IMG/VR virus record: IMGVR_UViG_3300025642_000016
Span: 1 to 32,933 of that record
Strand: one strand, 5' to 3'
Source of the DNA: a virus
Length of the DNA stretch: 32,933 bases
Made by a program: the position numbers and the translations under genes. Below the pieces are notes generated by a model. The model was not told where the DNA came from. It saw nothing but the letters and a program-made list of their open reading frames with translations, and made no database searches. Each line of letters starts with the position of its first letter. The stretch's first letter is position 1. Below, in pieces: positions 1 to 32,933 of this stretch.

Positions 1-481
1 AATCGCCGTCCTTGCACCCTCTCGGCGTAGACCCGTCCAGCTCTACGCAGAGAACTTTCAACTGCTCCGGCGTGGGCTTGCAGATCATCTGGGCGGGTGG
101 CTCGGCGGGCGCTTCAGCGGAGCCATATAACGCAAACAAATCCTTGCTTAATTGTGGCAAGTGCTCCTTAATCCGTTTGGCATATTCCAGCACTCCATAA
201 CGACACGCTTCCACGTGAGCCGGATCGCACCCCGGGTGTTTGTCGAGGCGCAATATAAAGTATTCCGCGTTCACGTCGCATGGCGATCCGTCTGCGTGAC
301 TGACATGATACTTTATTTTTAACCCGTCGTGCTTATCCTCCGGCGTGGGCTTGGGGATGTCCTCGCGCTCCAGGTCGGCGAGGATGGCGCAGAGCTGATT
401 AACTTCACAAGGTGTATATGCAGTCCGCATTAATCCGTTAATCACCGCCCGTAACCGCTCTTTCATTTCTTTGTTATCCAT
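1..481 (-). CDS. Phage hypothetical protein, C-terminus cut by window edge
   Basis: The reading frame is open from an ATG at 481 to the window edge (160 codons, no stop seen), so the C-terminus is missing. The start follows a strong GGAGGTGGGTC ribosome site and lies inside the end of the MazG-like gene (8-base overlap). The middle holds a segment of the type KYHVSHADGSPCDVNAEYF followed by ILRLD and a helix GVLEYAKRI. From memory this resembles a small domain (K-Y-x-V-x-K/H-x-D-G ... YFVLRLD ... AYA) common in phage proteins of unknown function. The phrase CKPTPEQLKVLC near the edge repeats an earlier KPTPED, suggesting an internal repeat. Function unknown. Confidence 0.75.
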   Translation of the reverse strand, partial: MDNKEMKERLRAVINGLMRTAYTPCEVNQLCAILADLEREDIPKPTPEDKHDGLKIKYHVSHADGSPCDVNAEYFILRLDKHPGCDPAHVEACRYGVLEYAKRIKEHLPQLSKDLFALYGSAEAPAEPPAQMICKPTPEQLKVLCVELDGSTPRGCKDGD

Positions 482-755
482 GACCCACCTCCTTCTTGTT
501 CCATCGTTTTTTTGCAGTATTATCGGCAATCATCATGGCGAAGTTGGCTACGTCAGCGGTTTCTTCCACGGTATTTTTAATGTCGTCTTTATTACCGTCC
601 TCCAAAATGCTGCCGTCGAGTTCGTTGACTTCTTGTTCAATCCTATCCAGCAGGTATTGCGGTTCGCATTTTGACCAGTTACCTTTCCATTCGTTTTCTC
701 GAAGTTTTCTTTCCATTTGACGCGTGAACCAAAGCACTTCTTTCCTAATTTTCAT
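474..755 (-). CDS. MazG-like nucleotide pyrophosphohydrolase
   Basis: A 93-residue all-alpha protein with the signature of the MazG/dUTPase-like pyrophosphohydrolase superfamily. An early helix (FTRQMERKLRENEWKG) is followed by E-x-x-E in RIEQEVNEL and by E-E-T-A-D-V-A-N in EETADVANFAMM, the usual metal-binding acidic residues. Phages use such enzymes to hydrolyse dNTPs to dNMPs, either to adjust precursor pools or to blunt a host (p)ppGpp response. Start: ATG after AAGGAGGACGCAAA. The ATG overlaps the stop of the upstream gene by ATGA, so translation is probably coupled. The superfamily call is solid, the substrate unknown. Confidence 0.8.
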   Translation of the reverse strand: MKIRKEVLWFTRQMERKLRENEWKGNWSKCEPQYLLDRIEQEVNELDGSILEDGNKDDIKNTVEETADVANFAMMIADNTAKKRWNKKEVGHG

Positions 756-994
756 TTTGCGTCCTCCTTCTTGTTTCTCGCCGTGACCGCCTCCAGTTTT
801 TTACGACAAAATCCCACAAACATTTTGAGATTAAATTTGTAAAACGGTTCAGTTTTATACCTGTCCTTAATTAAATCTTCGGCATATTCAAGGCCAAATT
901 GAATATCGCCCGAATTATACCTCTCCTCTTCCCATTCATCAAACTGGCCGGTTAGTTCCATAAAATCCAACACCAGTAATTTACAGAGACTCAT
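752..994 (-). CDS. Hypothetical protein, 80 aa
   Basis: Small, charged, probably helical protein, not recognised. The start ATG overlaps the upstream stop by ATGA and is preceded by a very purine-rich ribosome site that includes eight consecutive G (forward-strand C 996-1003). The acidic middle (FDEWEEERYNSGD) and basic C-terminus (RKKLEAVTARNKKEDAK) give a polar charge distribution. It sits directly upstream of the MazG-like gene in a translationally coupled string. Confidence 0.7.
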   Translation of the reverse strand: MSLCKLLVLDFMELTGQFDEWEEERYNSGDIQFGLEYAEDLIKDRYKTEPFYKFNLKMFVGFCRKKLEAVTARNKKEDAK

Positions 995-1278
995 TCCCCC
1001 CCCTCCTTCTTGTCGCGCGTGACTGCCGCGATGCCGTCCTCTTTGTAAAAATCATCTACGTCGTGAACTTTGCCGTTCATTATTCTTAAACCACACCGCT
1101 CGCACACGGCACGGCAGAAGGCGAGGAGGTCGGAAGGGATAAAACAGATGCTTGTTCCGGTTGCGTTTCGGTAGATGCTAAGCAGGGGTAGCTTGGTATC
1201 TCTTTCTTTTATTATATCTACGCCCCCAGCTTCCATCCCGTCCAGCTTGTCCGCGATCTCGGCGTTTGATAATTTCAT
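991..1278 (-). CDS. Hypothetical protein, 95 aa
   Basis: Not recognised. A longer in-frame start exists at 1302, but the ATG at 1278 is preferred because GAGGAGGGGCAA precedes it and it overlaps the stop of the 44-residue gene upstream by ATGA. The N-terminus (MKLSNAEIADKLDGMEAGG) looks helical. A central FIPSDLLAFCRAVCERCG carries three cysteines. It ends in a lysine/glutamate-rich tail, and the end of the gene encodes part of the next gene's ribosome site. Confidence 0.7.
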   Translation of the reverse strand: MKLSNAEIADKLDGMEAGGVDIIKERDTKLPLLSIYRNATGTSICFIPSDLLAFCRAVCERCGLRIMNGKVHDVDDFYKEDGIAAVTRDKKEGGE

Positions 1279-1409
1279 TTGCCCCTCCTCGGCCAACTCC
1301 AAACACCATCATTATGACGTTTACGTTTATGGCCTTTATTCAATATACAGAAGTGCGGTATGCCCCAAAAGTCTCGTTTCCTCGCCCCGCACCGCCGTCG
1401 TTTTGTCAT
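1275..1409 (-). CDS. Tiny basic protein, 44 aa
   Basis: Short frame found by reading the gap between its neighbours. Its ATG (1409) overlaps the stop of the gene upstream by ATGA and its TGA overlaps the ATG of the gene downstream in the same way. That two-sided coupling is the main evidence it is real. The product is strongly basic (starts MTKRRRCGARKRDFWG, ends PRRGK), consistent with a nucleic-acid-binding peptide, but no family is recognised. No independent strong ribosome site precedes it, so it would rely on coupling. Confidence 0.55.
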   Translation of the reverse strand: MTKRRRCGARKRDFWGIPHFCILNKGHKRKRHNDGVWSWPRRGK

Positions 1410-1597
1410 AACAGCCTCTCAATGGCGGTCCGTCTATCTAATCCTATACGAACAAAATCTACCGCTAAATTGAGGAAATCATCGTGGTTAAATGCCATTG
1501 CTTCGCCCCGGTGTTCCCTTATTTTATTTTCGGCGATCATTCCTTCGCGCTTACAAATCAATGCCTGAAACTCACACTCGTATTCTACTTGGGTCAT
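1406..1597 (-). CDS. Hypothetical protein, 63 aa
   Basis: Not recognised. Two nearby ATGs are possible. The second (1597) is chosen because AAAGGAG lies at normal spacing from it, while the first (1603) sits only one base from the same site. It also gives the usual ATGA overlap with the upstream gene. The sequence suggests two helices separated by a short loop (N-terminal EYECEFQALICKREG; C-terminal DFLNLAVDFVRIGLDRR). Confidence 0.65.
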   Translation of the reverse strand: MTQVEYECEFQALICKREGMIAENKIREHRGEAMAFNHDDFLNLAVDFVRIGLDRRTAIERLL

Positions 1598-2097
1598 TTC
1601 CATTCTCCTTTATATGTTTCTATTTTGCCACAAATACGGCATTTGCGTGATTGTGGCTGGCCGTCTGGATAATAAACAAGTTGAACAGCAGATAACCAAT
1701 CCGTCCCCCAACAATGGAACCCAAACACCTTGCAGATTTCACCGCTGGCGGCGAGCTTGCGGATGTCATTGGCAGGGAACATGCCCTTGTATGCTTCCTC
1801 CAAAGCCTTCCAAAACTCCCTGCTAGCCGCATCAAGTGTAATGCCTTTGTCAATCGTTACCGCTCCATTCGTGCAACAGATTTCAACTGGGCCGATAGTG
1901 ATTGATTTAGCGACATAAACAGCGCTTGTCATCTGATAACATTCCAGCGGTTCAATGCGTGACGTTAGATCATTCGTCTCCCCCCGCATTGAATCTTCCA
2001 GCTTCTCAAGACGCAACATTACCTGATTCGTTTGCGTCTGCCCTCCCCGCCCCGTAGCGGCGAGCAGGAGCAGGGCGAGCGTGAGTGTGTATTTCAT
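1594..2097 (-). CDS. Exported protein with coiled coil and Cys motif, 167 aa
   Basis: Start ATG 2097 follows AAAGGAAACAA. A longer frame upstream has no good ribosome site and would bury the signal sequence. Residues 1-20 (KYTLTLALLLLAATGRGG) form a typical cleavable or lipoprotein-like signal peptide without an obvious lipobox cysteine. A short heptad-rich segment (VMLRLEKLEDSMRGE) follows, then a domain of unknown fold. The C-terminus has a C-R-I-C-G pair followed by an aromatic/basic ending (GKIETYKGEWK) that echoes the zinc-like gene at 4376-4603. It probably acts in the envelope. An anchored spanin or superinfection factor is possible but cannot be shown. Confidence 0.7.
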   Translation of the reverse strand: MKYTLTLALLLLAATGRGGQTQTNQVMLRLEKLEDSMRGETNDLTSRIEPLECYQMTSAVYVAKSITIGPVEICCTNGAVTIDKGITLDAASREFWKALEEAYKGMFPANDIRKLAASGEICKVFGFHCWGTDWLSAVQLVYYPDGQPQSRKCRICGKIETYKGEWK

Positions 2098-2114
2098 TTG
2101 TTTCCTTTCGTTTG

Positions 2115-2819
2115 TTACGTTCCGTGGTTGCCGCAATCAGGTATCGTGTAATTCCATATTCCCTGTTTTCCCCTAACGCATATCGGCTCTATCACTTTTA
2201 TGTCAGCAAGGATTAGCCCGTACCTTTTTGTTTCTCCGCAATTAATTAAGGCTTGCTGGGAATCGTTGGCCTTTAGGATTCTATGCTGCTTCACAAAAAC
2301 AGTTCCGAGCAATTTGCCTTTTATATCAACGAAGTCGGCCGTGTCTATAACTTGCCCCATAGATATATATTGAGAGGCAAGATGTGCGGCCTCTTTGTCC
2401 CACTTTAGCCCAGCGTGGATGCCGATTGTTTTCCCTTCAAGACAGGCAAATCTACTATGGGTTCGGGTTTCAATGGTTTTCCACCCCGCCATTATCCAAG
2501 AAGCCCACGGTTGCCAAAGCGTAATTACTGGTATTATCATATCCCCCCCCCCCTTCTTTCCCCCGGCGAGCAGGCCGGGCATTCGTGGTTTGATAACCGC
2601 CATCATTTCAAAGTGACCAGCCTTACCCGTCAATAAGTCCCGGAGCCATCTACGCATCCAAGCGTTTTCCCGCTTGAGCTCGACCTCGTTGCCGGGGTGC
2701 AGGTGGTAGCGAACCAATTTGTATCCGTGTTTTACGGGATACTTTTTGGTTGTCCATGCTCCGTTCAAATCACAACCGGGGTGATGTAACACCCACACCG
2801 CTTTCGGATACTTTGTCAT
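2115..2819 (-). CDS. ASCH-domain protein fused to an upstream unknown ORF across a G11 tract
   Basis: As given, one 234-residue frame. Residues 1-93 (MTKYPKAVWVLHHPG...) are unrecognised and basic. Residues 94-234 are an ASCH domain, shown by an N-terminal strand plus LWQPWASWIMAG, the signature G-W-K-T-I-E-T-R, then IGIHAGLKWDKEA. ASCH domains share the PUA-like fold, bind RNA or modified nucleosides, and one member hydrolyses N4-acetylcytidine. The two parts are joined through 11 consecutive G followed by ATATGATA. With 10 G the first part would stop at TGA, overlapping an ATG (2540) that starts the ASCH domain, the ATGA architecture used throughout this region. I suspect two genes, or a slippage switch. 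The start at 2819 overlaps the upstream stop by ATGA. Confidence 0.75.
   Translation of the reverse strand: MTKYPKAVWVLHHPGCDLNGAWTTKKYPVKHGYKLVRYHLHPGNEVELKRENAWMRRWLRDLLTGKAGHFEMMAVIKPRMPGLLAGGKKGGGDMIIPVITLWQPWASWIMAGWKTIETRTHSRFACLEGKTIGIHAGLKWDKEAAHLASQYISMGQVIDTADFVDIKGKLLGTVFVKQHRILKANDSQQALINCGETKRYGLILADIKVIEPICVRGKQGIWNYTIPDCGNHGT
2543..2553 (-). repeat. G11 homopolymer inside or between two genes
   Basis: Eleven C on the forward strand, eleven G in the coding sense. It joins the N-terminal unknown part to the ASCH domain in one frame and ends two bases before an ATG, where it can also act as a ribosome site. Removing one G restores a TGA stop that overlaps this ATG by ATGA. Homopolymers of this length are prone to polymerase slippage and to sequencing error. 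Confidence 0.9.
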
Positions 2820-3004
2820 TCACCCTCCTTTGCTTCCTTCACGATCCTGCGGACTTCATCTGCCAGAGCCTCGAAGCAACGTCTGACATTTTCAGCTTTT
2901 CCAGCATCATACAGACAGGTATCTTCAGTCTGCGAATAAATCTTACACAGCCTCTCCGCCAGCCCCGCGTCAAGTGGTTTGGGGTTCATGGTGTCCTTTT
3001 TCAT
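2816..3004 (-). CDS. Hypothetical protein, 62 aa
   Basis: Not recognised. The ATG at 3004 is preferred over 3013 because it overlaps the stop of the Gp37/Gp68 gene by ATGA and has AGGAGG at about 11 bases, whereas 3013 is only two bases from it. The sequence is acidic and helical (RRCFEALADEVRRIVKEAK near the C-terminus). It is translationally coupled on both sides and lies between the DUF5131 and ASCH genes, which suggests a shared operon role but not a defined function. Confidence 0.65.
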   Translation of the reverse strand: MKKDTMNPKPLDAGLAERLCKIYSQTEDTCLYDAGKAENVRRCFEALADEVRRIVKEAKEGE

Positions 3005-3726
3005 TTCGGCCATTCCCTCCTGATAAAGTCTTTGCGTTTGTCAAAAAAAGGCACTCTGGCGGACTCGCATTGATCGGCTAATTCTGAAATAGCATACTTT
3101 GGACACTCCCGTGCTCCCGGTCCCGTTTCTGGCCCGGCGATCACCCAATCAATACCCGCCATTGCACTTAATGAATCCGCGCCATTGAATGCGGAATAAC
3201 ATAAATCTACCGGCTCCAACATCGGCTCCACGCTTACGAAATGTACTGCCGCAGGGATTGACAATAGAATCGGAATGCGCTCATCCGCCCGCGCCTGGTT
3301 CTCAGCCGTCACGCCAAGCCAAACATTAGGCCAGGGTTCAGTTCCATGTTTTGTGTTCTTGGCAAAAAAGTCAGCCATCCGTTTTGGCCGCTTGGTCAAA
3401 ATCATATAGGTGTGCAGGCATGGCTGGAGAATATCCGTTGACATCGCGTTAAAGACTTTTTTAATCCATTCGTCCGACACATCCTCATGGAATAAATCGC
3501 CCATCGAGCAGACAAATGCGCGTCGTGGTTTTTTCCATCGCAACGGTTCGTTTAGCTTGTCCGGATGAAGTGTCACGGCAAACCCATCGCCAGTCGGATA
3601 CCCATACCGCCCCGCCAGCCGCTTTGCCATTCGTGAGGCGTAGCAATGCTGGCACGCTTCGCTGATCGGCGTGCATCCTGTCACCGGATTCCAAGTTTCG
3701 TCACACCATTCAATTTTCGTTGTCAT
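3001..3726 (-). CDS. Phage Gp37/Gp68 family (DUF5131) protein
   Basis: A 241-residue protein with the hallmark of the Gp37/Gp68 family: a start of the form TKIEWCDETWNPVTGC, then a cysteine cluster C18-x6-C25-x2-C28 ending in CYA, later FVCSMGDLFHEDV, a lysine/arginine strand ILTKRP, WLGVTAENQARADERI and the late SVEPML...GPETGPGARE. The family is widespread in phages, with no reaction I can state with confidence. The three-cysteine cluster and strand order recall radical-SAM barrels such as spore photoproduct lyase, which is an inference. It is coupled by ATGA to the PP-loop gene upstream. Start after AGGAGGACAG. Confidence 0.85.
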   Translation of the reverse strand: MTTKIEWCDETWNPVTGCTPISEACQHCYASRMAKRLAGRYGYPTGDGFAVTLHPDKLNEPLRWKKPRRAFVCSMGDLFHEDVSDEWIKKVFNAMSTDILQPCLHTYMILTKRPKRMADFFAKNTKHGTEPWPNVWLGVTAENQARADERIPILLSIPAAVHFVSVEPMLEPVDLCYSAFNGADSLSAMAGIDWVIAGPETGPGARECPKYAISELADQCESARVPFFDKRKDFIRREWPK

Positions 3727-4343
3727 CTGTCCTCCTCGCGTTCACGCCCGGCGGCAATGCCGTCAAGCCGTTGCCATTCTTTCTCTAATTCGGGGTAATG
3801 CTGTTTAATCAACCGGCGTTTTGTCTTCCCGCCTTTAGGACAAAAAGCGCAAGATACCCTGTCAAAAACATCGTAAAGCCCATCCCAATCATAGCCGAGC
3901 GATTTACAATAACGCAAGCTGTCGAGTTCCCCCCATCCTAATTCAATCAACGGAAACTTCACCGGCCACTTCCGGTTTAACATCCAGCCGGTTTGCGTTC
4001 GCTTGGTCTCATCGGCTGAAAATCCGATATACTCCGTTTTGTCGCCTTTGATTCCACGGATATACTTTAGACAAGTTCGATGCTTACACGCCGTACACCA
4101 CCCGCCAGAAGATCTCGGCCAACCCCAGCACGCTAACTGCTCGTTAAAATGACGGTAATATCTCACCTTTACTATTTGTAATCCTGTTTTATCCTGCACT
4201 TGCTGGATATGTTTTGCCATCTGCGGGAAGTCCCATTCACACTCAAAACAAACCACCTTATCAATCTGAACGCCCTGCTCGATCAGCTTGTGGAGCATGG
4301 CTGTGGAATCCTTGCCACCCGAAAACGAGACGATGTGTTTCAT
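3723..4343 (-). CDS. PP-loop ATPase, PAPS-reductase-like
   Basis: 206 residues. The N-terminal strand ends in the PP-loop S8-G-G-K-D-S13, which binds ATP or PAPS pyrophosphate in the adenosine-phosphosulfate reductase and N-type ATPase superfamily. Cysteines cluster at C83-x2-C86-x4-C91 (GWCTACKHRTC) and at C165-x2-C168 (SCAFCPK), fitting an iron-sulfur or zinc site as in thiolation and DndC-type enzymes. Phage members are often called PAPS reductase, but sulfate assimilation is unlikely here. Nucleotide adenylation or thiolation is more plausible and unproven. Start ATG after GCGAGGAATAAACC. It is coupled by ATGA to the Gp37/Gp68 gene. Confidence 0.85.
   Translation of the reverse strand: MKHIVSFSGGKDSTAMLHKLIEQGVQIDKVVCFECEWDFPQMAKHIQQVQDKTGLQIVKVRYYRHFNEQLACWGWPRSSGGWCTACKHRTCLKYIRGIKGDKTEYIGFSADETKRTQTGWMLNRKWPVKFPLIELGWGELDSLRYCKSLGYDWDGLYDVFDRVSCAFCPKGGKTKRRLIKQHYPELEKEWQRLDGIAAGREREEDR
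3733..3755. repeat. 23-bp direct repeat, copy 1 (leader of the Gp37/Gp68 gene)
   Basis: Identical over 23 bases to 4351-4373 (core TTCACGCCCGGCGGC). This copy encodes the C-terminal AAGRERE of the PP-loop protein and carries the GCGAGGA ribosome site of the next gene. Confidence 0.85.
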
Positions 4344-4350
4344 GGTTTAT

Positions 4351-4373
4351 TCCTCGCGTTCACGCCCGGCGGC
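4351..4373. repeat. 23-bp direct repeat, copy 2 (leader of the PP-loop gene)
   Basis: Second copy of the 23-base repeat at 3733-3755. Here it is non-coding, between the stop of the 75-residue gene and the PP-loop start, and again supplies the GCGAGGA ribosome site. Two genes therefore begin behind the same leader. Confidence 0.85.
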
Positions 4374-4375
4374 GG

Positions 4376-4603
4376 TTAGCTGCACTTCCATTCTCCCCTA
4401 TATCGCTTCCGTTCTCGACACCAAAACCGCGTCGAGTCGTAAAAAACCTGAGCGTTGAGTTTCTTCGCCCATCGCCTCCGCCCACATTTCCAACAGCGGA
4501 ACAGATGGCGAGGGGAATAGCGGAAGTGCATCGGTTTTCCACCCATGCTTCTATCAATGAAATGCGTGGCCGGTTGCATGTCTGCTGAAAATAGATGATT
4601 CAT
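4376..4603 (-). CDS. Small zinc-finger-like protein, 75 aa
   Basis: Start ATG after GGAGAGAATAA. A central CWKCGRRRWAKKL followed by FYDSTRFWCRERKRYRG gives a C-x2-C pair and a later cysteine, with a final KCS, suggesting a treble-clef or ribbon zinc site with one irregular ligand. Basic, aromatic-rich; likely nucleic-acid or protein binding. Its ending (RYRGEWK) resembles that of the protein at 1594-2097. A competing frame in the same place (4360-4557) lacks such features and is treated as a shadow. Confidence 0.6.
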   Translation of the reverse strand: MNHLFSADMQPATHFIDRSMGGKPMHFRYSPRHLFRCWKCGRRRWAKKLNAQVFYDSTRFWCRERKRYRGEWKCS

Positions 4604-4651
4604 TTATTCTCTCCGGCGGTCAGCCCACGGGGGCGGGTTGCTTGCACGGCT

Positions 4652-4840
4652 CTATTTTCCTTTGTGCGTTCCAATTCCAACAATCACATGCGCAAATATC
4701 ACCCCAAAGAATCCACACCCGATTATCCAGCCCCAACTTTTCGGTGTTAATCCCCAACCGTAAATCATCGTTAGAATTGAGACTGTTACAGCGATCATTA
4801 AGCCGAATACAGTAACCAAGAATTTACGAATTGCATCCAT
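4652..4840 (-). CDS. Two-span membrane protein, 62 aa
   Basis: Start ATG after AAAGGATAAAGTC. After a short basic start (MDAIRKF) come two hydrophobic stretches, about residues 7-28 and 35-57, separated by GLTPKSWGW, ending THKGK. This small two-helix topology fits a holin or an envelope-modifying early protein, but the gene is far from the lysin (12169-12564) and no family is recognised. Confidence 0.65.
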   Translation of the reverse strand: MDAIRKFLVTVFGLMIAVTVSILTMIYGWGLTPKSWGWIIGCGFFGVIFAHVIVGIGTHKGK

Positions 4841-4871
4841 GACTTTATCCTTTCGTTTGTTTCCCCTCCCT

Positions 4872-4891
4872 GCGGGAGAGTTCTATGCGGG
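4872..4891. repeat. 20-bp direct repeat, copy 1 (leader of the membrane protein gene)
   Basis: GCGGGAGAGTTCTATGCGGG, identical to 5049-5068. In the gene sense it ends in a short hairpin (CTCCC-GCA-GGGAG) lying upstream of the ribosome site of the gene at 4652-4840. Confidence 0.8.
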
Positions 4892-4896
4892 TTGCT

Positions 4897-5028
4897 TTAT
4901 CCCAATACCATTTTTTGTTTGCAAAACTCACATACCCAATCTTGATCTGCTTCTATGTTTTCAAGAGACACTAATTGCATCTCCCCGCATTTCGGACACC
5001 GAAAAAGAATCATCTTAATTTTTTTCAT
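4897..5028 (-). CDS. Zinc-ribbon protein, 43 aa
   Basis: Short frame found by reading the gap. ATG at 5028 follows AAAGGAATGACAG, and the frame ends at TAA 4897. The product has two C-x2-C knuckles, CPKC at residues 11-14 and CEFC at 33-36, about 18 residues apart, which is the classic rubredoxin-like zinc ribbon layout. Such phage mini-ribbons usually bind nucleic acid or a transcription partner; nothing more specific can be said. It is framed by two copies of a 20-bp leader repeat (4872-4891 and 5049-5068). Confidence 0.75.
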   Translation of the reverse strand: MKKIKMILFRCPKCGEMQLVSLENIEADQDWVCEFCKQKMVLG

Positions 5029-5048
5029 CTGTCATTCCTTTCCTCCCG

Positions 5049-5068
5049 GCGGGAGAGTTCTATGCGGG
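5049..5068. repeat. 20-bp direct repeat, copy 2 (leader of the zinc-ribbon gene)
   Basis: Second copy of the 20-base repeat, preceding the 43-residue zinc-ribbon gene. In the gene sense it forms CTCCCG-C-CGGGAG, a 6-bp hairpin just ahead of AAAGGA. The downstream half differs slightly from copy 1 but keeps pairing. Confidence 0.8.
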
Positions 5069-5076
5069 CGATTGCG

Positions 5077-5622
5077 TTAGCCCCACTGCTCGGCCATTGC
5101 TTGTGCTACTCCGATTAGTGTCCGACTGCGATTCTTCCATCTATCCGGTCCTGGCGGCTCTTTATGAACTCTCGCCAGCCGACCATTCACTATATTTGTC
5201 GGCGTCAACTTAGGAAGATTCTTGAGCCATAAACAAGTTGCTTTCGTTTCTCCATGCCCAAACTGCCAAGGCTGGATAATCTGATCTGGTTTGCGCCAGA
5301 TCGTTGACATAATTCCAACGGGGTTTTCCGTGCAGGTCTTTGGAATAGAACATCGCGCTAATTCCAAGAAAAACCAGATCGCCTTTCGTTGTTCAATTTG
5401 TTTTGTCTTGAACCACCGCGCCCCGCTAACGGCCAGATGTGTGCAAGGTGGGTGGAATATCCCTAAGTCCCAGCCAGCATCAAGAATTTTGATAACATCA
5501 CCTTGGATATGATTACCTCCACGCTCACACGGCAGAAGGTCGCAACTCCATGCGTCATGGCCACGCGCTATAAAAGCCTCTCGAACAATCGCGGAAAACT
5601 CACAGCCGATTAAGATTTTCAT
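5077..5622 (-). CDS. DNA cytosine-methyltransferase-like phage protein
   Basis: 181 residues; start ATG after GGAGAAAA. It begins with KILIGCEFSAIVREAF, a glycine/acid SAM-binding strand typical of C5 methyltransferase-like folds. It has an acidic residue after the second strand (SCDLLPCE), then HPPC60THLAVSGARW, where P-P-C matches the catalytic loop of C5-cytosine methyltransferases. TENPVG and QPWQFGHGETKATCLWLKN follow, also usual in this phage family. It is shorter than full restriction-type methyltransferases and has no obvious target-recognition domain. It may modify phage DNA against restriction, but activity is unproven. Confidence 0.75.
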   Translation of the reverse strand: MKILIGCEFSAIVREAFIARGHDAWSCDLLPCERGGNHIQGDVIKILDAGWDLGIFHPPCTHLAVSGARWFKTKQIEQRKAIWFFLELARCSIPKTCTENPVGIMSTIWRKPDQIIQPWQFGHGETKATCLWLKNLPKLTPTNIVNGRLARVHKEPPGPDRWKNRSRTLIGVAQAMAEQWG

Positions 5623-5641
5623 TTTTCTCCATCCTCCCGCG

Positions 5642-5782
5642 TTAAAACGTAACAGTCAAAACCAGTACCGCCGCTGCTATCCAGTAAATCGCATGGCGGA
5701 TGTCGCCGTGCCAGAAATATACGGCAGACGCTCCGATGCTCAATGCAACCTGAATTACAGGGAATATAGTTTGTGGGTTCAT
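5642..5782 (-). CDS. Small membrane protein, 46 aa
   Basis: Short frame read from the gap. The ATG at 5782 gives MNPQTIFPVIQVALSIG, a first hydrophobic helix, then WHGDIRHAIYW and a second hydrophobic helix ending LVLTVTF. The pattern of helix, G-D-x-R-x-A-x-Y-W turn and helix is one I associate with small uncharacterised phage membrane proteins. Two further in-frame ATGs lie upstream (5797, 5794) beside CAGGG, so the exact start is uncertain. Possible holin-like role, not demonstrated. Confidence 0.6.
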   Translation of the reverse strand: MNPQTIFPVIQVALSIGASAVYFWHGDIRHAIYWIAAAVLVLTVTF

Positions 5783-5816
5783 TCGTTTTAACATCATCCC
5801 TGGGGCGGTGCGGGAG

Positions 5817-6575
5817 TTATTTGTTTAACCTTCTCCCGTCTATAAAACGCTGGTGCAACGTCTTGCATTTTTTAAGCGTCCAACCGGGAAGTTTTGAAAA
5901 CTCTTTGTAATCAAAGGGAGCGTCGGACAGTAGTTGCTCCCCTAAATGCGAGGCTTCGGGATATTTCTCCTGAAATTTCTTGTGCGTTAATTTGGTTTGT
6001 TTGTCAAAGGAAACAACCTTCGGTTCTTTGACGCAGAAAAATCCGGCGCTATGGTTCGTCGCGTTTCCGTCGCCGGTGTTCATGTCGCCGGTGTTCCTGT
6101 AGCCGGTGTTCATGTCGCCGGTGTTCATGTCGCCGGTGTTTATGTCGCCGGTGTTCATGTAGCCGGTGTTCATGTAGCCGGTGTTCCTGTAGCCGGTGTT
6201 CATGTCGCCGGTGTTCATGTCGCCGGTGTTCCTGTCGCCGGTGTTCCTGTAGCCGGTGTTCATGTCGCCGGTGTTCGCGTAGCCGTCCGGTATTATTTCT
6301 GAAAGGAGCCGAATCTCGCGGCAAACAACTTTTAGATCGGAGCCAGGAGTGTATTCTTCGATTACATCCCGCGCCTCAACTGCAAACAAGCGCGTTCCTT
6401 TATCATTATAATACGACCACGGGCCAGAAGGATGGACGCAGAAATGGAACCCACTCTCACATTGTTTAATCTCGCCTTCGTGCTTATACCATTTGCCAAG
6501 TTCAAACTTAAATCCATGACAGGTCATGTCTGCGTTAGTGGCTTTGTAACCCTTTAGATAATCATAGTGTTTCAC
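5817..6575 (-). CDS. DUF7666-like protein with NTG[D/Y] pentapeptide-type repeats
   Basis: 252 residues. GTG start chosen: AAAGGAGGTGCGC lies at ideal spacing and the start overlaps the upstream gene by 14 bases. Residues 1-95 match a phage domain I know as DUF7666 (LKGYKATNADMTCHGFKFE, KQCESGFHFCVHP, VEARDVIEE). Residues 101-170 are fourteen consecutive 5-residue units N-T-G-[D/Y]-x, encoded by 15-bp repeats. Such repeats usually fold as a right-handed beta-solenoid resembling pentapeptide-repeat or ice-nucleation proteins. The C-terminal 80 residues are basic and unrecognised. Role unknown; a DNA-mimic or protein-docking surface is conceivable. Confidence 0.75.
   Translation of the reverse strand: MKHYDYLKGYKATNADMTCHGFKFELGKWYKHEGEIKQCESGFHFCVHPSGPWSYYNDKGTRLFAVEARDVIEEYTPGSDLKVVCREIRLLSEIIPDGYANTGDMNTGYRNTGDRNTGDMNTGDMNTGYRNTGYMNTGYMNTGDINTGDMNTGDMNTGYRNTGDMNTGDGNATNHSAGFFCVKEPKVVSFDKQTKLTHKKFQEKYPEASHLGEQLLSDAPFDYKEFSKLPGWTLKKCKTLHQRFIDGRRLNK
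6066..6275 (-). repeat. Fourteen 15-bp tandem repeats (N-T-G-D/Y-x)
   Basis: The repeat unit in the forward sense is GCCGGTGTTCATGTC with variation at a few positions (D versus Y codon; M, R, I or G in the fifth residue). Because the unit is a multiple of three, several other frames also stay open through the block, creating spurious valine- and histidine-rich or arginine-rich ORFs. Near-identical units make copy-number change by recombination likely. Confidence 0.9.
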
Positions 6576-6771
6576 CGCGCACCTCCTTTATTCGTTTCTC
6601 GTTCTCCTCGATCATCGCCAGCAAACCTTCGTGAATATCTGGAAGGCAATCTATCGCCACCAGCAATCGCACGTTCCGTAGGTCGCCGTAGTCAATCGCG
6701 CCGTTGCTGCGGCGGGAAAGATAATCTTCAAGATACTTGCGAACCTGCGGGACTGTGGCGGTTGTGGTCAT
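6562..6771 (-). CDS. Hypothetical protein, 69 aa
   Basis: Not recognised. ATG at 6771 overlaps the upstream stop by ATGA, with AAGGAGG about ten bases ahead. The protein seems entirely helical (QVRKYLEDYLSRRS; DIHEGLLAMIEENEKRI) and acidic at its end. Its last codons contain the ribosome site and GTG start of the repeat-protein gene that follows. Confidence 0.65.
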   Translation of the reverse strand: MTTTATVPQVRKYLEDYLSRRSNGAIDYGDLRNVRLLVAIDCLPDIHEGLLAMIEENEKRIKEVRGETL

Positions 6772-7214
6772 GTTTTCAATGCCTCCTTGCGGCGCTTGAG
6801 ATAATTATTTTTCAACTCAATTAAATGCTCCATTGCCGCCTTGTAATCCGGCTTGTCTGGATTAGGGTCGTCTTTATGTTTGCAAGCCCATTCCCATTTT
6901 TTGGGTTCGTTGATTTGCAACCATTCAGCAAATGCCAATGAAGCTATGTGTGCCGAAAGATAGATTGACCATTGATGGTGAAGTGAGCATAAAAGTATTC
7001 CTACCCACGGATTATGTCGCGTTGCATAGTGTTTCCTATTGATTAAATGATGCGCCTCCAAAGGCCCAGAGCAATCTTTGTTCACGGCACAGTATGGATA
7101 TACCGTATGTATAAGATCACTCCAAGCATCGTCAGCACGAACCAGCCAGTAGGTCGAAGAAACATCCTCAATCCGTTTCTGCAACTTCGACTTCTTTGGA
7201 ATCTTGGCTTTCAT
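6768..7214 (-). CDS. HNH-like nuclease fold protein
   Basis: 148 residues, start after AGGGGGTAA. A C-x5-C pair (YCAVNKDCSG) precedes E-A-H55-H56-L-I-N-R, then a spaced N-P-W-V-G-I-L-L-C76-S-L-H79-H80, the order seen in HNH/treble-clef nucleases that bind zinc through the cysteines and histidines. Lysine-rich termini suit nucleic-acid binding. It follows the SSB-like and Sak4-like genes in the same transcript. A recombination nuclease (NinG/Rap-like role) is a plausible inference, and a homing function is less likely at this site. Confidence 0.7.
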   Translation of the reverse strand: MKAKIPKKSKLQKRIEDVSSTYWLVRADDAWSDLIHTVYPYCAVNKDCSGPLEAHHLINRKHYATRHNPWVGILLCSLHHQWSIYLSAHIASLAFAEWLQINEPKKWEWACKHKDDPNPDKPDYKAAMEHLIELKNNYLKRRKEALKT

Positions 7215-7221
7215 TTACCCC

Positions 7222-7749
7222 CTAAAAAGGGAGGTCGTCCTCTTTTTCATCTTTTTTGCCGTCCTTGGGAGCATTCTTTCCTTCTTCAAACGGTGTTCCC
7301 GCCGGTGGCACGCCTGCTTCTTTCGGCTTCTCATAACCATTAAAGGCTACCTTCTTCTTCATTATTGTCGTCTTGCGCCCCATATTTGGGCCACTTTCAG
7401 GAATAAAGATTTCCTGTTTTTCTTCAACAATAACAACCGCCGACTTACCGACGATATTCTCCAGAATGAAATCACGAAGAATAATCATGGCTTCCTTGTC
7501 ACTGTCTGGCAGTTCGTCCGTGAATCCGCAAACATGACCGGCAATCAACGCCAATCGTCGGATAGACTTCTCCGTACAAAACGCATCATCGTTATATTGA
7601 AACTCCTCGTCAGTCGTAACCCATGTAACACGAATATACGGGGTTTTCTTTACCTTGGAACTTTCCAGTTTTGCGCCTACGCAAACGGAAGGATTCGGGC
7701 CAACGGGCGGCCACGGTTTGTCCATTAGATCGTTAATTTTTCGGCTCAT
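7222..7749 (-). CDS. Single-strand DNA-binding-like protein
   Basis: 175 residues. The C-terminus is a disordered lysine/acid-rich tail ending DEKEDDLPF. An acidic tail tipped with a proline-phenylalanine is the protein-interaction signature of SSB and DUF669-type phage proteins. The core has alternating strands with GKSAVVIVEEKQEIF and KKKVAFNGYEKP, as expected for an OB-like barrel. Its start overlaps the end of the ATPase gene upstream by 17 bases. Pairing with a Sak4-like ATPase is the usual arrangement of phage recombination modules, which supports the call. Confidence 0.65.
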   Translation of the reverse strand: MSRKINDLMDKPWPPVGPNPSVCVGAKLESSKVKKTPYIRVTWVTTDEEFQYNDDAFCTEKSIRRLALIAGHVCGFTDELPDSDKEAMIILRDFILENIVGKSAVVIVEEKQEIFIPESGPNMGRKTTIMKKKVAFNGYEKPKEAGVPPAGTPFEEGKNAPKDGKKDEKEDDLPF

Positions 7750-8782
7750 CTTTTGTTCCTTTCTTTTTGCTGATTATTTCCGAGAGTTTCTTTCGTCCAA
7801 CTTCGAGAGTTTCCAAAGGATACTTTTTCTCATCACTTTCCAAGGCTGTCCATGCCGAAGTGCCAAAGACTTCGCGTAGCAACTTAACCTTTTCAGCCTT
7901 GTCAGCATCACCACGGCCAGGACAAGTCAAAAGCAAGTCGTCCTTGACGTTTTCCAACACCGCTGCGCGCCGCGCCTTAATAGTTTCCCAGTTTGGGCCT
8001 ACGCCTTTTTCAAAGCTTGGCTTGCCCTCATGCTTGACTACTCCTCTGCCTTTCAAATCGAGCGAATCAATATATGGCTTAAAAAAATCAAGGTCAGGAT
8101 TATTCTTGCTAAGTGTCCCCGTCATAATATCAAACCGATCCTTCACAACAAAAGCCAAGTGTTTGGTATCATCCAGACGCATTTGAACAAGTAGGGAAGG
8201 CTCATGGCCCAACTCTGTTTCCGTTTTCATCTTGACGCCTGTTTTCTTGATTTCTTCCTTGCCTTCTTCATCTAATAGAGTCTCCCATACATCACCTTCG
8301 CGTCCTACAATAACAATATGTAAGTCTGAATAAGCAAAAAGCTCACTGAATTTACCCCACATATCCTTGAGTGGCCCCCAATCTTTCATAGACAATCTGA
8401 CAGTTTGAGGATTACCACCCGCAGAAGCCACACGACTTTTCTTGGCATCAAGATAATCCGTGCATAATGATCGCCACGGATGAGTTACCGAATCAATAAT
8501 GGCAATATGCTTTTTAGCAATACACTCATTCGTAAAATCAATTAGATCGGCAAAAGACCGTGAGCAAAATGTCAACAAATCCTTGTTGGTAATTTTTTTA
8601 ACCATTGTTGCAACATATCCCGCCGAAGGTTCGGTATCAAAAAATGCCAACTGACTTTCCGGGCAATATGTTTTCTGAAATTGTGCCAACATTTTTGACA
8701 CTGTATATGTTTTTCCTGTTCCTGTGCCACCAAAAAAACCACCTTTAAGATGCGTGGGAATTGTTGCGGGTTGAAGATTCAT
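7733..8782 (-). CDS. RecA-fold ATPase, Sak4-like recombinase candidate
   Basis: 349 residues; start after AAGGAGTTATTATC. Walker A is G18-G-T-G-T-G-K-T25 and Walker B is the hydrophobic strand IAIID at 93-97, followed by SVTHPW. The segment LAFFDTEPSAGYV between them is typical of AAA_24/Sak4 phage NTPases, which are single-domain RecA relatives that anneal or exchange single-stranded DNA. The extra C-terminal 120 residues are charged and helical. Directly downstream lies an SSB-like gene, the partner expected for Sak4. A packaging or replication ATPase is a weaker alternative. Confidence 0.75.
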   Translation of the reverse strand: MNLQPATIPTHLKGGFFGGTGTGKTYTVSKMLAQFQKTYCPESQLAFFDTEPSAGYVATMVKKITNKDLLTFCSRSFADLIDFTNECIAKKHIAIIDSVTHPWRSLCTDYLDAKKSRVASAGGNPQTVRLSMKDWGPLKDMWGKFSELFAYSDLHIVIVGREGDVWETLLDEEGKEEIKKTGVKMKTETELGHEPSLLVQMRLDDTKHLAFVVKDRFDIMTGTLSKNNPDLDFFKPYIDSLDLKGRGVVKHEGKPSFEKGVGPNWETIKARRAAVLENVKDDLLLTCPGRGDADKAEKVKLLREVFGTSAWTALESDEKKYPLETLEVGRKKLSEIISKKKGTKDEPKN

Positions 8783-8799
8783 GATAATAACTCCTTTGT

Positions 8800-9015
8800 T
8801 TAGACTGCAATTTTATAACGCCATATCCTTCCATCTGTTCCCTTCATACGTTCCGACTCTACCGAAACACCATTAGCACGCAACGCCGCTACATCAGAAT
8901 GCACAGCCATGCTTTGTGTTGCTTGACTAATCTCCCATGTTGTATGCCACCCTTCTTTAAGAACGGAAAGTGTTTTGCGTAAGCGGTCACTGGTTTTTAA
9001 GTTTCCCGCATTCAT
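8800..9015 (-). CDS. Winged-helix DNA-binding protein, 71 aa
   Basis: The sequence reads as a small winged helix: KTSDRLRKTLSVLKEG, then TTWEISQATQSMAVHSDVAAL as helix-turn-helix, then a wing NGVSVESERMKGTDGRIWRYKI. The ATG overlaps the upstream TAA (TAATG). As an early gene ahead of the recombination genes it could regulate them, but no operator is identified. Confidence 0.6.
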   Translation of the reverse strand: MNAGNLKTSDRLRKTLSVLKEGWHTTWEISQATQSMAVHSDVAALRANGVSVESERMKGTDGRIWRYKIAV

Positions 9016-9236
9016 TATGTCTTTCCTTTCTTTCGTTCGTTGTTTTCCTGTTGCGAGTCATATCTATCTTTGCGTTTAATTTCCCACCTGCAATCGTCGC
9101 AGACGCCGCCGATCAGTTCTACAATATAGAATACCTCCTTGCACTTACGGCAATGCGCCTTATTTAGCGGCACGTTTAGCGTTACGTTTGTCGTCGGTAG
9201 TGTGATTCGGCCTACCACCATGTTGTTGTTGGTCAT
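9015..9236 (-). CDS. Zinc-ribbon protein, 73 aa
   Basis: Start at ATG 9236 (MTNNNMVVGRITLPTT), one base after the upstream TAA. A longer frame to 9269 would overlap that gene and has no ribosome site. Residues about 29-49 hold C-R-K-C ... C-D-D-C, a two-knuckle zinc ribbon, followed by a basic tail (EIKRKDRYD and ERKKGKT). Likely nucleic-acid binding; partner unknown. It is coupled downstream to the winged-helix gene by TAATG. Confidence 0.65.
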   Translation of the reverse strand: MTNNNMVVGRITLPTTNVTLNVPLNKAHCRKCKEVFYIVELIGGVCDDCRWEIKRKDRYDSQQENNERKKGKT

Positions 9237-9237
9237 G

Positions 9238-9519
9238 TTACAATTCCACGCGCTTTTCTGTATCATCAATATTCCGTGCGATACGCTCCAAGTCTTCGAT
9301 CATGTTGGACAATCTTGAAGCCAATTGCACCTGTTCTGATACTTTTTGGGGTGACTCCGATGCTGGTGGCTTTGGAGATTCAGGCCTCAAAACCGACTTA
9401 ATTCTGTTTGATAAGTGTTTTGATTGTTGGCCGACACTCTCGATTGCTTTTGAGAGTTGATCCATAGCATTGCTGATTTGCGTAGCTTTTTCTGGTTCCA
9501 TACTGGCTGTTTCACTCAT
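9238..9519 (-). CDS. Coiled-coil hypothetical protein, 93 aa
   Basis: Start after AAAGGAGAAAGTC. Two helical, heptad-like segments (ATQISNAMDQLSKAIESVG and QLASRLSNMIEDLERIARN) are separated by a proline/serine-rich linker (RPESPKPPASESPQK). No catalytic motif. This looks like a dimerising adaptor or a recombination accessory protein, but no family is recognised. Confidence 0.65.
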   Translation of the reverse strand: MSETASMEPEKATQISNAMDQLSKAIESVGQQSKHLSNRIKSVLRPESPKPPASESPQKVSEQVQLASRLSNMIEDLERIARNIDDTEKRVEL

Positions 9520-9560
9520 GACTTTCTCCTTTTATTTTACCGATACGTTACGTTTACCTT

Positions 9561-9797
9561 TTACGTTACCCTCGCCAGCGCAATTAACCCTGTCTTTTTG
9601 CCGGACTTGCGTTGCTCAATGGCTTTTAGCACAATGCGCCCTATCCGCTTGCTATCGGAGATTTTTTCTGCCAGCCACGCAATGTTTTCATCAGTCGGCT
9701 CCATCCAATCAGTTATTTGCTGGTTGGGTTTTTTCGCCTTTCCCGCCTTGAGTTCCAGGCGGCGTCTTGCGCGTGAGGCTATTGTGCGGCCTTTCAT
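9561..9797 (-). CDS. Basic hypothetical protein, 78 aa
   Basis: Strongly basic (MKGRTIASRARRRLELKAGKAKK at the start, EQRKSGKKTG near the end) with a central acidic stretch (WMEPTDENIAWLAEKI). Possible DNA-binding protein; not recognised. The ribosome site (GAAGG about twelve bases ahead) is weak. It lies 18 bases after the upstream stop. Confidence 0.55.
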   Translation of the reverse strand: MKGRTIASRARRRLELKAGKAKKPNQQITDWMEPTDENIAWLAEKISDSKRIGRIVLKAIEQRKSGKKTGLIALARVT

Positions 9798-9815
9798 GGT
9801 AATTATACCTTCAGT

Positions 9816-10070
9816 TTATAGCTTGTTTATCGCCTTGATTACCGCCGCCAAGTCAAGCGTTTCAACGGTTTGCTTGAGAACTTCGCGTTCCTCCGCAACA
9901 TCTTTTTCTATTTCAGGTGTATAGTCGTAAGTATCCGACAGATAGGTTTTAGGCTCCTTGTCGTTGTAAAACTGGATGTCTCGCGCCTTTTCCTCCTGTC
10001 CAGTTTTCTCCCATACTTTACCGACAATTTTCCTTACTATGCGCGTTTCCTTAATTTCGATTGTGAACAT
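9816..10070 (-). CDS. Hypothetical protein, 84 aa
   Basis: Start ATG after AAGGAGAATAAGCC. The N-terminal half (FTIEIKETRIVRKIVGKVW) looks like two beta strands, the C-terminal half like two helices rich in glutamate (KDVAEEREVLKQTVETLDL). A duplicated R-I-V-R-K-I-V pattern is visible. Not recognised. Confidence 0.6.
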   Translation of the reverse strand: MFTIEIKETRIVRKIVGKVWEKTGQEEKARDIQFYNDKEPKTYLSDTYDYTPEIEKDVAEEREVLKQTVETLDLAAVIKAINKL

Positions 10071-10073
10071 GGC

Positions 10074-10346
10074 TTATTCTCCTTTGGTTTTCTTGCCCTT
10101 CTTGCGGTAGATGTCGGATATTACCTTCATCGTCCCTTTTTCAGTTATCATAATGCACTTCCCCGCGTTTAGACTGTCCAGGTAAGCGTTGAGACGCGTC
10201 TTGAGTGATACATTTTCACTCAGCCATTTATTACAAGCATCGTAGAGATTGTTATGGTAAAATCCTCCCAAATCAGAACGATGAAACGGATGTCTTCGCA
10301 TACACAGGTAAAGCGCGGCGCTGTCAATCATATCGTTTGTTTTCAT
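10074..10346 (-). CDS. Hypothetical protein, 90 aa
   Basis: The ATG at 10346 follows the upstream TAA by one base (TAACATG), the same junction as at 9236. The frame is open much further upstream but there overlaps the 73-residue gene, so the short form is chosen. The sequence alternates helices (SAALYLCMRRHPFHRS, NLYDACNKWLSENVSLK) and ends in a lysine-rich tail. The KCIMITEKGTMKVI segment may be a small wing, so a DNA-binding role is possible. Confidence 0.6.
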   Translation of the reverse strand: MKTNDMIDSAALYLCMRRHPFHRSDLGGFYHNNLYDACNKWLSENVSLKTRLNAYLDSLNAGKCIMITEKGTMKVISDIYRKKGKKTKGE

Positions 10347-10347
10347 G

Positions 10348-10569
10348 TTAATCACTCGCAGGGCTGTTAGTGATAATCTCGATATATTGCCGTGGTGACA
10401 GACAACTTGGCACTTCCACCGGCCTCGAAAGCTCGCTTGCAATCGCGTTGGGTGGGTTAAGCGGTTGAAACTGCTTGTCGCACCCCCAGCCTTTACCGTA
10501 ACATACCGGCTTCCGTTGCCCCCAGGTCGTGCGGTCGCCGCCAGCAAACGAGCGAAATGAGTGGGTCAT
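10348..10569 (-). CDS. Hypothetical protein, 73 aa
   Basis: ATG 10569 lies one base after the stop of the membrane-protein gene, with AAAGGAAATACATGAT ahead. The product has two well-spaced cysteines (KPVCYGKGWGCDK) and a proline-rich middle, with little predicted helix. Not recognised. Competing frames in the same region lack a ribosome site. Confidence 0.5.
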   Translation of the reverse strand: MTHSFRSFAGGDRTTWGQRKPVCYGKGWGCDKQFQPLNPPNAIASELSRPVEVPSCLSPRQYIEIITNSPASD

Positions 10570-10570
10570 A

Positions 10571-10720
10571 TCATGTATTTCCTTTTTTGTCCTTTAGGTC
10601 GTTTTGATGATATAATTCTGCTCTAATTCTCGTAAGGCAATCTAATACTAAAAAAACAAAAACCATTATTATAAATAGCAAACTTGCTATTATAATCAAC
10701 ATATCCAAAATTGCATTCAT
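10571..10720 (-). CDS. Single-span membrane protein, 49 aa
   Basis: Short frame read from the gap between neighbours. MNAILDMLIIIASLLFIIM continues through FVFLVLDC as one long hydrophobic helix (about residues 4-28), then a charged tail (TRIRAELYHQNDLKDKKGNT). No clear ribosome site ahead of ATG 10720, so it may depend on read-through translation from the regulator gene 13 bases upstream. The region is notably AT-rich. A small inner-membrane early protein of unknown role. Confidence 0.55.
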   Translation of the reverse strand: MNAILDMLIIIASLLFIIMVFVFLVLDCLTRIRAELYHQNDLKDKKGNT

Positions 10721-10733
10721 AATTTATGGCTTT

Positions 10734-10892
10734 TTAACGCTCTTTGTCAGGTCTCAAACACCTTGCTATGATTATATTCTTGATGATCTGCGTCCGCGTC
10801 GTGCATTCTGCCCGTGCCCTGTCGTCAATCAGAGCGATCCAGCGAACCGGTAGCACAATGCTAATCTTTTTCATGGGTTTCCTTTTGTGCAT
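10734..10892 (-). CDS. Ribbon-helix-helix regulator, 52 aa
   Basis: Start ATG 10892 behind AAAAGGAGGATACTAT; an internal ATG at 10874 behind AAAGGAAACCC would give a 46-residue form. The sequence MKKISIVLPVRWIALIDDR followed by ARAECTTRTQIIKNIIIARC reads as the strand-helix-helix of CopG/Arc-type repressors, with the strand ISIVLP and the second helix TRTQIIKNIII. It is the first gene behind a strong promoter (10920-10948), the usual position for an autoregulating repressor of that promoter. Confidence 0.7.
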   Translation of the reverse strand: MHKRKPMKKISIVLPVRWIALIDDRARAECTTRTQIIKNIIIARCLRPDKER

Positions 10893-10919
10893 ATAGTATC
10901 CTCCTTTTTTATGTATAGA

Positions 10920-10948
10920 AGAATACCACACAAAGTCCAGAATGTCAA
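10920..10948 (-). promoter_or_regulatory. Leftward sigma-70-type promoter for the RHH operon
   Basis: Reading on the minus strand: TTGACA (10948-10943), a 17-base spacer, then TATTCT (10925-10920), with the first ribosome site about 15 bases further on. Consensus -35, optimal spacing and position in the only gap of the area make this a strong promoter call. It should drive the regulator gene and the early genes to its left. Confidence 0.8.
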
Positions 10949-10957
10949 CTTATTTTT

Positions 10958-11167
10958 TCAACTATTTTCTTGCACTTTCATAAAGTCATAATCACGAAGC
11001 AGTTGCACGGTTAAGCTTCCGTGGAGCGCAAGACCTGCCTCGTTCATCAGCCATACGCGGCCAGAATCTACCTTGAAAACTTCGTAGATGGCCGGATGCT
11101 CGTAATGTTTTGGGCAGGCTACCTTGTCGCCCGGTTTGAGAGCGGCTGGGATGGGTTCGTAGGTCAT
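10958..11167 (-). CDS. Hypothetical protein, 69 aa
   Basis: ATG 11167 overlaps the methyltransferase stop by ATGA and follows AAGGAG. The sequence LKPGDKVACPKHYEHPAIYEV, then a strand FKVDSGRVWLM, suggests a small SH3-like or KOW-like beta barrel. Its neighbour at 11772-11981 also has a T-N-D-I-L-V-S-K-Q-G barrel look. Not recognised beyond this. Confidence 0.6.
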   Translation of the reverse strand: MTYEPIPAALKPGDKVACPKHYEHPAIYEVFKVDSGRVWLMNEAGLALHGSLTVQLLRDYDFMKVQENS

Positions 11168-11775
11168 AGTAATTCTCCTTGTGGTGTAATACTTGCATTA
11201 CATGGTGTAACATTTGCACCAGACGATTGCACTTCGTTGCCCCAGCAATCCCAGCCGGGAGTCCGTTGACGGGCGAAAAGCTCTATGCGGGGTAGGTCGC
11301 CAAACAATTCAACGATCTTATCTCTGATTTCCGATGGCTTTTGAGAATGTTCCATTATCCGCGCATCGCATATTTGCGGAACAGAGCGACTTATTCTTGG
11401 CAATCCTTTTCCACGAGTTCCCAACAATGCAATCTCGGCATTTGCGCGGGTGTAATTTCCTAAACCAAAAAACCAAGTGTCGCTTTTTTTGTTCTTTTTT
11501 ACCCATGTAAAGGCAATGGTTTTATAAGTAAATCCCCACGTTTCCATCAACGCGATCCCTTCTTTGAGACACGGATAAGTTACCCACATAATTAAGACGG
11601 CATCTTTCATGCTGACAGTTTTCACGGGAAGATTCTTTAGTTCTGTTGAAGGCATCACAGCGTAATGATCTGCCGCATTGCGTTTTACGTCTTCGGACTT
11701 ATACCAGCACCCGTATTTCCACGGCGGGTCAGCATAGATTATCTGATACTTCTTATCTGGAAATGGTATGTTCAT
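11164..11775 (-). CDS. MT-A70-family N6-adenine methyltransferase
   Basis: 203 residues from ATG 11775, which overlaps the upstream stop by ATGA and follows CAAGGTGACTAC. A longer frame starting at 11838 has no such support. Motif IV is D16-P-P-W19 in IIYADPPWKYG, the signature of MT-A70 enzymes that transfer methyl from SAM to adenine N6. Then come a W-V-T-Y-P strand, FTYKTIAFTWVKKNK, GLGNYTRANAEIALLGTRG, and the late HSQKPSEIRDKIVELF with R-I-E-L-F-A-R and GWDCWGNE. All parts expected for the family are present. It probably methylates phage DNA to avoid restriction. Confidence 0.9.
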   Translation of the reverse strand: MNIPFPDKKYQIIYADPPWKYGCWYKSEDVKRNAADHYAVMPSTELKNLPVKTVSMKDAVLIMWVTYPCLKEGIALMETWGFTYKTIAFTWVKKNKKSDTWFFGLGNYTRANAEIALLGTRGKGLPRISRSVPQICDARIMEHSQKPSEIRDKIVELFGDLPRIELFARQRTPGWDCWGNEVQSSGANVTPCNASITPQGELL

Positions 11776-11981
11776 GTAGTCACCTTGAGCGTTAATCCCA
11801 TCCCCTGCAATTCGTCGTGGGTATATTGTCCATTGCAAACGATGGTTCGTTCGAGCCGGTAGGTAGGTTCGTCGTAGCCTGTATCGCGCTTACCCTTGCC
11901 CGTTACCCTGTGGACAATGTATTCGTAACCTTGTTTGCTTACAAGGATGTCGTTTGTCTTTAATTCTGGTAGAATCGCCAT
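11772..11981 (-). CDS. Hypothetical beta-rich protein, 69 aa
   Basis: Start ATG 11981 follows AAGGGGGTAATT; the longer frame to 12029 has no ribosome site. MAILPELKTNDILVSKQG begins a run of short strands (YEYIVHRVTG, TYRLERTIV), suggesting a small barrel. Not recognised. Coupled by ATGA to the methyltransferase. Confidence 0.6.
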   Translation of the reverse strand: MAILPELKTNDILVSKQGYEYIVHRVTGKGKRDTGYDEPTYRLERTIVCNGQYTHDELQGMGLTLKVTT

Positions 11982-11983
11982 AA

Positions 11984-12172
11984 TTACCCCCTTGGTGGTG
12001 TTGGATTGATTGTCTGCTGATATGACCATTCCAATAATTCCATTACCGTTGCTTTGCTTGGCAACCCTTCAGTATGCCCGATAAAGTCTGCCAGAAGTTC
12101 GTCAAAACCTTGGTGCAGTTTAACGTGTCTTTCCTTGTGGTCTTGTTCGCTCATTTTGGTTGTTGTTGTCAT
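11984..12172 (-). CDS. Hypothetical helical protein, 62 aa
   Basis: Start ATG 12172 overlaps the lysin stop by ATGA and follows GGAGAACTACC; the longer frame upstream lies inside the lysin gene. Residues about 13-45 (KERHVKLHQGFDELLADFI, then LPSKATVMELLEWSYQQT) look like a three-helix small protein of a type frequent in phage early regions. Function unknown. Confidence 0.6.
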   Translation of the reverse strand: MTTTTKMSEQDHKERHVKLHQGFDELLADFIGHTEGLPSKATVMELLEWSYQQTINPTPPRG

Positions 12173-12564
12173 GGTAGTTCTCCAAACGTGTGATTGCCAA
12201 TAGTCGTTTTCCCCCGCAACGCTTTTCCCCATGAAGGGGAGCAGAGGCTTGGATTGTAATAGTGGTTTGCCGTGACCGTGGGCTGAAACGTGCCGTCCAT
12301 TATCCGCTCGGCAATCATCGCGCAATCCATCCAAGCCATTGCGCCGATCTTTCCCTGCCTCATGCGGTTAGCGTTTGCCGCCGCGTGTGCCAGCCCGTTA
12401 TTCAGACATGAGAATTGGCGGCGTTTTGTCAATACCTTCTCCACGTTAGCCGCTTGCCCTTCGGCTCGATTCCATATCACACTTGCCACGGCCAGCTTGC
12501 CGGTGCGCGGTTCGCCGCCAGCTTCCAGCATAATCACGATTGCTATTAACATAAGTGTTGTCAT
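12169..12564 (-). CDS. SleB/CwlJ-type cell-wall hydrolase (lysin)
   Basis: 131 residues from ATG 12564 (ATGA overlap with the gene upstream, AAGGAAGG ahead). The full Hydrolase_2 pattern is present: hydrophobic start MTTLMLIAIVIMLE14AGGEP with the presumed catalytic glutamate, LAVASVIWNRA, RRQFSCLN, AWMDC.MIAERI, TANHYYNPSLCSPSW and TTIGNHTFGEL at the end. These enzymes act on peptidoglycan as lytic transglycosylases in the spore cortex and in phages serve as endolysins. Its N-terminal hydrophobic helix might also let it reach the periplasm without a holin. It lies among early genes rather than beside the virion genes. Confidence 0.8.
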   Translation of the reverse strand: MTTLMLIAIVIMLEAGGEPRTGKLAVASVIWNRAEGQAANVEKVLTKRRQFSCLNNGLAHAAANANRMRQGKIGAMAWMDCAMIAERIMDGTFQPTVTANHYYNPSLCSPSWGKALRGKTTIGNHTFGELP

Positions 12565-12719
12565 GGCGTTACCCTTCCTTTCCATAAATCGCGCTTGATA
12601 TATGCTACCATTTTCTTACAGGCGGAAAACGGCACTTTGAACATGGCGGGATGCTTCCTGTCAATTACGCCGATTGTGCCGTCTGATCGTAGGCCGTAGC
12701 CAATATATTTCCATTTCAT
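12561..12719 (-). CDS. Hypothetical protein, 52 aa
   Basis: ATG 12719 (MKWKYIGYGLRSDG) has AAGGAAG about eleven bases ahead; the longer frame begins with TTG. Its tail (GRVTP) encodes the ribosome site of the lysin gene, which overlaps by ATGA. Beta-rich start then a basic helix (ACKKMVAYIKRDLWKG). Not recognised. Confidence 0.55.
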   Translation of the reverse strand: MKWKYIGYGLRSDGTIGVIDRKHPAMFKVPFSACKKMVAYIKRDLWKGRVTP

Positions 12720-12783
12720 GGCGTCATTCTTCCTTGCTTTCAATACGCATACTTGACATATACGGCAAGTGCGTGTATTGTAT

Positions 12784-12999
12784 TTACTCCTGGCCGGTTG
12801 CGGATTTGATTGCGGCGCGGGCGTCTATAACTGCGCTATGCACGTAAGACCACGGAACACTATTAGACACCTGAAATATCAGGTTTTCCAATGTATTCAC
12901 AAGCGCGTCATGACTATTTACACTTCGGACTATTAGCCGGGCGTTGGCGCGTTGTTGGGCCGACGCTTGGCGATTTTCAAGACTTTCCGCAGGCTTGCC
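12784..12999 (-). pseudogene. Orphan C-terminus of an ANARLI-type phage protein
   Basis: A 71-codon open frame with no ATG ends at TAA 12784. It carries RANARLIVRS, then HDALVNTLENL and a final ARAAIKSATGQE. From memory this is the conserved C-terminal signature of many small phage proteins (ANARLIAAAPELLEAL ... ARAAIAKATGQ). The upstream half overlaps the end of the 96-residue gene in another frame. The best in-frame start is GTG 12900 (38 residues), with no convincing ribosome site. The domain therefore looks decapitated, perhaps by replacement of the N-terminal part by the neighbouring gene. A frameshift product of that gene is the alternative. Confidence 0.4.
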
Positions 13000-13223
13000 T
13001 CAACGTCAGCAGGGAGATTGTGCAATTCTTCCCGCTTATTATCCCCGCGAAATAACAAGACCGCTTGCCAGTCTGCGTTTGTTAGGCTTTTATCCATTGC
13101 AAAGAAGCACGTCCCGCACGTCCAGCCGTTATGCTGTATGTTGCAACGCGTTGCTTTTTTTAGTGCCCGTTTCAATTCGGTTTTTGTGATTGCCTTAACT
13201 TTGCTTTTACTCTGTACTTTCAT
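12933..13223 (-). CDS. Small Cys/His protein, 96 aa
   Basis: Start after AAAGGGAGGGCGGAGC. The lysine-rich N-terminus (MKVQSKSKVKAITKTELKRA) precedes C-N-I-Q-H-N-G-W-T-C-G-T-C, a plausible C-x3-H-x4-C-x2-C zinc site. A helical C-terminus (EASLRKVLKIAKRR) follows. The end overlaps the ANARLI-type frame. Unknown function, probably nucleic-acid linked. Confidence 0.6.
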   Translation of the reverse strand: MKVQSKSKVKAITKTELKRALKKATRCNIQHNGWTCGTCFFAMDKSLTNADWQAVLLFRGDNKREELHNLPADVEASLRKVLKIAKRRPNNAPTPG

Positions 13224-13261
13224 GCTCCGCCCTCCCTTTGGTTTTGTTGGCGCCTCATCGG

Positions 13262-13298
13262 ATACGCCTTAGAGCGTATGACCCGGACAGGGCCGGGT
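13262..13298. other. Two tandem short hairpins between genes
   Basis: ATACGC-(6)-GCGTAT at 13262-13279 and ACCCGG-(6)-CCGGGT at 13281-13298, one base apart. Both have perfect 6-bp stems. No long T-run follows on the minus strand, so they are not canonical intrinsic terminators there. They could protect or pause the transcript. Confidence 0.5.
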
Positions 13299-13305
13299 TT
13301 CGGCG

Positions 13306-13485
13306 TTATGCGTTTTGAATGTAGGCGTTCAGGCCGACAATAATCGGCTTGCCGTCCACCAGGGCCGCGGTTGCCTTGTTGCCGCGGCTGCTGGCCACAA
13401 CCAGGGTTTTACCGCTGGCGCTGGGCGCCGGTTTCTGCATTGGGATCGTGATTACCAAATTGCCGTCTTTAATTTCTACCTGCAT
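13306..13485 (-). CDS. Small conserved phage protein, 59 aa
   Basis: Frame read from the gap; ATG 13485 follows GGGAGGACAGAAA. The product starts MQVEIKDGNLVITIPMQKP, continues ASGKTLVVASSRGN, then AALVDGKPIIVGLNAYIQNA. This strand-rich pattern (V-E-I-K-D-x-x-L-x-I-T-I-P, then S-G-K-T-L-V-V-A-S-x-x-G-N) is one I recognise in many phage genomes as a small protein of unknown function. Clearly a real gene. Confidence 0.85.
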   Translation of the reverse strand: MQVEIKDGNLVITIPMQKPAPSASGKTLVVASSRGNKATAALVDGKPIIVGLNAYIQNA

Positions 13486-13520
13486 TTTCTGTCCTCCCTT
13501 GTGCCGGTTGACCGGCGTTG

Positions 13521-13709
13521 TTATTTACTCAAATTGTCAATATGCACCTGTTCCGCCTGCCCAATCAAGTCTGTCAGGCAAAGCACCTTGCCCGCCCGCG
13601 CATCCTGCCCAAACTTGGCAAGGTTCTTTTTGCAGATTGTCTTGCGTTCTTCTGGTGTTGTCCCGTTGTTCTCATACCGGATTACTGGCTGGTTTGTTCC
13701 TGTCGTCAT
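13521..13709 (-). CDS. Hypothetical protein, 62 aa
   Basis: Start after AGGAGGGATGAACC. The sequence starts MTTGTNQPVIRYENNG, continues with a basic helix (TPEERKTICKKNLAKFGQD) and ends with LTDLIGQAEQVHID. Not recognised. It is preceded by a GC-rich leader containing GCCGGGCGCGGTT, shared with the next gene upstream. Confidence 0.6.
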   Translation of the reverse strand: MTTGTNQPVIRYENNGTTPEERKTICKKNLAKFGQDARAGKVLCLTDLIGQAEQVHIDNLSK

Positions 13710-13727
13710 GGTTCATCCCTCCTGTGC

Positions 13728-13740
13728 GCCGGGCGCGGTT
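13728..13740. repeat. 13-bp leader repeat, copy 1
   Basis: GCCGGGCGCGGTT, also found at 13949-13961. Each copy sits between the stop of one small gene and the ribosome site of the next. Similar GC-rich leaders precede several other early genes. Confidence 0.65.
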
Positions 13741-13748
13741 GTGTGATG

Positions 13749-13934
13749 TTATACTTCGCCCTGTTCGACCGTAACCTTGCGCCCGTGTAGCTCTTGCTTG
13801 ATAAGGTCAACGTCAACCGGGAATATCTGCAAGGCTGAATCCTTATCGCCCCAGGATGCTTTTGATCCCTGATCGCTTAAGTGGAGTAGATACAATCCTT
13901 TGTAAGGTTCTTCTATTTTCCTTAATACTTTCAT
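13749..13934 (-). CDS. Hypothetical protein, 61 aa
   Basis: Start after GGAGGACACG. MKVLRKIEEPYKGLYLLHLSD then a turn and FPVDVDLIKQELHGRKV suggest a compact alpha/beta fold. Not recognised. Preceded by the second copy of the GCCGGGCGCGGTT leader. Confidence 0.6.
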   Translation of the reverse strand: MKVLRKIEEPYKGLYLLHLSDQGSKASWGDKDSALQIFPVDVDLIKQELHGRKVTVEQGEV

Positions 13935-13948
13935 CGTGTCCTCCGTAA

Positions 13949-13961
13949 GCCGGGCGCGGTT
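13949..13961. repeat. 13-bp leader repeat, copy 2
   Basis: Second copy of GCCGGGCGCGGTT, ahead of the 61-residue gene. Confidence 0.65.
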
Positions 13962-13973
13962 AGTGTTAGGCGG

Positions 13974-14198
13974 TTAATTACCACGTGCTACGATCATGTC
14001 GCCAGTACCCGCCGTGTACAGTCCATACAGATCGCCGCGCAATCGTGCATATACGCGCTTGCCTGTAATCCTGTCCAGGCACGGCACGCGCATACCGTCA
14101 TACTCCCGCTGGTTATCGCCTACTTGATCGGGCACGATAACGCGCATATTATCGTGCACTGCGTGCGCCTCGGTCTTGTCGTTGTACGTCCATTTCAT
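13974..14198 (-). CDS. Hypothetical beta-rich protein, 74 aa
   Basis: ATG 14198 is preferred (GGAGGGCCACGCG ahead); a longer start at 14237 has no ribosome site. The sequence MKWTYNDKTEAHAVHDNMR followed by short strands (VYARLRGDLYGLYTAG) suggests a small barrel. First gene of the leftward array behind the promoter at 14243-14271. Confidence 0.6.
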   Translation of the reverse strand: MKWTYNDKTEAHAVHDNMRVIVPDQVGDNQREYDGMRVPCLDRITGKRVYARLRGDLYGLYTAGTGDMIVARGN

Positions 14199-14242
14199 CG
14201 CGTGGCCCTCCGTGTTCGTGGTTGTCTTTGCTTTCATGTATT

Positions 14243-14271
14243 TATATAGTTAGTAGCTTGAACCGTGCCAA
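14243..14271 (-). promoter_or_regulatory. Leftward promoter for the small-gene array
   Basis: On the minus strand TTGGCA (14271-14266), 17-base spacer, TATATA (14248-14243), about 30 bases ahead of the ribosome site of the gene at 13974-14198. Five of six matches at -35 and optimal spacing make it plausible. Confidence 0.6.
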
Positions 14272-14444
14272 GTCGCGCCAACGCACCTGCTATTTATACC
14301 GGACACGCGTTCCACGCAGGCGGGCATTGATAAAGTCGCGTTAAATATATATTTACCATTATCACTTTTGACTTTGGCATGGAAATTGTACCGCCAAGTT
14401 TGCAAATGTGAGAATCAGGCTTGCAATTATGACAAGGATTGTGC

Positions 14445-14472
14445 TTGACTTTGGTGCAAATTGTGGTATGGT
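14445..14472 (+). promoter_or_regulatory. Rightward promoter of the HNH gene
   Basis: TTGACT (14445-14450), 16-base spacer, TATGGT (14467-14472). The ATG at 14480 lies only 7 bases beyond the -10 box, so the transcript would begin at or next to the start codon. No ribosome site is visible. Confidence 0.5.
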
Positions 14473-14479
14473 GTCCATT

Positions 14480-14941
14480 ATGCAATCAATTAATCCTATA
14501 GCCAATACCCTGTTTTATAAAGAGCATATTACGGACACGCTTGACTTTCTTAAACGGGTTTATACGCCGGAAGTATGCGATAAATTAGAAGTTGATCGCC
14601 TTGATGACTTAATCAATAGAGATGGTTGCGCAGTTAGTAAAAAAGACTGGTTGAGACTTACGATAAAACAAGCCAGCCACAAATACCGTTTGACAAAACA
14701 CGGCAAGGCCCGACAACGCGGACAATGCGATGTTAGAAGATATGTGCTTAACGCCCTGAAGCATGAATATACCACCTGCCCCGATTGTTGCCAGCAGTTC
14801 AAAACAAAGACTATGACCGTAGATCATATCGGCCCATTAAAAAAGGGCGGAAATAATAAATGGCGCAACTTGCGCCTGACTTGTGGACCGTGCAATAGTC
14901 GTAAGGGTGCAAAGGTTTATACTGATGCTCTACCGTTTTAA
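14480..14941 (+). CDS. HNH endonuclease
   Basis: 153 residues from ATG 14480; upstream in-frame ATGs fall inside the promoter. The C-terminal third is a textbook HNH module: C100-P-D-C103, then TMTVD115H116IGPLKKGGNN, W-R-N-L-R-L-T-C135-G-P-C138-N-S-R-K-G. The two C-x2-C pairs bind structural zinc and D-H...N the catalytic metal. The N-terminal helical part is unlike homing-nuclease DNA-binding domains. It is the only plus-strand gene left of the late operon and is isolated, fitting either a free-standing homing nuclease or a recombination enzyme. Confidence 0.85.
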   Translation: MQSINPIANTLFYKEHITDTLDFLKRVYTPEVCDKLEVDRLDDLINRDGCAVSKKDWLRLTIKQASHKYRLTKHGKARQRGQCDVRRYVLNALKHEYTTCPDCCQQFKTKTMTVDHIGPLKKGGNNKWRNLRLTCGPCNSRKGAKVYTDALPF

Positions 14942-14957
14942 GACATTATGTCGCCAT

Positions 14958-15197
14958 GCGTCAATATGTCACACTCCCACCTCGCACGCGTCAATAACTC
15001 GGTTTTATGCCCAGATTGTCACGCCAGCCAATAGATACAGGCTTTCTCCCCCGCTCTAAGATGGTAGACATAAATGCGGTTATGCGACAATCCTACAGGA
15101 TGTCCTGTACCGCGTTGAAACGTGTTGGCAGCGTCAATACATAGGTCAAGCGTCAAGAGCGTCGAGCCTGGGCATAATGGCACAACACAGCGTCAAT
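14958..15197 (+). repeat. Five direct GCGTCAA boxes
   Basis: GCGTCAAT at 14958, 14988, 15131 and 15190, and GCGTCAAG at 15150, all on the plus strand. Spacings are 30, 143, 19 and 40 bases. They are absent as a cluster from the coding parts I scanned. Confidence 0.7.
15094..15109. repeat. Perfect inverted repeat TACAGGA-TG-TCCTGTA
   Basis: 7-bp arms with a 2-base centre, inside the candidate origin. Size and symmetry suit a dimeric protein's operator. A second palindrome, GGTATG-C-CATACC, lies at 15256-15268. Confidence 0.7.
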
Positions 15198-15255
15198 CGT
15201 CGGGCATCCTGTGAGGTCGAGCGATTAAACAGGCGGACAAGATCATAGAGGGGGG

Positions 15256-15268
15256 GGTATGCCATACC
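15256..15268. repeat. Perfect inverted repeat GGTATG-C-CATACC
   Basis: 6-bp arms around one base, directly after an 8-G run (15250-15257). Candidate protein-binding site in the candidate origin. Confidence 0.65.
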
Positions 15269-15417
15269 GGGTTGCCCAGGCCGGGGGGTGGTGATACTAT
15301 ATATTGCATATCCAATGCAGTCGGTTTTTTTCTGGCAGCTCGGCCTCAATTTCAGTTATCGTAAAATGACGAGGCAACCCAAAAAATCTCGCCTAAATTT
15401 GTTGTAAGTCGTTGCTA

Positions 15418-15611
15418 TGCGTAGGCGCGTAAACTTGTTTTTAATATCATAGAACTTTTATGTTATATATATATAGTATAATAGGGCCTATTCGGAGCAC
15501 CTGTAAACTTGTGTGGAGGATCAAACTTGCCTACGCAGATACGCAAAGTGATACAGGATTGATTAAAAGCGCGGTTTGAGGCCTACGCGAGCTGGAAAGG
15601 AGGCCTACGCG
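15418..15611. repeat. GCCTACGC and AAACTTG repeat cluster
   Basis: GCCTACGC at 15529, 15581 and 15603 on the plus strand, and its reverse complement in TGCGTAGGC at 15418-15426. The copy at 15529-15537 is an exact 9-base inverse of the latter. AAACTTG occurs at 15431, 15505 and 15523, twice within GTAAACTTGT. The last GCCTACGC copy overlaps the stop codon of the primase-helicase gene. Confidence 0.65.
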
Positions 15612-17668
15612 CCCTCTGGCTGATCTTCGAGGCTTGGCGGTGATAACGTCCAGATGTTGTGGCGGTGTCCACGAGAGAATGATATGCGGTCGGGATACTT
15701 TTTGACGAGGCGTCCGAGGTAGGTTCCGGCGGCATTAGACCAATTTAATAGTTTTTGGGAATCCCGCGAGTAATTTTCATCGGAAAAAAGCATTCTTTGT
15801 AGTTCGTCAGACTTGCCAGTCCATGAGGTGGCCATTGGAGAACTGAACAATACCGCGTCAATAATGGTAAGTAGGCGGTATTCAGGGGCCATTGAGTCAA
15901 TAGTTTGCAAGAGATCGGGGTGGTGGAAGTGAGTAACACCGTAACGCTGGCCACGGACGGAATCAGGTATCTGCCAGTTGCACAGATAGTCAAGAAAGGC
16001 GGGTATTTCTGATACAAGTTGCTTCCATAACGCCTGCTGCTCCTCGCCGGTTTCGGATGGCATGGGCATTGGGAAGCTGGTGGCTCGTAGGATAATGATT
16101 TTGTCCTCAATGGAATCGTCTATGGGTGGTAACACCATAAGGTTTTCCGGCTCATCGTTGATGGAGATTGTTAGCCGCCAGAATGGGGTTAGCGTGAGAG
16201 CCTCGCTGTTTTTCTTGTGGCACCGCTGGGTATAGCAGGCGGCAATTTGCTTGATTTGTGCGCCAAAAGCACGGCGGGCGCGGATGTCGGTAGATGCCGA
16301 CTCGTCTTCAATGCAAAGGTGTTCGGCTTTGAACATTTCGCTGTTAAACGAGGTGGAATCCACCATAAAATCATAGGGTTTGGCAGAACGTCCGCCGGTA
16401 ATACGGGTGATTAGTAATTGCAGGAGCGACTTGCCGCAGTTGTGGGGGCCGCAAAGGGCGAGAGCTTGGCCTGGGCGCAGCTGCTTCTTTTGCAATGATT
16501 CGTAAGCGATCTTGAGCCATGCGAATAGATAGTCACGCTGGTTGTATTTTTCGTCTAAAAGCAAGCCAGACGCGATAGCATCTATGGTTTCCCATGTTCC
16601 CGCAACTGGTTCTATAATTTTGGGAGAGTCGGTAACAAGAATGCGTCTGCCATCAATTTCATAGAAGCCACTAACATAGCCTGCGAGAGAGCCGACGTAA
16701 TCAACGTCTCTGGTGTCGCGCAATTTAATAATAAACTCGTCGGCTTCAGATACGTTTTCGCCTTTTTCCTTGTGCGGACGCAACCCACGATGGGCGAGTT
16801 CCTTCTTGAACTGCGATTCCGACAATGCGAGCCAGCAGTTACGCTGGTTTTTGAGCAGGTATTCTTTGTTGTTTTTGTCATAGAAAAATTCCTCTTTGTC
16901 TGGTGGTTCTGGAGCTGGGTCGAAATCTGGCGTTTTGTTATATATTTCACGCAATTCTTCGATAGTACCGCCAGCCGCAATCCAATCTGATGCGTCTTTA
17001 ACTATTTTTTCATTGCGGTCTGGTAATTCGATTACGTGGATGGATTTTGCCTTATTGTAGAGAGCGACGGCAACAAGTTGGGCGTGCTTATGACCAGGTA
17101 TATCCTTGTCGGTAATGATAATAACATCAGCATTTACAAGGGTTTCTGTATGGCGCGGGAGCCATTTGCCGGCCCCGCCGGAGTTGCAGGTGGCGCACAA
17201 GCCCAGTTTTTTTAGCGATTCTACGTCTTTTTCGCCTTCCACTACGAAAACGGAGTGTTTAGAATCTACTGATTCGACAACTTCGGAGAGATTATAGAGT
17301 ATGCGGTCAACACCCGTTAGATTCCATATCCAACTGCCTTTACCATCAGGCCGACGCTGGCGGAAGTCCTTAGGGCTAAACCGAACAACCTGAAATAGTA
17401 GTTTGTTATCTACGTCAATATAGTCGTATGTTGCTACAATAACGGGTTCTTTTTTCGGTGGAAACAGGTCGGTCATCTGCAATCCCATATCGGCAACGAT
17501 CTGTTCTGGTGTGCATCCGGCATGGCAAGTCATTAGGATTTTGCCATCTTTTCCTTCAGCAATAGATAATGATGGGGTTTTGTCTTCGTGTGACGGACAT
17601 TCGCCTTGCCAACCGCCATTAATTTTTGTCACGTTTTTAAGCCTGCTTAGAAATTCCTGTATTATCAT
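15605..17668 (-). CDS. Bifunctional DNA primase-helicase
   Basis: 687 residues; ATG 17668 behind GTGGAGGAAGCT (the upstream GTG at 17680 is part of that site). Residues 20-55 form a CHC2-like zinc finger (ECPSHEDKTPSLS with C24 and H27; C48 and C52). Residues 140-200 are a TOPRIM domain: VVEGEKD at 142-148, IIITDKDIPG at 183-192. After a linker (about 250-395) comes a helicase/NTPase domain with Walker A G407-P-H-N-C-G-K-S414 and an acidic Walker B-like LCIEDE 451-456, resembling DUF5906/SF3-type phage helicases. It would lay primers and unwind the fork for phage replication. Codon use and length look normal and no frameshift is seen. Confidence 0.9.
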   Translation of the reverse strand: MIIQEFLSRLKNVTKINGGWQGECPSHEDKTPSLSIAEGKDGKILMTCHAGCTPEQIVADMGLQMTDLFPPKKEPVIVATYDYIDVDNKLLFQVVRFSPKDFRQRRPDGKGSWIWNLTGVDRILYNLSEVVESVDSKHSVFVVEGEKDVESLKKLGLCATCNSGGAGKWLPRHTETLVNADVIIITDKDIPGHKHAQLVAVALYNKAKSIHVIELPDRNEKIVKDASDWIAAGGTIEELREIYNKTPDFDPAPEPPDKEEFFYDKNNKEYLLKNQRNCWLALSESQFKKELAHRGLRPHKEKGENVSEADEFIIKLRDTRDVDYVGSLAGYVSGFYEIDGRRILVTDSPKIIEPVAGTWETIDAIASGLLLDEKYNQRDYLFAWLKIAYESLQKKQLRPGQALALCGPHNCGKSLLQLLITRITGGRSAKPYDFMVDSTSFNSEMFKAEHLCIEDESASTDIRARRAFGAQIKQIAACYTQRCHKKNSEALTLTPFWRLTISINDEPENLMVLPPIDDSIEDKIIILRATSFPMPMPSETGEEQQALWKQLVSEIPAFLDYLCNWQIPDSVRGQRYGVTHFHHPDLLQTIDSMAPEYRLLTIIDAVLFSSPMATSWTGKSDELQRMLFSDENYSRDSQKLLNWSNAAGTYLGRLVKKYPDRISFSRGHRHNIWTLSPPSLEDQPEGA

Positions 17669-17772
17669 AGCTTCCTCCACGTCAATTTGAAGTATATTCG
17701 GCGTATTGTGTATGGGTGGAGTTTCGCGGTTTTGAGAATCCAGAGGACAAACTTACGATAGGTGGTAGTCAT
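17665..17772 (-). CDS. Tiny basic leader protein, 35 aa
   Basis: Frame read from the gap before the primase. ATG 17772 has AGTGAGGTCGTGT ahead; the TGA overlaps the primase ATG by ATGA. The product is very basic and aromatic (MTTTYRKFVLWILKTAKLHP, ending KLTWRKL). It may be a real small protein, or a leader peptide that couples translation into the primase gene. Confidence 0.5.
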   Translation of the reverse strand: MTTTYRKFVLWILKTAKLHPYTIRRIYFKLTWRKL

Positions 17773-17914
17773 ACACGACCTCACTTTCAAAACTCACCAC
17801 GCCGTCATTTAGACCAGAAGAGCGAGAACCAGTGTCCGAGGCGGACGAGAGGGTCGCTGGAGACGGTTTCCCGTATCCGGGTCGTGTGACGGCATGGCTA
17901 AGTAGTTGGGGCAT
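17753..17914 (-). CDS. Possible small ORF, 53 aa
   Basis: Open frame starting about 27 bases after the predicted start of the leftward transcript from 17948-17975, overlapping the 35-residue ORF by 20 bases. Serine/proline-rich (MPQLLSHAVTRPGYGKPSPA) with an acidic end (SFESEVVYDYHLS). The ribosome site is poor (AGAG only). Coding status uncertain. Confidence 0.3.
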   Translation of the reverse strand: MPQLLSHAVTRPGYGKPSPATLSSASDTGSRSSGLNDGVVSFESEVVYDYHLS

Positions 17915-17947
17915 AGAATATCTCTGGTTCTTTGTTCTTCTGTAAGC

Positions 17948-17975
17948 ACTCTACCATAAATCATGGGATTGTCAA
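17948..17975 (-). promoter_or_regulatory. Leftward promoter of the primase-helicase
   Basis: Minus strand: TTGACA (17975-17970), 16-base spacer, TAGAGT (17953-17948). It is the mirror image of the rightward terS promoter; both -35 boxes are arms of one inverted repeat. The transcript would have a leader of about 270 bases before the primase. Confidence 0.65.
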
Positions 17976-18006
17976 GGTTTATTTTGATTTTATTTTTTCC
18001 TTGACA
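17970..18006. promoter_or_regulatory. 8-bp inverted repeat containing both -35 boxes (candidate operator)
   Basis: TGTCAAGG at 17970-17977 and CCTTGACA at 17999-18006, perfect complements, with 21 AT-rich bases between. Each arm holds a TTGACA -35 box, one per strand. A protein that binds both arms would control early and late directions together. Confidence 0.65.
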
Positions 18007-18028
18007 TCCAGCCGTGTTATGCTAAGAT
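18001..18028 (+). promoter_or_regulatory. Rightward promoter of the packaging operon
   Basis: TTGACA (18001-18006), 16-base spacer, TAAGAT (18023-18028). The ATG of terS at 18037 is only 8 bases beyond the -10 box, so the message would be leaderless or nearly so. No ribosome site is seen. Confidence 0.7.
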
Positions 18029-18036
18029 TCACGGGT

Positions 18037-18609
18037 ATGGGGAAAAAACCTACACTTCCTACAAAACACCTCAATAAATATCAGCAGGGAAAAGCTCAAA
18101 ACCTTATGCCGGACAATGTTGTTCAAGAACTTTCCAATGGTGGAAACATTAAGGATTATGTTGCTGAAATAGAACCTGTTGCTCGCCAGCGAATTTGCGC
18201 GTTTATATCCACGTTTATGTCTGTAAGCAAGACCGCCGAAGCATGTGGTGTATCTACTGATATGGTACGCAAGTCGGTGCAATTACATCAAGACATTGTG
18301 CAATCTGCCACATTAAGCAGGAACATCGCCATAGCCGGACTTGCCGAACAGAAGGCCATCGAATTGCTTTCTGGGATGAATACAAATGAGATTGACCACG
18401 CCAAGAAGCCCCAGGCGATCAAGTATCTGGTGGATAGTGCCGACATAGCAAACCAGCATTTGGTGTCGAAGAAGGAGCAGTCCGAAGAATCAACCTTGGA
18501 GTTGGTATTTAAAATCCGTTCTAAAATGCAACCATCTCAAGAAAAAAAACACGTTGATGATGCAATAGATATTACTGAGGATATAATAACCGAAGATGGC
18601 CAGAAATAA
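18037..18609 (+). CDS. terS: Terminase small subunit (candidate)
   Basis: 190 residues from ATG 18037, the first ATG beyond the promoter's -10 box; an ATG at 18019 overlaps that box and would give six more residues. The helix-turn-helix SKTAEACGVSTDMVRKSVQ suits recognition of the packaging start site, and a long helical segment (QKAIELLSGM, then KYLVDSADIANQ) the oligomerisation core of TerS rings. An acidic C-terminus (DDAIDITEDIITED) could contact TerL. Position immediately before terL, apart from an HNH insertion, is the main support for the call. The first gene of the rightward operon. Confidence 0.7.
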   Translation: MGKKPTLPTKHLNKYQQGKAQNLMPDNVVQELSNGGNIKDYVAEIEPVARQRICAFISTFMSVSKTAEACGVSTDMVRKSVQLHQDIVQSATLSRNIAIAGLAEQKAIELLSGMNTNEIDHAKKPQAIKYLVDSADIANQHLVSKKEQSEESTLELVFKIRSKMQPSQEKKHVDDAIDITEDIITEDGQK

Positions 18610-19327
18610 AACAGTTGTATTAGAAGATTTAACTGGGCAAAAGTTCGATAGACTTTTGGTTATTCGTTGGTGGGGGAAAAATAAATTTAGAATGAATAAA
18701 TGGTTGTGCCGATGCAAATGTGGAAAACAATCTATTTGTCTTGGACAACAATTAAAAAACAAAAGAGTGCAATCATGTGGATGTAAAGCAAGGGAACGAT
18801 ACAGAGATATGCTCGAAGATTTAACTGGAAAGAGATTTGGCTCTTTAACTGTTTTACATAGAATAAAGACAAACTTTTCTCATCCTATTTGGAAGTGTGT
18901 GTGTGATTGTGGGGAAGAAACCAATGTGGCTGCATCTAATTTGAGAAGTCATTCAATTAAGTCTTGCGGTTGTTACAGAAAAAAAAGAATGAGTACAATT
19001 GCGAGTAAATATCATGGTGCGTCGCATCCTCAATATAATTCAAACATTACGAACGAAGAAAGAAAAATAAAACGCAATGTTCCTGAAAATAGATTGTGGA
19101 AAAAAGGAGTATTAGAAAGGGGAAAATACACTTGTTCTGTTTGTGGTAAAACAGGCGGTTCATTGATCGCTCATCATTTAAACAGTTATCATTGGTGTAA
19201 AGAAGAAAGATTTGAAGTGGTCAACGGTGTTACTCTTTGCGAGTCATGTTACCATAAATTCCATAGAAAGTTTGGAATAAAGAACAATACGGTAATTCAG
19301 TTCAACCAGTTTAAAAAGGCACAATGA
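18596..19327 (+). CDS. Homing-type HNH endonuclease inserted between terS and terL
   Basis: 243 residues; overlaps the end of terS by 14 bases. Two copies of a small Cys module lie at the N-terminus: DLTGQKFDRLLVIR...WLCRCKCG...QSCGC (about 11-63) and DLTGKRFGSLTVL...CVCDCGEE...KSCGC (about 75-126), a zinc DNA-binding unit common in phage homing nucleases. The C-terminal HNH has C180-x2-C183, AHH193-194 and C215-x2-C218. Lower GC and A-rich codons than its neighbours suggest recent arrival. It probably cuts alleles of the terminase genes that lack it. Confidence 0.85.
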   Translation: MARNKTVVLEDLTGQKFDRLLVIRWWGKNKFRMNKWLCRCKCGKQSICLGQQLKNKRVQSCGCKARERYRDMLEDLTGKRFGSLTVLHRIKTNFSHPIWKCVCDCGEETNVAASNLRSHSIKSCGCYRKKRMSTIASKYHGASHPQYNSNITNEERKIKRNVPENRLWKKGVLERGKYTCSVCGKTGGSLIAHHLNSYHWCKEERFEVVNGVTLCESCYHKFHRKFGIKNNTVIQFNQFKKAQ

Positions 19328-19328
19328 T

Positions 19329-21050
19329 ATGGAAGACCAAGGGGAAGCCAAAATTTATACTCTGTGGCTTGGCCACGAAAAGCTCGAATTTACTTACGAG
19401 CAAATTGCGGCTGACAAAGACTTGGAAAACGAATTGAAGATTTTGGAGAAGAAAAAGCTGGAATGCGAGATTGCTTGGTTTCACCCACACGGTTCTAAAA
19501 AACGCGCTTACGATTGTGGTTTTGATGTGGTGTCCACAGCCGATTGGATAAACGATCGGGAACATGATTTGTATTTGAACCAATCTCCCAATCAGGTAGG
19601 AAAGACATGCCATGCTGCTATCAAGGCAGCTGTTATGTCTATTCCATGCAATCCTGACTGGCGCATGTTTAAGAATGGTATTCAATATTTTGACTGGCAA
19701 GGAGCCAAAACTATTGTGGCGATGGGATACGACAAGGGTCAACTACGTGATGATTTGTGGCCGGAACTGCAAAAATGGATACCAGCCAGTGAACTTGGAG
19801 ATTACAGAAGCATTACGTTGGGTGGCACACGCGAGCCGTCTTGGGATCGTGGGGCGCGGGTTACGCTAAAATGTGGCAGTAAAATTATACTGATTACGTA
19901 TGATCAGTCACCGGCGGTCTGTTGTGGAATCAAGGCCGATATTGTTTTGGCTAACGAACAAATACCACTACCGTTCTTTATGGAACTTTCGCAACGAGGG
20001 AGAACACGCGGTGGAGTAAAATTTATTATGTCTTACACGCCGCATCTTGTTCCTGGAAGACCGGATTCTGGCATGAATAGTTTTCTTATAAATTTATGGA
20101 CAGGGCAAGATACGTATGGGCGTTCTATTTTAAGAACAAGAATTTCTATGGATGATGTTCCTAACCATATTATTTCCAAGGAAGAAAAGAAAAAGGCTTT
20201 TATAGAACATGTAGATAATCCACGTAAGACTGGCAATCAGGCGGCAATCAGAGAAGGGCAGGCACGTTATTATGGTATAGCGCAACAGGTGAGTGGGCTG
20301 TATTATGATTCTATTGAAAAAGATATTCACTTCGTGCCGTGGACTTACGAAGATATAAAGGGAAAGGGATGGACACACTACCGAACAGGGGATCATGGCT
20401 TTACTAATCCAACCGCGTTTGGAATGTGGGCGGTGAGTCCAAGCGGGGATATTTTTTTATATGATGAATACTATGTTGCTAACAAGGAAATAGACGAACA
20501 TGTTGCAAATATTATAAGACAATGCGGCAACGAGCGCAAGTTGGTGAAGAAAATTCAAGAAGGCAATGTATGGTATGATGTATATGAGGAAGTGTTTATA
20601 CGCCAGGCATACGCAAGGTCATGGTTGGATTGGCATTGCTTTCAGAATACGGGCGGAGTCGGAAGATCAATAAATTTCTTTTACCAAATAGCAGGGATCA
20701 ACGTCTGTGAGTCAACGAAGTTAGGTCAAGAACATCGTGCCCAAAACATGAGAGCATTGCTTAAAATAGACCCTAACAGAAAACACATGGTGACTGAAAA
20801 ACTTGGTGCGCCGCGAATGTATTTTTCAAGGAAGTGTGTCAAACTCGCGTGGGAACTTGAACATTGTATTGTAGATACACGGGCTTTTGGTAACGCCAAT
20901 CACAATCTTAAGGAAGTAAAAAAAAATGTTAACGACCACATGGTAGATGTTTGCGAGTATATGGCGAGTAGCGAAGCAAGGTATTTGGGTGACTACGCGA
21001 ACCGGCAACCGAAAGAGTTAAAAAACATAAGTAACCACGGAGGGTATTAA
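19329..21050 (+). CDS. terL: Terminase large subunit
   Basis: 573 residues. An N-terminal ATPase has Walker A-like S86-P-N-Q-V-G-K-T93 and Walker B ADIVLANE with the catalytic glutamate at 210, followed by motif III MSYTPH. A C-terminal RNase-H-like nuclease has the first acidic residue in YRTGD355HGFTNPTAFG, a DIFLYDEYY strand, and a last aspartate pair in NVNDHMVDVCEYM. It translocates DNA into the procapsid and cuts it. The ATG is preceded by a weak AAGG. Followed after one base by the next gene. Confidence 0.9.
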   Translation: MEDQGEAKIYTLWLGHEKLEFTYEQIAADKDLENELKILEKKKLECEIAWFHPHGSKKRAYDCGFDVVSTADWINDREHDLYLNQSPNQVGKTCHAAIKAAVMSIPCNPDWRMFKNGIQYFDWQGAKTIVAMGYDKGQLRDDLWPELQKWIPASELGDYRSITLGGTREPSWDRGARVTLKCGSKIILITYDQSPAVCCGIKADIVLANEQIPLPFFMELSQRGRTRGGVKFIMSYTPHLVPGRPDSGMNSFLINLWTGQDTYGRSILRTRISMDDVPNHIISKEEKKKAFIEHVDNPRKTGNQAAIREGQARYYGIAQQVSGLYYDSIEKDIHFVPWTYEDIKGKGWTHYRTGDHGFTNPTAFGMWAVSPSGDIFLYDEYYVANKEIDEHVANIIRQCGNERKLVKKIQEGNVWYDVYEEVFIRQAYARSWLDWHCFQNTGGVGRSINFFYQIAGINVCESTKLGQEHRAQNMRALLKIDPNRKHMVTEKLGAPRMYFSRKCVKLAWELEHCIVDTRAFGNANHNLKEVKKNVNDHMVDVCEYMASSEARYLGDYANRQPKELKNISNHGGY

Positions 21051-21051
21051 C

Positions 21052-21531
21052 ATGAAGGCTAAAAACGATGTTGCTAAGTTAGAAATGAGTGATATTTTGT
21101 GTGGTGAGTATGAAAATCCGAAAAGATTTTCTGATAAATTTTTAGATAAATATAGTTCCGAGGAGGATTGCGGGTTTAGTATTGTACATACTAAAAAACT
21201 TATGGATTATTTTAATGACTCTAATCCAGTTACGTATGTTTTAGGTAGTTCTCAATGTTCTCCTACAGGAGAAAAATATGTAAAAATACATATTGAGGGT
21301 GATAGTGCAAGAGAGGTAGAAGGGGTGTTGTTGTGTCTTTTGAAGGAATATAGAAAGAGGTCAATAAAGAATGGTAAAAAATATTTGTATTGGAGACTAT
21401 GGCCTTATATAAGTAGTATTAGTGATGACAAATGGCTTGGACGGGTAAGATTGTTGTATAGCAAAAAAGATGCACGCAAGATTGTTGGGGATTTATTTCG
21501 CAAAAAATGCAAAGCAAAGGAGTCTAAATGA
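21052..21531 (+). CDS. Hypothetical protein in the packaging operon, 159 aa
   Basis: Start after GGAGGGTATTAAC. AT-rich gene, unlike most neighbours. Alpha/beta protein with strands (VTYVLGSSQCS, YVKIHIEGD) and a helix (AREVEGVLLCLLKEYRKRS), ending in a basic tail (KIVGDLFRKKCKAKESK). No family recognised. Lower GC, as in the nearby homing nuclease genes, suggests separate acquisition. Overlaps the next gene by ATGA. Confidence 0.65.
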   Translation: MKAKNDVAKLEMSDILCGEYENPKRFSDKFLDKYSSEEDCGFSIVHTKKLMDYFNDSNPVTYVLGSSQCSPTGEKYVKIHIEGDSAREVEGVLLCLLKEYRKRSIKNGKKYLYWRLWPYISSISDDKWLGRVRLLYSKKDARKIVGDLFRKKCKAKESK

Positions 21532-21773
21532 AAATCGAACTCAGCGATCTCAAGACCATCGCCATGATTATCAACGAACCCGGCATGAAGCTCTACGAGC
21601 AGATGATTCACGATAAGATCAAGATGAAAAATGATATGACGCGGGTTACGGGAAACGCGCATGAGGACGGCGTTTTGAAGGGTGAAGTAATCGGCCACAC
21701 CCACGACATTCAAATGATTCGGGATATACGCAAGCAGTTGGCAGAATTATCAAAGGAGGATGACAATGGATGA
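21528..21773 (+). CDS. Hypothetical protein, 81 aa
   Basis: Start after AAGGAG, ATGA overlap upstream. A helical protein (KIELSDLKTIAMIINEPG; EQMIHDKIKMKNDM; MIRDIRKQLAELSKED) with histidine-containing middle (GEVIGHTHDIQ). The end encodes AGGAGG, the ribosome site of the GroES-like gene. May be a small packaging or capsid accessory protein. Not recognised. Confidence 0.6.
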   Translation: MKIELSDLKTIAMIINEPGMKLYEQMIHDKIKMKNDMTRVTGNAHEDGVLKGEVIGHTHDIQMIRDIRKQLAELSKEDDNG

Positions 21774-22299
21774 GTCAAAATTCCGACCACTCCGCGCTCT
21801 TATTCTTGTTCGGCGCGACACGCCCACCACCGAGAAGGGTGGTATCATCATACCAGAAAACGTCCAAACCTACGGATGGCGAGCGACAGTCATACGCGGC
21901 GGGCCGGATGCCAGCGAATATAAGAAAGGCGATAACATCCTGTTCCAGAAGGAATTTACGGTGCTCCCATTCAAAGATCGGACTCTGGCTCTGACGGAGG
22001 CCAAACATATACTGGCAAGACTGGTGGTGGAGAAGGACATAGAGACGATTAGACCGTGCAATCGGTTTGTCATGGTCGAACCAGACTCTGCAATACGCAA
22101 GGAAGGTGCAATAGAGTTGAGCGATAAGACCAATAAACCCGTCAAAACAGGTGCGATATTCCGGCGGGGGAATGATTGCACCGATATGAAATGCGGGTCA
22201 AAAGTGTGGTTTGAGGCTGGTTTTGGCGTGGATTGTATGGAAAACGATGTTCATTATAAATTGATTGACGAAGACAATATAATGGCAGTTGAAAAATAA
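21766..22299 (+). CDS. Double GroES-domain co-chaperonin-like protein
   Basis: 177 residues from ATG 21766 (AGGAGG at six bases; the ATG at 21760 abuts that site). Two GroES/Cpn10-like barrels lie in tandem. Domain 1, about 5-86, has FRPLRALILVRRD, the GroES-typical TEKGGIIIPE, then GWRATVIRGGP, Y-K-K-G-D-N-I-L-F and HILARL. Domain 2, about 94-177, has IRPCNRFVMVEP, RKEGAIEL, KTGAIFRRGND, C-G-S-K-V-W-F and the ending YKLIDEDNIMAVEK. GroES caps GroEL; phage co-chaperonins such as T4 gp31 assist capsid folding. A fused pair would be a GroES dimer in one chain. The role in capsid folding is inferred. Confidence 0.75.
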   Translation: MDESKFRPLRALILVRRDTPTTEKGGIIIPENVQTYGWRATVIRGGPDASEYKKGDNILFQKEFTVLPFKDRTLALTEAKHILARLVVEKDIETIRPCNRFVMVEPDSAIRKEGAIELSDKTNKPVKTGAIFRRGNDCTDMKCGSKVWFEAGFGVDCMENDVHYKLIDEDNIMAVEK

Positions 22300-22321
22300 A
22301 GCTTGACAAAGGGTTCAATTT

Positions 22322-22495
22322 ATGCTTCAATCTGCGCCAGTTAAGAGCAAATCTTGTTCCGACGAGGAAATATCGCAAAAACTCAAGGAATTACGCGAAA
22401 AGAAGTCTTGGTTTCAAGTAACTATACGTGGCGCAAAGGGTATTATCAAGGAGCTTGTAGTATCTGAGACAAAAGTATTTGACGATCACCAGTAA
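22322..22495 (+). CDS. Hypothetical protein, 57 aa
   Basis: Frame read from the gap; ATG 22322 has AAAGGG at eight bases. The product begins MLQSAPVKSKSCSDEEISQ, continues with a helix KLKELREKK and ends with strands FQVTIRGAKGIIKELVVSE. Alpha/beta, possibly nucleic-acid binding. It closes the first part of the late operon, ahead of the terminator. Confidence 0.6.
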   Translation: MLQSAPVKSKSCSDEEISQKLKELREKKSWFQVTIRGAKGIIKELVVSETKVFDDHQ

Positions 22496-22522
22496 CTAAC
22501 TTTCTATCAAGAAGTAGTACGG

Positions 22523-22557
22523 GGTCATTAGCCTTAACCGGCTGGTGACCTTTTTTT
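22523..22557 (+). terminator. Intrinsic terminator before the portal gene
   Basis: GGTCATTAGCC (22523-22533), loop TTAACC, GGCTGGTGACC (22540-22550): 11 pairs including two G-U, followed at once by seven T (22551-22557). This is the best intrinsic terminator in the window. It sits inside the late gene string, 12 bases before the portal ATG. Confidence 0.85.
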
Positions 22558-22569
22558 GTTGAGTAAAAC

Positions 22570-24735
22570 ATGGAACCAACCGAACAATTTTTAGAACGGC
22601 AAGAACCACCTGCCGACACCGTTATTAGTTCTGCGCCTGACGAGGGTGAGGCATCCATTCTTGACCTGTTTCCCAATTTTGCTGAGTCGGACGACATCAC
22701 AGAAAAGACTAAGATACGGGTGCGGAGTCTGTTTTCAAGCTGTAGCGACCGTTCGGACTTGGAAACAATATGGAATAAAAACGATGAAATGTATCGCGTC
22801 AAGCCCGATGCTTCCAAAGATGACGTTCATCGCGCCAACGAATCTACAGGGGTATTCCACATTGGCGTGAACCAGCTTGTCAGTATGGCCTATAAGACAT
22901 TTACGGAAAATCCCGACAACTACAAGTATGGGTTTCGGGGAATCATTGATGATGAGTCGGCCAATACCATCCGTGCGCGGAATGCCGAGATAATGACACT
23001 TCTGTTCCGCAAGGCGCAAGTTGCCACTAATTACAAGAGAAACCTGAAACGGGCGTTGCTTGACTGCTACAAGAATGGCACGTGCTTTGTGGCGATCCCG
23101 TGGGAAAAACAGGTTGTGGATTTGATCTATCGGGATAAGTCAACAGGAGGTCGCAAATCAAAATTATTCATAAAAAATAACCTACCCGGATTTGAGTTCA
23201 TCCCGATAGACCAGCTTTGGTTAGATGAAAACATTGACGAGATGGAGTCGCAACCGGCTATCTATATTAAGAATCCGATTACTTGGAGCAAGTTGTTAGG
23301 TGACAGTAAGAAGAACAATGTTAAACTATTTGAAAAGGACGGTCAAGAAGGACTGCGTGATAAGTTCAGCAAGTATCTGGAGCATGTGTCGTCCTCGCAG
23401 TTTTCAATACCCAAGGCTGACCGGATGGATAATGCCGACAGGACGCTTGAAGATCGTACAGGCGAGCGGTATAAACATTGGTTTGTGTGGATAAACCTGC
23501 CAGTCAACAAGGATAGTAAAAAGTGGGACAAGGATGGCGCAGAGATTAGATGCCGTGTTCGGATTTTGGGCGATCCCGAAAGTTGTGAGATAATCGAGAT
23601 ACGTGAAAACATATTCCCTGGTGGCATTCCGGTGCTGGCGGCACACCAGACGGAAGACGATATTGGTATGTATCCGATAAGTTTGGGCGAGAAGATAGAA
23701 ACGTATTACGACCAGATTTGCACGGCGATTGACCAGTTGATTGATAATCGGTCGAAGAATGTTCGACGCCCGATTGTGTATGATCCGATGCGAGTGGATG
23801 TTGATAAGTATGATTTTGGGCATGCCAATGCTGTTCCGTGTTCCGGTGATGTGCGGTCTGGGTTATTTGAGATGCAGATAGCCGATATGACGGCAACGAT
23901 TATGCCGACAATCGCATATTGCGAACAGAAGGTGCGCGAGATATTGAACACTACGGATGCCGTTATGGGCATGGCGATGGGTGGGCGAACAAGTGCGAGC
24001 GAGTATGTGAGCGCGAAGGCGGCGGCTACCACGCCGATATTCAGCGATATGTCGAGCATAGAGGATGCTCTGATTGGTGAATACATGCGCCGGTTTTCAC
24101 AGTATGTGCATACGTTTATGACGCACGAGGATTTAGTTGATCAGTTGGGGCCGGTAGGCGCGGAGTTCCAGTTTGAATTGGCTGACATCTACGCCATCGA
24201 GATGCGGGGAGTATCTGAGGCGATGGATAAGGCTACTAAGGTTCAAAACCTGTTACAGCTTTTTGGCATGAGCATGGACCCGGCAGCCAAGGGCAAGATT
24301 ATGTTGAGGATTGCCGGAGCGATGGGCGTGGAGAATCCTGCCGAGTTTGTTGTGATTCCGGCCAAGGATCAAGCCATCAAAGCCGCCTTGTGGGAAAACA
24401 ACGAGATGCTGGTTTTTTCGCAATGGGATGAACCGGAGCAGGGTGAGATGCACGACATCCATTTAGGTATTCATCAACAGGCATTATGGCAGGCACAACG
24501 CGACAAGAACCAGAATGTGCCGATGATGGTGCAACATATTTCAACGCATCAACAGCTTAAACGAAGTGAACAGGCAACTGGGGCGATTAGTTCAATCACG
24601 ACAAACGGGCAGTCGTCGAACGTCGCTCCGTTGCCTGGAGATGTTAGCGGCCAACAAATTTCAGGTTCGTTAGGAAACGCACAAGGGGGATCGCCCGTAT
24701 CCTCTCAACCAGAGGCTCCGCCCGAAGCACTCTAA
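22570..24735 (+). CDS. Portal protein (podovirus/P22-like size)
   Basis: 721 residues, close to P22 gp1 (725). The ring-forming portal is the DNA conduit at one capsid vertex and the TerL docking site. Visible hallmarks are an N-terminal acidic region, a conserved-looking mid segment (FIPIDQLWLDENIDEM), FPGGIPVLAAH, ISLGEKIETYYDQICTAID, and ILNTTDAVMGMAMGGRTSASE, the helix and loop typical of portals in this group (T-G-x-R-T-A-S-E in relatives). The C-terminus is glutamine/glycine-rich (ISGSLGNAQGGSPV). The ribosome site is weak (GAG at seven bases) and the terminator lies just upstream, so expression needs read-through or another promoter. Confidence 0.85.
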   Translation: MEPTEQFLERQEPPADTVISSAPDEGEASILDLFPNFAESDDITEKTKIRVRSLFSSCSDRSDLETIWNKNDEMYRVKPDASKDDVHRANESTGVFHIGVNQLVSMAYKTFTENPDNYKYGFRGIIDDESANTIRARNAEIMTLLFRKAQVATNYKRNLKRALLDCYKNGTCFVAIPWEKQVVDLIYRDKSTGGRKSKLFIKNNLPGFEFIPIDQLWLDENIDEMESQPAIYIKNPITWSKLLGDSKKNNVKLFEKDGQEGLRDKFSKYLEHVSSSQFSIPKADRMDNADRTLEDRTGERYKHWFVWINLPVNKDSKKWDKDGAEIRCRVRILGDPESCEIIEIRENIFPGGIPVLAAHQTEDDIGMYPISLGEKIETYYDQICTAIDQLIDNRSKNVRRPIVYDPMRVDVDKYDFGHANAVPCSGDVRSGLFEMQIADMTATIMPTIAYCEQKVREILNTTDAVMGMAMGGRTSASEYVSAKAAATTPIFSDMSSIEDALIGEYMRRFSQYVHTFMTHEDLVDQLGPVGAEFQFELADIYAIEMRGVSEAMDKATKVQNLLQLFGMSMDPAAKGKIMLRIAGAMGVENPAEFVVIPAKDQAIKAALWENNEMLVFSQWDEPEQGEMHDIHLGIHQQALWQAQRDKNQNVPMMVQHISTHQQLKRSEQATGAISSITTNGQSSNVAPLPGDVSGQQISGSLGNAQGGSPVSSQPEAPPEAL

Positions 24736-24748
24736 CAGGAGACAGTAA

Positions 24749-25576
24749 ATGACAGTAGAAAAATTGGATGGACTTTTGCCCGAAGTTCAACCGCCCGAAG
24801 TGCAGAAACCGCCGCAAATTACAGAACCTACGTTGCCTGACGTAACGGAACCTGTTGATGAAGCGGCGAAACTCAAGGAACAAACCGAACGTGAAAAATC
24901 AGAAATGGCGGAACAACTCAAAGCCGCTAAGGAAGAAAAAGAGACGTTGGAGAAGCGCCTGCGCGATAATCAAGAGTATATTAGCCGGACGCGCAAAGAC
25001 GAAACTCCTGAAGTGGTTAAACCAGCGAGGACGTTTGAAGACTATCTTAGCGATATTGACAAAATCGTAGATAGTGATTTTGAAAACGATCCCAAGGTAG
25101 GTCTGAAGAAAGTAGCGCGAAAGTTAGCATCTGACATTGCCTATGACCGTGACTTAATGCAACAAGGTTATGAGAAACGGTTGGCAGAATCAGAGGAGCG
25201 TGCATTTAAGAAAGTCATGTCTCTTAATCCCGAAGTTGGGAAAGCGATGCACGAGGTTGAGAAACTCGATGAGGAACGGCCAGACCTGAAGAATTTGACA
25301 TTTGAACAGAAGCTCGAATTTGTGAATATGAAAGGGCAAGGAACCGTTAAACGCGAAACCAATAACCGCAATATAGTTGACCGCGAACGTGAGTTGGGTG
25401 GCGATGTCAGCGGAAGTCGGCAGGCGTCGAAAGGCGGACAGATGCCAGGATGGGTAAATGATCCGACTGTTTTGAAGGAGGCACAGGGACACTTTGATTC
25501 CAAGCAAGAGATGGCTGATTGGGCTAACCCAGAAAAAGCCAAAGCAATGCATCTGCGTAAAATTAAAACAGCTTAA
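24749..25576 (+). CDS. Scaffolding protein (candidate)
   Basis: 275 residues; start after AGGAGACAGTAA. Proline-rich N-terminus (LLPEVQPPEVQKPPQ), then a long coiled coil (LKEQTEREKSEMAEQLKAA to about 85), helical middle and a basic helical end (KAMHLRKIKTA). High charge, few aromatic or cysteine residues, and a place between portal and capsid all fit scaffolds such as P22 gp8 (303). The basic C-terminal helix corresponds to the coat-binding end in known scaffolds. No sequence family recognised. Confidence 0.7.
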   Translation: MTVEKLDGLLPEVQPPEVQKPPQITEPTLPDVTEPVDEAAKLKEQTEREKSEMAEQLKAAKEEKETLEKRLRDNQEYISRTRKDETPEVVKPARTFEDYLSDIDKIVDSDFENDPKVGLKKVARKLASDIAYDRDLMQQGYEKRLAESEERAFKKVMSLNPEVGKAMHEVEKLDEERPDLKNLTFEQKLEFVNMKGQGTVKRETNNRNIVDRERELGGDVSGSRQASKGGQMPGWVNDPTVLKEAQGHFDSKQEMADWANPEKAKAMHLRKIKTA

Positions 25577-25594
25577 TACTAAAGGAAATTACCC

Positions 25595-26119
25595 ATGAAT
25601 GACAATGAAAAAACGACAGGAACGACAGTGGAACCGGAAGTCAAACAACGCGGCAACCCGAACTGGATAAAGAAGGCGAAGGAAGAAACTACGGCTCACC
25701 CGATAAAACGCGCCGAAGTTTTAAGCGAAATGAGAGCGATTACCGACCGTTGGGAAGTAAGAAATAAAGACCCCAAAATGCACTATGTCTGGGGTCACAA
25801 GGATTCGGACGAGGAAATGAACGAATTTGCCCAAAAAAGTTACGCGCCCGCCCGTGGCCGCGAGCAGATTATGGGAAATCCATTCGAAGCCAAAGTTGAC
25901 GACGAAGGGAAGACGAAGGAACGCGGTAACAGAATACTCATGTGTTGCCTGAAGACCGAGTATGATGCCCGCAATGTGAAACGTGCTAGCAAATATGTTG
26001 GTGCGAAGAAAGCCGCAGAGTCAGATGCCCGTAAGATGATGAGCGGTAAGAAGGGCGTGGTCGTTGAGGCTAACGCCAGTACTGAAACTCGGAGAGAAGG
26101 TCTTGCAGAAGAAACATAA
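25595..26119 (+). CDS. Hypothetical virion-block protein, 174 aa
   Basis: Start after AAAGGAAATTACCC. Highly charged and lysine-rich with an N-terminal disordered segment (NDNEKTTGTTVEPE), a core with M-H-Y-V-W-G-H-K-D-S and PARGREQIMGNPFE, then SKYVGAKKAAESDARKMM. Not recognised. Its place between scaffold and decoration genes suggests a capsid accessory role. A GIY-YIG gene follows three bases later. Confidence 0.6.
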   Translation: MNDNEKTTGTTVEPEVKQRGNPNWIKKAKEETTAHPIKRAEVLSEMRAITDRWEVRNKDPKMHYVWGHKDSDEEMNEFAQKSYAPARGREQIMGNPFEAKVDDEGKTKERGNRILMCCLKTEYDARNVKRASKYVGAKKAAESDARKMMSGKKGVVVEANASTETRREGLAEET

Positions 26120-26122
26120 AAT

Positions 26123-26662
26123 GTGAAAACAAAGATATATGTTCTATGCGAACCAAGCGGGAAAATACGGTATGTAGGTAAGACAAGCAAGTCTCTTTCC
26201 GCAAGATTTTCAGGACATATTAGAACTGCACGATTTGGGGAAAAGACACATAAGAGCAATTGGATAAGGTCTCTTTTGTCAAAAGGTTTTTTGCCTAATA
26301 TTCAATTCGTAGGAGAAGTGGATGGTAATGGTGCCACAGAGGAAATTGCTTGGATAAAATACTTCCGCGATGAAGGTGTTGTTCTTGTTAACGGAACTGA
26401 TGGTGGCGAGGGTTTTAAAGCGAAACGAGGTGCTTGTTCTTTAGAACATAGAAAAAAAATTGGCGATGCTCTTCGCGGAAAACATCATTCTTTAGAGGCT
26501 CGAAAACACATGGGTGAGGCTCAAAGAGGACGCGTTTTTTCTGCTGAACATTGCAGAAAAATTAGTAATGTCAAAAAAGGAACTATTTGTTCTTGGGAAA
26601 CTCGCCAAAAAATAAGTAAAATAATTAAAGAATGGTGGGAAAAAAGAAAACAAGGAGGGTAG
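26123..26662 (+). CDS. GIY-YIG homing endonuclease
   Basis: 179 residues with GTG start three bases after the previous stop. The nuclease signature is a variant of GIY-YIG: KIYVLCEPSGKIRYVGKT, then a conserved arginine R28 in SARFSGH, a helix with N46 in HKSNWIRSL, and the metal-binding glutamate in NGATEEIAWI. The C-terminus contains NUMOD3-like repeats (SLEHRKKIGDALRGKHHS, SLEARKHMGEAQRG, SAEHCRKISNVKKG) that bind DNA in homing nucleases. Lower GC than the genes on either side. A mobile selfish gene inside the capsid operon. Confidence 0.9.
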   Translation: MKTKIYVLCEPSGKIRYVGKTSKSLSARFSGHIRTARFGEKTHKSNWIRSLLSKGFLPNIQFVGEVDGNGATEEIAWIKYFRDEGVVLVNGTDGGEGFKAKRGACSLEHRKKIGDALRGKHHSLEARKHMGEAQRGRVFSAEHCRKISNVKKGTICSWETRQKISKIIKEWWEKRKQGG

Positions 26663-26665
26663 GTT

Positions 26666-27157
26666 ATGGCAACACGCGTAATGAAAACTATGGCGATTTA
26701 TCGCCAAGAGGGGAAAAACGGCACAACCATTGAGGATGCCGTCGGTGAAGATGTTGGCGAGACATGGAAAATGGGTGCGCCCCTTTCCCGCGAAACAGGA
26801 TCAACGGGGTCTATTGTAGAATGGCCCGGAACTACGAATGCCACGCTTCCGATAGGGGTTGCGGCAAAAGATGCGACAGGAGTTACTGGTGCCTCCGTTC
26901 CTCATTATGAAGCCAATGATTATACTCTGTTTGAAGCCTCTTTGATTAACGATACTACAGCCCATGTACTTGTGGTAGGCAATTTGGGTGTAGCATATTC
27001 ACTGATTAAATCAGGAACTAATTGGTATGTTGATATTGCCGATGTAGTCACAAAACTCGTCGAAGTTGTTGGGTTTATTGATCCCGTTGGTGATACAAAT
27101 CCCAGAGTCATTGTGCGATTCATCGGGGATCATCAGGCGAATGTATTGCAGGCGTAA
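26666..27157 (+). CDS. Decoration/capsid-cement-type protein, copy A
   Basis: 163 residues; start after AAGGAGGGTAGGTT. Paralogue of the gene at 27270-27764: shared segments include AIYRQEGK, KDATGVTGASVP, YEANDYTLF, HVLVVGNLGVAY and IDPVGDTNPRVIVRF. Beta-rich with no cysteine. The location just before the major capsid gene and the compact beta fold fit a head decoration or cementing protein (DUF2190-like in outline). The name is inferred. Confidence 0.6.
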   Translation: MATRVMKTMAIYRQEGKNGTTIEDAVGEDVGETWKMGAPLSRETGSTGSIVEWPGTTNATLPIGVAAKDATGVTGASVPHYEANDYTLFEASLINDTTAHVLVVGNLGVAYSLIKSGTNWYVDIADVVTKLVEVVGFIDPVGDTNPRVIVRFIGDHQANVLQA

Positions 27158-27269
27158 TTTGTTGAAACGCATTGCCCGGTGCGTGTTAATTGCCCATTGG
27201 TCATTCTATTTTAAGCCCATAAAAAGAATGATATGTGTTTGAAACTTAATTGAAATAAGGAGAAATGTT

Positions 27270-27764
27270 ATGGCGACAACTCGTGTAAAACGAACATTCG
27301 CTATTTACCGTCAGGAAGGTAAAGATGGGGCGATAGTCGATAAGACTGGTGCCGTTGGCGAAGCGGCGAGCCAAGACTACAAGATTGGTGCTCCGTTGGA
27401 ATATACTGCCGGAACTATCGAAGCTCTTGCAACTGGCGGCGCTGATACCGGGCAGGTTATTGGTATTGCTCTCAAGGATGCTACTGGAACCACAGGAGCC
27501 GCTGTTCCGTACTATGAGGCTAATGATTACAACCTGTTCGCTGGAACATTGATTGCAACCACGAGCGATCATGTATTGGCAGTAGCTAACCTTGGTGCAG
27601 TGTATGGGATACTTGATTCCGGCGATGACTGGTATGTTGACGTTGACAATACAAGCCAGAAGAAAGTGGTGATTGTTGGTTGTATTGATCCCATCGGCGA
27701 TACCAATGCCCGCGTGATATTCCGCTTCTTGGGCGGTATGCAGACCAGGGTGCTCCAGTCCTAA
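27270..27764 (+). CDS. Decoration/capsid-cement-type protein, copy B
   Basis: 164 residues; start after AAGGAGAAATGTT. Same architecture as copy A: AIYRQEGKDG, GAPLEYTAG, KDATGTTGAAVP, YEANDYNLF, WYVDVDNT, IDPIGDTNARVIFRF, ending VLQS. The 112-base gap before it holds no gene but a weak imperfect hairpin (TCATTC ... GAATGA at about 27200-27231). The copies diverge most in the middle (residues 25-65), as expected if one kept the contact surface and the other changed. Sits 37 bases before the major capsid gene. Confidence 0.6.
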   Translation: MATTRVKRTFAIYRQEGKDGAIVDKTGAVGEAASQDYKIGAPLEYTAGTIEALATGGADTGQVIGIALKDATGTTGAAVPYYEANDYNLFAGTLIATTSDHVLAVANLGAVYGILDSGDDWYVDVDNTSQKKVVIVGCIDPIGDTNARVIFRFLGGMQTRVLQS

Positions 27765-27801
27765 ATGACAGAAACAGGAAAACGTAAAAAGGAAATAAGT
27801 T

Positions 27802-28713
27802 ATGGCTATTATATCTGCTAATATGGCGAATCTTTTTGATGCACGCATCAATAAAGCGTTCTATCAATACCTGGGTATGTACCCGGAGGAATACACCAAG
27901 TGGTGCGAAACGATGGGTTCCAAGAAACAGTATGAGCAGGTTTCGCTCTATAGCGAACTTCCCATGCCTGCGGTATTGGGCGAATATGAAAACGCTCCCG
28001 AAACCACCTTCAAACAGGGGCCGGTGCGGACGTGGACTCATGTGAAGTACGGGTTCAAACTGATCGCTTCAGAGGAAGCTCTTGAAGACGAACTGTTCCC
28101 GGTGATCGTGGCAACGGCTGGTAGTATGGGCGAGGCGATGAAACATCGTATTGAAACCCAGGGTGCGTATGACATGAATAGCGCATTCACGGTCAATACG
28201 GTTGGTGCGGCTAATACGGCTGACGAAACTCTGTGTGCTACTTCTCACGCCACCTTCACGGGTGCTGGTGGAGCAGCGCAGGCGAATCGTCCGACGGACG
28301 TTACGTTAGGTGCAGATTCGCTTTGGGCTGGTGTTGACAACTTTGCTGGTCTGAATGATCACGAAGGCAACCCGGTCATGGCGATCCCGCGCAAATTGAT
28401 CATTCCTGCGGCTCTGGAACGGGCAACGATTGAGATTTTACAATCAACCGATGTTCCCTACAAGTCCACGAATGAGAAGAACGCGATTCAGTCCAAGGGT
28501 CTGACTTATGAAATCGGTCACTACCTGACGGCGAGTGCTGCTTGGTTCTTGGTGACAGATAAGAAGCCCATTCGGTTCTATATGCGGCGTTCTCCGTCTG
28601 TGAAACCGGATAATGATAGCACGAATGATTCCCGTAGTTGGGTGATTACGTGCCGATTGAGTCATGCTCCGTATGACTGGTATCAGATTTACGGCACGGA
28701 CGGCGTGGCGTAA
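27802..28713 (+). CDS. Major capsid protein
   Basis: 303 residues; start after AAAAGGAAATAAGTT. No scaffold-type coiled coil; mixed alpha/beta with LFDARINKAFYQYLGMYP, a strand-helix-rich core (EYENAPETTFKQGPVRTWTH, then LIASEEALEDELFP), central AMKHRIETQGAYDMN and a C-terminal KPIRFYMRR strand. This arrangement (N-arm, E-loop-like charged segment, spine helix, A-domain) fits an HK97-fold coat protein. It is the largest gene in the correct place and lies directly after the decoration pair and before the hairpin. No family is named with certainty. Confidence 0.75.
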   Translation: MAIISANMANLFDARINKAFYQYLGMYPEEYTKWCETMGSKKQYEQVSLYSELPMPAVLGEYENAPETTFKQGPVRTWTHVKYGFKLIASEEALEDELFPVIVATAGSMGEAMKHRIETQGAYDMNSAFTVNTVGAANTADETLCATSHATFTGAGGAAQANRPTDVTLGADSLWAGVDNFAGLNDHEGNPVMAIPRKLIIPAALERATIEILQSTDVPYKSTNEKNAIQSKGLTYEIGHYLTASAAWFLVTDKKPIRFYMRRSPSVKPDNDSTNDSRSWVITCRLSHAPYDWYQIYGTDGVA

Positions 28714-28740
28714 TAGGTCAGAAACGACTAAAAAGGTTAG

Positions 28741-28769
28741 GGCTGGGTCGGTTTAAACCCGATCCAGCC
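28741..28769 (+). other. Strong hairpin after the capsid gene (no T-run)
   Basis: GGCTGGGTCGG, 7-base loop, CCGATCCAGCC: 11 pairs with one G-U. No T-tract follows (TACCCC), so it is not a standard intrinsic terminator. It could pause, attenuate or protect the 3' end of capsid mRNA. A similar hairpin ends the next gene. Confidence 0.7.
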
Positions 28770-28793
28770 TACCCCACAAAGGGAGAAAAGGTT

Positions 28794-30233
28794 ATGAGCG
28801 ATGAAATTAAGAAAGAAAGAGAAGTTAAGAAAGAAGTTAAAAAGGATGCGGCACCTGACCTGGCAAAACAGGTTGCGAATGTTGTATTTACGGTACGCAA
28901 GATGAAAAACTGGTTGGAAGAAAAACTGGGTGCGGACCTTGACGGCGATGGCCGCGTTGGAAGTGGCCCGTATAACAAGGTTAAGAAGCTCGGCGTATTG
29001 CTGGCGGTTGTTGGGATGGCGGCTGTCTGTTCGGCGGCTCCGTATAATACGAATATTGCGGTGTGGGTTGTTGATTCGTCTTATATTGATGAGAACGGTG
29101 GCATTCATGCTCCGGCAATGTATGTGGATGACTTCACGGTTGTTGACGATGTTACGATAGATGGCAGTTTGGATATTGGAACAACGCTTGGCGTTGATGG
29201 CATAGTATCTGCCAACAGCAACCTCGATATTGCCGTAAACGGTACGGTGGGTGGAACTTTTGGCGTCGATGGCATCTTATCAGCTAACAGCAACCTTGAT
29301 GTTGCGGCAGAGGCGAATATTACAGGGTCTATATCCAATACTGCCCTAACGGCCAGCAAACCAGTGTTCACTGATTCCGATAAGGTTTTAACATCCACCG
29401 GCACGGTGCCTGTTGACCAAGGCGGTTCTGGTGCGGCTACTTTCACCGATGGCGGCTTGTTAGTTGGCGCGGCGGCGGCGGCATTTGAAGTATTGGCGGT
29501 TGGAACTGATGGCCAAACTATTATCGGCGCGTCATCGGCTAACCCCACTTGGCAGACAATCACTGGATTGTTCTCGTATAATGCAAGTGGCGTTGCGGCT
29601 GGTACTGCTGGATATTTGTTGCCTGCATACAACGGTACTGCGGTGACAAACCTCAGTGCCGCTAATATCGCTGCGGCTGGTACGCTTCCGCAGTTGAATG
29701 GTGCTGCTCTCACGGCGTTGGATGCAGCTAATATTACAGCGGGTTCTGTTGCGTCAGCGTTTAATGGTGGTTCGATCACGAACATCGGTGACGCAGCTAT
29801 TGTTGCTGATTCGATCACAGCGGCTAAGATGGCTACGGCCGTTCAGACGAGTCTTGGACTTGCTGATACTGCCGCCCAAGCCGCCGATGTATGGGGCGCG
29901 CCTACGGCTACCCCGTCCACAAACCAACTCGTCAACACAGTGGCGATACAGGCCAAGAACGCGGCTGGCGGCGATCTGTCTGAGTTCCGTTTGATCCGTA
30001 TCTGGACGAGCGAAACCAGTATGGGTGCGGCCAGCACGAATAACATCGAAACGCTGGTGCTATCAACCGGGACCGCAGTTGATACCGTGGTTGCCCATGC
30101 CGATTATCGGTATGTTACGGCCACGGACGGCTCGGCTGTTGCGACGATCACCGGCACGGCCACTGGAACCAACTACGTCATGCTCTCCGATGGTTCATCC
30201 ATCAGCGCGACGGCGGTTACGTTCGTTCCGTAA
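28794..30233 (+). CDS. Fibre/adhesin-like virion protein with EF-hand loop and export signal
   Basis: 479 residues. Residues 1-40 are a charged helix (KKEREVKKEVKKD). Residues 48-56 are D-L-D-G-D-G-R-V-G, a calcium-binding EF-hand or dockerin loop. Residues 64-82 (KKLGVLLAVVGMAAVCSA) are a hydrophobic span that looks like a signal or anchor. The rest is low-complexity, Ser/Thr/Gly/Ala-rich beta repeats: LGVDGIVSANSNLDIAVNG and FGVDGILSANSNLDVA, then VPVDQGGSGAATFTDGG, typical of trimeric phage fibres. Start after GGGAGAAAAGGTT. An N-terminal charged anchor with a beta-helical stalk fits a host-binding fibre, but the signal-like helix is unusual. Confidence 0.65.
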   Translation: MSDEIKKEREVKKEVKKDAAPDLAKQVANVVFTVRKMKNWLEEKLGADLDGDGRVGSGPYNKVKKLGVLLAVVGMAAVCSAAPYNTNIAVWVVDSSYIDENGGIHAPAMYVDDFTVVDDVTIDGSLDIGTTLGVDGIVSANSNLDIAVNGTVGGTFGVDGILSANSNLDVAAEANITGSISNTALTASKPVFTDSDKVLTSTGTVPVDQGGSGAATFTDGGLLVGAAAAAFEVLAVGTDGQTIIGASSANPTWQTITGLFSYNASGVAAGTAGYLLPAYNGTAVTNLSAANIAAAGTLPQLNGAALTALDAANITAGSVASAFNGGSITNIGDAAIVADSITAAKMATAVQTSLGLADTAAQAADVWGAPTATPSTNQLVNTVAIQAKNAAGGDLSEFRLIRIWTSETSMGAASTNNIETLVLSTGTAVDTVVAHADYRYVTATDGSAVATITGTATGTNYVMLSDGSSISATAVTFVP

Positions 30234-30249
30234 CGACAATTAAACCAAC

Positions 30250-30275
30250 GGGGGCGCAGGCCAATCCTGCCCCCC
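30250..30275 (+). other. Strong hairpin after the fibre gene
   Basis: GGGGG-C bulge-GCAGG, loop CCAAT, CCTGC-CCCCC: 10 pairs with one bulged base. No T-run follows. Together with the hairpin at 28741 it brackets the fibre gene. Confidence 0.65.
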
Positions 30276-30291
30276 AGCGGGAGGAATATAA

Positions 30292-30729
30292 ATGAAACAA
30301 ATATGTTATATGTTGATCGTTGCGTTAAGCGCCACGGTGCTGATGGCTGGCGGGATTGACCAGATGGTTTTGAAGGCTGCAAGTGTGAATACGAGTTCTA
30401 CGGCAAGTGTAACGTCCAGCCCAAAGATCAGGGGCTGGCTCGAACGCATTGATATGACGTTTGCCAATACCACGTCAACGGTGTATCTGACTATTTCGGC
30501 GTCAAACGCAATGAATAGTATTGAGCGGACATTACTTTCAGTGGATGCTCTGGCAACAGACACGTCCTATATGCCACGTACTCCGGTTCACACGTCGGCT
30601 GGAGCCGTGGTTACAACTAATGGTGTTACGCGATTTCCGTTACTCGACGAGAAGATTTATCTGTCGGTTACCGGTGCGGCATACAATGGGCAGAATGTCC
30701 AGGCAACGATAATCTATGAGCGGCCATAA
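30292..30729 (+). CDS. Exported or virion-surface protein with signal peptide, 145 aa
   Basis: Start after GGGAGGAATATAA. Residues 1-20 (MKQICYMLIVALSATVLMAG) are a clear signal peptide with a plausible cleavage near LMAG-GID. The rest is beta-rich (Ser/Thr/Val) with strands such as STVYLTISASN and ATIIYERP. The gene sits between the fibre and the adaptor genes, so an exported or tail-attached function is possible. Not recognised. Confidence 0.65.
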   Translation: MKQICYMLIVALSATVLMAGGIDQMVLKAASVNTSSTASVTSSPKIRGWLERIDMTFANTTSTVYLTISASNAMNSIERTLLSVDALATDTSYMPRTPVHTSAGAVVTTNGVTRFPLLDEKIYLSVTGAAYNGQNVQATIIYERP

Positions 30730-30749
30730 GACTGCCGCAAGGGGGTTTT

Positions 30750-31418
30750 ATGTCAACCGTTCAGAACATCTTACAGAGTTCCTTGCTTAAATTTGGGCAA
30801 TCGCAAGATAACCAGCGATTTGTTGATGATTTTTACAATGCGATAAACGATTCTCAAAACGACATCTGCACAAGTCGTTCTTGGGGATTCCTCCGCACAT
30901 CCGCTACAGTAACGGCGACCGATTCCACGCGTGCATCATCGCTACCATCGGGCTTCGGCAAGGCGTATGATATTTCTGGTGCGTTTCGGATTCTTACGCC
31001 ATCCGCGAATGCGGGTAGTATTATTGAACTACAAAGTTATGAGAACTGGTTATCCAATAATTACGAGGATGGAACGACAGAGGGAACGCCGTCTTTGGCT
31101 TATATCCTCGGCAGTTCAATTTACTTCTCGCCGATACCGGACACTACATATACGGCCTCATTGATATACTATAAGATTCCAACGGCCATCGCTGACACCT
31201 CGACGGCGATTACTGTGCCTGACGTGTATCAGGAGTTGTTGAAGAAAATGATCTGGCGGAGACTTCAAGACGCGGGATATAGTAGTGTCCAAGAGCTGCA
31301 AATCAGTGACCAGGATATTGCGCGGTTGATGAATAATGCGGCGCGGGATGATGCGAGAAAGTATGGTGGTTTTACGATGAATCTTAATAAGTCTTCATTT
31401 ACACGGAGTACAGTATAA
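30750..31418 (+). CDS. Head-tail adaptor (candidate, P22 gp4-like position)
   Basis: 222 residues; start after GCAAGGGGGTTTT. N-terminal helices (TVQNILQSSLLKFGQ, FVDDFYNAINDSQNDIC) are followed by a beta-rich middle, then VYQELLKKMIWRRLQDAG, ending in a basic arm. Helical ring subunits between portal and tail needle in P22 (gp4, 166 residues) and other podoviruses have this position and a similar profile. The call rests on context. Overlaps the next gene by TAATG. Confidence 0.55.
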   Translation: MSTVQNILQSSLLKFGQSQDNQRFVDDFYNAINDSQNDICTSRSWGFLRTSATVTATDSTRASSLPSGFGKAYDISGAFRILTPSANAGSIIELQSYENWLSNNYEDGTTEGTPSLAYILGSSIYFSPIPDTTYTASLIYYKIPTAIADTSTAITVPDVYQELLKKMIWRRLQDAGYSSVQELQISDQDIARLMNNAARDDARKYGGFTMNLNKSSFTRSTV

Positions 31419-32506
31419 TGCCAGAAAGAGGATCATGGGCGGCTACGTGGGTTCCTATCAATTCCAAGTTTCCGTGTTCGCTTTCCAAAGATGCTTTTCC
31501 TGAAGTGTTGAAGGATGGCGAAACGCCGGATGCTTATTCACTTGGGATTGACAAGCCGGGGGTGCTTTATTACCAAACCACACCATCGGTAGGCACGGCA
31601 TGGAACGGGATTGCTGTGGTAGCTACGCCGACGAATACGCCGCTGACGGGAATACAGGTTTGGAGATTTGCACATAATCGGCTTTGGGGTTATCAGACGA
31701 CGACTAACCGATTAACTTATGGAGCCTACGGATATTTGACTTCTTATGTGCTTTCGGATTTGGGCTATGTGCCGGTAGATTTTGAGTCAAGTAACATTAC
31801 TCAGATTGTTCCTTTCGGAAATCAAATAGCCATGTTCAAAACGGATTCGCTCTACGTGATACGTAACGCTGATAATCCGGGCGCGGTGATGGTTTCCGAG
31901 TATTTGGCACAGGCATCTGGGCTTCCGGTAGCTGACAACGTGATTGCCGTGGACAATGTTCTTTACTGGTGCAATACACACGGAGTCTTTTCATACGACG
32001 GCCAGAACATCGTTGAACTTACTGAATCCATACGCAATAACTTGGGGACTTTCAGTTCCACTCTTATCACTTCCCTGACCGCCGATTTCCAGCAACGCCG
32101 GATAATCGGACTGAACGGGGCGACGACCAAGTTTATAATCGTATTGGGGCAAACACCGGAACTCTATGATTATTCTGGAACGGGGTTCAGATTTACGACA
32201 AGGACGTTGGTGGGTAAAGAGGGTGAGCCGTTCCTCATAGATAAAGTTTCTTTTGTGTATCAGTATAGCGCGGGTGACTATGCTACTTGTGACCTCGATG
32301 TAAAAATTAATGATGATTGGAAAACCGAAAGCCAGTTCAGAATCACACCGGCGAATGATAACGGACGTGCTGAGTTTGCGTTGACTCATGCGTTGTCATG
32401 CCGCAAGTTTGCGTTGCGAATCACGGCCATGAGCGAGTCGCTGTATATCTCAAACATTTTAATTCACGTAAAATCCGGAGGCGTTCAAGGCTACTCAAAT
32501 TCCTAA
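31418..32506 (+). CDS. Tail hub / packaged-DNA stabilisation protein (candidate)
   Basis: 362 residues; overlaps the previous stop by one base (TAATG) with GGAG at nine bases. Beta-rich throughout; repeats of aromatic-led strands (RLWGYQTTTNRLTYGAYGY; HGVFSYDGQNIV; PELYDYSGTGFRF) resemble a propeller or layered beta structure. In P22, gp10 (472 residues) has this position after gp4 and is a beta-propeller-like plug of the portal. The analogy is by order and fold impression only. Confidence 0.55.
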   Translation: MPERGSWAATWVPINSKFPCSLSKDAFPEVLKDGETPDAYSLGIDKPGVLYYQTTPSVGTAWNGIAVVATPTNTPLTGIQVWRFAHNRLWGYQTTTNRLTYGAYGYLTSYVLSDLGYVPVDFESSNITQIVPFGNQIAMFKTDSLYVIRNADNPGAVMVSEYLAQASGLPVADNVIAVDNVLYWCNTHGVFSYDGQNIVELTESIRNNLGTFSSTLITSLTADFQQRRIIGLNGATTKFIIVLGQTPELYDYSGTGFRFTTRTLVGKEGEPFLIDKVSFVYQYSAGDYATCDLDVKINDDWKTESQFRITPANDNGRAEFALTHALSCRKFALRITAMSESLYISNILIHVKSGGVQGYSNS

Positions 32507-32519
32507 TGGAGGTTTTATC

Positions 32520-32933
32520 ATGCCATATCCCTACGACATTCAAAGGCCAACACGGTTAAGAGTTCCGAATATGTTTGGCGATCCCTACACATCAACACCG
32601 GCAATGCAACAGCAACAAGGGGTGTTTGCCCCTTCGCCACCGGGGAGTCCGGTTCCTCCACGTTCTCCGAGTCCAAAGGGGCCGTTTCCTACGCCTGCGC
32701 CTACGCCTGGGCGAGTACCTGAACGCGAATCTTTCGCTGGTACACCATATACGCCGCCTACTCAACCTGCGCCGAAACAGAAAGTTGAGATCACGCCGTT
32801 TATGAACACACTCTACGGGAGCATGAAAAACATTGACCCCGAACAGCGGGTGGAGTATCTGCAAAATGCAATGTCTGGCATTAAGAGTCGTCTGGATAAA
32901 TATGAGTTTCGGCTGGTGCGAGGAGTCCCATTG
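32520..32933 (+). CDS. Proline-rich virion protein, cut by window edge
   Basis: ATG 32520 behind AATGGAGGTTTTATC; 138 codons open to the window end. A disordered proline/glutamine-rich segment (SPPGSPVPPRSPSPKG, then PTPAPTPGR) spans about residues 35-90. A helical domain follows (EQRVEYLQNAMSGIKSRLD). Fits an internal or ejection protein, or a tail component with a flexible spacer. C-terminus not seen. Confidence 0.7.
   Translation, partial: MPYPYDIQRPTRLRVPNMFGDPYTSTPAMQQQQGVFAPSPPGSPVPPRSPSPKGPFPTPAPTPGRVPERESFAGTPYTPPTQPAPKQKVEITPFMNTLYGSMKNIDPEQRVEYLQNAMSGIKSRLDKYEFRLVRGVPL

What the first reader, a model, noticed from the sequence alone, without database searches (positions are those of the whole stretch)
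21766..22299. Two GroES-like domains fused in one protein inside the packaging operon
The two halves each start with a strand-rich I-R-P or F-R-P segment, carry a GroES-like G-G-I-x-I-P or G-A-I-E-L strand after a flexible loop, and end with an A-R-L or A-V-E-K strand. GroES works as a ring of seven single domains; a covalent pair would give a different ring geometry or a mixed cap with host GroEL. It lies between terL and portal, so capsid folding is a likely purpose. Phage-encoded single-domain co-chaperonins are known (T4 gp31); I do not recall a fused pair in this position, but cannot search.
Basis: partly seen in the sequence, partly recalled or inferred. Interest (0 to 1): 0.6.

Follow-up and report, generated by a model that had tools for sequence, protein, structure and literature searches.

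The report
Phage double-GroES co-chaperonin, Cpn20-like
This uncultivated phage carries a gene for two fused copies of the GroES folding-chamber lid, an arrangement otherwise described only in chloroplasts and apicoplasts, placed between its DNA-packaging motor and portal genes, where it probably helps host GroEL fold the phage's own head proteins.

Summary
Confirmed. Window 21766-22299 (+) encodes a 177-residue protein made of two head-to-tail GroES/Cpn10 domains. Each half alone passes the Pfam Cpn10 cut-off, the halves align to each other far above shuffles, and a ten-sequence AlphaFold2 model (pLDDT 78, pTM 0.72) gives two barrels whose only low-confidence stretches are the two expected mobile loops. 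The best full-length match in the PDB, by profile (E=2e-16) and by fold (TM 0.70), is Chlamydomonas chloroplast Cpn20, the known tandem GroES. Ten further IMG/VR contigs (25-59% identity) carry the same fused gene in the same place, after terL and before the portal. Both halves are under purifying selection, and the halves sort into two clades, so the fusion predates this virus group. Both domains lack the roof hairpin, as T4 gp31 does. Best explanation: a phage co-chaperonin that caps host GroEL to fold head or packaging proteins, either as trimers/tetramers or mixed with host GroES to make seven domains. Biochemistry is inferred, not shown. Tandem GroES (Cpn20) and phage GroES are each known; Cellulophaga phage phi18:3 gp096 may be a remote second case. 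I found no published description of a phage double GroES in the library searched.

The parts
21766..22299 (+). Tandem GroES (double Cpn10-domain) co-chaperonin, 177 aa
21778..22032 (+). GroES-like domain 1 (residues 5-89), no roof hairpin
   Evidence: Pfam Cpn10 30.0 bits; AF2 strands 12-17, 37-45, 57-61, 74-78, 82-89
21832..21864 (+). Mobile loop 1 (residues 23-33, EKGGIIIPENV), canonical GroEL-binding type; [IV]-x-[IVL]-P in all 11 sequences
   Evidence: low pLDDT only here in domain 1; alignments
22036..22296 (+). GroES-like domain 2 (residues 91-177), no roof hairpin, less conserved
   Evidence: Pfam Cpn10 23.7 bits; AF2 strands 92-97, 101-106, 126-134, 146-150, 155-159, 162-168, 172-176
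22093..22131 (+). Mobile loop 2 (residues 110-122, around GAIELSDK); hydrophobic-x-L kept in 10 of 11 sequences, GGIILP in L028
   Evidence: low pLDDT; alignments
21753..21759 (+). Shine-Dalgarno AAGGAGG, 6 nt before ATG 21766
   Evidence: sequence
19329..21050 (+). Terminase large subunit
   Evidence: PHROG 5653 E=7e-5; tblastn to annotated terminases, best E=2e-11; Walker A-like PNQVGKT
21052..21531 (+). 159-aa ORF of unknown function, present in some relatives, duplicated in L011
21528..21773 (+). 81-aa ORF directly upstream, overlaps the tandem GroES start; conserved in all relatives
22322..22495 (+). 57-aa ORF of unknown function, also in L028, L030, L040
22521..22559 (+). Terminator-like hairpin plus T-run between the GroES gene and the portal
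   Evidence: similar hairpins with different stem letters in L011, L028, L030, L040
22570..24735 (+). Portal-like protein
   Evidence: weak: PHROG 1216 portal E=0.66, PDB portal 9k09 E=0.036; position
27802..28713 (+). Major capsid protein candidate, a possible folding client
   Evidence: PHROG 371 major head protein E=4.9e-6

Best explanation
The gene makes a double-domain phage co-chaperonin. SHOWN: two head-to-tail GroES domains, both conserved and under purifying selection, both with a predicted flexible loop at the GroES mobile-loop position and no roof hairpin, fused once before this virus group diversified, and always encoded next to the terminase and portal genes. INFERRED: the protein assembles side by side into a ring-like cap, its loops dock on the GroEL apical domains of the host (no GroEL gene was noticed in the window), and it closes the folding chamber over phage head or packaging proteins. 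Because two domains per chain cannot fill seven sites evenly, the cap is most likely either three tandem chains plus one host GroES (7 domains) or a trimer/tetramer that leaves one site or one domain unused, as described for Cpn20. The missing roof loops would leave the dome open, as in T4 gp31.
For: Each half passes Pfam Cpn10; all ten family members scanned match Cpn10. Profile search of the PDB: Chlamydomonas Cpn20 (7ekq_R) E=2e-16 over profile positions 7-176, i.e. both domains. AF2 pLDDT 77.7, pTM 0.72, low confidence only within residues 23-33 and 110-122, the two mobile loops; Foldseek top two hits are Cpn20 (TM 0.70) and Cpn23 (TM 0.64), tandem GroES chains; the other hits down to rank 31 are single GroES domains, gp31 at rank 31. 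Loop 1 [IV]-x-[IVL]-P in 11 of 11, loop 2 hydrophobic-x-L in 10 of 11. Same place between terL and portal in all 11 contig groups. dN/dS 0.04-0.26 in both domains where dS is finite. Roof segment missing by 9 residues in both halves against E. coli GroES. Cpn20 alone works with GroEL and can replace GroES in E. coli (PMC3542282); even-numbered domain sets still work with GroEL (PMC5780408); 7ekq holds 1 Cpn11 + 1 Cpn23 + 2 Cpn20 chains, i.e. seven domains (chain counts).
Against: No experiment; GroEL binding, oligomer state and clients are untested. Host unknown, so its GroEL is unknown. Domain 2 is much more divergent (e.g. 74% against 43% identity to L003) and its loop motif is lost in L032, so it may not bind GroEL in every member. 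The candidate capsid protein is only about 33 kDa, so the 'bigger chamber' reason given for gp31 need not apply.
Confidence: 0.78

Rival explanations
1. Division of labour: domain 1 is the GroEL-binding unit and domain 2 has become an adaptor that recruits a phage client or fixes ring geometry, without binding GroEL itself.
For: Domain 2 evolves faster (74/43, 66/33, 54/29% identity for domains 1/2) and L032 lost the loop leucine. Window loop 2 (EGAIELSDK) is less canonical than loop 1.
Against: Loop 2 keeps hydrophobic-x-L in 10 of 11 members, with canonical GGIILP in L028; domain 2 alone still passes the Cpn10 cut-off.
Confidence: 0.13
2. A cap for another seven-fold machine, e.g. host ClpP: co-chaperonin subunits Cpn11/20/23 are found bound to the Chlamydomonas ClpP complex (7ekq), so the phage protein might block or redirect a host protease.
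For: The closest solved relatives by sequence and fold (7ekq_R, 7ekq_Q) come from that ClpP entry.
Against: Those proteins are also GroEL-type co-chaperonins (PMC5780408). A morphogenesis location fits folding of head proteins better than early host takeover.
Confidence: 0.04
3. A virion structural or assembly protein that reuses the GroES fold and does not act with a chaperonin.
For: Constant location beside terL and portal; unusually strong conservation of the KExTVLPFxDRT segment of domain 1.
Against: Both flexible loops and their hydrophobic tripeptides are kept, which a structural protein would not need.
Confidence: 0.05

Closest known systems
Chloroplast/apicoplast Cpn20 (Cpn21), double-domain co-chaperonin; solved chain 7ekq_R
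   Same: Two Cpn10 domains head to tail; whole-length profile match E=2e-16 and top Foldseek hit TM 0.70
   Different: Phage-encoded, in a head/packaging gene cluster; about 18% identity; roof hairpin missing in both domains, while apicomplexan Cpn20 keeps it in both (PMC3542282). The tree does not resolve its kinship to Cpn20.
T4 gp31 (and phage co-chaperonins of its kind)
   Same: Phage-encoded GroES fold; no roof loops (PMC6318259); gp31 serves a head protein
   Different: gp31 is a single domain forming a heptamer; similarity only by fold (1g31 rank 31, E=0.034)
Single-domain phage GroES in head operons (ct2os315 MW202796; Shewanella phage 1/44; Pseudoalteromonas phage B8b)
   Same: Cpn10 gene near portal/capsid genes (PMC4294664)
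   Different: One domain only; not between terL and portal in the first two
Cellulophaga phage phi18:3 gp096 (and phi13:2, phi19:3, phi46:3)
   Same: 200 aa, annotated co-chaperonin GroES, two genes upstream of terL and portal; BFVD model aligns over 203 columns, TM 0.52; the phage also has a single-domain GroES, gp080
   Different: Only its C-terminal half passes Pfam Cpn10; N-terminal half not recognised by sequence; no significant profile similarity to this family

Membership tests
Cpn10/GroES (PF00166) | Match to family profile above curated cut-off | tested here: met
   30.0 and 23.7 bits for the halves, cut-off 21.1
Cpn10/GroES (PF00166) | GroES beta-barrel fold | tested here: met
   AF2 pTM 0.72; Foldseek hits to GroES/Cpn10 chains; predicted, not solved
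Cpn10/GroES (PF00166) | Mobile loop with hydrophobic tripeptide for GroEL binding | tested here: met
   Loop 1 GGIIIP, motif 11 of 11; loop 2 hydrophobic-x-L, 10 of 11; both predicted flexible
Cpn10/GroES (PF00166) | Roof hairpin closing the dome | tested here: not met
   9-residue gap in both halves against E. coli GroES; also missing in gp31, so not required for function
Cpn10/GroES (PF00166) | Heptameric ring that binds GroEL with ATP | not testable with these tools
   needs biochemistry
Cpn20 (double-domain co-chaperonin) | Two Cpn10 domains fused head to tail in one chain | tested here: met
Cpn20 (double-domain co-chaperonin) | Common descent with plastid Cpn20 | tested here: inconclusive
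   tree of halves does not place Cpn20 halves with the phage halves with support; independent fusion is the simpler reading
Cpn20 (double-domain co-chaperonin) | Plastid or apicoplast protein | tested here: not met
   the window is an IMG/VR virus record with phage head genes
T4 gp31 type | Viral GroES-fold co-chaperonin without roof loops | tested here: met
T4 gp31 type | Single-domain subunit | tested here: not met
   two domains
Alcohol dehydrogenase GroES-like domain (PF08240) | Profile match above cut-off | tested here: not met
   for the window protein only Cpn10 is listed even at E<=10; best among relatives E=0.0076 against 1.3e-17 for Cpn10

The most novel reading that the evidence does not exclude
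A group of tailed phages evolved, independently of plastids, its own Cpn20: a roofless double co-chaperonin that forms a mixed cap with a defined order of unlike domains, possibly three phage chains plus one host GroES, on host GroEL, tuned to phage head or packaging proteins.
Probability: 0.4. Interest if true: 0.7.

Novelty: new variant of a known kind. Interest (0 to 1): 0.52.

Why it matters
Double-domain co-chaperonins were stated to occur only in plastids of plants and algae, plus the apicoplast (PMC3542282). A phage family with the same architecture gives a compact, likely independent case for asking how an even number of GroES domains caps a seven-fold GroEL ring, and whether phages build mixed lids with host GroES to favour their own proteins.

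Tried and rejected
Chance resemblance: rejected by cut-offs, shuffles and ten relatives. Alcohol-dehydrogenase type GroES fold: much weaker than Cpn10. Recent frameshift or assembly fusion of two genes: rejected, the fusion is fixed in all 11 contig groups and the window protein is letter-identical in L001 and L002. Host search: two genome-contig scans found no relative; relatives cannot be drawn for a virus record. A second, single-domain GroES elsewhere in the window: none found in ORFs of 30 aa or more, but the record may be a fragment. First AF2 model (7 sequences) was weak (pLDDT 61) and superseded. Plasmid and phage collections hold no full-length match. BFVD hits A0A516LTQ1 (183 aa), A0A516LJK4 (186 aa) and A0A516L046 (304 aa) align along most of the query (made with the weaker first model) but have no name here and could not be read; they may be further viral double-GroES proteins.

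Full report
OBSERVATION. The ORF at 21766-22299 (+) is real: Shine-Dalgarno AAGGAGG six bases before ATG 21766, overlapping the end of an 81-aa ORF. Its 177 residues contain two GroES domains. Each half separately passes the Pfam Cpn10 cut-off (30.0 and 23.7 bits, cut-off 21.1) and matches PHROG 3188, co-chaperonin GroES. The halves align to each other at score 64, shuffles 22.9 +/- 4.0, none of 500 as high.

RELATIVES. The window is an IMG/VR virus record of 32,933 bases. Two contigs encode the identical protein, and L001 is identical to the window over its whole 16.5 kb. Ten other contig groups encode the fused protein at 25-59% identity: L003, L011, L012 (=L013), L014, L015, L016, L028, L030, L032, L040 (L028 and L030 are near-copies). 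In every one the order is terL, 81-aa-type ORF, double GroES, portal. None of the 50,697 phage records holds a full-length match.

FOLD. With ten sequences AlphaFold2 gives pLDDT 77.7 and pTM 0.72; the only stretches of three or more residues below 50 lie within 23-33 and 110-122, the two mobile loops. Foldseek against the PDB ranks chloroplast Cpn20 (7ekq_R, TM 0.70 by query length) and Cpn23 (7ekq_Q, 0.64) first, then single GroES chains, with T4 gp31 at rank 31. A profile of the family finds 7ekq_R at E=2e-16 across both domains.

ANATOMY. Loop 1 reads GGIIIP and keeps [IV]-x-[IVL]-P in all 11 sequences; loop 2 keeps hydrophobic-x-L in 10 of 11, with GGIILP in L028. Both halves lack nine residues at the roof hairpin compared with E. 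coli GroES. T4 gp31 also lacks roof loops, which is thought to leave a wider opening (PMC6318259). Domain 1 is the more conserved half in most pairs. dN/dS is 0.04-0.26 in both halves where dS is finite; several dS values are near saturation, so these are rough.

ORIGIN. In a tree of halves all N-terminal halves form one group and all C-terminal halves another (100/99): one fusion before these viruses diverged. Whether by duplication or by joining two different GroES genes, and any link to plastid Cpn20, is unresolved.

MECHANISM. Inferred: a lid for host GroEL. Cpn20 sets the precedent. It forms tetramers or mixed rings, works with GroEL, and Pf-cpn20 replaces GroES in E. coli (PMC3542282). 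Six- or eight-domain caps work by leaving a site or a domain unused, while the native plant and algal form is probably a seven-domain hetero-oligomer (PMC5780408). The 7ekq chain counts (one Cpn11, one Cpn23, two Cpn20) add up to seven domains. By analogy three phage chains plus one host GroES is attractive but unproven. Location next to terL, portal and a capsid candidate (PHROG 371) points to head or packaging proteins as clients.

KNOWN OR NEW. Phage GroES genes are well known, also in head operons (PMC4294664). Tandem GroES is known as Cpn20. A double GroES in phages was not found in the papers searched, with the limit that only open-licence papers are held. Cellulophaga phage phi18:3 gp096, annotated GroES, 200 aa, lies two genes before terL and portal and its BFVD model aligns across both domains, but only its C-terminal half is recognised by sequence. 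It is a possible, remote precedent, and that phage also has a single-domain GroES. Three unnamed BFVD proteins may be others.

VERDICT.

Noticed in passing
window 22521-22559; L011 4788-4835, L028 4995-5042, L040 1922-1969: A strong terminator-like hairpin (about -20 to -27 kcal/mol) sits just before the portal start in the window and in L011, L028, L030 and L040, with different stem letters that still pair; it may set the ratio between the terL-GroES transcript and the portal-capsid transcript.
   Followed up: partly
window 26666-27154 and 27270-27761: Two adjacent paralogous genes (51% identical) before the capsid gene; relatives carry one copy (L012, L028, L030, L032, L040) or two (L003, L011, L014-L016).
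   Followed up: partly
window 26123-26659: Homing-endonuclease-like ORF (PHROG 314, E=1.1e-5) inserted in the head gene cluster; no relative has it at that place, though L042 has a similar ORF elsewhere (6158-6712).
   Followed up: no
L011 2601-3212 and 3188-3640: The 159-aa ORF found between terL and the double GroES is duplicated in this relative and missing in others.
   Followed up: no
Cellulophaga phage phi18:3, L046 31108-31362 and 41458-42060: One phage with both a single-domain GroES (gp080) and a 200-aa GroES-annotated protein (gp096) near terL: possibly a phage Cpn10 plus Cpn20-like pair.
   Followed up: partly
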